Below, piece by piece: positions 1 through 64,000 of a DNA stretch of 64,000 nt. The notes below the pieces were generated by a model. It ran no database searches. It was not told where the DNA came from and saw only the letters and a list, made by a program, of their open reading frames with translations. The stretch lies in contig RXJJ01000009.1 of NCBI GenBank assembly GCA_003963145.1, positions 255,749 to 319,748 of the forward strand, written 5' to 3'. The stretch is from Bradyrhizobiaceae bacterium. Its GTDB lineage: Bacteria; Pseudomonadota; Alphaproteobacteria; Rhizobiales; Xanthobacteraceae. Every line of letters begins with the position of its first letter. The first letter of the stretch is position 1. The position numbers and the translations under genes are program-made.

Positions 1-581
1 GCCTGAGTATAAAGAAACACGCCGTACAGGATGATCGTGACCACGCTGACGAAGCCGAGCTGCAGCTTGGAATAAACCGGGCCCGGGGTGGCCAGCGTAT
101 AATTCGGCAGGACGAGAGTGATCGTGGCAAGCACGGTGAGCACGCAAAGATAAACGTTCACACCGGTAATCTGGAAACCCTGTTCGCGGTATCGCAATCC
201 GCCCACAAGAATACATGCGCCGACGAGACCGTTACAGACGATCATGACCACGGCAAAGACGGTGTCGCGCGCCAGCGTCGGCACACCCTTCTCGCCCAGC
301 ATCAGCGTCGTGATGAGCGCCACTTCGATCACGGTCACGGACAGGGTCAAAAGCAAGGTGCCATAGGGCTCGCCGATCCGCTCGGCAATCATTTCGGCAT
401 GATGGACCGCCGCGAAAACCGTGCCGAACAGGATCACCAGCAGAACAACAGCGAAACCGTAGCCAGCAGCCGAGTGGGTAAAACCAACGCCGAGCGACGG
501 CACAAGGGTCGCCGCGAAAAGCAGAACGGCCAGCAAGGGGTAACCCCAGGCTGACCGTGGCATATTGGCTGATGCGCTCAT
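1..581 (-). CDS. chaA: Calcium:proton antiporter, ChaA family (partial, C-terminus beyond the left edge)
   Basis: A cation antiporter of the CaCA superfamily exchanging Ca2+ (or Na+/K+) for H+ across the inner membrane. About 193 codons are present, from ATG at 581 on the minus strand; the C-terminal half is missing because the window ends. Translation gives hydrophobic helices and the family signature around residues 53-85 (HHAEMIAERIGEPYG followed by TLSVTVIEVAL), which carries the conserved acidic residues of the alpha-repeat. It starts 30 bases after the pntB stop, so it may be cotranscribed with the transhydrogenase genes. Family assignment is firm; the ion cannot be told from sequence. 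Confidence 0.82.
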   Translation of the reverse strand, partial: MSASANMPRSAWGYPLLAVLLFAATLVPSLGVGFTHSAAGYGFAVVLLVILFGTVFAAVHHAEMIAERIGEPYGTLLLTLSVTVIEVALITTLMLGEKGVPTLARDTVFAVVMIVCNGLVGACILVGGLRYREQGFQITGVNVYLCVLTVLATITLVLPNYTLATPGPVYSKLQLGFVSVVTIILYGVFLYTQ

Positions 582-611
582 GAGGAATGCTTAGCGCATT
601 TTCGCGACAGG

Positions 612-2012
612 CTACATCGCCTTGACGATGTTTTCAGTCATCTTTTTCGCGTCACCCAGCAGCATCATCGTGTTGTCACGATAAAACAGCGGATTGTCGA
701 CACCGGCGTAACCGGACGCCAGCGAGCGCTTGATGAACATCACGGTGCCCGCCTTCCAGACCTGAAGCACAGGCATGCCGTAGATCGGCGACTTGGGGTC
801 TTCCTCGGCCGCCGGGTTGGTGACGTCGTTGGCGCCGATCACGAAGGCAACATCGGCCTGCGCGAATTCGGAGTTGATGTCCTCGAGCTCAAAGACCTCA
901 TCATAAGGGACGTTGGCTTCGGCCAGCAGCACGTTCATGTGGCCGGGCATGCGGCCCGCCACGGGATGAATGGCGTACTTCACCTCGACGCCCTCTTTCT
1001 TGAGGGTATCGGCCATCTCGCGCAGCGCGTGCTGCGCCTGCGCCACCGCCATGCCATAGCCCGGCACGATGATGACCTTCTGCGCGTTCTTCATGATGAA
1101 CGCCGCGTCGTCCGCCGAGCCGAGCTTGACCGGTTTGACTTCTCCGCCGCCGGCTGCTGCCGCGGCGCCGCTGTCGCCACCGAAGCCGCCAAGGATCACC
1201 GAGAAGAACGAGCGGTTCATCGCGTGGCACATGATGTAGGACAAGATCGCACCCGATGAGCCGACCAGCGCGCCGGTGATGATCAGCGCCGAATTGCCCA
1301 GCGTGAAGCCGATGCCCGCCGCCGCCCAGCCGGAATAGGAGTTCAGCATCGAGATCACGACCGGCATGTCGGCGCCGCCGATCGGGATAATGAGCAGCAC
1401 GCCGAGTGCGAGCGCGAGAATCGTGATCACCCAGAAGTCGATCGGGCTTTGCGAATCGACCAGACCGTAGATGAAGAACACCAGCGCCAGAGCGAGAACG
1501 ATATTGATGATGTGACGCGCCGGCAAAATGATCGGCGCGCCGCTCATGCGGCCCGAGAGTTTGGCGAACGCAATCACCGAGCCGGTGAAAGTCAGCGCGC
1601 CGATGGCGACGCCGAGCGACATTTCGATCAGGCTCTGGGTGTGGATGTTACCCGGCGTGCCGATACCGAAGGCGGCGGGCGCATAGAACGCACCGGCCGC
1701 GACCAGCACCGCGGCCATGCCGACCAGCGAGTGGAAGGCGGCGACGAGTTCGGGCATCGAGGTCATCGGCACGCGCCGCGCAATCACGGCGCCGATGCCG
1801 CCGCCGATGGCAACGCCCAGAACAACCAGAACCCACCCGACGATGCTCGCCGGCGGATGGGTTGCCAGCGTGGTGGCGACGGCGATGGCCATACCGGCCA
1901 TACCGAGGAAATTGCCCTGGCGCGAGGATGCGGGACTGGACAGACCGCGCAGCGACAGGATGAACAGCGAGCCTGCGATCAGGTACAGAAGTGCGGAAAG
2001 ATTGGCGCTCAT
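612..2012 (-). CDS. pntB: NAD(P) transhydrogenase subunit beta PntB
   Basis: Membrane subunit of the proton-translocating transhydrogenase, which uses proton-motive force to reduce NADP+ with NADH. The 466-residue product starts with a block of membrane helices (MSANLSALLYLIAG onward) and ends with the NADP(H)-binding domain III, visible as the glycine-rich VIIVPGYGMAVAQAQ stretch and the GANDVTNPAA segment. A longer reading frame exists upstream, but ATG at 2012 fits the family start and lies 13 bases after the pntAB stop. It is third in the pntAA-pntAB-pntB order typical of alphaproteobacteria. The identification is secure. Confidence 0.96.
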   Translation of the reverse strand: MSANLSALLYLIAGSLFILSLRGLSSPASSRQGNFLGMAGMAIAVATTLATHPPASIVGWVLVVLGVAIGGGIGAVIARRVPMTSMPELVAAFHSLVGMAAVLVAAGAFYAPAAFGIGTPGNIHTQSLIEMSLGVAIGALTFTGSVIAFAKLSGRMSGAPIILPARHIINIVLALALVFFIYGLVDSQSPIDFWVITILALALGVLLIIPIGGADMPVVISMLNSYSGWAAAGIGFTLGNSALIITGALVGSSGAILSYIMCHAMNRSFFSVILGGFGGDSGAAAAAGGGEVKPVKLGSADDAAFIMKNAQKVIIVPGYGMAVAQAQHALREMADTLKKEGVEVKYAIHPVAGRMPGHMNVLLAEANVPYDEVFELEDINSEFAQADVAFVIGANDVTNPAAEEDPKSPIYGMPVLQVWKAGTVMFIKRSLASGYAGVDNPLFYRDNTMMLLGDAKKMTENIVKAM

Positions 2013-2025
2013 CGACGGCCCCTGC

Positions 2026-2346
2026 TCACTTCTGCTTCTTCTTGTACATCGCCAGCATGCGCTGGGTGACAAGGAAGCCGCCAAAGATATTCACGCACGC
2101 AAAAATCAGCGCGATGAAACCGAAACCGCGCGCCCAGATCGGGCCGTTATCGTCGCCGACAAGGCCGACACCGACCGCGAGCAATGCGCCAACCACGATG
2201 ACCGAGGAAATCGCGTTGGTCACGCTCATCAGCGGCGTGTGCAGCGCGGGCGTCACCGACCACACCACGAAATAGCCGACGAACACGGCGAGAACGAAAA
2301 TCGACAACCGGAAGATAAACGGATCGACCGCCTCAATGGCATGCAT
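2026..2346 (-). CDS. pntAB: NAD(P) transhydrogenase subunit alpha part 2, PntAB
   Basis: Small membrane part of the alpha subunit, split from the soluble NAD(H)-binding part as in Rhodospirillum-type transhydrogenases. The 106-residue protein has three to four membrane helices and the conserved segment [19 protein letters not shown], which forms part of the proton channel region. It begins 12 bases after the pntAA stop and ends 13 bases before pntB, so the three genes form one transcription unit. Length and sequence are normal for the family. Confidence 0.95.
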
Positions 2347-2358
2347 GGCTGTGCTCCC

Positions 2359-3486
2359 TTATGCTTTCGGCTGGAAATTCGGGTGGATGACCGAGCCGTC
2401 CTTGGTCAGCGCGGTGGCCTTGACGAGTTCGTCGTCCCACTTCACGGCGAGCGACTTGCTCTCCTTGTCGATGAGCGTCTCGATGAAGGCCTGCAAATTC
2501 TTGGCGTAAAGATTCGAGGCCGACGCCGCGACCTTGCCCGCCAAATTCGGGAAGCCGACGATCTTCACCCCATCGACCTCGGCGATCTCGCCGGACTTGA
2601 CGCCCTCGACATTGCCGCCGCGCTCGACCGCAAGATCGACCAGCACCGAGCCCGGCTTCATCGACTTGACCATGTCGGCGCTCACGAGCTTCGGCGCCGG
2701 ACGGCCCGGGATCAGCGCCGTGGTAATGACGATGTCCTGCTTCTTGATGTGCTCGGCCGTCAGAGCGGCCTGCTTGGCCTGATACTCTTTCGACATTTCC
2801 TTGGCGTAGCCGCCCGCGGTCTCGGCCTGCTTGAATTCCTCGTCCTCGACCGCGATGAATTTCGCGCCGAGCGATTCCACCTGCTCCTTCACCGCGGGAC
2901 GCACGTCCGTCGCCGTGACGACGGCGCCAAGGCGTCGCGCGGTCGCGATCGCCTGAAGACCTGCGACGCCGACGCCCATCACAAACACCTTCGCGGCAGG
3001 GACGGTGCCGGCAGCCGTCATCATCATCGGGAACGCACGGCCGAAGGCTTCGGCAGATTCGATCACCGCACGATAACCGGCGAGGTTGGCCTGCGAGGAC
3101 AGAACGTCCATCACCTGCGCGCGGGTGATGCGCGGCATCAGTTCCATCGCGAAGGCTGACACGCCCGCATCGGCCATTGCCTTCAGCGCGGCGTCGTTGC
3201 CGTAGGGATCCATGATCGCGATGACGAGCGCGCCCTTCTTGTAGGTGGCGAGTTCGGAAGGCTCGGGCCGCTTCACCTTGATGACGATGTCGGCATCCTT
3301 CACCGCATCCGCGCTGACCGTTGCGCCCATCGCCTGATAATCCGCATCCAGCAGACCGGACTTGATGCCCGCGCCGGGTTCGATCGCAACATCGATGCCG
3401 AGCGACTTGAATTTCTTGACGGTATCCGGCGTCGCCGCCACGCGCGGTTCAGCCGCGTCGATTTCCTTGGCAATCGCAATCTTCAT
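2359..3486 (-). CDS. pntAA: NAD(P) transhydrogenase subunit alpha part 1, PntAA
   Basis: Soluble NAD(H)-binding domain I of the proton-translocating transhydrogenase, 375 residues. The N-terminus (MKIAIAKEIDAAEPRVAATP) and the Rossmann motif VMGVGVAGLQAIATARRLGAVV are typical of the alanine dehydrogenase/PntAA fold. The RQD loop region is seen around residues 120-135 as SSQANLAGYRAVI. It heads the pnt operon, about 164 bases after an aa3-type oxidase subunit IV gene on the same strand. The enzyme supplies NADPH for biosynthesis and redox defence. Confidence 0.95.
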   Translation of the reverse strand: MKIAIAKEIDAAEPRVAATPDTVKKFKSLGIDVAIEPGAGIKSGLLDADYQAMGATVSADAVKDADIVIKVKRPEPSELATYKKGALVIAIMDPYGNDAALKAMADAGVSAFAMELMPRITRAQVMDVLSSQANLAGYRAVIESAEAFGRAFPMMMTAAGTVPAAKVFVMGVGVAGLQAIATARRLGAVVTATDVRPAVKEQVESLGAKFIAVEDEEFKQAETAGGYAKEMSKEYQAKQAALTAEHIKKQDIVITTALIPGRPAPKLVSADMVKSMKPGSVLVDLAVERGGNVEGVKSGEIAEVDGVKIVGFPNLAGKVAASASNLYAKNLQAFIETLIDKESKSLAVKWDDELVKATALTKDGSVIHPNFQPKA

Positions 3487-3650
3487 AAAGCCTCCCGCGA
3501 CCGAGCGCCCGCGTATGACTGGCCCGATCCCCGCGCGGCGAACCGTCGCGGCCGATGAGCCGAATTCAGAACCAATGGATATTCAGGGACCAAACAGATG
3601 CGGCACAAGCAAAGGTCCGTCAACGATGACAGGCCTGGCTCGCGCAGCGA

Positions 3651-3800
3651 TCAGAGAAGGAAAATCGCCATCAGAACGAGGATCGTGACGACACCGATGG
3701 TGCCGTATTTGGTCATCGCCAGAAACGATTCATAGGCCTGCTCGTGCGCGGGATAATCCATCCCGTCTGCAGTCGTGTAGGCCACCTCGCTATGATCCAT
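3651..3800 (-). CDS. aa3-type cytochrome c oxidase subunit IV
   Basis: A 49-residue single-helix protein of the bacterial aa3 cytochrome oxidase subunit IV family, which associates with the oxidase in the inner membrane. The start MDHSEVAYTTADGMDYPAHE, followed by one C-terminal transmembrane helix (GTIGVVTILVLMAIFLL), matches the family pattern. The frame is open further upstream, but ATG at 3800 has a GGAGGG ribosome-binding site and gives the family length. It lies just upstream of pntAA on the same strand, away from the main oxidase genes, which are not in this window. Confidence 0.85.
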   Translation of the reverse strand: MDHSEVAYTTADGMDYPAHEQAYESFLAMTKYGTIGVVTILVLMAIFLL

Positions 3801-3944
3801 TATTCCCTCCAGCCTTGGTATACCAACGTCGCAATACCGCAATCGAAACAGCAGAGCAACGACGCCGAACATTTATCGCAGCGCAATATTTCGCGCCACC
3901 GCAATCCTGCCGGAAACTCGACCAGTTTGCCCTGTCGGGCAGCA

Positions 3945-5819
3945 TTATTTCATGGTTTCCAGCTCGTCGATCATGCGCTCGATGACCGACAGACCGCCGT
4001 CCCAGAACGTCGGGTCCTTTGCATTCAAACCGAACGGCGCAAGCAGTTCGGAATAATGCTTGGTGCCCCCGGCCGCGAGCATGTCGAGATAGCGCTCGGC
4101 GAACCCCTGCGAGGCATTTTCGTAAACCGCATAGAGGGAGTTCACGAGGCAGTCGCCGAACGCATAGGCGTACACATAGAACGGCGAATGGATGAAATGC
4201 GGAATATACATCCAGAACGTTTCATAGCCCGGCTTGATGTCGATCGCGGGACCGAGGCTTTCGCCCTGAACGCCGAGCCAGATTTCCCCGATGCGCTGCG
4301 CGGTCAATTCGCCCTGACGGCGCTCGATATGAATCGCCCGCTCGAATGAATAGAACGCGATCTGGCGGACCACCGTGTTGATCATGTCCTCCACCTTGCC
4401 GGCGAGCAGCGCCTGACGCTGCCTGGCGTTCTTCGTTTGCGCCAGCAGACGCTTGAAGGTCAGCATCTCGCCGAACACGCTCGCGGTCTCGGCCAGCGTT
4501 AGCGGCGTCGGCGCCATCAGCGCACCGTTCTTCGCGGCGAGCACCTGATGCACGCCGTGGCCGAGTTCGTGCGCGAGCGTCATGACGTCGCGCGGCTTGC
4601 CCTGATAGTTCAGCAGGACATACGGATGCGCCGAGGGCGTGGTCGGATGTGAGAATGCACCCGGCGATTTGCCCGGACGCACCGGCGCGTCGATCCAGCG
4701 ATCGTCGAAAAAACGTTCCGCGATACTCGCCATGCGCGGCGAAAATTCACCGTAGGCTTTGAGCACGGTATTCTTGGCTTCGCTCCAGCCGATGCTGCCG
4801 GTCGCCGCGAAGGGCAGCGGCGCGTTGCGGTCCCAGTGCGGCAGAGTCTTCTTTTTGAACCACCTTGCCTTCAGAGCATAATAGCGATGCGAGATACGCG
4901 GATAGGCGGCGCGAACGGACGCCACCAGCGCATCGACCACTTCGCGCTCGACGCGGTTGGCGAGGTGGCGGGAATCCGCAACGTCCTGGAAACCGCGCCA
5001 GCGGTCGGAGATTTCCTTGTCCTTGGCGAGCGTGTTGGTGACCAGCGCGAAGGTGCGCTCGTTGTCCTTGAACGTCTTCGCCAGCGCCTGCGCCGCCGCC
5101 TTGCGTTTGTCGCCCGAACGATCCTGCAGAAGATTGAGCACGGGCTCGATCGCCAGTTCCTTTCCTCCGACCTTGAAGCGCAGCGCCGAAATGGTCTGGT
5201 CGAACTGCCGGTTCCACGCCCCGTAGCTGGTGGTCGACTTCTCATGAAAGAGCTGCTCGACGCGGTCCTCGAGCTGATATGGCTTGTCCTTGCGGATATC
5301 CTCGATCCACGGGCGGTAATGACCGAGCGCGGGCGCCTGCATCGCGCGCTCGATCACATCATCGCCGATGCGGTTGAGTTCGAGCGTGAAGAACAACAGA
5401 TGCGTTGAGGCATTGGTGATGCGCTCGGACACGTCGCCATAGAACTTCGATATTGCGGGATCGACGGTGTCGCCGGCGTGGATCAGGCCGGCAAAGGAAA
5501 TCAGGCGCCCGGCGAGATCGTCGATGGCCTCATAAGCCTTCACCGCCTCTGCAAGCCACGCGCCGCCATCTTCTTTTGCAATTTCGCTGGCGATCTTGCC
5601 CTTGTAAGCCGTCTCGAACGCCGCGCAGTCGGCATCGAGCTTGTCGAGATCGCGCGAGACTTCCGGAGCGCCGATCGAAGGATAGAGATCCGCCAGGTTC
5701 CATTCCGGCAATTTGGCCGCGCCAACTTTGCTCGTTGCGGCTTTCGCTGCCGGTGATTTACCAGCGGCTTTCGGCTTGACGGATTTTTGTTTGACGGCGG
5801 CGGCGGAACGACGGGCCAT
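3945..5819 (-). CDS. pepF: M3 family oligoendopeptidase F
   Basis: Cytoplasmic zinc metallopeptidase that degrades oligopeptides. The product is 624 residues when started at ATG 5819; an in-frame extension to 5927 looks non-coding. The zinc-binding HELGH sequence is at residues 417-421 (H417, E418, H421), inside the M3 context LAHELGHGVHQ. The first 40 residues are basic and Ala/Lys-rich, probably a disordered tail rather than a signal peptide. Preceding helical segments match oligoendopeptidase F. It stands alone, separated from pnt and the receptor gene by intergenic DNA. Confidence 0.92.
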   Translation of the reverse strand: MARRSAAAVKQKSVKPKAAGKSPAAKAATSKVGAAKLPEWNLADLYPSIGAPEVSRDLDKLDADCAAFETAYKGKIASEIAKEDGGAWLAEAVKAYEAIDDLAGRLISFAGLIHAGDTVDPAISKFYGDVSERITNASTHLLFFTLELNRIGDDVIERAMQAPALGHYRPWIEDIRKDKPYQLEDRVEQLFHEKSTTSYGAWNRQFDQTISALRFKVGGKELAIEPVLNLLQDRSGDKRKAAAQALAKTFKDNERTFALVTNTLAKDKEISDRWRGFQDVADSRHLANRVEREVVDALVASVRAAYPRISHRYYALKARWFKKKTLPHWDRNAPLPFAATGSIGWSEAKNTVLKAYGEFSPRMASIAERFFDDRWIDAPVRPGKSPGAFSHPTTPSAHPYVLLNYQGKPRDVMTLAHELGHGVHQVLAAKNGALMAPTPLTLAETASVFGEMLTFKRLLAQTKNARQRQALLAGKVEDMINTVVRQIAFYSFERAIHIERRQGELTAQRIGEIWLGVQGESLGPAIDIKPGYETFWMYIPHFIHSPFYVYAYAFGDCLVNSLYAVYENASQGFAERYLDMLAAGGTKHYSELLAPFGLNAKDPTFWDGGLSVIERMIDELETMK

Positions 5820-5954
5820 TGGATCACTCGAATGCTGGGGGACGTGAGAAGGGCGGGATCGCGTTATCCGATAAAAATAAGCGCGTTCGCCGCGCGCCGC
5901 AACGCGCAATGCCGCACCAATATTCACCGAAATGACACTATGAGATGAGCCAGC

Positions 5955-8312
5955 TCAAAAATTTCCGGCAACCGTCAGCCGCACAGCCAGCGGTTCGACC
6001 GGATGCAGAACACGGTCCATGACGCCGTTGGCGCACACTGCCGCGGGCGGCGGCGAAGCGCTCTGGCACGCCGTGAACAGGGAGTCCGTCTTCAGAAACG
6101 AGCCATACGCGTAGGTGATCTGATCGGACTTGCTGTCGGTGAGGTTGAGGCCTTCGAGCTTGACGCTCCAGCCATTATCGAAGGTGTAGCCGATCTGCCC
6201 GTTCAGAAGCCCCGTAGCGGGCGACATAAAGGCGCCGTCTTCCGTCAGCGGACGCGGCCCGAAATAGCGGTAGCGCAGCGAGGAGAACCAGCCGGTTTTT
6301 TCGCCGAAACGTATCCCCGCCGACGCCACGATGTTCGGGGCGCCGGGAATGAAGTTGCCCGGCGCATTGCCGATTTGCGCCTGCGGATAACCCGCAAGCG
6401 ACTCATAAAGAGCGGCCTGCTCGGAGTCGTAACCCTTGAAGCGCGCGCGCGTCATCGCAAGATCGCCGTCGAGTGAGAGCCAGGACACCGGCTTGTAGCT
6501 GTTGGTCAATTCGAACCCCACACGCCGGCTCGGACGGCTGGCCTCGGTATCGCCGGCGTCACCGGAAAAAAGGATCTCGGACGCCGAATCCAGAATGAAG
6601 AAACTCAGCGTGCTTTCGAGCCCGGGGACGGCCTTGGTGCGGATGCCAACCTCCGCGCCCTGCGTTCTCACCAGAAACGGCGAAGGCGCAAGAGGGGAGC
6701 CCTCCGACCCATCGGTCGTCGGCGTTTGTGTTATGGTCACGCCGCGCGCGTCGTTGCTGTGAAAGCCCTGACCGGCATTGATGTAAAATTCGGTCTTGGC
6801 GAACGGGCCGAACACGATGCCGGCCTTCGGCGTGCCGATCCCGGCCCTCGCCTTGCCCGAATTCGCCGCGTCGAAAATGGAATCGACATTGGCGTTATAA
6901 TAGTCGCCGCGATAGCCCACATAGGTGCGGAGCCAGTCGGTCCAGTGCAGCGTATTCTGGATGTAAACGCCGACGCTGCCCTCCTGCACGCGGTCCTTGC
7001 GGGTGTAGGAGAGAAACTGGCGCGCGACCGTGTTGGTCAGATCGAGCTTGATGTTGTCGTAGCGGCTCTGAAGCCCGATTTCGGTTTCCATCGGCAGGCC
7101 CGCAAAAGTGCCGTTGAACGTCTGCGAGGCATTCACGCCGCCGAGAACGCGATCGTCGTGCTGGTGAAACTGGTCGCCGTTGATTGGGTCGGTCAGGAAG
7201 TAAGTGAAATTGTTCCAGAGATTGAGCGAACTCTTGATGGCGTAGAAACTGACTTTTGAAGCGCCGGTATCGCCGGTCTGCGCCCATTTGCCCGAGATTG
7301 AAAAGCGGTCGGAGTTGCCGCCATCGGTCGGATCGAGCGCACCGTAAAGACCGATCTGGCCGGACGTGATCGCCCGCAGCGGGATCTGGTCTGTGGAATT
7401 CCATTTGTTGGCGTAGGCCATGCCGGTCAGCGAGAAACCGTTCTCCACCGTTCCTTGCGAATAGCGAATGACGGCGTTGAGCTTTCTCAAATCGTCCGGA
7501 TTGGACCATGGGCCGTTATAGGTGTTCACCTCGCCTGCAATCAGCAGGTTGCCGTCGCCGACGGGCTGTGAGGTGATGCCGAGCCCGCGCCAGTAACCGA
7601 AACTGCCGGCGGTCACCTTCGCCAGCGACGCGGGACCCGCGCCGCGCAAGCTGTCCAGCAGATTGATGCGCGCGACGCCAACCGACGAGAAGTCGCCTTC
7701 ATCGGCGAAATAAGGCCCCTTCTTGACGAGGATGGAATCGATCAACTCCGGAATCAGGAAGTTGAGATCGGCATAGCCCTGACCGTGCGCGTGGGTGCGC
7801 ATATTCACCGGCATATCGTCGACGTAAATCGCGAAATCGGTGCCGTGGTCGAGATTGAAGCCACGCAGAAAATACTGGTTGGCCTTGCCGTCGCCGCTGT
7901 GCTGAGTGACGATCAGTCCGGGCACGATCTCCAGGGCCTCCGCCGGCCTTGAAAAGACGCGCGCATTGACCTCCTGACCGGTCGCGGTGAATGAACTTGC
8001 CGAAGTCGCGGAGGCCGATGGCGGCGCTGGCCCCGAGTTGCCCGGCGCCTGCCCTCCCACCAATCCCTGCGCCGGCTGCTGGGTGGTTTGCGTCGCAGTC
8101 CGTTTTTTTGGTTTTCGAGATGTCGAAGAGGTCGGATGCGACCGGCCGGTCACAGGTCTGTCGGGGGTTACGATGACGGGCGGCAGACTTTCGGACGGCT
8201 GAGCCAGGATTTTTCCCGGCAAAGCCATGCATAGCGCACCCAAAACCGCAGGCATGCTTATCCGAAAACAACGCGAAACCCGCGCGTTGCGTAAACACTT
8301 CAGATCAAACAC
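5955..8312 (-). CDS. TonB-dependent outer-membrane receptor, probable nickel receptor under NikR control
   Basis: A 785-residue outer-membrane active transporter. It has an N-terminal signal peptide (hydrophobic stretch ending near ILAQ), a TonB-box-like LPPVIVT, a low-complexity Ser/Pro/Thr linker, a plug domain (RPAEALEIVPGLIVTQHSG and the RTHAHGQGYADLN segment) and a long beta-barrel ending in phenylalanine. GTG at 8312 is the start used here; ATG at 8255 would give a shorter signal peptide and is possible. It is transcribed away from nikR, and the only recognisable operator between them is a NikR-type site at 8366-8393. Nickel as substrate is inferred from this context; the receptor sequence alone does not show it. 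Confidence 0.85.
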   Translation of the reverse strand: MFDLKCLRNARVSRCFRISMPAVLGALCMALPGKILAQPSESLPPVIVTPDRPVTGRSHPTSSTSRKPKKRTATQTTQQPAQGLVGGQAPGNSGPAPPSASATSASSFTATGQEVNARVFSRPAEALEIVPGLIVTQHSGDGKANQYFLRGFNLDHGTDFAIYVDDMPVNMRTHAHGQGYADLNFLIPELIDSILVKKGPYFADEGDFSSVGVARINLLDSLRGAGPASLAKVTAGSFGYWRGLGITSQPVGDGNLLIAGEVNTYNGPWSNPDDLRKLNAVIRYSQGTVENGFSLTGMAYANKWNSTDQIPLRAITSGQIGLYGALDPTDGGNSDRFSISGKWAQTGDTGASKVSFYAIKSSLNLWNNFTYFLTDPINGDQFHQHDDRVLGGVNASQTFNGTFAGLPMETEIGLQSRYDNIKLDLTNTVARQFLSYTRKDRVQEGSVGVYIQNTLHWTDWLRTYVGYRGDYYNANVDSIFDAANSGKARAGIGTPKAGIVFGPFAKTEFYINAGQGFHSNDARGVTITQTPTTDGSEGSPLAPSPFLVRTQGAEVGIRTKAVPGLESTLSFFILDSASEILFSGDAGDTEASRPSRRVGFELTNSYKPVSWLSLDGDLAMTRARFKGYDSEQAALYESLAGYPQAQIGNAPGNFIPGAPNIVASAGIRFGEKTGWFSSLRYRYFGPRPLTEDGAFMSPATGLLNGQIGYTFDNGWSVKLEGLNLTDSKSDQITYAYGSFLKTDSLFTACQSASPPPAAVCANGVMDRVLHPVEPLAVRLTVAGNF

Positions 8313-8365
8313 AGTCGGCCCCCAAATCCGCCCGGCGGCGGACCGGAAAGCATCCTTTCAGGCGA

Positions 8366-8393
8366 GTATGATGACGTCAATAAAACATCATAC
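8366..8393. promoter_or_regulatory. NikR operator between the receptor gene and nikR
   Basis: The site reads GTATGA, 16 bases, TCATAC, exactly the half-sites and spacing known for the Escherichia coli NikR operator of the nik operon. The dyad extends to 8-bp arms, GTATGATG and CATCATAC. It lies 42 bases before the nikR start and 54 bases before the receptor start. A TACAAT hexamer at 8391-8396 overlaps its edge and could be the nikR -10 box, so binding would repress both directions. Confidence 0.92.
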
Positions 8394-8434
8394 AATCGAA
8401 TTTCACTGGCCGGCAGAGCGAACAGGAGCATCTG

Positions 8435-8875
8435 ATGAACCGCGTCACCATAACTCTCGATGACGACCTGCTCGGCGAGATCGACGCGCTCGTCACCGAG
8501 CACGGCTACCAGAATCGCTCGGAAGTCATTCGCGACCTGGCGCGCGCCGGCCTTGCGCAAAAGAACGATGGCATCGGCGACGGCAAGGAATGCGTCGGGG
8601 CGCTGGTCTATGTTTACGATCACGCGGCGAGAAACCTGTCGCACCGCCTGATCGAAACCGCGCACGCCCATCACGACATCGCCATCGCCACCATGCACGT
8701 GCATCTTGACGATGCCTCATGCCTGGAAATCACTGCGCTGAAGGGCAATCGCAGCGACATTCAGCATTTCGCCGACCACGCCATCGCCGAACGCGGTGTA
8801 CGCTATGGCCGCGTCATCGTGATTCCGACGCAGGCCGAAGCAGGTCCCACCAGGATCGCGCACCGGCATCGCTAG
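8435..8875 (+). CDS. nikR: Nickel-responsive transcriptional regulator NikR
   Basis: A ribbon-helix-helix repressor with a C-terminal ACT-like nickel-sensing domain, 146 residues. The N-terminal strand MNRVTITLDDDLLGEIDAL and the helices to about residue 45 form the DNA-binding domain. The high-affinity nickel ligands of E. coli NikR are all conserved, shifted by one: His77, His88, His90 and Cys96 (THVH-type MHVHLDDASC). An AGGAG site lies just upstream of ATG 8435. It is divergent from a TonB-dependent receptor and separated from it by a matching operator, so it likely represses the receptor and itself when nickel is plentiful. The family call is very secure. Confidence 0.97.
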   Translation: MNRVTITLDDDLLGEIDALVTEHGYQNRSEVIRDLARAGLAQKNDGIGDGKECVGALVYVYDHAARNLSHRLIETAHAHHDIAIATMHVHLDDASCLEITALKGNRSDIQHFADHAIAERGVRYGRVIVIPTQAEAGPTRIAHRHR

Positions 8876-8892
8876 GAACAAACGCTGCGATC

Positions 8893-8907
8893 TTAACAAG
8901 CTCTTAA
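8893..8907. promoter_or_regulatory. CtrA-type box upstream of the sigma-54 response regulator
   Basis: TTAA, 7 bases (CAAGCTC), TTAA: the full consensus of the alphaproteobacterial cell-cycle regulator CtrA. It lies 43 bases before the TTG start of the TacA-like gene, a position suited to a promoter. No other exact TTAA-N7-TTAA was noticed in the intergenic regions examined. Binding is inferred. Confidence 0.6.
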
Positions 8908-8950
8908 GTCTCTTCGACCACATTGCCCCAATTCGGGACAGGAGAGTCGA

Positions 8951-10471
8951 TTGCCTACGCGTATATTGATAGCCGACGACGACGCGATTCAGCGCCGTCT
9001 GGTCGAAAACATGGTGCAGCGTTGCGGTTATGAGGCGGTTGCGGTCGACAGCGGCGATGCGGCCATCGCGGCCCTCATCGATACAGGCGCGCAGGCGATC
9101 GACGCCGTGGTGCTCGATCTGGTGATGCCGGGCCTCGATGGGCTCGGCGTTCTTGCAAAAATGCGCGAACTTGGGCTGACGGTCCCCGTCATCGTGCAGA
9201 CCGCGCATGGCGGCATCGACAACGTCGTTTCGGCGATGCGTGCAGGCGCGCAAGATTTTGTAGTCAAGCCGGTCGGAGTCGAGCGGCTTCAGGTGAGCCT
9301 GCGCAACGCGCTCGATGCCAGTGCCCTGAAGGGCGAATTGCAGCGCATCCGTCATAGCCGCGAAGGCCGGCTCACCTTCAGGGATATCGTGACCCGGTCC
9401 GACGCGATGGCCAATGTGATCGCGGCGGGCAAGAAGGCGGCAGCGTCGGCCATACCGGTTCTGATCGAAGGCGAGTCGGGCGTCGGCAAGGAATTGATCG
9501 CGCGCGCCATCCACGGCTCATCCGAGCGTAGCAGCAAACCTTTCGTGACCGTCAATTGCGGGGCGATCCCGGACAATCTCGTCGAGTCGATCCTGTTCGG
9601 CCACGAGAAGGGCGCGTTCACCGGCGCCACCGAGCGTCACGCGGGCAAGTTCGTCGAAGCCAGCGGCGGTACGCTGTTTCTCGACGAAGTCGGCGAGCTT
9701 CCGCTGGCCGCGCAGGTCAAGCTTCTGCGCGCTGTGCAGCAGGGCGAGGTCGAGGCGGTCGGCGGGCGTAAACCCGTGAAGGTCGATGTCCGCATTATTT
9801 CCGCCACCAACCGGAACCTGCTCAACCACGTCAAGCAGGGACATTTCCGCGAGGACCTGTTCTACCGCCTTCACGTGCTGCCTTTGACCGTGCCGCCCCT
9901 GCGCGCGCGGCGCGAGGACATTCCGCATTTGCTGCGCCATTTCCTGGCGCGGTTCTGCGCCGAGGAAAACCGGTCCATCTCCCGGATCAGCGGCGATGCG
10001 ATGAACCTTCTCACAAGGGCCGAATGGCCGGGCAATGTGCGCCAGCTCGAAAATGCGGTCTATCGCGCAGTGGTCATGAGCGAAGGCGACGAGTTGCGCC
10101 CTGCTGACTTTCCGCTGACCGCGATGCAAGCTTCGGCCGATGAAGGCGGCATGAGGGAACCTCTTGCTGTAAATCCGGTGCCGTCCCTGCTGCCGACGTT
10201 GACGGTAACTGAGTATGACGTCCCGATCGTTCCGGCCACGCCCGGCCGGCACTTTGCCCCGGGACATGGCCATTTGAATATGCTCGGCGGCGATGAGGAG
10301 GTTCGGCCCCTGGAAGAAATGGAGGCCGAGATCATCCGCTTTGCGATCGCGCATTATCGCGGTCAGATGTCGGAGGTGGCCCGGCGGCTGAAAATCGGCC
10401 GCTCAACCCTCTACCGGAAACTCGAGGAATCCTCCACAGAGGATGCCGATACCCCTCAAGGTAAGGCCTGA
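8951..10471 (+). CDS. Sigma-54-dependent response regulator, TacA-like (NtrC family)
   Basis: A 506-residue activator of sigma-54 promoters. Residues 1-120 are a receiver domain (IADDD acidic pocket, phosphoacceptor Asp in VLDLVMPG, Lys in VVKP). Residues about 145-380 are the AAA+ domain with Walker A GESGVGKE, the sigma-54 contact motif GAFTGA and Walker B GTLFLDE. A linker leads to a Fis-type helix-turn-helix at the end ([16 protein letters not shown]). Start is TTG at 8951 with an AGGAG site. The receiver resembles Caulobacter TacA (D-x-x-Q-R-R and GGID-x-V-V-x-AM-x-AGAQDF), a stalk and cell-cycle regulator under CtrA control, and a CtrA-type box precedes this gene. No kinase gene is adjacent. 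Orthology to TacA is probable, not proved. Confidence 0.88.
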
Positions 10472-10837
10472 GGGAACCGGTCGGTTTGGCTCCAGAAATC
10501 GCCGTGACCGGGTTGAACCGTGGCCTGTCAGTGACAGACTGAAAGAAACTGCGGCCCGGACACGTAATGCGTTGCAACAGGCCATAATTGTGGTCAGTTT
10601 CGCGTGACTAAATCACGCGCAGCTAGGCGCATCGCGGAAGCGCGTGTATCGTTCCGTGGAATCGTCCGAAGGTGGATGGTCAGCGCGGAATAGGCAAGCG
10701 CAATGCGTCACTTGGGGCCGTTGGTATTTCGGAGCCCAAGTCCTGGCTGGACGCTTTTGCCGGTTCGTCCGCAATGGCTTTCCGCAAATCCAATACGCTG
10801 TTTCATGCTGAAGCAGCATCGCCCAAGGGGTGTGAGA
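10472..10837. other. Intergenic region before the L,D-transpeptidase gene
   Basis: About 365 bases without a convincing gene. It contains a perfect 13-bp palindrome at 10525-10537 (CTGTCA-G-TGACAG). The transpeptidase frame is open from 10703, but there is no signal-peptide start there. No sigma-54 -24/-12 element was recognised. It probably holds the transpeptidase promoter. Confidence 0.5.
10525..10537. promoter_or_regulatory. 13-bp palindrome, possible operator
   Basis: CTGTCA-G-TGACAG is perfectly symmetric. It lies about 310 bases upstream of the chosen transpeptidase start. No known regulator is recognised for it, and a chance origin is possible. Confidence 0.3.
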
Positions 10838-12922
10838 ATGCGTGACTTTTCGACTGGCCGTACCGGCTATGATCGCCTGCTGGCCGCTGTTGCTGCAACC
10901 TTTTTGATGACTGGCGCTGCGGTCGCCCAGAGCGAGCCGGTCAAGGCTCCGGATGCTGCGAAGGCTCCGGATGCTGCGGCCATCAGTGCCGCCGTGCCGG
11001 TGCCGGAGCCAGCGAACGTTCCCCCGCCGAGCGCCGCCGAGATCAAGGCCGACGACTTCAAGGCGGAGGCCGCGAAGGCTGCGGGCGTGCAGAAGTCCGA
11101 TGCGCCCAAAACCGCCGATGCCCCGAAGGCGGAGGCTCCCGCCGCCACCACTGCGGCAGCCCCGGCTGCTGCCCCCGCAACCGCGACCGCCGCAGCTCCC
11201 GACGCGCCGGCTACTCCTGTTGTCGCCGATCTCAGCCCGTTCGGCGAAAAGCTGCGCGATCTTATCGCGGCCAAAGGCGCCAAATATTTCGACCGCAAGG
11301 TCGAGCGTGCGGCTGTCGAGGCCTTCTACAAGGATCGCAACTACGCCGCCCTCTGGATCGATGGCTCGGCTCCCACGGCCCGCGCGACCAGCGCGGCCAG
11401 CCGCCTGAAGGACGCCGAAGCCGATGGCCTCAATCCCAAGGACTATCCGATCCCCGATTTCGCCGCTGCTGCGACCCCCGACGCGCAGGCCGAAGCCGAA
11501 TTGCAGCTGACCGAAAGCGTGCTCGACTTCGCCCGCCACCTGCAGAGCGGACGCATGCACTGGTCGCAGGTGAGCGGAGATATTCTTTATCCCGACCACT
11601 ATCCCGATCCGACCGAGGTTCTCATCAACGTGTCGACCGCACGCAACGTCGCGGATGCGCTCGAGACCTACAGCCCGCCCCACAAGCTCTACAAGGAGCT
11701 GAAGGCCAAGCTCGCCGAACTGCGCGGTGTCGGTGAGGATGCCGCGAAGAAGATCGAGGAAGGCGACACGCTCAAGTTCATCAAGCCGACGAAGAAAACC
11801 CCCGAACCGGTCGTGATGGAAGATTCGCGCGTGCCGATGCTGCGCGCCAAGCTCGGCGTCGAGAATCCCGACGACACCCATTACGATGTTGCGGTTGCCG
11901 ACGCCGTCCGCAAATTCCAGGCGGGCAACGGCCTCAAGGCCACCGGCAATCTCGACAACGCGACCGTCCGCGCGATCAACGGCCCCAAGAGCGAACGCCA
12001 GATCGACATCGTCCGCGTCAACATGGAGCGCTGGCGCTGGCTGCCGCGTGAACTCGGCGTTCCCGCGCTGGGCGACGCCTATGTGATCCTCAATATTCCG
12101 GATTACACGCTGAAGGTGATGCAGAACGGTCAGCAGGTCTGGACCACGCGCGTCGTCACCGGCCAGCCGGGCGAACACGCCACGCCGCTCCTGACCGAAA
12201 CGATGAAGTACATCACCGTCAACCCGACCTGGAATGTGCCGCCCTCGATCATTTACAAGGAATACCTGCCGGCGATGCAGCAGGATCCGACCGTGCTCCA
12301 GCGCATGGGCCTGAAGTTCGAGCGCAACAGCGACGGCAGCATCCACATCTCGCAGCCGCCGGGCGAAGGCAACGCGCTGGGCCGCATCCGCTTCAACTTC
12401 CCGAACAAGTTCCTCGTCTATCAGCACGACACGCCGGACAAGTACCTGTTCGCCAAGGAAGACCGCGCCTACAGCCATGGCTGCATGCGCGTGCAGTATC
12501 CGGATCAGTACGCTGCCACCTTGCTCGGCATCGCATTGCCTCAGGAAAATTACACCCCTGAGAAAATCCGGGCGATGTACGGCCGCGGTGAGGTCAACAT
12601 CAATTTCCCGACCCCGATCCCGGTCAATATCACCTACCAGACCGCGTTTGTGGACGATGCCGGCAAGCTGCAATTCCGCAAGGACGTCTATGGCCGCGAT
12701 GCCCAGATGATCGCCCTGCTCAAGAACCAGAGCGGCAAGAATCTGGAAACCGTGGTGGCGCACGCCCAGCCGAGCTATTCGAAGCCGGCCAATGTCCGCC
12801 TGCCGACCGAGCAGACCTATGCCAATTCCGGCCAAAACTTCTTCGAACGGCTGTTCGGCTTCGGCCAGCCGCAGCAGCCCCCGCCGATGCCGGTTCAGGT
12901 TCGCCGCCGGGCGCAGCAATAG
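10838..12922 (+). CDS. Murein L,D-transpeptidase (YcbB/LdtD type)
   Basis: A periplasmic peptidoglycan cross-linking enzyme of the YkuD family with the larger YcbB scaffold, 694 residues. ATG 10838 begins a signal peptide (MRDFSTGRTGYDRLLAAVAA to VAQ). Next comes an Ala/Pro/Lys-rich linker to about residue 125, the scaffold domain, a peptidoglycan-binding segment around residues 325-385 (VADAVRKFQAGNGLKATGNL) and the catalytic domain. The catalytic motif YSHGCMRV places the nucleophile at Cys549. An upstream in-frame ATG at 10805 is less likely because it would put charged residues before the signal peptide. A strong terminator follows. Confidence 0.93.
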   Translation: MRDFSTGRTGYDRLLAAVAATFLMTGAAVAQSEPVKAPDAAKAPDAAAISAAVPVPEPANVPPPSAAEIKADDFKAEAAKAAGVQKSDAPKTADAPKAEAPAATTAAAPAAAPATATAAAPDAPATPVVADLSPFGEKLRDLIAAKGAKYFDRKVERAAVEAFYKDRNYAALWIDGSAPTARATSAASRLKDAEADGLNPKDYPIPDFAAAATPDAQAEAELQLTESVLDFARHLQSGRMHWSQVSGDILYPDHYPDPTEVLINVSTARNVADALETYSPPHKLYKELKAKLAELRGVGEDAAKKIEEGDTLKFIKPTKKTPEPVVMEDSRVPMLRAKLGVENPDDTHYDVAVADAVRKFQAGNGLKATGNLDNATVRAINGPKSERQIDIVRVNMERWRWLPRELGVPALGDAYVILNIPDYTLKVMQNGQQVWTTRVVTGQPGEHATPLLTETMKYITVNPTWNVPPSIIYKEYLPAMQQDPTVLQRMGLKFERNSDGSIHISQPPGEGNALGRIRFNFPNKFLVYQHDTPDKYLFAKEDRAYSHGCMRVQYPDQYAATLLGIALPQENYTPEKIRAMYGRGEVNINFPTPIPVNITYQTAFVDDAGKLQFRKDVYGRDAQMIALLKNQSGKNLETVVAHAQPSYSKPANVRLPTEQTYANSGQNFFERLFGFGQPQQPPPMPVQVRRRAQQ
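10943..10978 (+). repeat. Two perfect 18-bp tandem copies in the transpeptidase linker
   Basis: The unit AAGGCTCCGGATGCTGCG occurs twice without a mismatch and encodes KAPDAA-KAPDAA directly after the signal peptide. It is a candidate site for slip-strand length change that would only alter linker length. Confidence 0.85.
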
Positions 12923-12972
12923 GCATTTTTGCTGATTTGCGAATGGCTTAAGCTGCCGACGATGTCAGAAAC

Positions 12973-13002
12973 AAAGGGCCCCGCCAGCGCGGGGCCCTTT
13001 TT
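12973..13002 (+). terminator. Rho-independent terminator after the L,D-transpeptidase gene
   Basis: A 12-bp perfect stem (12973-12984 with 12989-13000), a CAGC loop, GC-rich inner pairs and a T-run. It is symmetric, but it lies 50 bases after the transpeptidase stop and the next gene starts at 13197 on the same strand, so it separates the two. Confidence 0.9.
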
Positions 13003-13196
13003 CATTAACCACAAGGCTTCAGAAACTCTGCCCGGCGGCCATTTTTTGCCACAGTCCGCCCGTTAGCTTACCGTTCTGTAATGGGGACGGAACGTCAATT
13101 TCCGTTAACCGGCACTCGTTAAAACTGATTCACTTTTCTCCGCTGCGTGGGGTAGCGGGGGGCGCATCCTGAATGGTTTAGCCGACGGGATAATAA

Positions 13197-14834
13197 GTGG
13201 CGGGTATACCAAGCAGATTTAGGCTCAAGCCGATGCGGCGTCGTACTTTACGACACCGCGCTCATGCGACACGCTTGGGTCTGGCGACCCTGCTCGTATT
13301 CGCCGGCGCCGGGTCCGTGCACGACGCCTCGGCCTATGGTGATACCCGCACCCTCTCGTTCCATCACACCCATTCCGGCGAAGACCTCACCGTCACCTTC
13401 AAGCGCAACGGGCGCTACGATGAAGAGGCGCTGAAAACCCTCAATCACTATCTGCGTGACTGGCGGACCCAGGATCAGACAGTGATGGATCGCCATCTGT
13501 TCGATATCCTCTGGGAAGTTTACCGCGACGTCGACGGCAAGCAGCCGATCCAGATCATTTCCTCCTATCGCTCGCCCGCAACCAACGCGATGCTGCGCCA
13601 CCGCTCGGCGCATTCAGGCGTCGCGCGCTTCAGCCAGCACATGCTCGGCCACGCGATGGACTTTTTCATTCCCGGTGTGCCGCTGGAGCAGATCCGTTTC
13701 GCGGGCCTTCGCCTGCAGCGCGGCGGCGTCGGTTTCTATCCGACGTCGGGTTCGCCCTTTGTGCATCTCGACACCGGCAATGTACGCCACTGGCCGCGCA
13801 TGACTCACGACCAACTCGTGCGCCTGTTCCCCGATGGCAAGACCGTCCTGATTCCGTCCGACGGCAAACCGCTTCCGGGCTACGAACTCGCGATGGCTGA
13901 AATACAGAGCCGCAAGGGCGACGAGGCGACCATCGCCAGCAAGCCCAGCCTGTTCGCGGGCCTGTTCCGCAGCAAACAGGCCGATGACGACGATGAGAGC
14001 GCCCCTGCCGCATCGCCAGACCCTGCAAAAGATCCCGCCAAGCCCAGCCTGATCGCCTCGGCGGCCGCGAAGGTGAAAGAGAAGCTCGCCGAAGCGGTGC
14101 CGCTGCCTCGCGCTAAGCCGGTGCGCACCGCGACCTATCAGGTTGCCTCCGCAGCGCCGCAGGACACAGCGATCAAGGCGCAGCCCGCGTCATTTATATC
14201 CGCGGCGCCAGCCGATGTGCCGCGCGCACCGACTGCGTCCGACATCATCAACGCACGTATCGCCTGGGATGATTCCTCCGCAACGCCCAAGCAGGCCACG
14301 CCGCAGCAGATCGCCGCCCTTGCCGCACGTCGCGCAAATCTCGCCGATCCGGCATCGACGGCCAGCCTGCCGAAGAACGTCGCCAATGCGATGGCCTATG
14401 CGGCGCCGGCTACCCTGCTCGACCGGACCAAGGTCGTGGCCGCCAGCGCGCCTATCCCCGTGGGCTCGCATATCGGCTCGATCATTTCCAACCCGATGTC
14501 GGTCAACATCAAAACCATTGTCGCCAAGGCGCTGCCCGGCCGGCAAAGCACCCTGACGACAATGGCGCGAGTTGCCTCGTCACCGCAGATGAATGACATC
14601 TGGCTGCGCGCGATGATCCTTACTCCCGATGTCAGCGGAGTATTGTCCGTCTCGGTGCTGGCCGATCAGGACATGACCGTGATGAGCGCGCATTTCGTCA
14701 AGCCGGCGCAAACCGTGACGATGACGTTCTCCGAAGATCCTTCGATGGGCCTGCCCTGTGACCACTTCACAGGCTCGGCCATCGCCACGCTGGCGATGAC
14801 CTCTTTCGATCAGCAAACCGCCGAAATGCGCTGA
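13197..14834 (+). CDS. DUF882 / peptidase M15-like envelope protein (YcbK-related)
   Basis: A 545-residue exported protein. Residues about 45-215 form the DUF882/M15 domain of YcbK-type murein endopeptidase-like proteins. The zinc-site pattern is present: SQHMLGHAMDFF (H and D ligands) and FVHLDTGNVRHWPR (third His). The start used is GTG 13197; ATG 13233 would give a similar export signal, with the hydrophobic stretch LGLATLLVFAGAGSV. The C-terminal 300 residues are Ala/Pro-rich and not recognised. Coming after an L,D-transpeptidase on the same strand, it suggests a cell-wall maturation locus, though a terminator lies between them. Enzymatic activity is inferred from the ligands. Confidence 0.85.
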   Translation: MAGIPSRFRLKPMRRRTLRHRAHATRLGLATLLVFAGAGSVHDASAYGDTRTLSFHHTHSGEDLTVTFKRNGRYDEEALKTLNHYLRDWRTQDQTVMDRHLFDILWEVYRDVDGKQPIQIISSYRSPATNAMLRHRSAHSGVARFSQHMLGHAMDFFIPGVPLEQIRFAGLRLQRGGVGFYPTSGSPFVHLDTGNVRHWPRMTHDQLVRLFPDGKTVLIPSDGKPLPGYELAMAEIQSRKGDEATIASKPSLFAGLFRSKQADDDDESAPAASPDPAKDPAKPSLIASAAAKVKEKLAEAVPLPRAKPVRTATYQVASAAPQDTAIKAQPASFISAAPADVPRAPTASDIINARIAWDDSSATPKQATPQQIAALAARRANLADPASTASLPKNVANAMAYAAPATLLDRTKVVAASAPIPVGSHIGSIISNPMSVNIKTIVAKALPGRQSTLTTMARVASSPQMNDIWLRAMILTPDVSGVLSVSVLADQDMTVMSAHFVKPAQTVTMTFSEDPSMGLPCDHFTGSAIATLAMTSFDQQTAEMR

Positions 14835-14857
14835 CGTCAGTCCGGCGTGCTGTAGCC

Positions 14858-16189
14858 CTAATAGTCGTTTACGTCCCGCGAGTTCAGATCGCGCCCCTTT
14901 GTCTCGGGTGAACATAACAGCGCGACCGTCGAGATCACCGAACAGCCGATCAGCCAGAGCGCGATCAGCCACGGGCTACCCTGCGCATAGGCGACCGCCG
15001 CAGTGGCAATCAATGGCGAAGGACCGCCCGCCACGATAGCAACGAGCTGCGCGCCGATCGACATTCCGGAGTAGCGGACCTGAGGCGGAAAGAATTCCGC
15101 GAAATAGGCCGCCTGCGGCGCATACATCGCGCCCCACCCCACCGACAGCGCCAGCACGATCGCCAGCGTAATCAACGCCGGCTGCCCGGTCTGAATCATC
15201 CAGAAAAATGGAAAGGCGAACAGTCCGGTAAAGATCACTCCCGCCAAGAACACAGGACGGCGGCCGATCTGATCGGTGAGGCCCGCAAAGATCGGTATGG
15301 TAACGATCGTACAGAGCGCGGCGATCACCACCGCGCCAAGAATCGCGTTCTCGCTGACGTGGATGTATTTCGTCGCATAGGTCAGGCTGAACACCGTGAA
15401 GATGAAGAACGAACCGTTTTCAGCGAACCGCGCTCCAATCGTCAACAGCACCATTTTCTTGTTGCTGCGAAAGACTTCGAGAACGGGAAACTTCTTGATC
15501 TCTCCCTTTTCCTCGAGATCCGAGAAGATCGGCGTCTCGTCGATGGCCATCCTGATGAGCATACCGACGGCAACCAGCGCGATGCTGATCAGGAAAGGAA
15601 CCCGCCAGCCCCAGTCGTGGAATTCGTCCGCCGTGAGAAAATTCATCATCGCCATAACGCCGGTCGACAATACCAGTCCCGCCGGAACGCCAAGCTGCGG
15701 CCAGGCGCTGTTCCAGCCCCGGCGATCGGGCGGCGAATGCTCGACAACCATCAGCACCGCTCCGCCCCACTCCCCGCCCAGCGCCAGGCCCTGCGCCACG
15801 CGCAGCAAGGTCAGCAGGATGGGCGCGAGAATTCCGATCTGAGAATAGGTCGGAAGTAGACCGATCAGGAAGGTCGACAGCCCCATGATCGTCAATGTGA
15901 CGATCAGGACGGCACGGCGGCCTATTCGGTCGCCGAAATGACCAAAAATAACTCCACCCAGCGGCCTTGCGATAAAGCCGACAGCGAACGCGCCGAAGGC
16001 CGCCATCGTTCCGATCAGAGGTGTCGATTGCGGAAAGAACAGACTGCCGAAGACCAGCGCCGCGGCAGCGCCATAGATGAAGAAATCATACCATTCAATA
16101 ACAGTGCCGATAAAACTGGACAGGCGGGCCTTTCGCAGCATCGATTCATGATCGACGATCTCGCCGGCACGCGCGTATTGCATGACCAT
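14858..16189 (-). CDS. MFS transporter of the MHS (metabolite:H+ symporter) family, probable haloacid permease
   Basis: A 443-residue inner-membrane symporter with 12 predicted helices. The MHS signatures are GTVIEWYDFFIYG near the N-terminus and the loop 2-3 motif RPLGGVIFGHFGDRIGRR. ATG 16189 has a GGGAGG site at the right distance; an upstream start in the same frame lacks one. It lies 73 bases after the DehI-type dehalogenase gene on the same strand. Known haloacid permeases of Burkholderia (Deh4p and relatives) belong to this superfamily and sit beside dehalogenase genes, so import of 2-haloacids is the likely role. The substrate is inferred from context. Confidence 0.88.
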   Translation of the reverse strand: MVMQYARAGEIVDHESMLRKARLSSFIGTVIEWYDFFIYGAAAALVFGSLFFPQSTPLIGTMAAFGAFAVGFIARPLGGVIFGHFGDRIGRRAVLIVTLTIMGLSTFLIGLLPTYSQIGILAPILLTLLRVAQGLALGGEWGGAVLMVVEHSPPDRRGWNSAWPQLGVPAGLVLSTGVMAMMNFLTADEFHDWGWRVPFLISIALVAVGMLIRMAIDETPIFSDLEEKGEIKKFPVLEVFRSNKKMVLLTIGARFAENGSFFIFTVFSLTYATKYIHVSENAILGAVVIAALCTIVTIPIFAGLTDQIGRRPVFLAGVIFTGLFAFPFFWMIQTGQPALITLAIVLALSVGWGAMYAPQAAYFAEFFPPQVRYSGMSIGAQLVAIVAGGPSPLIATAAVAYAQGSPWLIALWLIGCSVISTVALLCSPETKGRDLNSRDVNDY

Positions 16190-16262
16190 TGCATCCTCCC
16201 TTCGTTTCCCCAAAAGAAGTACGGCGCCAGCTGTTATTTTTTTTGCCGGCGCCGCTAGTCAC

Positions 16263-17168
16263 TCATGTCGTGTACTTGTTCTCCGTTGCATCCTCGGCAT
16301 TGGTGAACGCCTGCTTCAGCCGGATAATCGCAATCGTGATGTCGGCAATGAAGCGGTTGTACATGAAGAGAAGCCCGGTAAGGCCCGCGACCTGCTCGGG
16401 CGACAGCTTGTCGGTCATATCCCGCCATGCGACGCCGCCGACCTTGTCGAAGCCCTTGACGTGCTCCCGCGCAATCCTGCGGATGCGCCGCGCGGTCTCG
16501 TCATACTCGGCTGAAAGCACGACGGGCTGGAGCGAGTCCTTGAGCGCCAGTTCAAGATAATCGGGCCAGCGTCCGAGCACGCGGTAGTCGCTGGCGGGGC
16601 CGTGATGCAGCGAGGCATCGCGGACATCGCGCAGAACGGTCTGGGTGCGCGCATCCGCCTGATCCGGATCGAGCAGGTGGAATTTCTTCACGCCTTTCGG
16701 CAAGCCGTAAGGAATGAGTTCGGCATCGCGGCCCGCCAGCTTCGTGCTGTTCCGGCCGCCTGCATTACGCTCATGCCACGCTTCGTTAAAGGCGGTGATG
16801 AGAATGAGATATTTTGGGTTGCCGTAATTGAGCAGATCGAGCGAAGTCTTCAATTCCTCGATCTCGGCCTCTTTCCATCCCATCGCGAGAAGTTTGGGCG
16901 TCGGGTTCGGCATCACCGGGCCGGGCACGATCGAGTTGAGGCGCACGAGATCGGCGCCATCCTCGGCGTACCATGTGGAGATTTGCGGCTTCAGCGCCGC
17001 CCAGGCCTCCGGGATGAAATTTGGAAACTGCGACATGACGCGAATGCCGAAAGCGACCCACGGCACGCGCAACGTGTTGTGAATGTCCTCGTAGACCTTT
17101 GCCAGGTCACCTGACGCCTGGTGGTGATCGACCTGAGGAAACTTTGCCAGAATTGGCCTGTCTAACAT
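16263..17168 (-). CDS. dehI: 2-haloacid dehalogenase, DehI family (group I)
   Basis: Cofactor-free hydrolase that replaces the halogen of 2-haloalkanoic acids with hydroxide. The 301-residue protein follows Pseudomonas putida PP3 DehI along its whole length. Conserved blocks are TLRVPWVAFG (Trp37), NYGNPKY at 114-120, HHGPASDY at 188-195 with Asp194 at the place of the water-activating Asp, and LLFMYNRFIADITI near the end. DehI is a fused pseudo-dimer, and both halves are intact here. ATG 17168 has an AGGGAGG site. It is followed by an MHS permease and faces a TetR gene across a palindromic operator. DehI enzymes accept D and often L substrates; which applies here is unknown. Confidence 0.9.
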   Translation of the reverse strand: MLDRPILAKFPQVDHHQASGDLAKVYEDIHNTLRVPWVAFGIRVMSQFPNFIPEAWAALKPQISTWYAEDGADLVRLNSIVPGPVMPNPTPKLLAMGWKEAEIEELKTSLDLLNYGNPKYLILITAFNEAWHERNAGGRNSTKLAGRDAELIPYGLPKGVKKFHLLDPDQADARTQTVLRDVRDASLHHGPASDYRVLGRWPDYLELALKDSLQPVVLSAEYDETARRIRRIAREHVKGFDKVGGVAWRDMTDKLSPEQVAGLTGLLFMYNRFIADITIAIIRLKQAFTNAEDATENKYTT

Positions 17169-17186
17169 CGGGGCCTCCCTTTTATG

Positions 17187-17210
17187 ATACGATACCGTAC
17201 CGTATCGTAT
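17187..17210. promoter_or_regulatory. 24-bp palindromic operator between dehI and the TetR gene
   Basis: Arms ATACGATAC and GTATCGTAT surround a 6-base centre with a GTAC core; only one symmetric pair of the 24 bases fails to match. It overlaps the -10 box of the predicted dehI promoter and touches the -35 box of the predicted TetR-gene promoter, the layout expected for a repressor that controls both directions. Confidence 0.85.
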
Positions 17211-17232
17211 TGAAGGTCGCCACGGCTTGCAA
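17204..17232 (-). promoter_or_regulatory. Predicted dehI promoter
   Basis: On the minus strand, TTGCAA (17232-17227), a 17-base spacer and TACGAT (17209-17204); each hexamer matches 4 of 6 consensus bases. The -10 box lies inside the palindromic operator, so repressor binding should block it. Confidence 0.6.
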
Positions 17233-17238
17233 TAATAT
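17210..17238 (+). promoter_or_regulatory. Predicted promoter of the TetR-family gene
   Basis: TTGAAG (17210-17215), a 17-base spacer and TAATAT (17233-17238). It starts at the last base of the palindrome and overlaps the divergent dehI promoter, which suggests autoregulation. Confidence 0.5.
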
Positions 17239-17281
17239 TTTTAGTCAGGGAATCATCATTTGATGGCCTTCAGGTAATTCC

Positions 17282-17911
17282 ATGAGATCGCAGACGAATC
17301 TTCCATCCAGATCCGGCACGCTGAAATCCGGCACGAGAAACCCAACTCCCGGCAGGCCCCGCGATCCGAAGGTGCATGCCGAGATTCTGAAAGCAGCCAG
17401 CGCGATTTTACTGGAGGAAGGCTTTCGCGCGCTGACGATGGAACGTCTGGCTGCGCGCGCGGGTGTTGGGAAAACCAGTGTCTATCGCCGCTGGTCGTCG
17501 CTGTCGGATCTTGTGACCGATCTTCTGGAAGAAGCGAACAACGCCTGGCCGATGCCGCAGAAACAGTGCGACACGATCGAAGAGGACCTGCGAACCCTCT
17601 ACAGGAACTGGATAACCGGCATGTACGGTGCCGGAAAGATCATCCCTGTCCTCATCGCCGAGAGCGTGCAGAATCAGGAACTGGCCAAACTGCTCCACGA
17701 GAAATTCTTCTTGCCGAGACGCCACCTTGCCATGGCCCGAATCGAGCGGGCCAAACAGCGCAAGGAAGTCCCCGCTTCTGTTGATGCGCGAACAGTCGTC
17801 GATCTGCTCATGGGGCGAATGTGGTATCGCTACCTTATCACCGGGGACAAGGTCCGCCTTGAGGATGAGGACAAGGTCGTCTCCATCCTCCTCAAGGGCG
17901 TAACCCCCTAG
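17282..17911 (+). CDS. TetR-family transcriptional regulator of the haloacid operon
   Basis: A 209-residue regulator. The helix-turn-helix lies at about residues 35-80 (ILLEEGFRALTMERLAARAGVGKTSVYRRW), with a normal ligand-binding C-terminal half. A 25-residue basic Ser/Thr/Pro-rich tail precedes the DNA-binding domain. It is divergent from dehI with 113 bases between the starts, and a near-perfect 24-bp palindrome overlaps both predicted promoters, so it most likely represses dehI, the permease and itself until an inducer binds. The inducer is unknown; a haloacid is the natural guess. Known dehI genes elsewhere use sigma-54 activators, so this control would differ. Confidence 0.88.
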   Translation: MRSQTNLPSRSGTLKSGTRNPTPGRPRDPKVHAEILKAASAILLEEGFRALTMERLAARAGVGKTSVYRRWSSLSDLVTDLLEEANNAWPMPQKQCDTIEEDLRTLYRNWITGMYGAGKIIPVLIAESVQNQELAKLLHEKFFLPRRHLAMARIERAKQRKEVPASVDARTVVDLLMGRMWYRYLITGDKVRLEDEDKVVSILLKGVTP

Positions 17912-17944
17912 CCGGCGAAGTCCATCGGGCTAGCGCATGGCCAA

Positions 17945-18217
17945 TCAGTTCAGCATCCCCAGCGCCTGCATGTAGGTTTCCAGGATGGTTTCCTGTTCCT
18001 GACGTTCGTTGGCGTCCTGCTTGCGCAGACGGATGATCGTGCGGAGCGCCTTGACGTCAAAACCATTGCCCTTGGCTTCGCCGTAAACATCCTTGATGTC
18101 GTCGCTGATCGCCTTCTTCTCTTCCTCGAGCTTCTCGATACGCTCGACAATGGCCTTAAGCTGACTCTTCGCGAAGCTGTGCGCGGCTTCTTCCTTGACG
18201 GCGGCTGCGGTGGCCAT
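17945..18217 (-). CDS. gapR: GapR-family DNA-binding protein (DUF2312)
   Basis: A 90-residue protein of the DUF2312 family, whose Caulobacter member GapR binds overtwisted AT-rich DNA ahead of replication and transcription. It is almost wholly helical: a coiled coil at residues 18-50 ([20 protein letters not shown]) and the conserved [23 protein letters not shown]. Start ATG 18217 gives full family length. It is convergent with the TetR gene, with 33 bases between. GapR is normally essential or important for chromosome segregation in alphaproteobacteria. Confidence 0.92.
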
Positions 18218-18429
18218 TCGTGGACTCCTGAACTCTCGTGCTATTCGATGATTTGGCGCTGGCCGCGAGACGGCGCGTCTTAAAACTTACACTCAAGAGT
18301 GGCGCCTCCCCCGTCAAGGCAAGCGCGGCTGTCATCCACAGTGACCCACAGATAAGGATGCAAACGCCAAAATCGGCGCGGCCGCGCCGATTTGACTTGC
18401 CTTTCGATTCCGGTGAGGCGACTCGCAGC

Positions 18430-18732
18430 CTAGTGGCCGGCGGCGTTCTTCTTCATCGCCGCGATCGCCTCGGGCGGAGCCGCCGTCTGGTACTTTTCCT
18501 TCCAGGAGTCGTAGGGCATGCCGTAAATGTCCTCCCGGCTCTGGTCACGGGTCATTGCAATGCCCCGGGCATCGGCGGCGTCCTTCATCCAGTTCGACAG
18601 GCAATTGCGGCAAAAACCTGCCAAATTCATCATGTCGATATTCTGCACGTCGGTGCGCTTTTGCAGATGCGCCACGAGCCGGCGAAAGACTGCCGCGTCC
18701 AGCTCCATCTGTGTCTTTTCGTCAATCGCCAT
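18430..18732 (-). CDS. DUF1244 domain-containing protein
   Basis: A 100-residue soluble protein of the DUF1244 family, of unknown function and common in proteobacteria. The conserved core is FRRLVAHLQKRTDVQNIDMMNLAGFCRNCLSNWM, with two cysteines in CRNC, followed by the GMPYDSWKEKYQ segment. Start ATG 18732. About 210 bases separate it from GapR on the same strand. No function can be inferred from its neighbours. Confidence 0.9.
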   Translation of the reverse strand: MAIDEKTQMELDAAVFRRLVAHLQKRTDVQNIDMMNLAGFCRNCLSNWMKDAADARGIAMTRDQSREDIYGMPYDSWKEKYQTAAPPEAIAAMKKNAAGH

Positions 18733-18997
18733 GATCTACCTCACCCGAGATGCCTCTGATCGCGCCCGATTCCGCTTCAGACGGGCGGCCCTGTGATTGC
18801 CGCTCACACCGGATCCTTTTATACAACAAACCATCAAGGCCTGCTCCCGGCTAAAGATGTGCTTTTCGCTGCTATTTTGCCATACCCAAAGCCCAAAACC
18901 GGTCACAGGTAGCCCTTAGTAACAAAGCCGAAATCACGTCCAGACAATTCTCCGGGTGTGTTGAAAAACTGCATTTGATTGAGATAGCTTTGATTCA

Positions 18998-19570
18998 ATG
19001 ACCTTGTCCTGCTTTCCCAAGCAATCCGCCGCGCGACGTCTCGCTCCGGTCCTCGCGGTCCTGATCGTGCTCGCAGGTTTGTGCGGATTCAGCGCCCCGG
19101 CGGCCGCGGATTTCCGTCTCTGCAACAACACCTCCAGCCGCGTCGGTATCGCACTCGGCTACAAGGACAATGAGGGGTGGGTCACCGAAGGCTGGTGGAA
19201 CGTTTCCTCACGAAGCTGCGAAACCCTTCTCAAGGGCACGCTGGTCGCGCGTTATTATTATATCTACGCGCTCGATTATGATCGCGGCGGCGAATGGTCG
19301 GGCCAGGCCTTTATGTGCTCTCGCGACAAGGAGTTCACTATTCGCGGTACCGACAATTGCCTCGCGCGCGGTTTCGATCGTACCGGCTTTTTCGAGGTCG
19401 ATACCGGCGAACAGCGCGCCTGGACGGTCCAGCTCACCGAAAACGCAGAACAGAATGTGCCTCGCTCGCCCGGACTGCCAGGGCTGCCGAACGCGCCAAA
19501 CGCCGGACAACAACCGGGCGCGACGCTGCCACCAGCCTCGCCGCCACCCGCACCGGCACCCCAGCAGTAA
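18998..19570 (+). CDS. DUF1036 domain-containing exported protein
   Basis: A 190-residue protein with an N-terminal signal peptide (hydrophobic LAPVLAVLIVLAGLCGF ending near AAA-DF) and a DUF1036 domain to about residue 145. That domain starts FRLCNNTSSRVGIALGYK and contains GWVTEGWWNVSSRSCETLL. The last 40 residues are Pro/Ala-rich. Four conserved cysteines may form disulphides in the periplasm. Two direct TTTGATT copies lie just before the start, at 18974-18992. The function of the family is not known. Confidence 0.88.
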   Translation: MTLSCFPKQSAARRLAPVLAVLIVLAGLCGFSAPAAADFRLCNNTSSRVGIALGYKDNEGWVTEGWWNVSSRSCETLLKGTLVARYYYIYALDYDRGGEWSGQAFMCSRDKEFTIRGTDNCLARGFDRTGFFEVDTGEQRAWTVQLTENAEQNVPRSPGLPGLPNAPNAGQQPGATLPPASPPPAPAPQQ

Positions 19571-19587
19571 ACGGCGGGCGCCTCTGC

Positions 19588-20598
19588 TCAGTCCGCGGCC
19601 GCCGAGGAATGCTGTACGGCTTGGGCACGCGCGATCATCGCCTCGATTTCCCCGATAACAAGTTTCGGATTGTCGACCTGTGGCATATGGCCAATCCCCG
19701 GCAAGACCATAAGCTTTGCGCGCGGCACCGCCTTGGCGAAGGCCTGTGCGTGCACCTGCGTTGAAACGACCAGATCGGCATCGCCCGCAATCACGACAAC
19801 CGGGGCCCTGATTTTTCCGTAATCTGGAAACTGTTTGATCATCGCCTTCTTCAAAGTTTTCAGATCCCACGCGTTGTTCAGAAAGGTTTGCGGCCGCAAG
19901 ATCAGCGGCCCCTGTGTGTCGCGCGTGAAATTGCGCGGCGGGCTCTGCGGATAAAACGCGAACTGCATGCCGCCCTCGAGCATGAAAAGCCCGGCTGGCA
20001 TGATGACCGTGTACGCCATGAGCGGACCGATGACGGGCGTCGTCGCCACATCCGTCAGCGTGCCGATCGGACCTCGCCATGGATGCGTGACCGGTGAGAT
20101 CATCACAAGGCCGGCGACACGCTGCGGGTTTTCCAGCGCCAGCGCCGGCAGCACCGCACCGGCCCAGGAGTGCCCGACAAAAATCGCGCGAGCTATACCA
20201 AGCTTGCCGAGTGCCTGATCGATCATGCGGGCGTGAATGGCGGGGGTGGAGTCCTCCAGACGCTCACGCGTGCTCCAGCCTTGGCCGGGGCGGTCGACAA
20301 GGATGACACGGTGTTTTGCGGCAAGAAGATCGCCCAGCGGCCGTCGAAGCGTCTCGAGACTCGAATTGGCGCCCGCGATCATCACGATCGGCAATTCGCC
20401 GGGTGCGCTCGGCCCGATATCGACGATGTGCAGCCGGGCGCCGGGCACATCGACAAATCTGCCTTTTGGCGGATAAATCCATCCGAGCACGAACGTGCCA
20501 AGCTGCGTCAGCAACGCCAGCAGGATCAGCACGGCGGGCAAAAACATCAAAATCACAAAAGGCATGAAAAATGTCCGCGGAAGCTTTGGCACTGCCAA
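19588..20598 (-). CDS. Alpha/beta hydrolase, membrane-anchored
   Basis: A 336-residue hydrolase with an N-terminal membrane helix (residues about 12-40, FVILMFLPAVLILLALLTQ) and a classical alpha/beta-hydrolase domain. The nucleophile elbow is GHSWAG, the acid is probably the Asp in IAGDADLVV, and the histidine is in GIGHMPQVDNP. The start is uncertain: TTG 20598 gives the longest frame, and ATG 20565 would begin directly at the helix; neither has a strong ribosome-binding site. It converges on the DUF1036 gene with 17 bases between. The substrate is unknown. Confidence 0.85.
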   Translation of the reverse strand: MAVPKLPRTFFMPFVILMFLPAVLILLALLTQLGTFVLGWIYPPKGRFVDVPGARLHIVDIGPSAPGELPIVMIAGANSSLETLRRPLGDLLAAKHRVILVDRPGQGWSTRERLEDSTPAIHARMIDQALGKLGIARAIFVGHSWAGAVLPALALENPQRVAGLVMISPVTHPWRGPIGTLTDVATTPVIGPLMAYTVIMPAGLFMLEGGMQFAFYPQSPPRNFTRDTQGPLILRPQTFLNNAWDLKTLKKAMIKQFPDYGKIRAPVVVIAGDADLVVSTQVHAQAFAKAVPRAKLMVLPGIGHMPQVDNPKLVIGEIEAMIARAQAVQHSSAAAD

Positions 20599-20673
20599 AC
20601 TACGCGCGAGGCCCCAAGAGGTTTCAAGAGGTTTTAAGATGAAATAACGTGCGAATTGCGCCGGTGCGACGCC

Positions 20674-21333
20674 CTAGATATCGCGGCCTTCGACTTTTTC
20701 GGACAGGCTCTTGACCATATCCGGCACTTTTTCGAGATAGGGATTGATCTCAAGCGCCCGGCGGAAAACATCGAGCGCATGTTTGTCGTCGCCGGTTTCC
20801 TGCAGGATCATGCCAAGCCCCGCCAGCGCCCCGAAATGGCGTGGCTCGCGCCGCAAGACTTCCTGGATGTCCTGCATCGAGTGCACGTAATCATTCTGCA
20901 TGTAGTAAATCGTTGCGCGCCGGTTCCAGCCCTCGATGTAATCGGGCCGCAGCTTGATGACGGCATCGAGCAATTTCAGCGCGACTTCGTAATCCTTGGA
21001 ATCCATCGCGATGCGCGCCCTAGCCATCAACAGCGCCGCTGTATCGCTTGGCGTCGCCGTCCAGATCGACCAGATCCGGGCCTCGACCGCCCTCGCGCTT
21101 TCCTCATCAGGCGCCACCTTCAGTGCGCCAAGCAGAAAATCGAGATTACGCGCACGGCCCGCATTGACGCGCGGCAGCTTCGCAGGCGCCTGCGGCATGG
21201 ACTTGCGTGTCGAGGATTGGCCGCGAGAGGGTGGGCCCTGATCCGATTGAGCGGAAACAGGCGTAGCAGTCAGCGCCGCGAGGAGAAGGCAGCTCGCCAG
21301 AACCTTGAAAGCCGGAAAGGTTCGTAATGCCAT
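20674..21333 (-). CDS. Tetratricopeptide-repeat protein, exported
   Basis: A 219-residue protein with a signal peptide (VLASCLLLAALTATPVSA) and at least three TPR units between residues 75 and 205, for example ALKLLDAVIKLRPDYIEGWNRRATIYY and ALDVFRRALEINPYLEKV. Such proteins act as periplasmic scaffolds. It lies upstream of the alpha/beta hydrolase on the same strand with 75 bases between, so cotranscription is possible. No partner can be named. Confidence 0.88.
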   Translation of the reverse strand: MALRTFPAFKVLASCLLLAALTATPVSAQSDQGPPSRGQSSTRKSMPQAPAKLPRVNAGRARNLDFLLGALKVAPDEESARAVEARIWSIWTATPSDTAALLMARARIAMDSKDYEVALKLLDAVIKLRPDYIEGWNRRATIYYMQNDYVHSMQDIQEVLRREPRHFGALAGLGMILQETGDDKHALDVFRRALEINPYLEKVPDMVKSLSEKVEGRDI

Positions 21334-21456
21334 AGAACAAGTCTAAACGCGGATCGCGCTGTCTGCAAAGCGCAAGCAGCGTCAATCCATCGTGATGACA
21401 GTTTATGTTGGCGAAAGGCAACAGCGGCGGCGGAACCGGTTCTGCTCGACGCCGGT

Positions 21457-21582
21457 TCAGCCCTGACGCGCCTTGAAGCGGCGCTGGACCTTGTTGATGA
21501 CGTAAACCCGGCCCTTGCGGCGGACCAGACGGTTATTGCGGTTGCGGCCGCGCAGAGACTTCAGCGAATTACGGACCTTCAT
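21457..21582 (-). CDS. rpmJ: 50S ribosomal protein L36 (41-residue type)
   Basis: A small basic ribosomal protein, read by translating the minus strand from ATG 21582: [16 protein letters not shown] onward, ending in RRFKARQG. It is the C-minus form of L36, lacking the Cys-Cys-Cys-His zinc site of the short form and carrying the '[11 protein letters not shown]' segment. In alphaproteobacteria this is usually the only L36. It is monocistronic, with TPR and EAL genes on either side. Confidence 0.93.
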
Positions 21583-22033
21583 GGGACAATACTTTCTAAA
21601 GGCCGCGTGCAGGCCGGTCTCTCGTCAGATGAAAAAGGCATTATTCCGGGCCCAAAGCCCTCGGAACACGCGGTTTCTAGGCATTTGAAGGCCAAATGTC
21701 AATGCGGGCGACGGCCTTCGATCCATTGGGCAGTTGGGAACAGTGTTCCCGCGAGGAGGTATTTTTTCATTATTTTCAATAACATCGCGTAGTCCGCGCC
21801 GCTGCCATGAGTGAAGATCGCCTAGGCAAGTCTCGTCCAGCGGAAAAATCGTACAAACCCCGACATACGTTCCGGCCGGTATTGCGTGCCTGCGTCCGGT
21901 TCCTTTCGATTCAATCTTGAGTCGTTTTGGCAAGGTTAACGATATCCGGACAATCTCCGGTGCATCGTCCGCGCGCACCCTCTTTCCGCCACTGCAAATC
22001 ATTCACCATCCGCTCCGCGCAAAGGGGGAAGGC
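21583..22033. other. Intergenic region between L36 and the EAL-domain gene
   Basis: About 450 bases between divergent genes. It contains a perfect 15-bp palindrome at 21736-21750 and an AT-rich run just after it (21761-21785) that could hold a promoter. The EAL frame is open from 21917, but the protein start is set by the AAAGGGGGAA site before 22034. No further gene or RNA was recognised. Confidence 0.5.
21736..21750. promoter_or_regulatory. 15-bp perfect palindrome, possible operator
   Basis: GGGAACA-G-TGTTCCC, 154 bases upstream of the L36 start and 284 bases upstream of the EAL gene. It does not match the LexA (GTTC/GAAC-N7-GTTC) or Zur consensus. The regulator is unknown. Confidence 0.4.
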
Positions 22034-23245
22034 ATGATGAATGACACAGTCCAAGAAGACGCTTCGGCACGGCCGACATTCGGCAAGCGAAAGATCAAAC
22101 CGCGCCTGTGCATTGTCGAAAACAAGCAGCACATTCTGACGTTGCTCGGCGATACCCTCGAGGATCAGGGTTTCATTCCCACGCCCTGCAGCAGGCTCGA
22201 TGACCTCGGCGGCATTCTTGAAACAGTGCTGCCGGATGTCGTCATTGTGCCGACATCGGTGAATGGCTTACCGACGCACGACATCATCCATGCCCTCGCG
22301 GCCGGCCGCTTTCCTGGAAAAGTGCTGCTGATTGGGCCTTCGGTCGCGCCAGCGGTCGCTGCGGCTCGCGAACTTTGCGGAAAACTCGGCCTCGATCTGC
22401 TGCCCGTCCTCGCCACTCCTTTCCGCGAAGAGGATCTGTTTAACAGCGTGGCCTCGCTGGTGCCGGCCCAGGCCCCGCCTCCACCGCCTGTCGATGTGAC
22501 GGAAGCTCTGGACGCGGGGTGGCTGGAACTCTGGTATCAACCCAAAATCGATATCCGCACCATGGCGCTCGGCGGTGCGGAAGCCCTGATTCGCATGCGT
22601 CATCCGACGTGGGGGATCGTGCCGCCCGCTTATTTCATTCCGGACGGAAGCGACCCGCATTTTCGCGACCTGTCGCGATTTGTCATCGGGCGGGTGTTCG
22701 AGGACTGGCGTTATCTCGCCACGCATCTGGGGCGGATTCATCTGTCCATCAATCTGCCGATATCCTTCTTCCGCGAGCCCGGCGCGATCGGGGATTTGCG
22801 CGCGCAATTTCCCGATCATCCCGCGTTTGACGGCCTCACCGTGGAAGTCGCCAGCAGCGAGGTGACGGGCAACCTCGCCCTCGCGACGGAGGCGGCAAGG
22901 CAGATGCGGTTTCACCATATCGGCTTTTCAATCGACAATGTCGGCGAGGAATGGCCGCTGCTGGTGGGGCTGAGCGAATTTCCCTTCGCCGAGATAAAAC
23001 TGGATCGCGAATTCGTTGACGGAAGTTCGTCCGAACCTTTGAAGCGATCGGTATGCCGCCACATCGCCGATCTCGCCAACGATTACGGCGCGCGAACCGT
23101 CGCCGAGGGCGTGGAGACCAAAGAGGACTTCCGCGCGATGCACGACATCGGCGTGGACGCGATTCAGGGCTTTCTGTTCGGGCGACCGATGGCCGCACGC
23201 AAATTCGCGCGCGACATGCGCGGCGGCCTCGTCTTCAAGGTCTAG
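22034..23245 (+). CDS. EAL-domain protein with pseudo-receiver, probably not an active phosphodiesterase
   Basis: A 403-residue protein. Residues about 20-140 resemble a receiver domain (RLCIVENKQHILTLLGDTL) but lack the phosphoacceptor Asp (VVIVPTS where VLLDLxMP is expected). Residues about 155-395 are an EAL domain. The EALIR start, the Asn of INLP, the Lys of IKLDREF, EGVET and QGFLFGRP are kept. The metal-binding loop DDFGTG is changed to DNVGEE, and the TES motif reads ASS. This suggests a c-di-GMP-binding or protein-interaction role rather than hydrolysis. ATG 22034 follows an AAAGGGGGAA site. Confidence 0.85.
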   Translation: MMNDTVQEDASARPTFGKRKIKPRLCIVENKQHILTLLGDTLEDQGFIPTPCSRLDDLGGILETVLPDVVIVPTSVNGLPTHDIIHALAAGRFPGKVLLIGPSVAPAVAAARELCGKLGLDLLPVLATPFREEDLFNSVASLVPAQAPPPPPVDVTEALDAGWLELWYQPKIDIRTMALGGAEALIRMRHPTWGIVPPAYFIPDGSDPHFRDLSRFVIGRVFEDWRYLATHLGRIHLSINLPISFFREPGAIGDLRAQFPDHPAFDGLTVEVASSEVTGNLALATEAARQMRFHHIGFSIDNVGEEWPLLVGLSEFPFAEIKLDREFVDGSSSEPLKRSVCRHIADLANDYGARTVAEGVETKEDFRAMHDIGVDAIQGFLFGRPMAARKFARDMRGGLVFKV

Positions 23246-23267
23246 GCGTCTTTAGTTAGCCGTCTTG

Positions 23268-23675
23268 TCAGTTAGCCGTTTTGCCGAAAGCCTTGCGCAA
23301 TTCGTCCTTTGCCGCATCAAGTTTCTTGCGGCGCGCGGCGGAGAGGTTTTTGCCAGCACGGTTGATGTAGAACACCAGCATCGACATCGCCGACCGGTAG
23401 GGGTTGCTTTTACGCCGATTGCTGTGCTCGGCAGATCGCTTGAGCGATCGCGCGATGGCCTTCGGACTATTCAACTTGAAGACGTCACGCTTCAGATCAA
23501 GCGCGTCGCTGGTCTGCGTCACCCGTGCCGACCATTTCTGGCCGGCTCTTTTTCGCGCCGTCTTGCGGCCCGAAGTTTTGCGTACCCTCGCGCTTTTACG
23601 CGTGCCGTGTGAAGATTTCGCCGTTCGTTTGCGCGAGGCGGACTTGCGGGTGGTCTTATGTGCGGCCTTGGCCAT
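23268..23675 (-). CDS. DUF3175 protein with a basic histone-like tail
   Basis: A 135-residue protein. Residues 1-47 are very rich in Lys, Arg, Ser and Thr (e.g. KTTRKSASRKRTAKSS), like histone H1-type nucleic-acid-binding tails. Residues 48-130 are DUF3175 (WSARVTQTSDALDL, then RSLKRSAEHSNRRKSNPYRSAMSMLVFYINRAG, split here). Its function is unknown; nucleic-acid binding is inferred from the charge. Its ribosome-binding site AGGAGAA lies inside a perfect 13-bp hairpin ending 4 bases before the start codon, so translation is probably controlled. It is convergent with the EAL gene. Confidence 0.85.
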   Translation of the reverse strand: MAKAAHKTTRKSASRKRTAKSSHGTRKSARVRKTSGRKTARKRAGQKWSARVTQTSDALDLKRDVFKLNSPKAIARSLKRSAEHSNRRKSNPYRSAMSMLVFYINRAGKNLSAARRKKLDAAKDELRKAFGKTAN

Positions 23676-23679
23676 GACA

Positions 23680-23712
23680 TTCTCCTGTCCGACATTTCAT
23701 CGGACAGGAGAA
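23680..23712 (-). promoter_or_regulatory. Hairpin that masks the ribosome-binding site of the DUF3175 gene
   Basis: In the minus-strand transcript, UUCUCCUGUCCGA pairs without mismatch with UCGGACAGGAGAA across a 7-base loop. The 3' arm contains the whole Shine-Dalgarno sequence AGGAG, 6 bases from AUG 23675. No U-run follows, so it does not look like an intrinsic terminator of the upstream FAH gene. It could instead be a DNA palindrome bound by a protein. Confidence 0.8.
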
Positions 23713-23732
23713 AGCGCAAAGCAAAATTAAGT

Positions 23733-24596
23733 TCAGACAAATTTGTTTTCGATTCGGCCGATGCCGGAAATCTCCATCGCCACCACGTCACCCGCCTTCA
23801 GGAATTTCGGCGGCTTGAAGCCGAGACCGACACCGGCGGGCGTGCCGGTCGCGATCAGATCGCCCGGCTCGAGCGCCAATCCCTGCGAAATGGTCGAGAC
23901 GAGGGTCGGGATATCGAAAATCAGGTCGCTGCTATTCGCATTCTGGCGCGGCTCGCCATTGACCCAGCTTTTCACCGTCAGGTTTTCGGCATCGAGTTCG
24001 TCGGATGTGACGATCCACGGTCCCATCGGGCAGAAAGTATCAAGATTTTTACCGAGGAACCATTGTTTATGATTCTTCTGCCGGTCGCGCGCCGTCACAT
24101 CATTCACGATGGTGTATCCGAATATGTGCTTCCAGGCGTCGGCCTTGGCGATGTCCCGTCCGGCCTTGCCGATCACGATGGTGAGCTCGACCTCGTAATC
24201 GACGCTTGAGGTGATATGCGAGTGAAGCTGCACATCATCGTATGGGCCGACCACGGTATTGAAGCCCTTGCTGAATACAGCGGGATATTCATCGATCTCA
24301 GCGCCTTTCACCGCGCCGGCCTCGAAACCGCTGCCGGCGAACTCTCGGGCATGCTCGCCGTAATTCTTGCCGACGCAAAAGATGTTTCGGTCTGGTTTGG
24401 GGATCGGCGCCAACAGTTTGACGTCGCGCACAGCGATACCCGAACCGCCAGACGGGAAAGTCTCCTTGATCTCGGCGTAACGCGCGATCAGATCGACCAT
24501 GTCGCCGACGCCGGGAAGTGGCCGCACTGTATCCGCCGCAGCATCGACAAGGCCGACATGGAGAGAGCCGTTATAGGAAAAGGTGGCGAACTTCAT
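23733..24596 (-). CDS. Fumarylacetoacetate hydrolase family protein
   Basis: A 287-residue member of the FAH superfamily, which hydrolyses or decarboxylates acylpyruvates and related diketo acids. The N-terminal small domain is followed by the catalytic domain starting CVGKNYGEHAREF. Metal-binding acidic residues are in VDYEVELTIVIGK (E-x-E), and the ending GTPAGVGLGFKPP is typical. It is downstream of a Bug-type binding protein and a LysR regulator on the same strand (38-base and 120-base gaps), so the three may form a small catabolic operon. The substrate is unknown. Confidence 0.88.
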   Translation of the reverse strand: MKFATFSYNGSLHVGLVDAAADTVRPLPGVGDMVDLIARYAEIKETFPSGGSGIAVRDVKLLAPIPKPDRNIFCVGKNYGEHAREFAGSGFEAGAVKGAEIDEYPAVFSKGFNTVVGPYDDVQLHSHITSSVDYEVELTIVIGKAGRDIAKADAWKHIFGYTIVNDVTARDRQKNHKQWFLGKNLDTFCPMGPWIVTSDELDAENLTVKSWVNGEPRQNANSSDLIFDIPTLVSTISQGLALEPGDLIATGTPAGVGLGFKPPKFLKAGDVVAMEISGIGRIENKFV

Positions 24597-24634
24597 TTCG
24601 GATTTCCACTTGTTTGAAACTCAGTGCGAAAGAC

Positions 24635-25633
24635 TTACTCGACCTTGCCGATCTTGTTCACCGCAGCGATCAGCCGCGCGCTGTCCGCTTCGACGAATGT
24701 GGCGAACTCCGGCGCGTCGAGATAGGCGACCGGGCTGCCCGCAGCCTCGAACGTCCTGACCACCTCCGGAGACTGCACGGCTTCCTTCATCGCCTCGCGC
24801 AGCCGTGTCATGATCGGGGCAGGCAGCGCCTGCTGCGCAAACAGACCGGCCCATATGTAAAACTCGACATCCTTGTAGCCGATTTCCTGAAAAGTGGGCA
24901 CATCGGGAAAGCTCGCGACGCGCTTCGCGCCCCAGCACGCCAGCACCCGCATCTTGCCGTCATCGACGTGGGCGCGCACCGTGCCCGGCGCGGTCGCAAC
25001 CGCCTGAACCGTGCCGGTCAGCAAACCCGTCAGAGCCGGCCCAGCGCCACGGAACGGCACGTGCAGAAGTTTGATTCCGGCATTTGCCGCAAGCATCTCC
25101 ATCGCGATATGCAGCGTGCCATAAGGACCGGACGAGCCATAGGGAATTTCGCCGGGACGCTTTTTCGCATCTTCGATAAAGTCCTGCACCGTCTTCCACG
25201 GCGCGGACGCCGGCACTGTCAGCATGGTCGGATCGGCCAGCACCCGCGCGACCGGTGAAAACTGGGAAACCTCATACGCGACCGGGCGGCCAAACAGCCG
25301 ATCGGCCTCCGGCAACACCGCCAGCGAGGACAGGGTCATCAACAGCGTGTAACCGTCCGGCTCTGCGCGCGCCGCAGCGGCGTTGCCGACCGAGCCGCCC
25401 CCTCCTCCCGCGCGGTTATCCACGACCACCGGCTTGCCGAGAATCCGCTCCAGCGACAGCGCAACCGGACGCGCCGCAAGATCGGCCTGCCCGCCGGCGG
25501 GAAACGGCACGATCATCGTGACGGTGCGTGACGGCCACGCCGCCTGAGCATGTACCGGACTCGATAGGACTGGCATGGCAAGTTGAGACAGCGGCAAAGC
25601 CGCAGCCGCCTTGAGAAGATCGCGGCGATCCAT
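24635..25633 (-). CDS. Tripartite tricarboxylate transporter (Bug family) substrate-binding protein
   Basis: A 332-residue periplasmic binding protein of the TctC/Bug family, which binds small carboxylic acids. The N-terminus MDRRDLLKAAAALPLSQLAMP is a twin-arginine signal. The Bug signatures are VPFPAGGQADLAARPVA, VVVDNRAGGGGGSVG and the pocket loop YGSSGPYGTLHIAMEML. No TctA/TctB membrane subunits are near, as for many orphan Bug proteins. Start ATG 25633 has a GGAGG site. It lies between a LysR gene and an FAH gene on the same strand. The ligand is unknown. Confidence 0.9.
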   Translation of the reverse strand: MDRRDLLKAAAALPLSQLAMPVLSSPVHAQAAWPSRTVTMIVPFPAGGQADLAARPVALSLERILGKPVVVDNRAGGGGGSVGNAAAARAEPDGYTLLMTLSSLAVLPEADRLFGRPVAYEVSQFSPVARVLADPTMLTVPASAPWKTVQDFIEDAKKRPGEIPYGSSGPYGTLHIAMEMLAANAGIKLLHVPFRGAGPALTGLLTGTVQAVATAPGTVRAHVDDGKMRVLACWGAKRVASFPDVPTFQEIGYKDVEFYIWAGLFAQQALPAPIMTRLREAMKEAVQSPEVVRTFEAAGSPVAYLDAPEFATFVEADSARLIAAVNKIGKVE

Positions 25634-25753
25634 TCATTCCTCCCCGGGATTTATCGTTATTGGTGTAAAAGGCCGGGAGCGTTATCGCGCGTCAGTGGCA
25701 CATGCTGCAAAGCGAAACAGATCAACAAAGCTGTCGCTGAACGGTCATGACGA

Positions 25754-26656
25754 TCATGCCGCCCGGCGCCGTCCCGGCGTCATCCGAGCCTTCTCCATCA
25801 CACCGGAATTGGCCAGACTGTCGGCGAGAAAAATCGCCAGTTCGGATACGACGCGTGAGTTGGTGCGCTTGCCGTAAGCATAGACAACCTCGACAGCCGG
25901 CAGCGGCGGCAAGCCATGGCCGGGACCGAGCACCCGCAGCGGCGCCGAGACAAGCGCGCGCGCGAGAACCGTGACGCCCATTCCCTCGATCGCCGCAGCG
26001 CGAAGGCATTCGAAGCTTGGACCGACGAAGCTCATATGCCATGGGCGCTCATGGCTCTTGAGCGCGGCCTGCGCCGACCGGCGGTAAGCGCACCCCTCGG
26101 GAAACAGGACAAGCGGAACCGAAGATCCGGCCTCGGGCACAAAGCCCGGCGAACCGACCCATACAAGCTGCTCCTTCAGCACCACCGTGCCGTGCTTAGC
26201 TCCGGCATCCTGCTTGAAGAATGAAAGATCGAACTCACCTCTTGCCGTGCGCTTGAGAAGGTTCTCGGACTGATTGGCCTCGACTTCGAGTCCAACCATT
26301 GGATGCAGCTTCTTGAACGCAGTCAGCCATGTGGTGAAATCACGCCCGAAAAAATCGAGAGGCACTCCGAGTTTGACAAAGCCTGTCAACGCCTCATCCG
26401 ACATCGAACCGAAAGCCTCATCGTTAAGCTGAAGAATACGTCGCGCATATTGCAGCAGCTTGCTCCCTTCGGCGGTGAGTTCGAGCACGCGGCCCTTGCG
26501 CCGCTCAAGGATGCTTTTTCCGACCTGGGCCTCGAGCTTGTTGATCTGCTGGCTCACCGTCGACTGGGAGCGGCCGACACTTTCGGCGGCGCGCGAAAAG
26601 CTCATGCTGTCCGCGACAAGAAGAAACGTCCGCAGGCAATCAATGTCGAAATTCAT
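25754..26656 (-). CDS. LysR-family transcriptional regulator
   Basis: A 300-residue regulator with an N-terminal winged helix (MNFDIDCLRTFLLVADSMSFSRAAESVG, split pattern typical of LysR) and a substrate-binding domain from about residue 90. It is divergent from the DUF485-symporter-dehalogenase cluster and lies upstream of the Bug/FAH genes, so it could control either or both. A symmetric T-N11-A box (ATCGTA-GAA-TACGAT) sits 14 bases before its start, the usual place for LysR autoregulation. The effector is probably an organic acid. Confidence 0.9.
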   Translation of the reverse strand: MNFDIDCLRTFLLVADSMSFSRAAESVGRSQSTVSQQINKLEAQVGKSILERRKGRVLELTAEGSKLLQYARRILQLNDEAFGSMSDEALTGFVKLGVPLDFFGRDFTTWLTAFKKLHPMVGLEVEANQSENLLKRTARGEFDLSFFKQDAGAKHGTVVLKEQLVWVGSPGFVPEAGSSVPLVLFPEGCAYRRSAQAALKSHERPWHMSFVGPSFECLRAAAIEGMGVTVLARALVSAPLRVLGPGHGLPPLPAVEVVYAYGKRTNSRVVSELAIFLADSLANSGVMEKARMTPGRRRAA

Positions 26657-26669
26657 ATCGCGCCCCAGT

Positions 26670-26684
26670 ATCGTAGAATACGAT
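26670..26684. promoter_or_regulatory. LysR-type box (T-N11-A) in the divergent promoter region
   Basis: ATCGTA-GAA-TACGAT is a perfect 6-3-6 dyad containing T-N11-A. It lies 14 bases from the LysR start and 195 bases from the DUF485 start. A weak promoter-like pair (TTGTCA at 26708, TAAAGT at 26730) follows toward the symporter genes. Confidence 0.55.
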
Positions 26685-26878
26685 TTTGATCATCGCTTTA
26701 ATCAATTTTGTCACTTTTAGCCCCGCCGGTAAAGTTCAATCGCCGGAAGAATTTCCGGCCAACCCGCAAAAGCGGGACGAAGAAAATCAGGGAGCGAAAC
26801 GCCGCAATGCGCGGCTGTCCAACTGCGACCGCATTCAGACTCGCCGGCAAAAATCAAAACCAATGAGGGGAAATGCTC

Positions 26879-27190
26879 ATGCACGACATTGCAATGAAGG
26901 AGGCCGCGCACGCCTCGATCAAGGCCCTGATCGCGGAGAAGGTCAAATATCTGGTACCGATGACGGCTATCTACATGGTCTCCTTCATCGGCCTGACGCT
27001 GCTTGCCGACTTCGCCAGAGGCGTCACCGGCATCCGCGTCATCGGAGCTCTCAATCTCGGCTTCGTATTGATCGCTTTCAACTACCTGCTGTCCTGGGCG
27101 CTGGCGCTGGTTTATGTGCGCATCGCCAGCGATCGCCTCGATCCGCTTGCCGCCAAGGCTGCATCCCAAATCACGGGAGCAGCCCGATGA
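26879..27190 (+). CDS. DUF485 membrane protein, partner of the acetate-type symporter
   Basis: A small inner-membrane protein of the DUF485 family (YjcH type), nearly always encoded before ActP-like cation/acetate symporters. From ATG 26879 it is 103 residues with two hydrophobic helices (residues about 25-45 and 60-85). ATG 26873 is in the same frame, but its distance of 2 bases from GAGGGG is too short, whereas 26879 has 8. Its stop overlaps the start of the next gene by ATGA, so the two are translationally coupled. Confidence 0.85.
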   Translation: MHDIAMKEAAHASIKALIAEKVKYLVPMTAIYMVSFIGLTLLADFARGVTGIRVIGALNLGFVLIAFNYLLSWALALVYVRIASDRLDPLAAKAASQITGAAR

Positions 27191-28707
27191 TGACGTTTGG
27201 CATCTTTCTCGTCATTTTGCTGGCGACGCTCTTTATTACTTACTGGGCGGCGCGGCGGACGTCGACGACCGCGGATTTCTATGCCGCCGACAGCAAGCTT
27301 ACCGCCGCGCAGAACGGTATCGCCCTCGCGGGCGACTGGTGCAGCGCCGCGGCCTTTCTCGGCTTCACCGGATTGACCGCACTCTATGGTATGGATGGCG
27401 CGTTCTATGCGCTCGGCGCGCTTGTCGCATTCTGCACGGTGTTGCTGCTGATCGCCGAGCCGCTGCGCAATTCGGGCCGCTACACGCTCGGCGACGTCAT
27501 CCGCAGCCGAATGCAGACCAGAACATCCCTGCTCGCCGCCATCGTCGGCACCATCGTCGTCAACTTCGCGTATCTGATGCCGCAGATGGCCGGAGCCGGC
27601 GTTCTTGTCCGCCTGCTCACCGGCATTCCATACAGCTGGGCTGTTACTTTCGTCGGCACCGCGATGATCGTCTATGTGGCCTTCGGCGGAATGCTGGCCA
27701 CGACATGGGTCCAGATCATCAAGGCCGTGCTGATGCTCGCCGCCGGCGCGATCATTCTCGTGATGGTTCTCGCGGCCGTGAACTTCAATCCGATCACTCT
27801 GTTCAACGACGCCGAGGCAAAATACGGCGCGCAATATCTGCTGCCTGGCAATTATCTGAAACATCCGCTCGATCAGGTGTCGCTTGGCGTCGGTTATGTG
27901 CTCGGCCTCGCAGGATTGCCGCACGTGATGACACGTTTTTACACGGTGCCCGACGCCAAGACGGCGAGGCGCTCCGTGATCTGGGTGATGTTCCTCGCTG
28001 GACTATTCTTTGCCGGCACCACGATCTTCGGACTGGCCGCGGCGGATTTCGTCGGTCAGGACGTCATCAGGGCCGCCGACAAGGGAGGCAATCTCACTCT
28101 GCCTCTGCTCGCCCAATATCTCGGCGGCGGCAAGGGAACATTGGGCGGCGATCTCATGCTGGGATTTGTCTCGGCTGTGGCCGTTGCAACCATCCTCGCC
28201 GTGGTGTCCGCACTGACTTTGTCGACGTCAGGCGCCGTGGCGCATGATTTCTACACCAACTGGCTGAAACGGGGCAAAGTCGAGGGCCGTCAGGAAGTGT
28301 GGATCGCGCGCATCTCGGCTGTAGTCATCGGCGTTCTCGCCATTGTGCTCGGCATCCTCGCCCAGGGCGTCAACGTCGCCGTGCTGGTGATCCTGGCCAT
28401 CTGCATCGCCGCCAGCGCCAACTTCCCGGTGCTGATCCTGTCGCTGTTCTGGCGCCGCTTCAATTCCGGCGGCGTGATCGGCGGCATGGGAGCAGGACTT
28501 ATCTCCGCCGTCGTGCTGGCCATGCTTGGACCGGCGATGCGCGGCGCCGATGCGATCTGGCCGCTGGTCAATCCGACGGTGGCCTCGCTGCCGATCGGAT
28601 TCCTGGGTGCCATACTGGGAACGCTGATTGCCGGACGCGACAAGGCAAACGAAGAACGGTTCGACGATTTCTCGATCCGGGTTCACACCGGAGTCAGCCC
28701 AAGATAA
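27187..28707 (+). CDS. Sodium:solute symporter, acetate permease ActP-like
   Basis: A 506-residue inner-membrane symporter of the SSS family with 13 hydrophobic helices. It begins MMTFGIFLVILLATLFITYW and carries the family segments ADFYAADSKLTAAQNGIALAG (solute/Na+ site) and YTLGDVIRSR. The frame is open upstream, but ATG 27187 overlaps the DUF485 stop and gives normal family length. It sits directly before an L-2-haloacid dehalogenase gene. Such symporters take acetate, glycolate and other short monocarboxylates, so haloacetate or the released hydroxyacid are likely substrates here. This is inference from context. Confidence 0.9.
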   Translation: MMTFGIFLVILLATLFITYWAARRTSTTADFYAADSKLTAAQNGIALAGDWCSAAAFLGFTGLTALYGMDGAFYALGALVAFCTVLLLIAEPLRNSGRYTLGDVIRSRMQTRTSLLAAIVGTIVVNFAYLMPQMAGAGVLVRLLTGIPYSWAVTFVGTAMIVYVAFGGMLATTWVQIIKAVLMLAAGAIILVMVLAAVNFNPITLFNDAEAKYGAQYLLPGNYLKHPLDQVSLGVGYVLGLAGLPHVMTRFYTVPDAKTARRSVIWVMFLAGLFFAGTTIFGLAAADFVGQDVIRAADKGGNLTLPLLAQYLGGGKGTLGGDLMLGFVSAVAVATILAVVSALTLSTSGAVAHDFYTNWLKRGKVEGRQEVWIARISAVVIGVLAIVLGILAQGVNVAVLVILAICIAASANFPVLILSLFWRRFNSGGVIGGMGAGLISAVVLAMLGPAMRGADAIWPLVNPTVASLPIGFLGAILGTLIAGRDKANEERFDDFSIRVHTGVSPR

Positions 28708-28802
28708 AAAAGATAGAAACGAGATAACAGACAGAACAACAATCACGTGGTCCGGCTGGCGCCGGACCACATTTCTCTCTCCCGCAAGAATGGACGTTTC
28801 AA

Positions 28803-29543
28803 GTGACAATCAAAGCTATAGTGTTCGACGCCTACGGTACGCTCTACGACATCCAGTCCGTGGCGAGCGCGACGGATGAAGCCTTTCCGGGTTATGGCGA
28901 TCTCATCACGCAGATCTGGCGCATCAAGCAGCTCGAATACACCTGGCAGCGCACGGCGATGGGCCGCTACGAGGATTTCTCGGTGGTGACACGCGAGTCG
29001 CTCGCTTACTGCCTGAAACTCCTCGGCCTGAAAAACGAGCCCGCAACATTCGAGCGCATCATGGACAAATACGTCCATCTCGCGCTTTATCCCGATGCAA
29101 AGGCGATGCTGGCCGCGCTCAAGGACCGCAAGCTCGCGATCCTGTCCAACGGCTCGACAGACATGCTGAACGCGCTTGTGAAAAACACCGGGCTCGACAC
29201 CATTCTTGACGCCACGATCAGTATCGATTCCGAGCGCGTGTTCAAGCCGAGCCCGAAGACCTATGCCCTGATCGAGAAATATCTCGGCGTTAAACCGGCA
29301 GAGGTCCTGTTCATTTCCTCGAATCCATTCGATGTCTGCGGAGCCAAGGCCTTCGGCCTCAAGGTGGCGTGGATCGAGCGCGTCACGGAGGAGGCAATGG
29401 CCAGCGAGTACAAACCGGGGCAACCGGTGACACCGCTTTTCATGTTCAAGGCGCTGCGGACCCAGATGGACACGCTCGGTCATGAACCGGATTATCGCAT
29501 CAGGGCGTTGAGCGAGCTGCCAGCCCTCGTCGCATCGATTTGA
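28803..29543 (+). CDS. L-2-haloacid dehalogenase (haloacid dehalogenase type II, HAD superfamily)
   Basis: A 246-residue hydrolase converting L-2-haloacids to D-2-hydroxyacids through an aspartyl ester. All key residues of Pseudomonas L-DEX are present with matching spacing: nucleophile Asp9 in FDAYGTLYD, Thr13, Arg40 in WRIKQLEYTW, Ser115-Asn116 in LSNGS, Lys148 and Tyr154 in KPSPKTY, and Ser172, Asn174 and Asp177 in SSNPFD. It is therefore probably an active dehalogenase. Start is GTG 28803, with no ATG in frame nearby. It follows the ActP-like symporter by 95 bases on the same strand, which suggests a transport-and-dehalogenation cassette for chloroacetate-like acids. Confidence 0.92.
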   Translation: MTIKAIVFDAYGTLYDIQSVASATDEAFPGYGDLITQIWRIKQLEYTWQRTAMGRYEDFSVVTRESLAYCLKLLGLKNEPATFERIMDKYVHLALYPDAKAMLAALKDRKLAILSNGSTDMLNALVKNTGLDTILDATISIDSERVFKPSPKTYALIEKYLGVKPAEVLFISSNPFDVCGAKAFGLKVAWIERVTEEAMASEYKPGQPVTPLFMFKALRTQMDTLGHEPDYRIRALSELPALVASI

Positions 29544-29559
29544 TCAGGCGTGGATTTGG

Positions 29560-29796
29560 TCAGCTTTTGAAATACGGCTCGACCGTCCCGGAAAATTTCA
29601 TTGTGATGGGATTTCCGTGACGGTCCTTTGCCGACCCGACGCTCATCCGCACCCAGCCCTCGCTGACGCAATATTCCTCGACGTTGGTTTTCTCGACGCC
29701 CTTGAAGCGGATACCGATCTCCCGCTCCAGCACTTGGGCATTATAGTAAGGACTACGCGGATCGACGGACAGACGGTCGGGCAGTTCATCGCTCAT
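29560..29796 (-). CDS. DUF3297 family protein
   Basis: A 78-residue soluble protein of the DUF3297 family: MSDELPDRLSVDPRSPYYN, then GIRFKGVEKTNVEEYCVSEGW and KDRHGNPITMKFSGTVEPYF (split here by the reader's length rule). The family is widespread in proteobacteria and has no known function. It is convergent with the dehalogenase gene, with 16 bases between. Confidence 0.88.
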   Translation of the reverse strand: MSDELPDRLSVDPRSPYYNAQVLEREIGIRFKGVEKTNVEEYCVSEGWVRMSVGSAKDRHGNPITMKFSGTVEPYFKS

Positions 29797-29889
29797 GATG
29801 ATTGTCTTTCTCGGAATTGTCTCTTTTCTGAATTTCTTATGAAGGGCGCACAGGCCTTATGCAGACGTCTTGTGCGGACGGCGCCCGCG

Positions 29890-29976
29890 TCAAAACGGCA
29901 GATGACCGCTTTTCATGTAATATACGACCACGAAGCCGATAGCGGCCCCGACCAAAACGCCTAGAACAACTCTCAT
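29890..29976 (-). CDS. Small single-helix membrane protein, 28 residues
   Basis: Not a recognised family. ATG 29976 is preceded by a strong GGAGGG site at the correct distance, and the frame encodes MRVVLGVLVGAAIGFVVVYY, then a short polar tail MKSGHLPF. That is one glycine-zipper-like transmembrane helix. It lies alone between DUF3297 and the divergent sugar-phosphate operon. The ribosome-binding site and composition support expression, but the short length leaves doubt. Confidence 0.5.
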   Translation of the reverse strand: MRVVLGVLVGAAIGFVVVYYMKSGHLPF

Positions 29977-30202
29977 TCGACCCTCCATGGCCGCGGATGA
30001 CGGGTAAAAACATCAATATCTTGCAAGACTTGGCCGTCAAGAGCAGATCGCCGCGCCGGTCACAACAATGCGACATCCGCGCGTTATCCGGGAACATTCG
30101 CGCCGTGTCGAGGTTTTCTGTCAGCTTAAGCACAAACAGAAAACCATAACCCCGCGTTGCTACGAGCATGCTGCTTCCGGGGCTTGGTGAAAGAATTTCC
30201 TC

Positions 30203-32296
30203 ATGAAAATGATGCGCGCCGCACCAGCCGACCAGCGCGACGCCGATCCAGTCGGCGAACTCTGCGTCAACACGATCCGCACACTCACAATCGATGCCGT
30301 GCAAAAGGCCAATTCCGGTCACGCCGGCGCGCCGATGGGCATGGCACCGGTGGCTTTTACGCTGTGGAATGAGGTGCTGCGCTACGATCCGTCCGAGCCG
30401 CTGTGGCCCAATCGCGACCGCTTTGTCTTGTCGGCCGGGCACGCGTCGATGTTGCTCTATTCGCTGCTCCATCTGTCCGGCGTCAAACGTCTGCACGACG
30501 GTCAGGTCACGAACGCACCGGCGGTGTCGCTCGACGATATCAAGCACTTCCGTCAGGTCGACAGCGCCACCCCGGGGCATCCGGAATATGGCCACACCAC
30601 CGGGGTCGAGACAACCACCGGACCGCTCGGCCAGGGCTGCGGCAACAGCGTCGGCATGGCCATCGCTTCGCGATGGTTAGGCGCACGCTACAACAAGCCT
30701 GAAGCCACGTTGTTCGACTTCAATGTTTATGTCATCTGCAGCGACGGCGACCTGATGGAAGGCGTTGCGTCGGAAGCGGCTTCACTTGCGGGTCATCTCG
30801 GGCTCGACAATCTGTGCTGGATCTATGACAGCAACACCGTGACCATCGAGGGCCACACCGAACTTGCCTTCAGCGAAAACGTCGCCGAGCGCTTCCGGGG
30901 TTATGGATGGCACATCGTTCACGTGCCCGATGCCAACGACCGACAGCGTGTGCGCGAAGCCCTTGAGGAATTCGCGGATACAAAAGGTCGTCCCACCCTG
31001 ATCGTGGTCAACAGCATCATTGGTTATGGCGCGCCGGACATGCAAGGCACGCCGAAGATTCACAGCGACGCACTCGGCGCCGACGAGGTGCGAAAGACCA
31101 AGGCGTTTCTCAACTGGCCGCCGGACAAGGATTTCTACGTTCCCGACAAGGTCTACGATCATTTCGCGGGCGGCATCGGCAAGCGCGGCGCTGCGCTGCG
31201 CATGGAATGGGAAAAAACCTTCGAGGCTTATCGCAAGGCCAACGTTGCAGTTTCGAATGAAATCATCCACGGCCTCAAGCATGAATTGCCGGTCGGCTGG
31301 GACCGCGACCTGCCGGAATTTGCGCCAGACGCGAAGGGAATCGCGACCCGCGAGGCCTCCGGCAAGGTACTGAATGCGATCGCCGAAAAGGCCCCGTGGC
31401 TGCTCGGCGGCGCAGCCGATCTTGCGCCCTCGACCAAGACCAAACTGAACGGCGATAAAATGGGGGCGCTGGAAAAGAAGAACCCCGGCGGGCGCAACAT
31501 GCATTTCGGCGTGCGCGAGCACGGCATGGGGGCAATCGTCAATGGCCTCGCGCTTTGTCATCTGCGCACATTCGGCTCAACCTTCCTGATTTTCAGCGAC
31601 TACATGCGCCCGCCGATCCGCCTCGCCGCCCTGATGCGGCTGCCGGCATTCCATGTCTTCACCCACGATTCGATCGGCGTCGGCGAAGATGGACCGACGC
31701 ATCAGCCCGTCGAGCAACTCGCGAGCCTGCGCGCGGTACCCGGGCTTGTCACGTTAAGGCCAGCCGATGCCAATGAGGTCCGCGAGGCCTATAAGGTGAT
31801 CTTCAATCTGAGGGATCAGCCGGCCGTCCTTGTGCTGTCGCGCCAGCCTTTGCCGGTATTCGACCGCAAGATTTATGGCCCGGCCGAGGGCGTGGCGCGA
31901 GGCGCCTATGTTCTGGCCGACACCGAAGGGACACCCGACGTGATCCTGATCGGCACCGGCAGCGAGGTGCAGCTCTGCGTGGGCGCTTATGAGACACTGA
32001 AAGCCCGTGGTGTCAAGGCGCGGGTTGTGAGCATGCCGTCATGGGATCTGTTCGAACGGCAGGATAAGGCCTATCGGGATAACGTCCTGCCGCCACAGAT
32101 TAAGGCCCGTGTCAGTGTCGAACAGGGCTCGGTGATCGGCTGGGACCGCTATGCCGGGGCTTCCGGCGAGATCATAGGTATGCATACTTTCGGCTCCTCG
32201 GCACCGCTGAAGGACCTTTTGACCAAATTTGGCTTCGCGCCCGATAAAATCGTCGCAGCGGCGCTCCGCCAGATCGAGCAGAACAAGGCATCATGA
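30203..32296 (+). CDS. tkt: Transketolase
   Basis: Thiamine-diphosphate enzyme moving two-carbon units between pentose, hexose and triose phosphates, 697 residues. The ThDP domain shows GHAGAPMGMAP, the TGPLGQG segment and CSDGDLMEG-x-ASEA. The second domain has GVREHGMGAIVNGLA and DSIGVGEDGPTHQPVEQ. ATG 30203 is the first start; ATG 30209 and 30212 are close alternatives. It is the first gene of a seven-gene operon, and its stop overlaps the next start by ATGA. About 225 bases of leader or promoter region precede it. Confidence 0.96.
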   Translation: MKMMRAAPADQRDADPVGELCVNTIRTLTIDAVQKANSGHAGAPMGMAPVAFTLWNEVLRYDPSEPLWPNRDRFVLSAGHASMLLYSLLHLSGVKRLHDGQVTNAPAVSLDDIKHFRQVDSATPGHPEYGHTTGVETTTGPLGQGCGNSVGMAIASRWLGARYNKPEATLFDFNVYVICSDGDLMEGVASEAASLAGHLGLDNLCWIYDSNTVTIEGHTELAFSENVAERFRGYGWHIVHVPDANDRQRVREALEEFADTKGRPTLIVVNSIIGYGAPDMQGTPKIHSDALGADEVRKTKAFLNWPPDKDFYVPDKVYDHFAGGIGKRGAALRMEWEKTFEAYRKANVAVSNEIIHGLKHELPVGWDRDLPEFAPDAKGIATREASGKVLNAIAEKAPWLLGGAADLAPSTKTKLNGDKMGALEKKNPGGRNMHFGVREHGMGAIVNGLALCHLRTFGSTFLIFSDYMRPPIRLAALMRLPAFHVFTHDSIGVGEDGPTHQPVEQLASLRAVPGLVTLRPADANEVREAYKVIFNLRDQPAVLVLSRQPLPVFDRKIYGPAEGVARGAYVLADTEGTPDVILIGTGSEVQLCVGAYETLKARGVKARVVSMPSWDLFERQDKAYRDNVLPPQIKARVSVEQGSVIGWDRYAGASGEIIGMHTFGSSAPLKDLLTKFGFAPDKIVAAALRQIEQNKAS

Positions 32297-35142
32297 ATCA
32301 TCTCAAAGAACTCGAAAAACACGGCCAGTCGATCTGGCTCGATTTTCTCGCGCGCGGCTTCATCGCCAGAGGCGAATTGAAGACCTTGGTAGAGCGTGAC
32401 GGCGTGCGCGGCGTGACGTCCAATCCTTCGATTTTCGAGAAAGCCATCGGCAGCGGCGACGAATATGACGGCGCCATTTCCAGACTTTTAAAAGAGCGCG
32501 ATCGTCCCGTTATCGACCTCTATGAGGCGGTGGCGGTGGAGGACATCCAGCATGCCGCCGATGTGCTGCGTCCTGTCTATGACCATCTTAAAGGAGCGGA
32601 CGGATTCGTCAGCCTCGAAGTCTCTCCCTACCTCGCGCTCGATACCGAGGGCACCCTCAACGAAGCGCGGCGGCTGTGGAAAGCGGTGAACCGCGACAAT
32701 CTCATGGTGAAGGTGCCGGCGACGCGCGAAGGCCTTCCCGCCATTGAGCAACTGATCTCGGAAGGTATCAGTATCAACATCACGCTGCTGTTCTCGCAAC
32801 AGGTCTACGCTCAGGTACTGGAAGCCTATCTCGTCGGACTTGAAAAATTCGTCGCGGGCGGCGGCGATCCGAAAAAGATCGCCAGCGTGGCATCCTTCTT
32901 CGTCAGCCGTATCGATGTCGAGGCGGACAAGCAACTCGACGAAAAAATCGCTGCCGCCAATGACAGGGATCAGAAGGCCCGGCTCGAGGCATTGAAAGGC
33001 AAGACGGCCATCGCCAACGCCAAACTCGCCTATCAGCACTACAAGAAGGTCATCGCCACAGACCGCTGGAAAAGACTCGAAGCCGCCGGCGCGAGGGTCC
33101 AGCGGCTGCTTTGGGCTTCGACAGGCACAAAGAACAAGGCTTATAGCGACGTTCTTTATGTGGAGGAACTGATCGGCAAGGATACGGTCAACACCGTTCC
33201 TCCGGCAACGCTTGATGCCTTTCGCGATCACGGCAAGACGCGCGACAGTCTTGAAGAAAACGTGCCCGAGGCTGAAAAGGTTCTCGCCGATCTGGCCAGG
33301 ACTGGCATTTCGCTCGATACCATTACCAAGAATCTCGTCGATGAGGGCGTGAAGCTGTTTGCCGATGCGGCCGATAAATTGCTTGGCGCGGTTGCCGCCA
33401 AGCGCACGAAAATTCTTGGCGCGGCGATCGACAGCCAGAAACTCGCGCTCGGGACCGATCTGGACAAGAACGTCAAGACACTGGTGCAGGACTGGGCCGC
33501 GCAGGGCAAGGCGCGCAGACTCTGGAAGCACGACTCGTCGGTCTGGACCGGCCATGACGAGAACAAATGGCTCGGCTGGCTCGATGCCGTGGAGCGCGAG
33601 CAGAAGGGCCTGTCGAGTTATCAATCCTTCGCAGACTGGGTGAAGCGCGAAGACTTTTCCGATGCCGTCGTGCTCGGCATGGGCGGATCGAGCCTTGGGC
33701 CGGAAGTGCTGGCGGTGACGTTCAACCACGGGCCAGGTTTCCCCAGACTGCAAATTCTGGATTCGACCGATCCGGCACAGATCAGCCGCGTTGAAGCGAG
33801 TATCAAGCCCGACAAGACCCTGTTCATCGTCTCAAGCAAGTCCGGCTCCACGACCGAACCGAACGTACTGATGGATTATTTTTTTACGCTCGTGACCGGG
33901 AAACTCAAGGACAAGGCCGGTTCGCATTTCGTCGCCGTGACAGACCCGGGATCGGTGCTGGAAAAAACCGCCAAGTCGCGCGGCTTCGCGCATATCTTTT
34001 TCGGCGAGCCCAGCATCGGCGGGCGCTACTCGGTTCTTTCGCCGTTCGGCCTCGTGCCGGCAGCCGCGGCGGGTATCGATCTTGGAAAATTTCTCGATCT
34101 CACCGCTTCAATGGTGCGGGCCTGCGGCGCGGATGTGCCGCCGTCGGACAATCCCGGCATCCAGCTCGGACTAGCGCTCGGTGCGGCGAACAAGGCTGGC
34201 CGTGACAAGGTCACGCTCAGTGCTTCGGAAAAGATTGCGGATTTCGGCGCATGGGCCGAACAGCTGATCGCCGAGTCGACCGGCAAGAACGGCAACGCGC
34301 TGATCCCTCTTGCCGGAGAGGCGCTCGGCAAGCCGGAGGTTTACGGCCGCGACCGTATCTTTGTCGACCTGCATCTGACCGACGACAAGGACGAAGCGCG
34401 CCAGAGCGCACTCGCCGCGCTGGAGAAGGACGGGCATCCGGTGGTGCGGATTGAAGTGACGGGTCCCCAGCATATCGGGCAGGAATTTTTCCGGTTCGAA
34501 ATCGCAACCGCAGTTGCGGGGTCGGTGATGGGTATCAACCCCTTCGACCAGCCCGATGTCGAGGCCGCCAAGATAAAGACCCGCGAACTGACGGCGGCAT
34601 TTGAAAAGTCCGGCGCGTTGCCGAAGGAAACGCCCGTCATGACCGACGGCGACATTTCGGTCTTCACAGACGAGAAGAACGTCGAAGCGTTGCGCAAGGC
34701 AGGCGCGGATGGCACCGCCGTCTCCTGGCTGAAAGCGCATCTGTCCCGCATCAAGCCCGGTGACTACACGGCTCTGCTCGCCTACATCGATCGCAACGAG
34801 AAGGATACGGACGCCGTACAATCTGCACGCATGGCGATTCGCGACAAGAAGCATGTCGCGACCTGCGTGGGCTTCGGCCCGCGGTTTCTGCATTCGACCG
34901 GGCAGGCCTACAAGGGCGGACCGAACACGGGCGTGTTTATCCAGATCACGGCGGATGATGCAAAGGATTTGCCGGTGCCGGATCAAAAAGCGTCTTTCGG
35001 AATCATCAAGGCCGCGCAGGCACGCGGCGATTTCGACGTTCTGACCGAGCGCGGCCGCCGGGCGCTGAGGCTGCATATCAAGGGCGATGTGGCCAAGGGT
35101 CTCGCCACCATCAACTCGGCCATCGGCAAGGCGCTAACCTAA
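32293..35142 (+). CDS. tal-pgi: Bifunctional transaldolase / glucose-6-phosphate isomerase
   Basis: A natural fusion of 949 residues. Residues 1 to about 360 are transaldolase, with the Schiff-base lysine in NLMVKVPAT and the GVTSNPSIFEKAI start. Residues about 385-949 are glucose-6-phosphate isomerase, with VLGMGGSSLGPEVL and the SSKSGSTTEPN signature. The joined enzymes link the non-oxidative pentose phosphate branch to glucose-6-phosphate, the substrate of Zwf encoded two genes later. Such fusions are known in alphaproteobacteria and other bacteria. The stop is 9 bases from the gnd start. Confidence 0.95.
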   Translation: MNHLKELEKHGQSIWLDFLARGFIARGELKTLVERDGVRGVTSNPSIFEKAIGSGDEYDGAISRLLKERDRPVIDLYEAVAVEDIQHAADVLRPVYDHLKGADGFVSLEVSPYLALDTEGTLNEARRLWKAVNRDNLMVKVPATREGLPAIEQLISEGISINITLLFSQQVYAQVLEAYLVGLEKFVAGGGDPKKIASVASFFVSRIDVEADKQLDEKIAAANDRDQKARLEALKGKTAIANAKLAYQHYKKVIATDRWKRLEAAGARVQRLLWASTGTKNKAYSDVLYVEELIGKDTVNTVPPATLDAFRDHGKTRDSLEENVPEAEKVLADLARTGISLDTITKNLVDEGVKLFADAADKLLGAVAAKRTKILGAAIDSQKLALGTDLDKNVKTLVQDWAAQGKARRLWKHDSSVWTGHDENKWLGWLDAVEREQKGLSSYQSFADWVKREDFSDAVVLGMGGSSLGPEVLAVTFNHGPGFPRLQILDSTDPAQISRVEASIKPDKTLFIVSSKSGSTTEPNVLMDYFFTLVTGKLKDKAGSHFVAVTDPGSVLEKTAKSRGFAHIFFGEPSIGGRYSVLSPFGLVPAAAAGIDLGKFLDLTASMVRACGADVPPSDNPGIQLGLALGAANKAGRDKVTLSASEKIADFGAWAEQLIAESTGKNGNALIPLAGEALGKPEVYGRDRIFVDLHLTDDKDEARQSALAALEKDGHPVVRIEVTGPQHIGQEFFRFEIATAVAGSVMGINPFDQPDVEAAKIKTRELTAAFEKSGALPKETPVMTDGDISVFTDEKNVEALRKAGADGTAVSWLKAHLSRIKPGDYTALLAYIDRNEKDTDAVQSARMAIRDKKHVATCVGFGPRFLHSTGQAYKGGPNTGVFIQITADDAKDLPVPDQKASFGIIKAAQARGDFDVLTERGRRALRLHIKGDVAKGLATINSAIGKALT

Positions 35143-35151
35143 GGACGGATG

Positions 35152-36135
35152 ATGCAGATTGGACTCGTCGGCCTGGGCCGCATGGGCGGCAACATCGTTC
35201 GTCGCCTGATCGAAAAAGGTAAACACGAGGTCGTCGTTTACGACACCAACTTCAAGACGGTCGCGGACCTCGCTAATCACGGCGCAGGTCCGAGTTCGTC
35301 GCTGGAGGATATGGTCAGCAAGCTGAAAACGCCGCGCACCATCTGGATCATGCTGCCGGCCGGCAAGATCACCGAAGAAACCATCGAAGCACTCGGCAAG
35401 TCGCTGCAAAGCGGCGATACGATCATCGATGGCGGCAACACATTCTGGCAGGACGACGTCCGCCGCGCACGTTCGCTGATGGAAAAAGGCATCCATTATG
35501 TCGATGTCGGCACCAGCGGCGGCATTTGGGGTTTCGAGCGCGGTTATTGCATGATGATCGGTGGCGAGACCGATGTCGTAAAAAAGCTCGATCCGATCTT
35601 CGCCACGCTCGCACCGGGAAAAGGCGACATCCCGCCGACGCCGGGGCGCGACAAGCTCGATCCCCGCGCCGAGCAGGGTTACATCCATGCCGGCCCTGTC
35701 GGAGCGGGTCATTTCGTCAAGATGATCCATAACGGCATCGAATACGGCCTGATGCAGGCCTATGCCGAAGGCTTCGACATTCTCAAGAATGCCGACAGCA
35801 ACGCATTGCCGTCCGAGCATCGCTTCGAACTCAATGTTGCCGATATCGCGGAAGTCTGGCGGCGCGGCAGCGTTATCAGTTCATGGCTGCTGGATCTGAC
35901 CGCCATCGCGCTCGCTGAAAACGTCACGCTCGACAATTACTCCGGCTTTGTCGAGGATTCCGGCGAGGGCCGCTGGACCATCAATGCCGCCATCGACGAA
36001 TCCGTTTCTGCCGAAGTCATCACCGCAGCACTCTACGCCCGCTTCCGCTCGCGCAAGGATCACACCTTCGCGGAAAAAATGCTGTCCGCGATGCGCGCGG
36101 GTTTCGGCGGCCACCGGGAGCCCAAAAAGCCTTGA
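35152..36135 (+). CDS. gnd: 6-phosphogluconate dehydrogenase, decarboxylating (short form)
   Basis: Oxidises 6-phosphogluconate to ribulose-5-phosphate and CO2. The 327-residue protein is the short, often NAD-preferring type. The Rossmann motif is [16 protein letters not shown], the substrate loop contains [19 protein letters not shown] (split from its context), and the catalytic Lys/Asn are in [22 protein letters not shown] 35152 is chosen over ATG 35149 because AAGGA is 6 bases away. It is third in the sugar-phosphate operon. Confidence 0.94.
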
Positions 36136-36157
36136 ATTGTAGCCGTGAGGTGAAGCC

Positions 36158-37702
36158 ATGAATATCGAAGGCAGAAGCATGGTTGCCGACCAGATCGATC
36201 CCAAGACGCGCAAGCCCGAGCCGTGCGTGTTCGTCATTTTCGGCGTCACGGGCGATCTCGCCCATCGCCTCGTGATTCCCGCGCTTTATAATCTCGCCGA
36301 AGGTGGACTGCTGCCTGAGAAATTCTGTGTCGTCGGCGTGACCCGCACCGAGATGCAAAGCAAGACACTGCATGCCGATTTGCAGAAAAGCCTCGACCAG
36401 TTCGCCACCCGCAAGGTGAATCCCGAGATCACCAGGAAGCTGTTCGACTGCGTGACCAGCATCCATGCCGATCCAGGCGATCCGTCATCGTTCGACGGGC
36501 TTAAAGCGCACCTGGAGAAGATCGGCACCAGCAGCGGCGTAAAGAACTGCCTGTTCTATCTCGCGGTGCCGCCCGCCGCGTTCAAGCCGATCAGCGAGCA
36601 GCTCGGCCGTGTCGGCCTGCTCACCGAACAGCCCGGCGCATGGCGGCGGCTTGTGATCGAAAAGCCGTTCGGCACAGACCTGAAATCGGCGAGAGAATTG
36701 AACCACGATCTGCTCAAGCTCGTCGACGAGCATCAGATCTACCGGATCGACCATTATCTCGGCAAGGAAACGGTTCAGAACATTCTCGTGCTGCGCTTCG
36801 CCAACGGCATGTTCGAGCCGATCTGGAATCGCAATCACATCGATCATGTGCAGATCACGGTGTCGGAAACGCTCGATGTCGGACGGCGCGGCAGCTTCTA
36901 TGACGCGACCGGCGCCCTGCGTGACATGGTGCCGAACCATCTGTTCCAACTGCTCGCTCTTGTCGCGATGGAGCCGCCTTCGCGGTTCGATGCACATTCG
37001 GTACGTTCGGAAAAAGGCGAGGTTCTCGCAGCGATCCAGATACAGACAGAGGCCGAGGCGTTGAAGAATTCCGTGCGCGGCCAATATGTCGACGGTATCG
37101 CGGGCGGCAAGGAGGTCATTGATTATCGCAAGACCCCGGACGTCGATCCGAACAGCGTGGTTGAGACTTTCGCTGCGCTCAAGCTCACCATCGACAACTG
37201 GCGCTGGGCCGGCGTTCCCTTCTATCTGCGCACCGGAAAGGCGATGACGTCGAAACGCACCGAGGTTGCGATTCGCTTCAAGCGCGCGCCGTTCTCGATG
37301 TTCCGCACCACCGAGGTCGAACGGCTTTCTCGCAATTATTTCGTCATCGGCATCGAGCCGACCGAAGGCGTCACGCTTCAGTTTAATACCAAGGTGCCCG
37401 GTCCTTCGGTGACGATCGACGGCGTCGAGATGAAATTCAAGTACAAGGATTACTTCAAGGCCGCGCCGAGCACCGGCTATGAGACGCTGATTTACGATTG
37501 CATGATCGGAGACAATATCCTGTTCCAGCGCGCGGACAGCGTGGAGGCCGGGTGGCAGGCGGTGCAGCCCTTCCTCGATGCATGGAAAAAGGCCGGCGCC
37601 AACGGCCTTGCGATCTACCGCGCCGGCACGAACGGTCCGACCGAAGCCGATGAACTGATGCGCCGGGACGGGCGAAGCTGGCGCGCGCCCGATCGCGAAT
37701 GA
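36158..37702 (+). CDS. zwf: Glucose-6-phosphate 1-dehydrogenase
   Basis: First enzyme of the oxidative pentose phosphate and Entner-Doudoroff routes, 514 residues. The coenzyme motif is FGVTGDLAHRLVIPAL, and the active-site signature RIDHYLGKETVQN is intact. ATG 36158 has a GAGG site 7 bases upstream; ATG 36179 is a weaker alternative. Its stop overlaps the pgl start (ATGA), so the two proteins should be made in equal amounts, fitting their sequential reactions. Confidence 0.96.
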   Translation: MNIEGRSMVADQIDPKTRKPEPCVFVIFGVTGDLAHRLVIPALYNLAEGGLLPEKFCVVGVTRTEMQSKTLHADLQKSLDQFATRKVNPEITRKLFDCVTSIHADPGDPSSFDGLKAHLEKIGTSSGVKNCLFYLAVPPAAFKPISEQLGRVGLLTEQPGAWRRLVIEKPFGTDLKSARELNHDLLKLVDEHQIYRIDHYLGKETVQNILVLRFANGMFEPIWNRNHIDHVQITVSETLDVGRRGSFYDATGALRDMVPNHLFQLLALVAMEPPSRFDAHSVRSEKGEVLAAIQIQTEAEALKNSVRGQYVDGIAGGKEVIDYRKTPDVDPNSVVETFAALKLTIDNWRWAGVPFYLRTGKAMTSKRTEVAIRFKRAPFSMFRTTEVERLSRNYFVIGIEPTEGVTLQFNTKVPGPSVTIDGVEMKFKYKDYFKAAPSTGYETLIYDCMIGDNILFQRADSVEAGWQAVQPFLDAWKKAGANGLAIYRAGTNGPTEADELMRRDGRSWRAPDRE

Positions 37703-38439
37703 CAACTGGCCGCCACGTGATCGTTATCAGGGACGCACCAACGCTGGCGGAAGCCGCCGCGCAGCGCGTTGTCGATGCGATAAAATCTAGCGAGAGAGCG
37801 GCCGCAATTTGTTTGACTGGAGGCTCGACGCCGAAGCGGCTCTACGAATTGCTTGCCACGTCTTCATGGCGTGGGCGCATTCCGTGGCCGCGCGTGCACT
37901 GGTTCATCGGCGACGATCGCTTTGTTCCCTTCAACGATCCGCTGAGCAATTTCGGCATGGCGCAGCGCGCCTTTCTCGATTCCTGCGCGCCTGCGCAAAA
38001 TGTTCACCCCATTCGCACAGATGCCGCTTCACCCGATGAAGCCGCGCGGCTCTATGAGGCCGAACTGCGTACCTTCGCAGCTTCGCGCGGACACCCGCCC
38101 CTGTTCGACCTGACGTTGCTTGGCGTCGGCCCGGACGGCCATGTCGCGTCTCTGTTTCCGGGCTACCCGGCCGCACGCGAAGTGAAGCCTTGGGCCGTCG
38201 GCGTGCCGCAGGCTCATGTCGCGCCATTCGTGCCGAGGGTCAGTCTCACCCTTCCCTGTCTTGGCGATACGAAAGAGATGCTGTTTCTCGCGGCAGGTCA
38301 CGACAAAAAGGAGATATTGAGCCGCGTGTTTTCCGGCGAGGATCTTCCCGCATCGCATGCACATGCGAACAAGGGCGAAACGGTCTGGCTGATTGACGAG
38401 GCGGCAGCCCCGCCGGATATCCCTCGGTCATTCTCATGA
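37699..38439 (+). CDS. pgl: 6-phosphogluconolactonase
   Basis: Hydrolyses 6-phosphogluconolactone from Zwf to 6-phosphogluconate, 246 residues. Family motifs are LTGGSTPKRLYELL near the N-terminus, VHWFIGDDRFVP, and the catalytic-site LLGVGPDGHVASLFPG. Translational coupling with zwf on one side and gntK on the other (both ATGA overlaps) ties the three enzymes around 6-phosphogluconate. The identification is secure. Confidence 0.95.
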   Translation: MTTGRHVIVIRDAPTLAEAAAQRVVDAIKSSERAAAICLTGGSTPKRLYELLATSSWRGRIPWPRVHWFIGDDRFVPFNDPLSNFGMAQRAFLDSCAPAQNVHPIRTDAASPDEAARLYEAELRTFAASRGHPPLFDLTLLGVGPDGHVASLFPGYPAAREVKPWAVGVPQAHVAPFVPRVSLTLPCLGDTKEMLFLAAGHDKKEILSRVFSGEDLPASHAHANKGETVWLIDEAAAPPDIPRSFS

Positions 38440-38966
38440 ATGGAGCCACAGCCATCATTGTCATGGGCGTTTCGGGGTCTGGTAAAAGCACCATTGCCGA
38501 AGCGCTGGCACAACGGCTCGGCTTCGCCGAGGAAGACGGCGACCTTTATCATCCCGCCGCGAATGTGAAAAAGATGCAAAGCGGAACGCCACTGACCGAC
38601 GAGGATCGCTGGCCGTGGCTGAACGCCATCGCCGCTCTTATCGACCGCTACGACCGTGAAAGACGCGGCGTGGTCATCGCCTGCTCCGCCCTCAAGCGCG
38701 CTTATCGTGACGTTCTGGTGCGCGAGCACAGCAACGTTCGCATCGTCTATCTCAAGGGCTCGCGTGAGCTGATTCTTAGCCGCAGCGAGCACCGCAAGGG
38801 CCATTTTATGCCGCCGTCGCTGCTCAACAGCCAGTTCGAAACGCTGGAAGAACCGTCGCCCGATGAGCACGCTATCATTGCCGATATCGCCGCACCCGTC
38901 GATGCGATCGTCGTCGGCATTATCAGGCAGCTTAAGGTGGCCGTCACGGAGGCAAAGCCCGCATGA
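38436..38966 (+). CDS. gntK: Gluconokinase
   Basis: Phosphorylates gluconate to 6-phosphogluconate with ATP, 176 residues. It has Walker A GVSGSGKST, the GDLYHPAANVKKM substrate segment and the ACSALKRAYRD motif typical of GntK-type kinases. Start ATG 38436 overlaps the pgl stop, and its own stop overlaps the next start. Its presence lets free gluconate enter the same pathway; no gluconate transporter is in the window. Confidence 0.94.
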   Translation: MNGATAIIVMGVSGSGKSTIAEALAQRLGFAEEDGDLYHPAANVKKMQSGTPLTDEDRWPWLNAIAALIDRYDRERRGVVIACSALKRAYRDVLVREHSNVRIVYLKGSRELILSRSEHRKGHFMPPSLLNSQFETLEEPSPDEHAIIADIAAPVDAIVVGIIRQLKVAVTEAKPA

Positions 38967-39766
38967 CACAGATTGAACTCGTCGTATCCGACGTCGACGG
39001 CACGCTCGTCACCAAGGACAAGCGCATTACGTCGGCCGCAGCCGAGGCTGTGCGAAAACTGCGGGAACGAAGTATCGCGTTTTCCGTGACCAGCAGCCGT
39101 CCTCCCTTCGGCATGCGGATGCTGTTCGATCCACTGGACCTGCAGTTACCGATCGGTCCTTTCAATGGCAGTTCGCTGGTCAACCGCGACCTGTCCGTGG
39201 TCGAGCAGCACACGATCCCGCAGGACGCGGTGACGCGGAGCCTTGAGGTGTTCGAGGAATACGGCGTCGATATCTGGATGTTTTCCAACCAGAAATGGAT
39301 GATCTTCCGCGATGACCGCCAATACGTTCCGCACGAGCAGAACACGATCCAGACGCTGCCGGTGCTTTTGGACAGGAAGACAGCGCCTCTGGATGGCATC
39401 TGCAAGCTCGTCGGTGTCAGCGCTGATTTCGACCTTCTGGCCAAATGCGAAACCGCACTGCAACCCGCGCTCGGCAAGTCCGCGCACGCGGCGCGCTCGC
39501 AGAACTATTATCTCGACGTCACTCCGCCCGGCTTCGACAAGGGCACCTTTGTCGAATCTCTCGCGAGCCGGCTGAAAATCTCGCTCAAAAATGTCGCGAC
39601 CATCGGCGATATGGCGAATGACCTGCCGATGCTTCGCAAAAGCGGCGTATCGTTCGCGATGGGCAACGCCTCCGATACCGTCAAACAGCAGACGACAAAT
39701 GTCACGGCGTCAAATGCGGAAGACGGCTTCGCCAAGGCGATCGAACAAATTCTGAAGATGACCTGA
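38963..39766 (+). CDS. Cof-type HAD family phosphatase
   Basis: A 267-residue HAD-IIB hydrolase. Motif I is SDVDGTLVTKD, the catalytic Asp pair; motif II is VTSSRPP; motifs III and IV are in KGTFVESLA and IGDMANDLPML. Such enzymes dephosphorylate sugar phosphates. It is the last gene of the operon, coupled to gntK by an ATGA overlap, so it probably acts on an intermediate or side product of the pathway, such as an erroneous sugar phosphate. The exact substrate is unknown. Confidence 0.88.
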   Translation: MTQIELVVSDVDGTLVTKDKRITSAAAEAVRKLRERSIAFSVTSSRPPFGMRMLFDPLDLQLPIGPFNGSSLVNRDLSVVEQHTIPQDAVTRSLEVFEEYGVDIWMFSNQKWMIFRDDRQYVPHEQNTIQTLPVLLDRKTAPLDGICKLVGVSADFDLLAKCETALQPALGKSAHAARSQNYYLDVTPPGFDKGTFVESLASRLKISLKNVATIGDMANDLPMLRKSGVSFAMGNASDTVKQQTTNVTASNAEDGFAKAIEQILKMT

Positions 39767-39769
39767 ATA

Positions 39770-41593
39770 TCAGGCGTCAGCGCGCTGCTTGGCTTCGGAG
39801 CGCTGCACCGCAGGCCTGTCGGGATGCAAGGCCGCGTAGATATTCTGCGCCGTATTGACCAGGGCAATATGAGTCAACGCCTGCGGAAAATTTCCGGTCT
39901 GCCGTTTGAGAATCGGATCGTATTCCTCCGCGATCAGACCGAGATCATTCCCGACATTCGCCACACGCCAGAACAGCGTGCGCGCATCTTCCACCCGGCC
40001 GGCGAGAACGCAGGCATCGGCCAGCCACAGCGTGCAGGCCAGAAACGCCCCCTCGATCGGTTCGACCTCTCCGGGCGGCGTATAACGCGGATCGTGCCGC
40101 AGCAAGAAGCCATTGCGCATCATCTCGCGTTCGAGCGCGGCGATCGTCCCGACAATTCGCGGATCGGCGGCAGGCAGGAAACCGATGGAGGGCAACAACG
40201 CCAGACTCGCGTCCAGCGCCCGTGACCCATAACACTCGACAAAGCTGTTCTGCCCGGAATCGAAGCCGTTGGCACAAATGTCGTGATGAATTTCGTCGCG
40301 CAGCGCGCGCCACTGATCGACCGGTCCCGCAAGCCCAAACTGCTCGGCGCTTTTCACGCCGCGATCAAAAGCGACCCAGCACATCGCCTTTGAAAACACG
40401 TAATGCTGAGGTGATCCGCGCTTTTCCCATAACCCGGAATCCGGCTGACGCCAAATCGTGGTCAGATGCTTGAGCAGTTCGATCTCGAGTCCCCAGGTGG
40501 AGTGATCGAGTTCGATCTTCATCACCCGCGACTGGTGGAACACGTCCATCAATTCGCCGAACACATCCAGCTGCAATTGCGCGTGCGCGGCATTGCCGAA
40601 CCGCACCGGTTTTGAGCCTTCGTAACCCGGTAGCCAATCCGCCTCCCATTCCAGAAGGCGCCGCTGCCCGGCGATGCCATACATGATTTGCATGTCGGTC
40701 GGCGACCCGGCGACCGAGCGCAAAAGCCAGTGATGCCAAGCCGTGGCTTCCTCCTGATAGCCGCTATTGAGTAGCGCCAGCAGCGTGAATGTCGCGTCGC
40801 GGAGCCAGCAATAGCGGTAGTCCCAGTTGCGTTCGCCGCCGATCTTTTCCGGCAGCGACGTCGTCGGCGCGGCGACGATGCCGCCTGTCGGCGCATAGGT
40901 CAGTGCTTTCAGCGTAATCAGCGAACGCTGGATCAGATCGCGGCGCTTTCCCTTGAAATTGCCGCGCGCCGACCATGCACTCCAGAATGCCTCGGTTTCG
41001 TCCAGCGCCACGAACGGATCGATAGCTTCCGGCACCGGCCGGTGCGACGCTTCGTAGGTCAGCACGAACGGAACCGTTTCGCCGGCCTTCACCGTGAAAT
41101 CGGCAACCGTCGTCATGTTATGGCCATGCATTTTTACCGGCGTGCGCAGCGCCACCATGTCCGGTCCAGCGATCGCAAGCATGGTGCCATCGTTGAGCCT
41201 GCGGACCCAGGGGATGCTGAAGCCGGAGCCGAAGCGCAATACGAGTTCGCAGGTCATGTTCACCGTGCCGCGGTCGCAGCGGACCAGACGCACGATGTCG
41301 GATGCCTCGCCGCGTGGCGGCATGAAGTCGATCAGCGTCACCGAGCCTTGTTCACACTCGAAGGTGGTCTCAAGAATGAGTGTATCGCCGCTATAGGTGC
41401 GCGAACGCGAAACGACTTTGTCTTTGGGGGTCACCAGCCAGCGCCCATGCTTCGGCTCGCCGAGCAGCGCGGCGAAACACGCATCCGAATCGAAACTCGG
41501 CCAGCACAGCCAGTCGATCGAGCCGTTGCGGCAAACAAGCGCGGCGGTGAGACAATCCCCGATCAGGGCGTAATCTTCGATGGGAGACGGCAA
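39770..41593 (-). CDS. Glycoside hydrolase family 15 protein (glucoamylase/trehalase-like)
   Basis: A cytoplasmic alpha-glucosidase-type enzyme of about 607 residues. The N-terminal domain begins PSPIEDYALIGDCLTAALV and includes NGSIDWLCWPSFDSDACFA. The (alpha/alpha)6 barrel has GGERNWDYRYCWLRDATFT, the pattern of bacterial GH15 trehalases and glucoamylases. TTG 41593 is preferred because GAGG lies 4 bases upstream and the family begins there; TTG 41608 is possible. It converges on the sugar-phosphate operon with only 3 bases between stops. It may release glucose from trehalose or short glucans, but the substrate is not shown. Confidence 0.9.
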   Translation of the reverse strand: MPSPIEDYALIGDCLTAALVCRNGSIDWLCWPSFDSDACFAALLGEPKHGRWLVTPKDKVVSRSRTYSGDTLILETTFECEQGSVTLIDFMPPRGEASDIVRLVRCDRGTVNMTCELVLRFGSGFSIPWVRRLNDGTMLAIAGPDMVALRTPVKMHGHNMTTVADFTVKAGETVPFVLTYEASHRPVPEAIDPFVALDETEAFWSAWSARGNFKGKRRDLIQRSLITLKALTYAPTGGIVAAPTTSLPEKIGGERNWDYRYCWLRDATFTLLALLNSGYQEEATAWHHWLLRSVAGSPTDMQIMYGIAGQRRLLEWEADWLPGYEGSKPVRFGNAAHAQLQLDVFGELMDVFHQSRVMKIELDHSTWGLEIELLKHLTTIWRQPDSGLWEKRGSPQHYVFSKAMCWVAFDRGVKSAEQFGLAGPVDQWRALRDEIHHDICANGFDSGQNSFVECYGSRALDASLALLPSIGFLPAADPRIVGTIAALEREMMRNGFLLRHDPRYTPPGEVEPIEGAFLACTLWLADACVLAGRVEDARTLFWRVANVGNDLGLIAEEYDPILKRQTGNFPQALTHIALVNTAQNIYAALHPDRPAVQRSEAKQRADA

Positions 41594-41743
41594 ATATCCT
41601 CGCAACAAAAGCGGTCAAGCAAACGACACGCCTCTTCCTTGACGTGCCGCCGAAGAGAACGCGCGGACTGCAAAAAAGTTCGCGCACGGAACCTGCGTTG
41701 CCGCGCACGATTGTTATTTTCTGTGATTTGCGGAGGTTGACGA

Positions 41744-42562
41744 CTAGGCGCCGAGAGCCTTCGCCAGCGAGACAAAGCCGTCAACATTCAGGTCGAAGAG
41801 GGGATCCGGCTTGGTGTCCGGTTTTCCGGCTGGACCGAATTCGAGCGGGCGCGCGACAAAAGCTGTTTTCATGCCAAACGCATGCGCGGCTTTGAGATCG
41901 TATTTGTGGCAGGCCACCATCAAAATCTCGTCGGGCTTGCAATCGAGGTAGTTCACAGCAAGCTGGTAAACCGCGGGAGCCGGCTTGTAGCTTTGCGCCA
42001 GTTCGCCGGTCAGCACAGCGTCGAACGGCAGATCGGCGTGTTTCACGATCGCGATCGCCGCCGGCATACTCGCATTTGTCAGCGTTGCCAGCGTGAAGCG
42101 TTTCCGCAGACGCGTCATTCCCTCGATGGTGTCCGGCCATGGGTCCATGCGATTCCAGGCCTGGTTGAGTTCATCGCGCTCGGCCGGCGTGAACTTGTCG
42201 GCAAGACCGCGACGCTCCAGCAGCGTGTCCAGCCCCGCGCGATAGATGCGATCGACACGGGTATAGGGCGCCTTGCCGGCGAGGACCGTATCCATGGACT
42301 GGCGATACAGGTCGCGCCACTCACTCGACACGCTCGCAAAATCCACGTCGATGTTCTTGGCCTTGAACATCGCTTCGCCCGCACGAAGCACCGGCTGATA
42401 AAAGTCGACGGTGCTGCCCTGCAGGTCGAAGGTCAGCGCCTTGATCTTGCTAAAATCCGCAGGCGGAGCGGGTACAGGCGCGGTCTGAGCCTGTACCTTC
42501 CCAACTATCGACATCGCCGCAGCGCCAGCCAGCAGGCTGCGCCGGGAAAAAGTCGTATCCAT
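41744..42562 (-). CDS. Tat-exported haloacid dehalogenase type II-like protein
   Basis: A 272-residue HAD protein with a twin-arginine signal (MDTTFSRRSLLAGAAAMSIV, cleavage near VQA-Q), so it should act in the periplasm. The HAD nucleophile is Asp46 in LTFDLQGSTVDFY. Arg83 (EWRDLYRQ), Asn163 (LTNAS), Lys193 (KPAPAVY) and Asp222 are kept. The Asn of the L-DEX SSN-x-x-D motif is His219 (VACHKYD), and Thr14 is replaced by Ser. Dehalogenase activity is therefore possible but unproved. ATG 42562 has an AGGAGG site. It lies 22 bases downstream of a tartrate/malate dehydrogenase gene. Confidence 0.82.
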   Translation of the reverse strand: MDTTFSRRSLLAGAAAMSIVGKVQAQTAPVPAPPADFSKIKALTFDLQGSTVDFYQPVLRAGEAMFKAKNIDVDFASVSSEWRDLYRQSMDTVLAGKAPYTRVDRIYRAGLDTLLERRGLADKFTPAERDELNQAWNRMDPWPDTIEGMTRLRKRFTLATLTNASMPAAIAIVKHADLPFDAVLTGELAQSYKPAPAVYQLAVNYLDCKPDEILMVACHKYDLKAAHAFGMKTAFVARPLEFGPAGKPDTKPDPLFDLNVDGFVSLAKALGA

Positions 42563-42584
42563 GAGCCGTCCTCCTTTTTTTATT

Positions 42585-43658
42585 TTAAACGTTCGACGAA
42601 TGAATCTCCGACACAACCGCTTCGGTGACGTCCTTGGTGTTGTTTTTGCCGCCAACGTCGGGGGTCAAAATGCCCGCACCGGTCACTTTCTCCACCGCGC
42701 GCATCAGACGCGACGCGCCATCCATCTCGCCAAGATGTTCGAGCATCTGCACGGCCGTCCAGAAGCTCGCGACCGGGTTGGCAATACCCTTGCCGGTGAT
42801 GTCGAAGGCCGAACCGTGGATCGGCTCGAACATCGAGGGGTAACGGCGCTCGGGATCGATATTGGCGGTCGGCGCCACGCCGAGGCTGCCGGCCAGCGCA
42901 CCCGCGAGGTCGGAGAGAATGTCGGCCTGAAGGTTCGAGGCGACGATGGTGTCGAGACTCTTGGGATTGAGCGTCATACGAACGGTCATGGCGTCAACAA
43001 GTGTCTTGTCCCATGTCACATCCGGGAATTCCTTCGAGATTTCCTCGGCGATCTCGTCCCACATCACCATGGCATGGCGCTGCGCATTCGACTTGGTCGA
43101 AACTGTCAGATGCTTGCGCGGCCGGCTTTGTGCCACCTTGAATGCGAAGCGCATCACCCGCTCGACGCCGATACGGGTGAAAACGGCGGTCTCGGTCGCG
43201 ACTTCCTCCGGCAGCCCGCGATGAACGCGTCCGCCATTGCCGGCATATTCGCCTTCCGAATTCTCGCGAATGATCACCCAGTCGAGATCGCCGGGACCGA
43301 CATTGCGCAGCGGCGAGGTGATGCCGGGCAGGATCTTGGTCGGGCGCACGTTGGCGTATTGATCAAAGCCCTGGCAGATCGGCAGGCGCAGTCCCCACAG
43401 CGTAATATGGTCCGGAACATCCGGCGCGCCAACCGCACCGAAATAGATCGCGTCGAACGGCTTGAGCTGCTTGAGGCCATCGGCCGGCATCATCACGCCG
43501 TGCTTCTTGTAATAATCCGAGCCCCAGTCGAATGTCTTGAAATTGAATTTAACATCACCGAGCCGCTTTTGCAGCGCCTCGAGCACGGTCACGCCCGCAG
43601 CGATAACCTCGGGGCCGATGCCGTCGGCCGGGATGGCCGCGATGGAATATTCACGCAT
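42585..43658 (-). CDS. Tartrate dehydrogenase / D-malate dehydrogenase (decarboxylating)
   Basis: A 357-residue member of the isocitrate/isopropylmalate dehydrogenase family, oxidising D-malate or tartrate with NAD+. It starts REYSIAAIPADGIGPEV, has the NSEGEYAG loop that replaces the isopropylmalate pattern, and ends with the signature NLQADILSDLAGALAGSLG. ATG 43658 has GGAG 8 bases upstream. It is in line with an ACS-family transporter upstream and the Tat-exported HAD protein downstream, suggesting import and breakdown of hydroxy-dicarboxylates. D-malate versus tartrate cannot be told apart here. Confidence 0.9.
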   Translation of the reverse strand: MREYSIAAIPADGIGPEVIAAGVTVLEALQKRLGDVKFNFKTFDWGSDYYKKHGVMMPADGLKQLKPFDAIYFGAVGAPDVPDHITLWGLRLPICQGFDQYANVRPTKILPGITSPLRNVGPGDLDWVIIRENSEGEYAGNGGRVHRGLPEEVATETAVFTRIGVERVMRFAFKVAQSRPRKHLTVSTKSNAQRHAMVMWDEIAEEISKEFPDVTWDKTLVDAMTVRMTLNPKSLDTIVASNLQADILSDLAGALAGSLGVAPTANIDPERRYPSMFEPIHGSAFDITGKGIANPVASFWTAVQMLEHLGEMDGASRLMRAVEKVTGAGILTPDVGGKNNTKDVTEAVVSEIHSSNV

Positions 43659-43729
43659 CACTTGGTCTCCTTATCTGGGTGGGCGCCGGCTCGGACGAAC
43701 CGGGCTGAAGTCGAATGGGTGCCTTAAAA

Positions 43730-45040
43730 CTAGCGCTGATTTTCGGCCAGCTTCGTCGCGGCCGTGGCGGCATTTCGTCCCGAGCGTGAAAGGGCAAGCG
43801 TTATGATCGCCGACAGCGTGAGCAGACCGGCAACGAAATAAAGACCGCCTGCGAAGCTGCCGGTGAGATCCTTGATCCACCCGATCATCGCAGGCCCGGC
43901 GAAGCCGCCAAGATTGCCGATCGAATTGATGGTGGCAATGCCGGTCGCAGCCGCCGAGCCGGACAGGAACAGTGTCGGCATGCTCCACAGCGGCGGCTTC
44001 GAGCAACTGACGCCGACATTTACAACAGTCAGCGCCACCAGGACAGCGACGACGCCGCTCGCAAATCCGGCGAAGATCAATCCGGCCGCCGCAAACAGAC
44101 ACATCAGTACGACATGCCAAGTGCGCTCGTTGGTGCGATCCGAATGGCGCGCCCACAACACCATGGCAACGACAGCGACGATCGCCGGGATCGCGTTGAC
44201 AAAGCCGATCTGCAGGGAAGACAGGCCGAACGCCTTGATGATCTGAGGCGACCAGATGCCGAGCGTGTAAAGACCCGCGGAGGTGCCGAAATAGACCAGC
44301 GCCAACGCCAGCACCCGCATGTCGGCAAGACCGCGCCAGATGCTGTGGCTCGCGGTGCCGGCTTTCGCAGCGTTTTCGGACGCCATGGCGTCGACCAGCC
44401 ATTTGCGCTCGGAATCGTCGAGCCACATTGCTTTTTCGGGACGGTCGGTGAGGAAAAAGAGCACGACAATGCCAAGAAGCACGGCGGGAATGGCTTCGAT
44501 GATGAACATCCATTGCCATCCCGCAAACCCCATAATCCCGTGCATTTGCAGCAGCGCGCCGGAAACGGGCGATCCAAGCGCCGTGGAGAGCGGCGCCGCC
44601 GCCATGAACACCGCCGTGACCGCCGCGCGGTTGCGGGCCGGGAACCAGTAGCTCAGATACAGGATGATGCCGGGAAAAAATCCGGCTTCGGCGGCGCCAA
44701 GCAGGAAGCGCAGGACATAGAAGCTGGTGGCACCGGTGATGAACGCCATGCCGCCGGAGATCAGGCCCCAGGTAATCATGACGCGTGCGATCCAGATCCG
44801 TGCCCCGAATTTGTGAAGCGCGATGTTGGATGGCACCTCAAAGAGGAAATAGCCGAAGAAGAAAATGCCGGCGCCAAAGCCAAAGACCGATGGCGAAAAG
44901 CCGAGATCCTTGTTCATCGTCAGTGCCGCGAAGCCGATGTTCACGCGATCGATGAAGGCGATGAAATAGAGGAGCATCACAAACGGAACGATGCGAATCG
45001 TAATCTTGCGCAGCACGCGCGCTTCAAGTTCGGTCGCCAT
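43730..45040 (-). CDS. MFS transporter, anion:cation symporter family (tartrate/phthalate type)
   Basis: A 436-residue inner-membrane transporter with 12 helices. The first helix region reads RIVPFVMLLYFIAFIDRVNIGFA, the hallmark of ACS transporters such as TtuB. The AAEAGFFPGIILYLSYWFPA segment is also typical. The frame is open to 45718, but ATG 45040 with AAGGAG upstream is the family start. It is followed on the same strand by the tartrate/D-malate dehydrogenase gene and faces a LysR gene. An organic-acid substrate, probably a hydroxy-dicarboxylate, is likely. Confidence 0.9.
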   Translation of the reverse strand: MATELEARVLRKITIRIVPFVMLLYFIAFIDRVNIGFAALTMNKDLGFSPSVFGFGAGIFFFGYFLFEVPSNIALHKFGARIWIARVMITWGLISGGMAFITGATSFYVLRFLLGAAEAGFFPGIILYLSYWFPARNRAAVTAVFMAAAPLSTALGSPVSGALLQMHGIMGFAGWQWMFIIEAIPAVLLGIVVLFFLTDRPEKAMWLDDSERKWLVDAMASENAAKAGTASHSIWRGLADMRVLALALVYFGTSAGLYTLGIWSPQIIKAFGLSSLQIGFVNAIPAIVAVVAMVLWARHSDRTNERTWHVVLMCLFAAAGLIFAGFASGVVAVLVALTVVNVGVSCSKPPLWSMPTLFLSGSAAATGIATINSIGNLGGFAGPAMIGWIKDLTGSFAGGLYFVAGLLTLSAIITLALSRSGRNAATAATKLAENQR

Positions 45041-45075
45041 CCGTTTTCTCCTTGCTGCGTTCCCGACGTTTCTTT

Positions 45076-45091
45076 GAACCCGAGCGGGTTC
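45076..45091. promoter_or_regulatory. GAACCCG-AG-CGGGTTC dyad near the MFS start
   Basis: A perfect 7-2-7 palindrome 36 bases upstream of the transporter start. As RNA it would be a 2-base loop, too tight for a hairpin, so a protein site is more likely. Confidence 0.35.
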
Positions 45092-45140
45092 TTGCGGGAG
45101 AACTTGCGGGCAAGCGCGGCTGGACCTCAATTGCCTGTGG

Positions 45141-45163
45141 ATTATACAAATAAATGATATAAT
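45141..45163. promoter_or_regulatory. ATTATA-N11-TATAAT dyad, probable divergent promoter/LysR site
   Basis: A perfect 6-bp dyad. Each arm reads TATAAT outward and could serve as a -10 box: plus strand 45158-45163 for lysR, minus strand 45146-45141 for the transporter. It lies 22 bases before the lysR start. Confidence 0.45.
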
Positions 45164-45184
45164 AAGAAGCAGGAGACAAGTTCG

Positions 45185-46099
45185 ATGGATTTGCACCAGT
45201 TGCGCTGCTTTGTGGCCGTCGCGGAAGACCTTCATTTCGGCCACGCCGCCCATCGCCTGGAAATGCTGCCCTCTGCCCTTGGACGCCATGTCCGGCTGCT
45301 CGAAGAAGATCTGGGCACGCGCCTGATGACACGCACCACGCGCAGCGTCGCCCTGACGGAGGACGGCGCGATGCTTTTGAAGGAAGCGCGGCTGTTGCTG
45401 GCACAGGCCGACGATCTGTCGGCAAGCTTTCGCGCCCGCGCGCGCGCCAACACATCGTCCCTGAGGGTCGGTGCAATCGACAGCGCCGCCGCCGGCCTTT
45501 TGCCGATGCTGCTTCACGACTTTCGCGAGAGCGAACCCGACATCACGGTCAATCTGACGGAAGACAAATCGATCCGCCTGCTCCCGCGCCTTCTCTCGGG
45601 ACGGATTGATCTGGCCTTTATCAGGCTGCCTGAAAAGCCGGACAAGCGGCTGGAATTCCAGTTCCTGTTTCATGAAACAGCCGTTGTCGCGCTGTCGGAC
45701 CGGCACCGACTCGCCCACCGCAAGCAGCTCTCGATTCCGGATCTTGCAGATGAACCTCTGATCGTTCCGGAAAGACGATCACGGCCGCACAGCCACGATC
45801 TGACAATCAAGCTGTTCAGCGAGGCCGGCCTGCAGGCGCGGATCGCGCAGATTGCCGACGAGAAACAGACGATCGTCAATCTCGTCGCCGCCGAACTCGG
45901 CATCGCCATCGTCCCGCGCTGGACGTCTCGCATGGCGCCCAAGGGCGTGCGCTTCGTTCCGCTGAAAGCGCAGGACAAGGCCACGATGAAAAAGTTGCCA
46001 CTTGCGGCGGCATGGCTGGCAAACTCGCGCGACCGCATTCGCGACAACATGATCGAAACCCTGCGGCTGCATCTTCAGAACTATGCGGACAAGGCATGA
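45185..46099 (+). CDS. LysR-family transcriptional regulator of the tartrate/malate cluster
   Basis: A 304-residue regulator with a winged helix ([20 protein letters not shown], then [20 protein letters not shown]) and a LysR ligand domain of the BenM/CatM type ([16 protein letters not shown]). It is divergent from the ACS transporter with 144 bases between and likely activates the transporter, dehydrogenase and exported HAD genes. An AGGAGA site precedes ATG 45185. The effector is unknown. Confidence 0.9.
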
Positions 46100-46231
46100 A
46101 AACAGAGAGCGCGCGGGCTTCCGAAACGCTCTTCACCGGCCCTGTACCAGTTGAAACGCCTGCCGGAACGGGGCATACCGAACCGGCCCTCTCCGCTTCG
46201 CCGGATGCCTGGCTCATCAAGAAAGACTTCG

Positions 46232-47113
46232 ATGAACGTCAGCGTCGTCATTGTGACCTACAATTCGCAGGACTGCATTGCGGCCTGTGTCGCATCGGTC
46301 CTGACGCAAACCGGCGTGACATTCGAGATCATCGTCGTCGATAACGCGAGCGCTGACGGGACACTGGCGCGCCTGAAAACGCTCGACGTTAAAACCATCG
46401 CGAGTCCTGAAAATCTCGGTTTCGGACGCGGCTGCAATCTCGGTTTTGCTCAGGCCACGGGACGCTATGTTTATCTTCTTAATCCCGATGCCTATCTGGT
46501 CGGGAATAGTTCGCTCGCGGATTTATGCCAGGCCATGGACGATCATTCCGCATGGGGCATGGCCGGAACGATGGTTTGCGACGCTGACGGCAAGATCGAA
46601 AGCGAACCGCAGGTCCAATATCCCGGGCAGCGTCATGTCAGCCGCGACTTTTCAAAACTGCCGGGACGCATCGCATGGGTCATCGGAGCCAGCATGTTCG
46701 TCCGCAGCGACATCTACCGAGAGCTCGGCGGCTTCGATCCGGACTTTTTTCTTTACGGCGAAGAGACGGACTTCTGCCTGCGCCTGCGCGAACTCGGCTA
46801 CGAGATCGGTTACGTTCCCGAGGTGACGCTAAGACATATCGGGGGCGCCAGCTCGCATGGCGTCGATCCCTACGTTGTCTCGGTACGAAAGCAAAAAGGC
46901 ATTCTCAATTTCAGGCGCAAGCACTACGCACCCGAAGATGTCGACTACTTGACCCGACGGGATTTGAACCGAGCGCGCTTCCGGGCGCTGGCCAATTCGT
47001 TATTAGGACTATTGCAGCCGGCCCATTCGCGTGCCTGGGAGAAAAGCCGGCGGTATCGCGGCATCTGGGAGACATCCAGAGCCTTCCTGTCGAGAACCGA
47101 TCGGACGCCTTAA
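46232..47113 (+). CDS. Glycosyltransferase family 2 protein
   Basis: A 293-residue transferase of the WbbL/rhamnosyltransferase type. The N-terminus MNVSVVIVTYNSQDCIAAC, the nucleotide-sugar loop VVDNASADGTLA and the metal-binding LLNPDA (D-x-D equivalent) are clear. The acceptor-side segment GFDPDFFLYGEETDFCLRLR carries the ED-x-x motif. The frame is open to 46151, but ATG 46232 is the family start. It is an orphan, not in a polysaccharide cluster, so the acceptor is unknown. Confidence 0.9.
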   Translation: MNVSVVIVTYNSQDCIAACVASVLTQTGVTFEIIVVDNASADGTLARLKTLDVKTIASPENLGFGRGCNLGFAQATGRYVYLLNPDAYLVGNSSLADLCQAMDDHSAWGMAGTMVCDADGKIESEPQVQYPGQRHVSRDFSKLPGRIAWVIGASMFVRSDIYRELGGFDPDFFLYGEETDFCLRLRELGYEIGYVPEVTLRHIGGASSHGVDPYVVSVRKQKGILNFRRKHYAPEDVDYLTRRDLNRARFRALANSLLGLLQPAHSRAWEKSRRYRGIWETSRAFLSRTDRTP

Positions 47114-47134
47114 CGGGTTTTCCGTTATTCGGGC

Positions 47135-47857
47135 TCAGCCCGACACCAGCACCAATGCCAGCACGGCCATGTAATGGCACGCGGCAGCGGCCAGCACGAA
47201 GCTATGCCAGATCGCATTCTGGAACCGCAGACGCTGCCAGGCGTGAAAGATCACGCCGAACGTGTACAGCGCGCCGCCGGCGCAGATGAACCACATCGTG
47301 GTGCTCGGCAAGGATGACGACAGGCTGTCATAGGCCACCACCCCGCTCCATCCCATTGCAAGGTAAAGACCGATCGACAGTTTTTCGAACCGGCCCGGCA
47401 TCAAAATTTTCAGGCCAATACCGAGAATGGCGACTGACCAGACGCCGATCAGCAGCGCAGCGCCGATAAAGCCGTCATGCAATTTCGCGAGGAAGGGGGT
47501 GTAGGTCGCGGCGATCAGAACGAAGATCGCGGAGTGATCGACGCTGCGCAAAACCCATTTTGCCGGCGAGACCGGCCACAGATTATAGCTTGCCGAAATC
47601 GCCAGCATCGCGACGAGGCCCGCGGCATAGACCGCGACCGAGACGAGTTGCGCCGTGGTGGTCGCATAGATCGCAGCCAGCGCGAGCAGAACGAGGACGG
47701 CAATGACGCTCAGCGCAATGCCGAGCAGATGGACGATGCCGTCGGCAATGATTTCATGCGGATCGTAATCCCAGCGAACGAGTCCCGAACGCGTCACGAA
47801 CGGAACGTATTCGGGCTCCCGCAGGCGAAAGCTTTTTAAGACCCTCAAAAATCTCAT
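47135..47857 (-). CDS. Hemolysin III family membrane protein (PAQR/YqfA)
   Basis: A 240-residue integral membrane protein with seven helices. PAQR family hydrolase-like residues are visible: the H of HLLGIALS, S and N of SASYNLWP, the H/D of SVDHSAIFVLIAATYTP, and the C-terminal H-x-x-x-H (IWHSFVLAAAACHYMA). Bacterial members are linked to membrane homeostasis rather than haemolysis. It is convergent with the glycosyltransferase gene. Confidence 0.9.
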   Translation of the reverse strand: MRFLRVLKSFRLREPEYVPFVTRSGLVRWDYDPHEIIADGIVHLLGIALSVIAVLVLLALAAIYATTTAQLVSVAVYAAGLVAMLAISASYNLWPVSPAKWVLRSVDHSAIFVLIAATYTPFLAKLHDGFIGAALLIGVWSVAILGIGLKILMPGRFEKLSIGLYLAMGWSGVVAYDSLSSSLPSTTMWFICAGGALYTFGVIFHAWQRLRFQNAIWHSFVLAAAACHYMAVLALVLVSG

Positions 47858-48045
47858 CTGTCGATCGTCCGCCCGTAACGGTTAATTTTCCTGCTCAATA
47901 CCTACACCAGAAGATGGCGACGTCACGGCCCCCGTCATCAAGATTCATGACAGGACTGAAACTTGATTTATGCTCCGGGCATCGCCAGCTTCATAAAAGC
48001 GTTGCGCCGCTGCGGGATCATTTTTTCAGTCATTGTCAGGACGGA

Positions 48046-49515
48046 ATGGCATCTCCTTTTTCAGACATTTTTGAGGACATCCGCCTTTCCGCCAGATCGC
48101 TGATCGAATATGGCGAGAGCCTGTTCAATCCCACGGTGCGGCTCGGCGTCACCGGCCTGTCACGCGCCGGCAAAACCGTGTTCATCACCGCGCTGGTGCA
48201 CGGGCTGCTTCGCGGCGGCCGCTTTCCGGTCTTCGAGTCGCTGTCCACCGGACGCATCGCCGGGGCCCGGCTCGAACCGCAACCCGACGACGGTGTGCCG
48301 CGCTTCGCCTATGAGAGCCATGTCCGCACCCTGATCGAAGACCGGCGCTGGCCCAATTCAACGGTCGACATCAGCGAACTGCGTCTTGTGATCGACTACC
48401 AGCGCGGCAACGGCGCGGAGCGCAGGCTCACGCTCGATATCGTGGATTATCCCGGCGAGTGGCTGCTCGATCTGCCGCTGCTGAACAAAAGCTACGCGCA
48501 ATGGTCGGCGGAAAGTCTCGCTTTGTCGCGCCAGCACCCGCGCGCCGAACTCGCCGCGCCCTTTCACGCTCACCTCGCCACGCTCCACCCGATGGAGAAT
48601 GAGGACGAGCAGGCCACCCTCACCGCCGCCCGGCTGTTTACCGATTATCTGCGCGCCTGCCGCGACGAGCGGTTCGCGATGAGCCTGTTGCCGCCCGGGC
48701 GTTTCCTGATGCCCGGCAGTCTCGCCGGCTCGCCCGCGCTGACCTTTGCGCCGCTCGACCTGCCGCCGGACGCCGCCGCGCCGGAGGGCTCGCTCTTTGC
48801 AATGATGCAGCGGCGCTATGAGGCGTACAAAGAGATTGTAGTGCGTCCGTTCTTCCGCGATCATTTCGCACGGCTCGACCGCCAGATCGTGCTGGTCGAT
48901 GCTCTGGCCGCCTTCAACGCGGGGCCGGAGGCGCTGCGCGATCTGGAAGGGGCGCTGTCGGGCATTCTCGATTGCTTCAATGTGGGGCGCAGCACTTTTT
49001 TCAGCACCCTGTTCCGGCCGCGGATCGACCGCATTCTGTTTGCGGCAACAAAAGCTGATCACCTGCATCGCACCAGCCACGACCGGCTGGAAGCGATCCT
49101 GCGTCGCATGGTCGACCGCGCCGCCTCGCGCGCCCACTTCGCCGGTGCCGAAACCGACGTTGTGGCGCTCGCTGCGGTGCGCGCAACACGCGAAGCGATG
49201 GTGACGCAGGGCCGCGAGACTTTGCCCTCGATCATCGGCACGCCGGTCAAGGGCGAAATTTCGGGCGGCGAGACATTCGACGGCGAAACCGAGGTCGCAA
49301 CCTTCCCGGGCGACCTGCCGACCGACATCGACGCGCTCTTCTCCGAAGGCGCCCGGTTTCGGGGACTGAGCGCCTCGAACCATGACGAGGCCGATTTCAG
49401 ATTCTTGAAATTTCGTCCCCCGCTGGTCGAGCCCGTCGCGGGTGAACCGCCCTCTCTGCCCCACATCCGTCTCGACCGCGCGCTACAATTCCTGATCGGA
49501 GACCGGCTGCAATGA
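48046..49515 (+). CDS. ycjX: YcjX-family P-loop protein
   Basis: A 489-residue GTPase-like protein of the YcjX family, associated in Enterobacteria with the phage-shock region. Walker A is GLSRAGKT, the G3-like segment is VDYPGEWLLDLPLL, and the conserved DALAAFNAGPEAL region follows. An upstream in-frame extension (to 47914) lacks family similarity; ATG 48046 has a GGACGG site. Its stop overlaps the next start (ATGA), so it is coupled to the YcjF gene. The cellular role is unclear. Confidence 0.92.
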   Translation: MASPFSDIFEDIRLSARSLIEYGESLFNPTVRLGVTGLSRAGKTVFITALVHGLLRGGRFPVFESLSTGRIAGARLEPQPDDGVPRFAYESHVRTLIEDRRWPNSTVDISELRLVIDYQRGNGAERRLTLDIVDYPGEWLLDLPLLNKSYAQWSAESLALSRQHPRAELAAPFHAHLATLHPMENEDEQATLTAARLFTDYLRACRDERFAMSLLPPGRFLMPGSLAGSPALTFAPLDLPPDAAAPEGSLFAMMQRRYEAYKEIVVRPFFRDHFARLDRQIVLVDALAAFNAGPEALRDLEGALSGILDCFNVGRSTFFSTLFRPRIDRILFAATKADHLHRTSHDRLEAILRRMVDRAASRAHFAGAETDVVALAAVRATREAMVTQGRETLPSIIGTPVKGEISGGETFDGETEVATFPGDLPTDIDALFSEGARFRGLSASNHDEADFRFLKFRPPLVEPVAGEPPSLPHIRLDRALQFLIGDRLQ

Positions 49516-50564
49516 GCGAGCGTCCTCATCACCGCAAGCCTACGGCGTTCAAGCTCGACGACCCGCGCGTTGTCGTCAAAGATTCGGACACCGAGGCTCT
49601 TCATCCCGCGCGTGGGCGAATCCATATCGCGCCTGAACCGGACGCTGCCTTGCCCGTGCCGGTCGATATCCCGATGGTTCCGCCGCAAAAGGGATTTGCT
49701 TGGGGAACGCTGTTCTGGGCCGCGCTCGGCGGCCTCGTCATGCTGGGCCTGGGACTCGGCATCTCCAACCTCGTCGAGGACCTTTTTGCCCGCAGCCAGG
49801 GCCTTGGCTTTATCGGTCTTGGCTTTGCGGTGCTGGCCGTTCTGGCCCTCGCGGTCGTGATCGCGCGGGAGGCGCTGGCTCTGGCGCGTCTGGAGACGAT
49901 CGAAAAGCTGCACGAACGCGCCGCCGCGGTTCTGGTCAGCGACGACCGCAAGGACGCCGACGCCATCGTCCGCGACCTTGTGAAGGTCGCGCATGACAAC
50001 CCGCGCCTCGCCCGCGCCCGTGCCACTTTGCAGGGCCATGCCGGCGATATCATCGACGGCGCCGACATGCTCCGGATTGCGGAGCGCGAATTGATGGCCC
50101 CTCTCGATCAGGAGGCCAGACGCCTGATCTCGTCGGCGGCGCAGCGGGTTTCCATCGTCACCGCGGTCAGCCCCGGCGCCGTGATCGATGTGCTGTTCGT
50201 GTTTGCCGCTGCGCTGCGTCTGGTCCGGCAGCTGGCGCTGCTCTATGGCGGACGGCCCGGCACGCTGGGCATGGTGCGGCTGATGCGCCATGTCATCGCG
50301 CATCTGGCGGTCACCGGCGGCATGGCGGCAAGCGACAGCCTGATCCAGCAGGTGCTGGGGCATGGCATCGCGGCGAAATTGTCCGCACGACTCGGCGAAG
50401 GCTTGCTGAACGGGCTCCTGACGGCCCGGCTCGGTCTTGCCGCGGTGGACGTGACCCGGCCGCTTCCTTTTGCCGCATTGCCGCGGCCCGTGCTGTCGGA
50501 CCTCGCCAAGGACCTGCTGCGCCGGGCCGACGAAGCCGAAAAAGAAGAAAAATCAACCTCTTAA
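49512..50564 (+). CDS. ycjF: YcjF-family membrane protein (TIGR01620)
   Basis: A 350-residue inner-membrane protein, partner of YcjX. The N-terminus is polar (FKLDDPRVVV is the family signature), followed by two helices at about residues 63-88 and 98-118 and a C-terminal helical domain with ISSAAQRVSIVTAVSPGAVIDVLFV (split here by length). Translational overlap with ycjX indicates equal production. No pspA or pspF genes are in the window, so a stress link is inferred only from the family. Confidence 0.9.
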   Translation: MSERPHHRKPTAFKLDDPRVVVKDSDTEALHPARGRIHIAPEPDAALPVPVDIPMVPPQKGFAWGTLFWAALGGLVMLGLGLGISNLVEDLFARSQGLGFIGLGFAVLAVLALAVVIAREALALARLETIEKLHERAAAVLVSDDRKDADAIVRDLVKVAHDNPRLARARATLQGHAGDIIDGADMLRIAERELMAPLDQEARRLISSAAQRVSIVTAVSPGAVIDVLFVFAAALRLVRQLALLYGGRPGTLGMVRLMRHVIAHLAVTGGMAASDSLIQQVLGHGIAAKLSARLGEGLLNGLLTARLGLAAVDVTRPLPFAALPRPVLSDLAKDLLRRADEAEKEEKSTS

Positions 50565-50680
50565 TTTTCCTGCTCGCAATCCTTCGGTTGTTTTGTCAGC
50601 CAGCGGATGAACCCGCCCGACGGGCGGCGCGACCCATGTGCGAAGGGCATGAGGCCCTGATGCTTAACCGGAGAACGGTC

Positions 50681-50926
50681 ATGGATCGCAAACTTGCTCT
50701 CGGATTTATCGCCGCCGCCTCGCTGATCGCGGCTGCTCTCGCTCCCGCCGGCGCATCGGCGCATGGCTGGGGCGGCGGCTGGCATCATCATAGCTGGGGC
50801 CATTACGGCTTCGGTTTCGGCCCGGTGGTCGTGGCGGGCCCCTATGACGGCGGCGGCTGCATAGTGCGCCGCCGGGTCATGACCCCGTACGGCTACAGCT
50901 GGCGCACCTTCAACGTCTGCTACTGA
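50681..50926 (+). CDS. Small exported Gly/His-rich protein
   Basis: An 81-residue protein with a signal peptide (MDRKLALGFIAAASLIAAAL to ASA). The mature part is rich in Gly, His and Tyr (HGWGGGWHHHSWGHYGFGFG) and ends with two cysteines (GGCIVRRRVMTPYG, then FNVCY). Such proteins are common in Nitrobacteraceae and have no known function. The His cluster could bind metal. ATG 50681 follows GGAGAA; an upstream in-frame ATG is less likely. A terminator follows. Confidence 0.78.
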   Translation: MDRKLALGFIAAASLIAAALAPAGASAHGWGGGWHHHSWGHYGFGFGPVVVAGPYDGGGCIVRRRVMTPYGYSWRTFNVCY

Positions 50927-50946
50927 GCCGATTGAGGGCTCGAACG

Positions 50947-50983
50947 AAAACCCCGGCGCCTCCCGGAGCCGGCCGGGGATTTT
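50947..50983 (+). terminator. Rho-independent terminator after the Gly/His-rich protein gene
   Basis: AAAA, a GC stem CCCCGGC (50951-50957) with GCCGGGG (50972-50978), then ATTTT. The A-run and T-run can pair to extend the stem. Confidence 0.75.
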
Positions 50984-51176
50984 GACCGAACGGTCATGGC
51001 CGGTACGCTCCCCTGTTCGCGGATGCAGCGAGCTCCGCGCCGCGCAATGTGACAAACAAATACGTGGCGGGTGTCTATCAACCGGCTTTTTTCCCGCGTA
51101 ACGTGCAGGGCGTTGGACACTCGAGTTCCGGGGCCCGACTTCGTTATTGAGTAAATTTGTTTGGAGACTGCAGCTA

Positions 51177-51377
51177 ATGGCTAAAGGTACTGTGAAGTGG
51201 TTCAACGCGACCAAGGGTTACGGCTTCATCCAGCCGTCCTCGGGCGGCAAGGACGTGTTCGTGCATATCTCGGCGGTCCAGAAGGCGGGCCTCACTACGC
51301 TCAACGAAGGGCAAACCGTCGAATACGAAGAGATCGCCAATCGCGGCAAGACCTCGGCCGAAAACCTGAAGGTCTGA
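51177..51377 (+). CDS. Cold-shock protein (CspA family)
   Basis: A 66-residue single-stranded nucleic-acid-binding protein. RNP1 (KGYGFIQP) and RNP2 (VFVHIS) are intact, and the start [17 protein letters not shown] is classic. ATG 51177 has a GGAG site; the longer frame from 51147 is unlikely. The leader of about 190 bases is typical of cold-shock mRNAs, but no specific thermosensor fold could be assigned. A hairpin follows the stop. Confidence 0.95.
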
Positions 51378-51384
51378 CGTTGTC

Positions 51385-51408
51385 CAGCGCGGGACTTCTC
51401 CCGCGCTG
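51385..51408 (+). terminator. Perfect hairpin after the cold-shock gene
   Basis: CAGCGCGGGA (51385-51394), loop CTTC, TCCCGCGCTG (51399-51408): a 10-bp perfect stem 8 bases after the stop. No T-run follows, so it is either a weak terminator or an mRNA-end stabiliser. Confidence 0.5.
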
Positions 51409-51459
51409 ACCCGCCATCCTCCGAGCAGTCGATCCGGGCAACAACAACGGAGGCAATCC

Positions 51460-51900
51460 GTGCCGACCTATGTCTGTACCGTCCCTGCCGGACGTCTCTC
51501 GTCCGAACAAAAGGCACGTGTCGCGTCTGAAATCACCCGCGTGCACAACGAAGTCACGGGCGCCCAGACTTTCTTCGCCCAGGTCATCATCAACGAAGTG
51601 CCGGCCGGAAATTATTTCATCGGCGGCAAGCCGCTGCGCGAGGACCAGATCTTCATCAACGGGCAAATTCGCGCGGGGCGGAGCGCGATCGATCGCGCGC
51701 GTCTGCTGCGCGGTCTGCATAACTGCGTCGCCGCGGCGGCGAATGCCGAAGCCGCCAGCGTTTGGGTCTATCTGATCGATCTGCCGCCGCGCGACATGAT
51801 CGAATACGGCCACGTTCTTCCTGAGCCGGGCTCGGAAAAGGAATGGCTGAACAGTCTGCCCGCCGGGGATCGCGAACGCATGATCAAGGCCGGCCAGTAG
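51460..51900 (+). CDS. Tautomerase of the cis-3-chloroacrylic acid dehalogenase (cis-CaaD) group
   Basis: A 146-residue tautomerase-superfamily protein; after removal of Met, Pro-1 is the catalytic base. The six active-site residues of cis-CaaD occur at the same mature positions: Pro1, His28, Arg70, Arg73, Tyr103 and Glu114. The segments TFFAQVIINEVPAGNYFIGG and IEYGHVLPEPG follow the family closely. GTG 51460 has a GGAGG site. cis-CaaD converts cis-3-chloroacrylate to malonate semialdehyde, but the homologue Cg10062 keeps the same six residues with poor dehalogenase activity, so function is open. No chloroacrylate genes are adjacent. Confidence 0.85.
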   Translation: MPTYVCTVPAGRLSSEQKARVASEITRVHNEVTGAQTFFAQVIINEVPAGNYFIGGKPLREDQIFINGQIRAGRSAIDRARLLRGLHNCVAAAANAEAASVWVYLIDLPPRDMIEYGHVLPEPGSEKEWLNSLPAGDRERMIKAGQ

Positions 51901-51906
51901 CACCCA

Positions 51907-52110
51907 TTAAAGGACGTGCGGGCACGGGCTCACCGGCTGTGCCTTTGCCATCGAACAATCTGACGCCTTGTCGCCGGGCAGCATGATGCCCCCGCAATGC
52001 GGGCAGCAATTGTCATTGTCATGATCCAGGGCATCGTCGTCCATGTCCTCGATCTGCGCAGCGAAGAACGGGACCACGTTGTTGTGCGGGATGATGCGAT
52101 TGCCGGTCAT
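51907..52110 (-). CDS. Small Cys/His-rich hypothetical protein
   Basis: A 67-residue protein not assigned to a family. It has an acidic middle (DMDDDALDHDND) and a zinc-ribbon-like CCPHCGG, then further Cys at SDCS and CPH near the end, so it may bind a metal. ATG 52110 has GAGG 7 bases upstream; ATG 52125 is in frame but lacks one. It converges on the tautomerase gene with 6 bases between. Confidence 0.6.
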   Translation of the reverse strand: MTGNRIIPHNNVVPFFAAQIEDMDDDALDHDNDNCCPHCGGIMLPGDKASDCSMAKAQPVSPCPHVL

Positions 52111-52338
52111 GCGGTTTCCTCTCATTCAGAGGCCGCAACATCGCACCGAAAGTCATGCTGTTCCGTTCAGCGGACCGGTCAAATTTTACTGTTGAAATCA
52201 GCGTTCGCTCGTCGATCCGTGCAACGAAGGATTAACGAATGAGGTTTGGCCCACGCCAACCTCATCACCTTCGGGGCAGCGAACATACCCGCTCTCATGT
52301 CAGATCGGGATTTCGCAAGAGAATTCAAAGTGCGGGCG

Positions 52339-53160
52339 TCAGCGTGCGACAATCAGGCCCCGGCTGGTAACCACCACCCAGCGGCCGTCCTGACGGCGGA
52401 TCGCATCGACCCGGCCAACGCCGGGCAAAGGGTCGCCGGCGAACACCTCATAGGTGCCCAACCGTCCCTCGACCAGCGCACCGCCATCGGCAACTTCACG
52501 CAACACCCAGCCGTCCACGATCGGCAGCCGGGCGAATTGTGTCGGAGGAGCCGCAATCGACGGCGCCGGAGACGGAAGGGACGACGGCAAGGGCGGAGCG
52601 ATCGATCCGGTGACCTCGGACGGCCTGAACTTGTCCATCGTATCGTTCATCTTCGCAATCCGCGCGCTATTGGCTTTGGCCGCACTTGCCGCATCAGCCT
52701 TGACCGTAGCGAGCTCGGCATCGACCTTGGCGAGCGCCTGATCGAGCATGCGGCCGCGCTCCGCCATTTTGGCGGTCTGATCGTCCTTGGCAAAATGCGC
52801 GAGGCCGAACGTCGCGGCGGCGCCGCTGACCGCGCCGATCAGAACCGTTATCGCAATCATCGCCGCCAGAGGCAGCGCACGGCGGACGGATTGCGGCTCA
52901 ACCAGCGGTGCCGGCTCGCGCAAGGCTTCCTCGAACGCCTTCTCGTCAAAGGTCATCGTGTCGCCAAAGGTGCCATTCCATGACGAATGAGGTGTCAGGC
53001 GCTGCAGCGTGATTTCCTTCGAGGCATGTGCATCGGAATGCGGTTCGCCGTCGGCCGTGTGAGTCGCGGCAACGGGCACGAGTTCCGACGAACCGTGCTT
53101 GACGGTTTCGTCAGCGGAATTTGTCTGGTTCTCGGAATGATCGGCGCTCGGGTCGCTCAT
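52339..53160 (-). CDS. Membrane-anchored hypothetical protein with coiled coil
   Basis: A 273-residue protein not assigned to a named family. Residues 1-90 are polar and acidic (cytoplasmic). One helix lies at about residues 95-120 (LAAMIAITVLIGAVSGAAATF). A coiled-coil stretch follows (residues about 125-170, MLDQALAKVDAELATVKAD), then a Pro/Ser linker and a small C-terminal domain (VDGWVLREVADGGALVEGR) that resembles the compact beta modules of periplasmic assembly proteins. ATG 53160 follows GAGGATGG. It is 68 bases downstream of the amidase gene on the same strand. Confidence 0.75.
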   Translation of the reverse strand: MSDPSADHSENQTNSADETVKHGSSELVPVAATHTADGEPHSDAHASKEITLQRLTPHSSWNGTFGDTMTFDEKAFEEALREPAPLVEPQSVRRALPLAAMIAITVLIGAVSGAAATFGLAHFAKDDQTAKMAERGRMLDQALAKVDAELATVKADAASAAKANSARIAKMNDTMDKFRPSEVTGSIAPPLPSSLPSPAPSIAAPPTQFARLPIVDGWVLREVADGGALVEGRLGTYEVFAGDPLPGVGRVDAIRRQDGRWVVVTSRGLIVAR

Positions 53161-53228
53161 GGCAGCCATCCTCAAAATGGTTTGACCATTTGCTAACCAC
53201 GATTTACTTGCCAAAGCGTTACCGGCGC

Positions 53229-53969
53229 TTACGCGATTGCCTGCGCGCGCATCAGCTGGTCGAGCCGCGCGATCGTGGCAACGTCGGCGATGCCGCTCAC
53301 CAGCCCGGGACGGAAATGCCGCTGAAACGCGGCGATCACGGCTTCCGTATTGTCGTCCTCGCCGCCGGAAGCAACGACGCCGTACCCGTAAGCCTCAAGC
53401 GCCTGAAGGAACCTCGCCCGTTCCTGCGGACCCGCCGGTGTAATGTCGCCCGGCGACGTGTCATCCACCCACAGGCCGACGCCGTTTTGGTGCAGACGAT
53501 CCCATGGAAAATATTCGCCGGGATCCTGCTTGCGCGTGGGCGCGACGTCCGAATGCGCGAGCACCTGATGCTGTGGAATTGGCCAGCGGCTCATGATGTC
53601 GCGGCACAGAGCGATGACGCTCTCGATCTGGACGTCCGGATAATCGGGACAACCGCCATCGTGACCGGCATTGACGATCTCGATGCCGATGGAGCGGGAG
53701 TTGATGTCCGTTACCCCTTTCCAGCTCGAAAGCCCGGCATGCCATGCGCGGCGGTCCTCGCTCACGAGCTGGATGATCTCGCCGTTCTCACGAACGAGAT
53801 AATGCGAGGAGACTTTCGCATCGGGGGCACAGAGCCGCATCAGCGCGCCGTCGGCCGTGGGCATCCCGGTATAATGGAGCAATAGAATATCAACGATGCC
53901 GCCGACGCGCTCGTCGTGATTAGGGGAGGCAACGAATTCCCGGATCAGCGGCGATACCGTGTCAATCAA
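53229..53969 (-). CDS. N-acetylmuramoyl-L-alanine amidase (AmpD-like)
   Basis: A 246-residue zinc amidase releasing peptides from muropeptides. The amidase_2 domain has likely zinc ligands His32 (LLLHYTGM), His139 (VLAHSDVAP) and Asp149 (KQDPGEYFPW). A C-terminal peptidoglycan-binding segment follows (residues about 190-240, VIAAFQRHFRPGLVSGI). Start is TTG 53969 with GGAGA 7 bases upstream; no ATG lies near in frame. No signal peptide is seen, as for cytoplasmic AmpD in muropeptide recycling. Confidence 0.9.
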   Translation of the reverse strand: MIDTVSPLIREFVASPNHDERVGGIVDILLLHYTGMPTADGALMRLCAPDAKVSSHYLVRENGEIIQLVSEDRRAWHAGLSSWKGVTDINSRSIGIEIVNAGHDGGCPDYPDVQIESVIALCRDIMSRWPIPQHQVLAHSDVAPTRKQDPGEYFPWDRLHQNGVGLWVDDTSPGDITPAGPQERARFLQALEAYGYGVVASGGEDDNTEAVIAAFQRHFRPGLVSGIADVATIARLDQLMRAQAIA

Positions 53970-54113
53970 CGCATCTCTCCGGCTGCGAATATTAGTCCCC
54001 GACAGTGCTGCGAAAAACGCGCAAATTCAATGCGCTTTGCCGGGTTGTCCCGGCGCGGATCGCATGGCATTTGCTGGGTACGACTTGGCTGCTCGAACGA
54101 TCGGATTTTTGAG

Positions 54114-54968
54114 ATGAACGACACGGCACTCTTTCGCGGCATGGACCGGACGGCGCTGGACGCGGCTTATAACAACAGCGCCGCCGTCAAGGACAGCCCG
54201 CAATGGCTCGACAAATGGCGTGCGCGTAGTGCCAAGGCCCGCGAGGCCCAGGGCGCCCTGTTCGATATTCCCTATGCCCGCGAGGAGCGCACAAAGTTCG
54301 ACTATTTCCCTTCGGGCAAAAAGAACGCGCCGCTTCTGGTGTTTATCCATGGCGGCTACTGGGTTCGCAATTCGCGCGACATGTTCTCCTTTCTCGCCAC
54401 TGGACCGAACGCGCACGGCATCGACTACGTCTCGGCAGGATACACGCTTGCGCCGCAAGCCTCGATCACGCAGATCGCAGGCGAAATCCAAAGCTGCCTG
54501 AATTTCCTGTCGGGCCACGGCGAAGAGCTGGGCTACGACGACCGGCAAATCTTCGTATCCGGCTGGTCGGCCGGCGGGCATCTTGCGGCACTGATGGCGG
54601 CGCATCCCGCCGTACGCGGCACACTGCCGATCAGCGGCATCTTCGATCTCGAACCGCTGTCGCTCAATTACATCAACGAGTCACTGCATTTCACGCCGGA
54701 CGAAGTCAAAACACTCAGCCCATACCGGACCTTGCGGCAGGGCCTTGCTCCACAGCGGCTGGTCGCCGGCGGCAATGAACTGCCCGAGCTGCAGCGCCAG
54801 ACCCGCGACTTCGCCCAGGCGGCTCGTGCCCTCGGGCTCAAGGCAACCGATGCGATATTGCCTGGCCATCATCACTTTTCAATTATGGACGAGTTGGCCG
54901 AACCCGGCGGACTGATCACGCGCGAACTGCTGACGCTGATCGCGGAAACACCGGCAAATAAAAACTAG
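54114..54968 (+). CDS. Alpha/beta hydrolase, kynurenine formamidase/carboxylesterase type
   Basis: A 284-residue hydrolase of the BD-FAE/esterase group. The oxyanion loop is FIHGGYWVRNS, the nucleophile elbow is GWSAGGH, and the late histidine is in LPGHHHFSIMDEL. It resembles arylformamidase-like enzymes that open small amide or ester bonds. The long upstream frame to 53916 has no domain; ATG 54114 is the likely start. It is convergent with a Rieske oxygenase gene. The substrate is not shown. Confidence 0.85.
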   Translation: MNDTALFRGMDRTALDAAYNNSAAVKDSPQWLDKWRARSAKAREAQGALFDIPYAREERTKFDYFPSGKKNAPLLVFIHGGYWVRNSRDMFSFLATGPNAHGIDYVSAGYTLAPQASITQIAGEIQSCLNFLSGHGEELGYDDRQIFVSGWSAGGHLAALMAAHPAVRGTLPISGIFDLEPLSLNYINESLHFTPDEVKTLSPYRTLRQGLAPQRLVAGGNELPELQRQTRDFAQAARALGLKATDAILPGHHHFSIMDELAEPGGLITRELLTLIAETPANKN

Positions 54969-55023
54969 CTGTAAATAAGAGCGGCTGCGGCGACATGGCC
55001 GCAGCCATTTTCAAACGATCCGA

Positions 55024-56127
55024 TCAGGGAACGAGGCTGATCTCGGCACGGCGGTCGGCCGCCTCCATCGCCAGGCCGTTTGTGGCCAGCAACGTTCGCA
55101 GATCGCGGATCGGAGGGAACACCTCCTGATTCCAGTCCTCGCCCTGCGCGTCGTAAGCCGCCTGCTCCTGCTCGACGATGTCGCGGTCTTCCTTGAAAAT
55201 CCGATCGGTGAACCAGACCAGCGCCGGCCAGGCGAGATCGAGGATGCCGGGAATCTTCGGACGTCGCACCGAAAGGAGTCCGAAAGTGCGATTCCATTTC
55301 TGTTCGGCATCGAGCGGCGTATAGGCGATCCACAAATTCATCACCGGCTCGTCGCCCGAGGTCCATATCCGCAGCGTCTGGTAGGGATATTCGGTGCGGA
55401 TCGTCATCAGGTCCTTGTGCTCGCGCGACGCGCCGCGGCGGCTGCTCAGAATAAGTGCCTCGCCGATCGGCTGGGCCCCTTCCGTACGCGCAAAGCTGTA
55501 ATCGACCTCAAGCCAGTCCGGTCCCAGACGCCGCCCGAGAAAGCGCGGAGAAATCTGCCCCATCTGCTTTCGGTGCAGGAACTGATGATTCATGTCCATC
55601 AGGTTCTCGTGCATGAACGTGTAGTGGCAGCGCACCTTCTCGCCGAATTCCCGCGTCTTGAACTCCTTGTCGCTGGCGGCGCCGAGCGGGCCGAGCTCGG
55701 TGATGGCCGAACGCTCGCCCGGCCAGATCAGGATCAGGCCGTCCTGCTCACGGCAGGGATAGGATTTTACGCCGTTGGGAAGCTTGTCCTTGCCGAGATA
55801 CGGCACGTCGATGCACTTGCCGGTCGCGTCATAACTCCAGCCATGGTAGCCGCAGCGGATCGCGCAATCCTTGACCACGCCGCCGGACAGCGGAATTTGC
55901 CGGTGCGCGCAGCGATCCTCCAGCGCGAATACCGGCCCTTTCTGCGGCCGGACCACAACGATGGGCTCACCGGCGAAATGCGCGGCAAATGCCTTGCCCG
56001 GCTTCACCTCTTTCGACCATGCAATGGGATACCAGTGGTTCGGATGGGAGCCTACGCGGCGAAGATCGAGGCCATTGACTTTCGTGCCGCCAGGACTGGC
56101 CTCACGGGTGGTCAGACTTTCAGACAT
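55024..56127 (-). CDS. Rieske 2Fe-2S ring-hydroxylating oxygenase, large subunit
   Basis: A 367-residue non-haem iron oxygenase. The Rieske centre is Cys73-x-His75 and Cys92-x2-His95 (CAHRQIP, CGYHGWSYD). The mononuclear iron site is in ENLMDMNHQFLHRKQM, with two histidines at the usual spacing. It resembles vanillate/phenylpropionate-type oxygenases. No reductase or ferredoxin gene is adjacent, so electron donors are elsewhere. ATG 56127 is chosen from the family start (MSESLTTREASP); a long upstream frame runs into metE DNA. Confidence 0.88.
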   Translation of the reverse strand: MSESLTTREASPGGTKVNGLDLRRVGSHPNHWYPIAWSKEVKPGKAFAAHFAGEPIVVVRPQKGPVFALEDRCAHRQIPLSGGVVKDCAIRCGYHGWSYDATGKCIDVPYLGKDKLPNGVKSYPCREQDGLILIWPGERSAITELGPLGAASDKEFKTREFGEKVRCHYTFMHENLMDMNHQFLHRKQMGQISPRFLGRRLGPDWLEVDYSFARTEGAQPIGEALILSSRRGASREHKDLMTIRTEYPYQTLRIWTSGDEPVMNLWIAYTPLDAEQKWNRTFGLLSVRRPKIPGILDLAWPALVWFTDRIFKEDRDIVEQEQAAYDAQGEDWNQEVFPPIRDLRTLLATNGLAMEAADRRAEISLVP

Positions 56128-56254
56128 GCGCTCTCCCCGAACCGCAATGGAACTTGTGTTGAATCCTCTCCCCCGAAACAATGTCACCTGTTTGACGACG
56201 GCATGCAAGAGTCGCGCATCCTCGTCATGCCAAAGGCTACTGTTCGCGCGACAT

Positions 56255-56284
56255 AAAAAAGGGCGGCGAATGATCGCCGCCCTT
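56255..56284 (-). terminator. Rho-independent terminator of metE
   Basis: On the minus strand an 11-bp stem (AAGGGCGGCGA with TCGCCGCCCTT), a 4-base loop and a run of six T. It lies 23 bases after the metE stop. Confidence 0.9.
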
Positions 56285-56306
56285 CTTGACAGAGATTGAA
56301 AACGAC

Positions 56307-58658
56307 TCAGCGCGGAAGTGAGCGCACTTCCTTTGCCGCCGCGACCATGTTGACGAGAGCGGGCTCGACTTCCTCCCACTTGCGGGTCTTCAGACCGCAA
56401 TCGGGATTGATCCAGAGCTGAGCGTCATCGAGGCGGTGACGCGCGAGCTTCAGGAGTTCAGTCATCTCGCCAACTTCCGGCACGCGCGGCGAGTGAATGT
56501 CATAGACGCCGGGTCCGATCTCATTGGGATAGCGGTAGCTTTTAAAGGCGTCGAGCAGCTCCATTTTCGAGCGCGATGTTTCGATGGAAATGACATCCGC
56601 ATCCATCGCCCCGATAGCGTCGATGATATCGTTGAACTCCGAATAACACATATGGGTGTGGATTTGCGTCTCGTCCTTCACACCCGAAGCACAGAGACGG
56701 AAACTTCCGACCGCCCAGTCAAGATAGTGCTTCCATTCCGAACGGCGCAGCGGCAGACCCTCGCGCAGCGCTGCCTCGTCGATCTGGATCATGGTCGCAC
56801 CGGCCTTTTCGAGGTCCAGCACCTCGTCACGAATCGCGAGCGCGATCTGCTTGCAGGATTCGCTGCGCGGAATGTCATCACGAACAAATGACCAGTTCAG
56901 GATGGTGACGGGACCGGTCAGCATGCCCTTCATGGGCCGGTCGGTGAGCGACTGCGCGTATGCCCACCACTCAACGGTCATCGGCTTGGGCCGCGAGACG
57001 TCGCCGAACAGGATCGGCGGCCGCACACAGCGCGAGCCGTAGCTCTGCACCCAGCCGCTTTTCGTAAACACGAAACCCGAGAGCTGCTCGCCGAAATACT
57101 GAACCATGTCGTTGCGCTCGAACTCGCCATGCACCAGCACGTCGAGACCGACCTTTTCCTGCCAGCGGACAGTGCGCTCCGTCTCCTCGCGCAGGAACTT
57201 GTTGTAGTCGGCGTCCGACAGCGCGCCCTTGGTGTGCGCGGCGCGGGCCTTGCGCACTTCACTGGTCTGCGGGAACGAACCGATGGTGGTGGTCGGGAAT
57301 GCAGGCAGCCTGAACTTCTCGCGCTGCACTTTCGCGCGCGCCTCGAACGGGCTCTTGCGGTTCGCCATGTCCGGCGTCACGGCCTCGAGACGATCGGCTA
57401 CAGCCTTGCTGTGAACCTTCGGCGACGCTTTGCGGGCAGCAGCCGCAGCGGCGGACGCATCCAGCTCCGCGTGAACGCCGGCACGGCCGGAGGCCAGCGC
57501 CTTACCCAACGCGGACAATTCGCTCATCTTCTGCAGCGAGAACGCGAGCCAGCTTTTGACGTCAGGGTCGAGCCCGGTTTCGGCGTCAAGATCGATCGGC
57601 ACGTGCAGCAGCGAGCAAGAGGGCGAGATCTCGATATTGTCCTTGCCGCGCTGGGCAACGTCCGGCTCGATACGGTCCAGAATCGCAGGCAGATTGGCGC
57701 GCCACACATTGCGCCCGTCGATCACACCGAGCGAAAGCACGAGATCCGGCTTCGCCTTCTTGATGACGGCGTCGAGCTGTTCCGGGGCGCGGATCAGATC
57801 GAGGTGAAGCCCGGCGACCGGCAACGCGAGCGCGATGTCGAGATTATCGCCGAGCGCGCCGAAATAGGTGTTGAGCATGATCTTGATGCCGGGCACGTCC
57901 TTCGCGATCATAGCGTAAGCCTTGGCCAGCGCATCACGCGCCGCCTTGTCGAGATCGAGCACCAGACATGGCTCGTCGATCTGCACCCATTCCGCGCCTT
58001 CAGCGGCGAGTTTCCTGAGCACATCGACATAAACCGGCAAGAGGGCATCGATCAGCGACAGCACGTCGAAGGAGGAGTCCTTCGCCTTGCCGAGCTTGAG
58101 AAAAGTGACAGGACCGACCAGCACCGGGCGGGTCGCATGGCCAAGGGCCTTGGCTTCCTTGTATTCATCGACCGGCTTGGTCGAGGACAGTTTGAAGACC
58201 TGACCCTTGGTGAATTCCGGGACCATGTAGTGATAGTTGGTGTCGAACCACTTCGTCATCTCCTGCGCGGGCATGCCATGATGCTGATGCGCATTCGTGT
58301 GAGTATGGGCATGGCCGTGCGCGCAGGCCTCGCCGTCGCCCTCCAAACCGCGCGCCATCGCAAAATAGGTCTTCAGCGACACCGGGCCGCCATTCCAGCC
58401 ATAAACCTCGGGAATTGCGCCGACCATCACGCTGGTGTCGAGCACCTGATCGTAATACGAAAAATCATTCGACGGGATCACGGTGATGCCGCGCGCCTTC
58501 TGGCGGGCCCAATTTTCCGCGCGCAGTTTCGTGGCGGTCTCGATCAGCGTTGTCTCGTCGGTTTTGCCGGACCAGTAGCTTTCCAGCACGGTCTTGAGTT
58601 CGCGATGCGGGCCGATGCGCGGCGTACCGAGCGTGGCGACTGGAAGGGATTGGGACAC
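56307..58658 (-). CDS. metE: Cobalamin-independent methionine synthase MetE
   Basis: 5-methyltetrahydropteroyltriglutamate-homocysteine methyltransferase, 783 residues, the B12-free last step of methionine synthesis. The C-terminal zinc site is visible in HTHMCYSEF (His and Cys) and NPDCGLKTRKW (Cys). The N-terminal folate domain starts GTPRIGPHRELKTVLESYW. A His-rich insertion (HGHAHTHTNAHQHHG) around residues 118-132 is unusual and may bind metal. GTG 58658 has a GGAGGT site. No cobalamin or SAM riboswitch was recognised in the 74-base gap before it. Confidence 0.96.
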   Translation of the reverse strand: MSQSLPVATLGTPRIGPHRELKTVLESYWSGKTDETTLIETATKLRAENWARQKARGITVIPSNDFSYYDQVLDTSVMVGAIPEVYGWNGGPVSLKTYFAMARGLEGDGEACAHGHAHTHTNAHQHHGMPAQEMTKWFDTNYHYMVPEFTKGQVFKLSSTKPVDEYKEAKALGHATRPVLVGPVTFLKLGKAKDSSFDVLSLIDALLPVYVDVLRKLAAEGAEWVQIDEPCLVLDLDKAARDALAKAYAMIAKDVPGIKIMLNTYFGALGDNLDIALALPVAGLHLDLIRAPEQLDAVIKKAKPDLVLSLGVIDGRNVWRANLPAILDRIEPDVAQRGKDNIEISPSCSLLHVPIDLDAETGLDPDVKSWLAFSLQKMSELSALGKALASGRAGVHAELDASAAAAAARKASPKVHSKAVADRLEAVTPDMANRKSPFEARAKVQREKFRLPAFPTTTIGSFPQTSEVRKARAAHTKGALSDADYNKFLREETERTVRWQEKVGLDVLVHGEFERNDMVQYFGEQLSGFVFTKSGWVQSYGSRCVRPPILFGDVSRPKPMTVEWWAYAQSLTDRPMKGMLTGPVTILNWSFVRDDIPRSESCKQIALAIRDEVLDLEKAGATMIQIDEAALREGLPLRRSEWKHYLDWAVGSFRLCASGVKDETQIHTHMCYSEFNDIIDAIGAMDADVISIETSRSKMELLDAFKSYRYPNEIGPGVYDIHSPRVPEVGEMTELLKLARHRLDDAQLWINPDCGLKTRKWEEVEPALVNMVAAAKEVRSLPR

Positions 58659-58732
58659 GGCTTGACCTCCATTTGCGGTGGGAGGTGACGTGCGATTATT
58701 GGCGACTCCCCGTCAAAGGGGATGTTGCCCAC

Positions 58733-59446
58733 TCAGGCTCCGTCGGTGGGCTCATCGACCCCATTGGGACGGCCGTAATATTGCGTCCCAAGCTCGATCG
58801 GCTCGCGTCCCATGTCCCGGCGATGGGCGTTGGTGTCCCGTAGCGAATAGACGCAGCCGCAATATTCCTGCTGATAGAACTGCTCGCGCTTGCTGATCTC
58901 GATCATTCGCGCTGAACCACCGCCCTTGCGCCAGTTGTAATCCCAGTACGACAGCCCCTGGTAACGCGACGCGGCGCGAACGCCGCAATCGTTGATCTGC
59001 GCCATGTTCTTCCAGCGCGAGATGCCGAGCGAACTCGTCATCACCGGAAAGCCATGCTCGTGGGCGTAAAGCGCGGTCCGCTCGAAGCGCATGTCGAAAC
59101 ACATGGTGCAGCGGATGCCGCGCTCCGGTTCCCACTCCATGCCCTTGGCGCGCGCGAACCAGTTGTCCTTGTCGTAATCGGCATCGACAAAAGCGACATT
59201 GTGCTTTTCGGCAAAGCGAACATTCTCCTCCTTGCGCAAAAGATATTCGCGCTCGGGATGGATGTTCGGATTGTAGAAAAAGATGGTGTAGTCGATGCCG
59301 GAAGCCAGCATCGCCTCCATCACTTCGCCGGAACAGGGCGCACAACAGGAGTGCAGCAAGACCTTGGTCTCGCCGCCGGGAGGCACCAGCTTTTTGCGTT
59401 CACTCAGTTCCATGTATTTCGAATACAACGGTAAACGGGTTGGCAC
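58733..59446 (-). CDS. queH: Epoxyqueuosine reductase QueH
   Basis: The cobalamin-independent enzyme for the last step of queuosine tRNA modification, 237 residues. The hallmark cysteines are present: SCCAPC near residues 33-38 and [13 protein letters not shown], then [10 protein letters not shown] near the C-terminus; these bind an iron-sulfur cluster and metal. Start is GTG 59446 with GGAAGG upstream; ATG 59413 has no ribosome-binding site. It is 74 bases before metE on the same strand. QueH replaces QueG in many alphaproteobacteria. Confidence 0.93.
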
Positions 59447-59475
59447 AACCTTCCCACCGGTCCCATCTGCCGCGC

Positions 59476-60573
59476 TTACGGAACAATATTGACCGGCACG
59501 CTATAAATGGCGTTGCGACGGCCCTCCTCGGGCTGCACGGCACCGGAGATCGACCGCGCGCGAGACTTTATGGTGAAAAGACCGGGCTGGGCGAATGTTA
59601 AGTTACATTCAAAGCGCTGCCATGCATGACCGCTGCGCGGCTCGAGTTTGCAATCATGCCAGGTCTGGCCTTTGTCGATGCTGACCTGAACCGAAGCGAG
59701 CTCCTCGTCTCCCCACGCCCAGCCCCAGATATCGTGTGCAGTATTTTGCTTGATGTTCTGGCGGGGTGTGGGGCTGACCACGACCGATTGCGGTGCGATC
59801 GACCACACCGGAACTGTGCGGGCACCCGTTTCATCGAAATCCGTGTACCATTTCGTCGTGAACGGGCTGGCCACGCGCGAGCTTGCAAGCGTGATGGTGC
59901 GCAGCCATTTCACGCTGTTGGTGCCGTAATAGCCCGGGATGAACAGCCGCGCGGGATAACCATGCTCATGCGACAGCGGCTGGCCGTTCATTTCGTAAGC
60001 GATCAGAACGTCGCGATCGACCCGGTCGAGACCGATGTCCTTGATATAGGGCCCGCATTCAAACTCGCGAAACGACCCGCTGTCGAAGCCCTCCGACCAC
60101 ACGAACGCCGCGCCGGCTTCGACGCCCGCCCGATCCAGAACGTCGCGCAGGCGCGCGCCGCCAAGTGTCGTGTTGCAGACTCGCTGCGTCGGACGCTCCG
60201 GATCCACCGGGCTGCCCGCGCATTGATGAACCGTGGTGAGCTCTGCTTTTGGGAAAGCTTTTATTTCGGACAAGGTCAACGAAAGCGGGTTGCGCACCAT
60301 ACCGCCGACGCCCAGCGTCCAGTTCCGCTCGTCGAGGATCGGCACGCCCATGTGACAGAGCACGATGGTCTTTTCGTCCGGCGTCACACGTTCCGTCAAA
60401 TTATGCGGTTCGGCGGGAATCCTGCCGTGAAAACCCCGCGGATCGTATTTGATGAGGGCGCTGCTCACGATGCCAATCCAGTGCTCAAGCTCATGCGTAG
60501 GATATGCGGCGGAAAAACACACGTGATGATCGGCGCAACCGGTGTTGCGGAAAGTCATGCCCCGGGGCGGCAT
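59476..60573 (-). CDS. Sulfite oxidase-type molybdopterin oxidoreductase
   Basis: A 365-residue enzyme of the sulfite oxidase family. The molybdenum cysteine is Cys118 in [10 protein letters not shown]. The N-terminal [10 protein letters not shown] and the dimerisation (Mo-co_dimer) domain from about residue 250 ([22 protein letters not shown], split here) are both present. No Tat or Sec signal is seen, so it may be cytoplasmic. It is divergent from a Tat-type NrtA/CmpA binding protein. Sulfite oxidation is likely; other sulfur or thiol substrates are possible. Confidence 0.86.
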
Positions 60574-60689
60574 GGCGCAAAATTTTCGCTCACAAACAAA
60601 TCAGGCTGACCAATCCCTAAGCGCCTGGCGATGAGGAGTTAGCCATCGCGCGGCAAACACAGGCAACGCGCGCGGACAGGCGAATCGGC

Positions 60690-60703
60690 GCACGCGCGCG
60701 TGC
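60690..60703. promoter_or_regulatory. 14-bp GC-rich palindrome in the divergent region
   Basis: GCACGCGCGCGTGC is perfectly symmetric, 65 bases before the binding-protein start and 116 bases before the sulfite oxidase start. Being an alternating purine-pyrimidine run it could also adopt Z-form. The regulator is unknown. Confidence 0.35.
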
Positions 60704-60768
60704 AAAATTCACGAATGGCCGGAGGCCCGCATCTTACTAAGCTGAATTGCCGGGATAGCGAGGGGCCA

Positions 60769-62085
60769 ATGATGTTTCATAAACCTTCCTGCACATGCGG
60801 ATGTCTCACGTCTCAGAATTTCGAGGCGGCGCCGTCATACGAAACCGCTCTGGATGAGCAAATCGAACAATCCCTGATGGCCGGTCTCTTTCCCGAGCCG
60901 GTCTTCCGCCGACAGCTTTTGAAAACCGTCGGAGCCGCCACGGTTCTTGGCGCGCTGTCGACCATTCTTCCGCTCGATACGCTGAAGGCGATTGCGCAGG
61001 AAAACAAGCCTCTGGAAAAAACCAAACTCTCCGTCGGATTCTTACCCATCACCTGCGCGGCGCCGCTGATCTACGGCGAACGTCTCGGCCTTTATACGAA
61101 GCAGGGTCTCGAAGTGGCCTTGCAAAAAATTCCGGGCATCGCGCTCATTCGCGACAAGATGCTGAGCGGTGAACTGGACATATCGCAACAGGTGATGCCC
61201 GTCCCGCTCACGATGACGGCCGGGCTCGGTGGCAATACCCAGTCGATCAAGGTTCTGACGATCCTGAACCAGAACGGCAATTCACTGGTTCTGGCCAAGA
61301 AGCATCAGGACAACCGCGATCCGAAGAACTGGAAGGGCTTTACCTTCGCGGTGCCTTTCGAGCAAAGCCATCAGGCCCTGCAGCTGCGTAACTATCTCGC
61401 CGCCGCCGGTCTCGACCCCGATCAGGACGTCAAATTCCGCGTCGTCCCGCCGACCGAATATGTTTCAAGTCTGCGCGTCGGCAGCATCGACGGCTTTTTC
61501 GGTGGAGAGCCGGGAGGCCAGCGCGCGGTCTACGAAGACGCGGGATTCATTCATCTGATCTCGAAGGAGATCTGGGACGGGCATCCGTGCTGCTCGGTGA
61601 CAGCCTCGGAAGCCTGGATCAAGGACCATCCGAATACGTTCATGGCTTTCTACCGCGCCATCATCGCCGCCAGCCTTGAAGTCTCCAAGCCTGAGTCCCG
61701 CGCCGGCATTCCCGCCGTTCTCGCCCAGCCGCAATATCTAAACGCGCCGGAAGTCGTGCTGGAACAGGTCATGAGCGGCAAATATGCCGACGGTCTCGGC
61801 CAGATCAAAACCGATGCACGCCGCATCGATTACCAGCCCTTCCCGAAATATTCGGCTGCGGTGTGGCTGATGGTTCAGCTTCGCCGCTGGAACATCCTCA
61901 AGGAAGACGTGGACTACAAGGCGCTCGCGCAGAAGGTCATGCTGGCGACCGATGCGGGAAAACTGATGCGCGAGCAGGGCGCCACGGCTCCGGACGCCGG
62001 CTTCGGCAAGGAAATCATTCTGGGACAGACATTCGACTCCTCGAAGCCTGAGTCCTATCTGAAATCGGTTCAGAAGGCAGGATAA
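60769..62085 (+). CDS. ABC transporter substrate-binding protein, NrtA/CmpA type
   Basis: A 438-residue binding protein of the nitrate/bicarbonate/sulfonate group. It has an unusual leader: MMFHKPSCTCGCLTSQNF, with three cysteines in C-x-CGC, then an acidic stretch, and only at about residue 49 a twin-arginine signal (FRRQLLKTVGAATVLGALST). The mature protein begins near LEKTKLSVGFLPITCAAPL, the family pattern. Permease and ATPase genes are not in the window. ATG 60769 follows GAGGGG. The ligand is unknown; the nearby sulfite oxidase makes a sulfonate-type ligand conceivable. Confidence 0.85.
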   Translation: MMFHKPSCTCGCLTSQNFEAAPSYETALDEQIEQSLMAGLFPEPVFRRQLLKTVGAATVLGALSTILPLDTLKAIAQENKPLEKTKLSVGFLPITCAAPLIYGERLGLYTKQGLEVALQKIPGIALIRDKMLSGELDISQQVMPVPLTMTAGLGGNTQSIKVLTILNQNGNSLVLAKKHQDNRDPKNWKGFTFAVPFEQSHQALQLRNYLAAAGLDPDQDVKFRVVPPTEYVSSLRVGSIDGFFGGEPGGQRAVYEDAGFIHLISKEIWDGHPCCSVTASEAWIKDHPNTFMAFYRAIIAASLEVSKPESRAGIPAVLAQPQYLNAPEVVLEQVMSGKYADGLGQIKTDARRIDYQPFPKYSAAVWLMVQLRRWNILKEDVDYKALAQKVMLATDAGKLMREQGATAPDAGFGKEIILGQTFDSSKPESYLKSVQKAG

Positions 62086-62125
62086 GTCCAACCGCAGGCG
62101 CGGAGGGCCGCGCGGCGGTGGGCCC

Positions 62126-63046
62126 TCAACGCTGCGGCATGCCTTCCGGCACGATTGTCTCGACGATGGATTTGTCGAGCGCTTCGTAGTCGTGAAGCCC
62201 GATCATGTCATAGAGTTCGGCACGGGTTTGCATCCGGTCGACAGCCTTGTGCGTTCCGCCATCGCGCGCGATGGCGGCATAAAGCTCCTGCTGCGCCTTG
62301 TTGGCGACGCGCAGCGAGGACACCGGCCAGATCACCATCCGATAGCCCATGTCCTGAAACTCTTGGGCGGTGAAGAACGGCGTCCTGCCGAACTCGGTCA
62401 TGTTGGCAAGCAGCGGCACACCGGGCATGCGTTTGGCAAAAGCACGGAACATCTCGGCGGTGTTCAGGGCTTCCGGGAAAATCGCATCGGCGCCGGCTTC
62501 GATATACAATTTCGCCCGCGCCACCGCGCCTTCCAGACCTTCGCTGGCGGCGGCATCTGTGCGCGCGATAATGACAAGATCGCGCCGCGCTTTGGCGGCA
62601 GCGGCAACCTTGGCCGCCATATCATGGGCGTCGGCAATTTTCTTGTCGTTGAGGTGCCCGCACTTCTTCGGCAGCAGCTGATCCTCAAGATGAACCGCAC
62701 CCGCGCCGGCGTCCTCGAACACACGAACCATGTGCATGACGTTGAGCGCCTCGCCGTATCCGGTGTCGCCATCGACCAGAAGCGGCAAGCCGGACGAGCG
62801 GACGATCTGGCGCACAAAGAAGGCAACCTCGTCGACCGTGATAACACCAAGGTCCGGCAGCCCCATCGACGCGGTCATGGCCGCGCCGGAGAGATACAGG
62901 GCCTCGAAGCCCGCTGCCTTCGCCTGCAAGGCGGCCATGCCGTTATGTGCACCCGGAAGGCGGAGAATTCCCGGCCGCTCCAGCAAGGCGCGGAAGCGTT
63001 TGCCGGCGCTCTCGGCGGGCAGATCGGATGCAACGAGATAGGGCAT
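62126..63046 (-). CDS. prpB: Methylisocitrate lyase PrpB
   Basis: Splits 2-methylisocitrate into pyruvate and succinate in the propionate-degrading methylcitrate cycle, 306 residues. The active-site KKCGH motif is present (LLPKKCGHLNDKK), as are the Mg2+ ligands in LVDGDTGYG and VHLEDQ. It starts PYLVASDLPAESAGKRFRALL. The frame extends upstream into prpC DNA, but ATG 63046 is 10 bases after the prpC stop and gives normal length. It forms an operon with prpC. Confidence 0.95.
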   Translation of the reverse strand: MPYLVASDLPAESAGKRFRALLERPGILRLPGAHNGMAALQAKAAGFEALYLSGAAMTASMGLPDLGVITVDEVAFFVRQIVRSSGLPLLVDGDTGYGEALNVMHMVRVFEDAGAGAVHLEDQLLPKKCGHLNDKKIADAHDMAAKVAAAAKARRDLVIIARTDAAASEGLEGAVARAKLYIEAGADAIFPEALNTAEMFRAFAKRMPGVPLLANMTEFGRTPFFTAQEFQDMGYRMVIWPVSSLRVANKAQQELYAAIARDGGTHKAVDRMQTRAELYDMIGLHDYEALDKSIVETIVPEGMPQR

Positions 63047-63056
63047 TTGGACTCCG

Positions 63057-64000
63057 TCAGGCAGCTTTCGTTTTCGCGGCAGATTTTCCGCGCGCGTCGA
63101 TCGGCACGAATTTGAGGTCCTCCGGACCGATATAATTGGCCGACGGGCGGATGATCTTGTTGTCGACACGCTGCTCGATGATATGCGCCGCCCAGCCCGA
63201 GGTGCGCGAAATCACAAACAGCGGGGTGAACATCGCGGTCGGCACGCCCATGGCATAATACGACGCCGCGCTGAACCAGTCGAGATTGGCGAACATCTTC
63301 TTGGTCTGCGCCATCACGGATTCGATGCGGTCGGCGATCTCGAACATGCGCAGGTCGCCGTTTTCCGAAGACAGCCGGCGCGCGACCTCCTTGATCACCT
63401 TGTTGCGCGGGTCGGACACCGTATAGACCGGATGACCGAAGCCGATCACGACTTCCTTGGCCTCGACGCGCTTGCGGATATCCTCTTCCGCCTCGTCGGC
63501 GTCGCGGTAACGCTGCTGGATTTCGAAGGCCACCTCGTTGGCGCCGCCGTGCTTGGGGCCGCGCAGCGCGCCGATCGCCCCCGTAATGGCCGAATACATA
63601 TCCGAGCCGGTGCCGGCGATGGTGCGCGCGGTGAACGTCGAGGCGTTGAACTCGTGCTCGGCGTAGAGAATGAGCGAGGTGTGCATCGCCCGTTCATGCG
63701 AGGCAGACGGCTTCCTGCCGTGGAGCAGATGCAGGAAATGCGCGCCGATGGAATCGTCGTCGGTTTCGACCTCGATACGCTTGCCGTTGGTCGAGAAGTG
63801 ATACCAGTACAGCAGCATCGAACCGAGCGAAGCCATCAGACGATCGGCGATATCCTTGGCGCCGGGCTGGTTGTGATCGTGCGCCTCGGGCAGCGCGCAG
63901 CCCAGCATTGACACCGCCGTACGCATCACGTCCATCGGGTGCGTGGCGGCCGGGATCTGCTCCAGCACGTTCTTGACGGCGGACGGAATGCCGCGCAGCG
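63057..64000 (-). CDS. prpC: 2-methylcitrate synthase PrpC (partial, N-terminus beyond the right edge)
   Basis: Condenses propionyl-CoA with oxaloacetate. About 314 codons remain, including the citrate-synthase His/Asp motifs: [31 protein letters not shown] and [17 protein letters not shown]. The frame stays open to the last base of the window (reading [16 protein letters not shown]), so the start is outside. The ANEVAFE variant and the prpB gene directly downstream favour methylcitrate over citrate synthase. Confidence 0.93.

Follow-up and report, generated by a model that had tools for sequence, protein, structure and literature searches.

The window, a 64,000-nt stretch of a Bradyrhizobiaceae contig, carries on its minus strand a gene for a DUF3175 protein and, 57 nt ahead of it in the same direction, a gene for an FAA hydrolase (FAH), which is itself preceded by a TctC-type receptor gene. 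The features considered here lie within and between these genes:

23268..23675, minus: DUF3175 gene, 135 aa, with a Lys/Arg-rich N-terminal tail (PF11373, E = 2.4e-42)
23733..24596, minus: FAH gene (PF01557), likely source of read-through mRNA, with no terminator-like site at 23500-24000
23680..23712, minus: perfect 13-bp hairpin with a 7-nt loop (sequence, inverted-repeat scan, folding of the mRNA strand)
23712-23700, minus, 5' to 3': hairpin 5' arm UUCUCCUGUCCGA
23699-23693, minus: hairpin loop UGAAAUG
23692-23680, minus: hairpin 3' arm UCGGACAGGAGAA
23682..23686, minus: Shine-Dalgarno (SD) AGGAG of the DUF3175 gene, within the 3' arm (sequence, opening energies)
23711..23734, minus: putative EcfG-type promoter GAAC (23734-23731)-N16-CTTT (23714-23711) (motif in relatives)
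23702..23704, minus: predicted transcription start, 7-9 nt past the -10 box, within the 5' arm (inferred from RpoE2 spacing in one published table and from folding)

The DUF3175 protein had no match among solved structures and none in PADLOC, and a full-text literature search for the term "DUF3175" returned no paper. Its gene was present in 16 of 29 genomes of the genus and in 167 of 391 genomes of the family.

The original prediction had placed the SD inside a perfect 13-bp hairpin with a 7-base loop that ends 4 bases before the AUG, and sequence and in silico folding bear this out: all 13 pairs are Watson-Crick, and the 4-nt linker UGUC separates the 3' arm from the AUG at 23675. The FAH stop at 23733 also lies, as had been claimed, 20 nt ahead of the 5' arm. 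The isolated hairpin has a folding energy of -24.3 kcal/mol, and the mRNA strand at 23655-23725 folded 6.3 standard deviations below a set of 200 dinucleotide shuffles and was matched by none of them, while the opposite (plus) strand, folded likewise, gave a z of -2.66 with 1 of 200 shuffles as good. On the 379-kb contig (window included, 150 masked bases excluded), stems of at least 13 bp with loops of 3-10 nt occurred six times, this hairpin among them, as against none in each of 10 random first-order Markov sequences of equal length. Among the remaining stems, three were flagged intergenic and two fell within open frames of at least 150 aa. The hairpin is real. Elsewhere in the window, two strong stems with 4-nt loops (56256-56287 and 12973-13000) look like ordinary terminators. 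A 90-aa open frame (23519-23791, minus) runs out of frame from the end of FAH through the hairpin into the beginning of DUF3175; it has an AUG within the hairpin loop and is probably due to chance in G+C-rich DNA.

Upstream of the DUF3175 gene, the scan of 23500-24000 contained no sigma-70-like promoter, and a sigma-70 reading was rejected. The window does contain TGAAC-N16-CTTT; its GAAC shares bases with the stop codon of FAH, and its CTTT runs two bases into the 5' arm. The general stress motif is given as GGAAC-N16-CGTT in the excerpt of PMC7083833 and as GGAAC-N17-20-GTT in that of PMC6599016; the former also reports, for another species, that single changes from CGTT reduced in vitro transcription. 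Like the EcfG/RpoE2 promoters of Alphaproteobacteria, the window sequence has a 16-nt spacer and the core AAC, but it differs from them in its boxes (TGAAC and CTTT, each off by one base from GGAAC and CGTT) and in overlapping an SD-containing inverted repeat. Throughout the window's genome, the strict motif GGAAC-N16/17-CGTT is found at 71 sites and its reversed pattern at 97, so that the motif is not enriched and a single site means little without its position and its presence in relatives. The same genome has a NepR above the cut-off, adjoined by two frames that, by their features, we take to be EcfG-like and PhyR-like.

Of 60 further leaders from the family, 33 had the strict motif ahead of DUF3175 (30 at N16, 3 at N17; 200 nt before the match scanned); these leaders are kin and therefore not independent cases. 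A spacer of N15 gave 3, other spacers from 5 to 31 gave 0-2 and the reversed control gave 0-1. The first 40 of these leaders were taken by E-value among the 167 DUF3175 genomes, below the 30 already taken as loci and skipping G368, G351, G353 and G390, and the last 20 were chosen for genus spread, all 60 before their upstream sequence was seen. Within the genus, GAAC-N16/17-C[GT]TT occurred within 250 nt upstream of DUF3175 in 15 of 16 loci, including the window and the relative G019, and the remaining locus, L004, has GAAC-N16-TGTT. Outside the family, 59 of 80 loci were used, sorted by record titles: the strict motif was uncommon, being present in 2 of 18 alphaproteobacterial loci, with the looser GAAC-N16/17-[CTG]GTT in at most 4, and the 41 loci from other phyla or classes had neither form at N16 or N17. 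A search of the class located DUF3175 in 15 of 289 genomes; of 10 loci inspected, 7 could be oriented, and 2 of these had the strict motif. These motif counts suggest that in this family the general stress response controls DUF3175, which would be a testable first lead to its role. The original prediction had expected such a first clue from a conditional translation switch; a clue there seems to be, in stress-sigma control and not in the hairpin itself.

In 20 of the 60 family leaders (within L159-L218, among them L160, L165, L166 and L172), two EcfG-type motifs are arranged back to back (AACG-N15..17-GTTCC ... GGAAC-N16/17-CGTT), with DUF3175 on one side and a divergent frame on the other. 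This frame looks transporter-like by its features in the three examples translated.

Table 1 of PMC6180224, in which lower case marks start sites found by two methods, places RpoE2-activated starts 7 nt (rpoE5) or 9 nt (SMb20522, SMa0187) after the -10 box, for these three promoters and with their -10 boxes placed by eye. Carried over from that other species to the motif in the window, this spacing puts an unmapped, predicted start at 23704-23702, downstream of UCUCCU, the stretch that pairs with the SD, and the resulting mRNA would keep 3-5 nt of the 5' arm. The computed cost of opening the SD is 13.3-13.7 kcal/mol in the long RNA versus 0.7-1.3 kcal/mol for starts +6 to +9 (5' ends 23705-23702), and in G019 it is 7.9-8.3 versus 1.9-2.3 kcal/mol. 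Opening the whole stretch from SD through AUG costs 17.8-17.9 kcal/mol in the long RNA versus 5.9-7.5 in the stress RNA of the window, and 12.0-12.4 versus 5.6-7.0 in G019. In the window, the energy drops between a start at +1 (11.6) and one at +5 (1.7), so that moving the start upstream by a few bases would bring the block back. The translation block of the original prediction should therefore hold for RNA with the whole hairpin, and would not apply to the predicted mRNA from the gene's own putative promoter, whose motif ends in the 5' arm: this mRNA would start inside the hairpin and have a free SD. In RNA thermometers, the SD is paired within a leader hairpin, as it is in the window; however, the window stem is a perfect 13-bp helix, and SD opening falls from 14.1 kcal/mol at 20 C to 13.3 at 37 C, 11.8 at 50 C and still 10.3 at 60 C. 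Heat, one of the openers that had been proposed, is thus unlikely, and a thermosensor was rejected.

Although 167 of the 391 family genomes hold DUF3175, the hairpin pattern (at most 3 mismatches; built from the window and G019 hairpins, so that it would miss others such as that of L010) matched DUF3175 leaders only in the window genome, G000, and in G019. Three other family matches at 3 mismatches (L029-L031) lie in open frames of other genes and were rejected. Most relatives with the same gene thus lack this pairing, for which the pattern found one counterpart, in G019.

The other genus loci indicate where the 5' arm may have come from. In ten of fourteen (L003-L016), a divergent gene of one and the same kind precedes DUF3175; it translates cleanly from its start in eight (L005-L009, L015, L016 and, via its record L052, L010), lies within a longer frame in L003, and was judged by leader alone in L013, where another frame was picked in the record (L048). 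The divergent frame is of another kind in L011, L012 and L014, and neither kind was seen in L004; seven loci (L035, L037-L041, L045) from which no frame was obtained were left out. The one divergent gene tested matched PF04073, aminoacyl-tRNA editing, and we take it to be YbaK-like. FAH was sought within flanks of 1.5-2.5 kb in loci other than the 60 further family leaders; it turned up on the far side of the divergent gene in L007, L010 and L013, and as the immediate upstream neighbor of DUF3175 in the window and L002. In five relatives, the leader of the divergent gene, taken in the DUF3175 orientation, shows a gap-free alignment with the window, and GAAC-N16-CTTT-nTCCTGT is present in all seven rows of the alignment. 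Among seven genomes searched, no close relative of the divergent gene was found in G000 (31% match), G020 (34%) or G019 (none; genome 85% complete). Since the alignment has no gaps and no close relative of the gene turned up, the most fitting interpretation of the 5' arm is that it is what remained of a divergent tRNA-editing gene's leader after the gene was deleted. Where relatives keep the divergent gene, GAAC falls in its coding sequence, so that its conservation there has another cause.

Comparison of the window with G019 gave hints of selection. The inner 10 pairs are all intact in both, the innermost by way of a double change from A-U to G-C, and GAAC and CTTT are unchanged, while 12 of 27 sites differ in spacer, loop and linker; at most one change in the conserved 5' core has a p of about 0.025 on a crude rate. 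The G019 leader folded with a z of -2.28, with 5 of 200 shuffles as good. Compensatory changes in relatives, named in the original prediction as a check, amount to one double change, and the outer three pairs read A-G, T-T and T-G in G019. The double change can also come from one arm having been copied onto the other, and the kept pairs, from two sequences compared, are no more than suggestive of selection on the stem.

We also surveyed 68 DUF3175 leaders with a wider form of the motif (16 from the genus, 44 of the 60 family leaders and 8 others), after hand-excluding 17 records (repeats, no wider motif, or less than 110 nt upstream) and then dropping 2 of 70 leaders whose SD was too near the start; start codons were assigned according to SD strength, possibly wrongly in some leaders. 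The difference in SD opening between long and stress RNA had a median of 0.6 kcal/mol, compared with 0.55 for shuffled upstream sequence, and a family-wide tendency towards the lock was not found across these leaders. Within the genus, some upstream shuffles equalled the real sequence in 12 of 16 leaders, and in 9 of all 68 leaders at most 3 of 60 shuffles were as good. The window ranked first, with a difference of 12.6 kcal/mol that none of 60 shuffles reached; the only others unreached were L010 (8.2), L002 (6.2) and L013 (4.5), where chance would give about one such leader. FAH was found upstream in five loci in all: these four and L007, whose difference is 0.1. This association of FAH with the lock is a hint and no test, as FAH was sought in a minority of the 68 and its position tracks kinship. 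Elsewhere in the window's genome, 18 of the 41 strict EcfG-type sites examined (of 71) have a start codon and an SD suitably placed, and their largest difference is 5.9 kcal/mol, so that 12.6 kcal/mol is not typical.

Taken together, we favor a promoter-selective translation lock, to which we give a probability of roughly 48%, just short of even. The hairpin would block RNA that reads through from FAH and spare the stress mRNA made from the EcfG-type promoter. The stress sigma factor EcfG would transcribe DUF3175 on demand from GAAC-N16-CTTT, starting within the 5' arm, and this mRNA would be translated because UCUCCU, the SD's partner in the stem, is missing from it. Read-through RNA from FAH would include the entire 5' arm, form the 13-bp hairpin and stay untranslated, so that DUF3175 would be made under stress only, even though no terminator was found between the two genes. 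By contrast, in L052, one of three relatives inspected, a stem with a T run follows FAH, as judged by eye. The 5' arm would descend from the ribosome-binding-site (RBS) leader, on the other strand, of the divergent tRNA-editing gene lost in this lineage. The hairpin, the motif counts in relatives, the arm's alignment with that leader, the failure to find a close relative of the missing gene and the computed energies are observed here, whereas EcfG's use of this promoter, the start point, read-through from FAH and selection for the lock are inferred. Against the lock, the stress RNA still pays 5.9-7.5 kcal/mol for opening from SD through AUG, the hairpin occurs in two genomes only, and the motif, off by one base in each box, may serve EcfG poorly. 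The original prediction as a whole is partly supported; of the two findings that it had named as refuting it, transcription starting within the hairpin and relatives that have the gene without the pairing, each applies in part.

The main rival, which ranks close behind the lock and which we consider possible but on the unlikely side, is that the hairpin is a relic palindrome with no selected role: the leader of the lost divergent gene remained as the 5' arm, where two head-to-head SDs over a short gap formed an imperfect inverted repeat that copying between arms made perfect. Such an origin fits the gap-free alignment with the divergent gene's leader in five relatives and the lack of a close PF04073 relative in G000 and in G019, and also L052, which keeps the divergent gene and whose predicted fold already pairs start codon to start codon, in a different register; head-to-head SDs tend to give start-to-start pairing by themselves. 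The rarity of the hairpin and the lack of any tendency over the 68 leaders are likewise what a relic would give. Set against this are the 10 of 10 inner pairs kept in two genomes diverged enough to differ at 12 of 27 neighboring sites, one of them by a double change, and the long RNA would still be blocked whatever the hairpin's origin.

It is improbable that the hairpin is instead a protein operator, the FAH terminator or a 3'-end stabilizer of FAH mRNA. It is a long dyad between genes, as are the three other long stems of the contig flagged intergenic; however, an SD within the stem would then be a coincidence, and neither arm has a further exact copy in the genome (the only exact matches are the hairpin's own two arms), so that a repeat family or shared operator was rejected. 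With up to 2 mismatches, the arm matched 136 genome sites, compared with 54 for the reversed pattern. An intrinsic terminator was rejected and, like a thermosensor, is unlikely, given that the scan of 23500-24000 returned no terminator-like site and no T run flanks the hairpin on either side. Least probable of all is the conditional RNA switch of the original prediction, in which the normal mRNA has the whole hairpin and heat, a helicase, a small RNA or a passing ribosome opens it: the SD is indeed buried in RNA with the whole leader and the two genes run in the same direction 57 nt apart, but the SD would still cost 10.3 kcal/mol to open at 60 C, the stress promoter motif would start transcription inside the arm, FAH ribosomes halt 20 nt short of the hairpin, and the only two Rfam matches at 23200-24700 (E 0.16 and 0.6) were under the gathering score and were rejected.

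The closest likeness to the promoter-selective lock is found in phage T4. According to excerpts of PMC3014915 and PMC2988022, long upstream transcripts of the gene e and I-TevI leaders fold a stem that hides the RBS, whereas transcripts from a nearby promoter lack the 5' part of that stem. As in gene e, the RBS in the window is sequestered in the long transcript (computed SD opening 13.3-13.7 kcal/mol). The motif together with the spacing in the published table would put the predicted start inside the 5' strand of the stem. The two differ in that DUF3175 is a chromosomal, bacterial gene, that the switch would be general stress and not infection time, and that its start is predicted only. No bacterial precedent for such a combination was recognised among the titles and abstract openings returned by a literature search. 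More tentatively than for the lock at this one locus, we propose that a stress-sigma start within an RBS-hiding hairpin restricts translation of a chromosomal gene to the mRNA from its stress promoter, with the lock derived from the RBS of a deleted divergent gene, and that L010 and L013, where FAH is upstream too, achieve this with different sequences. If true, gating of translation by promoter choice would extend from phage T4 to a bacterial stress gene, and the locus would show a lock arising from the leader of a deleted neighbor.

By record titles, the loci L063-L125 show that DUF3175, with a conserved core of WS..VT and SAMSM, is present outside Alphaproteobacteria as well (e.g., in Marinobacter, Pedobacter and Chloroflexi MAGs), and two IMG/VR contigs (L126 and L127, viral_contigs) carry DUF3175 relatives with 48% and 63% identity.
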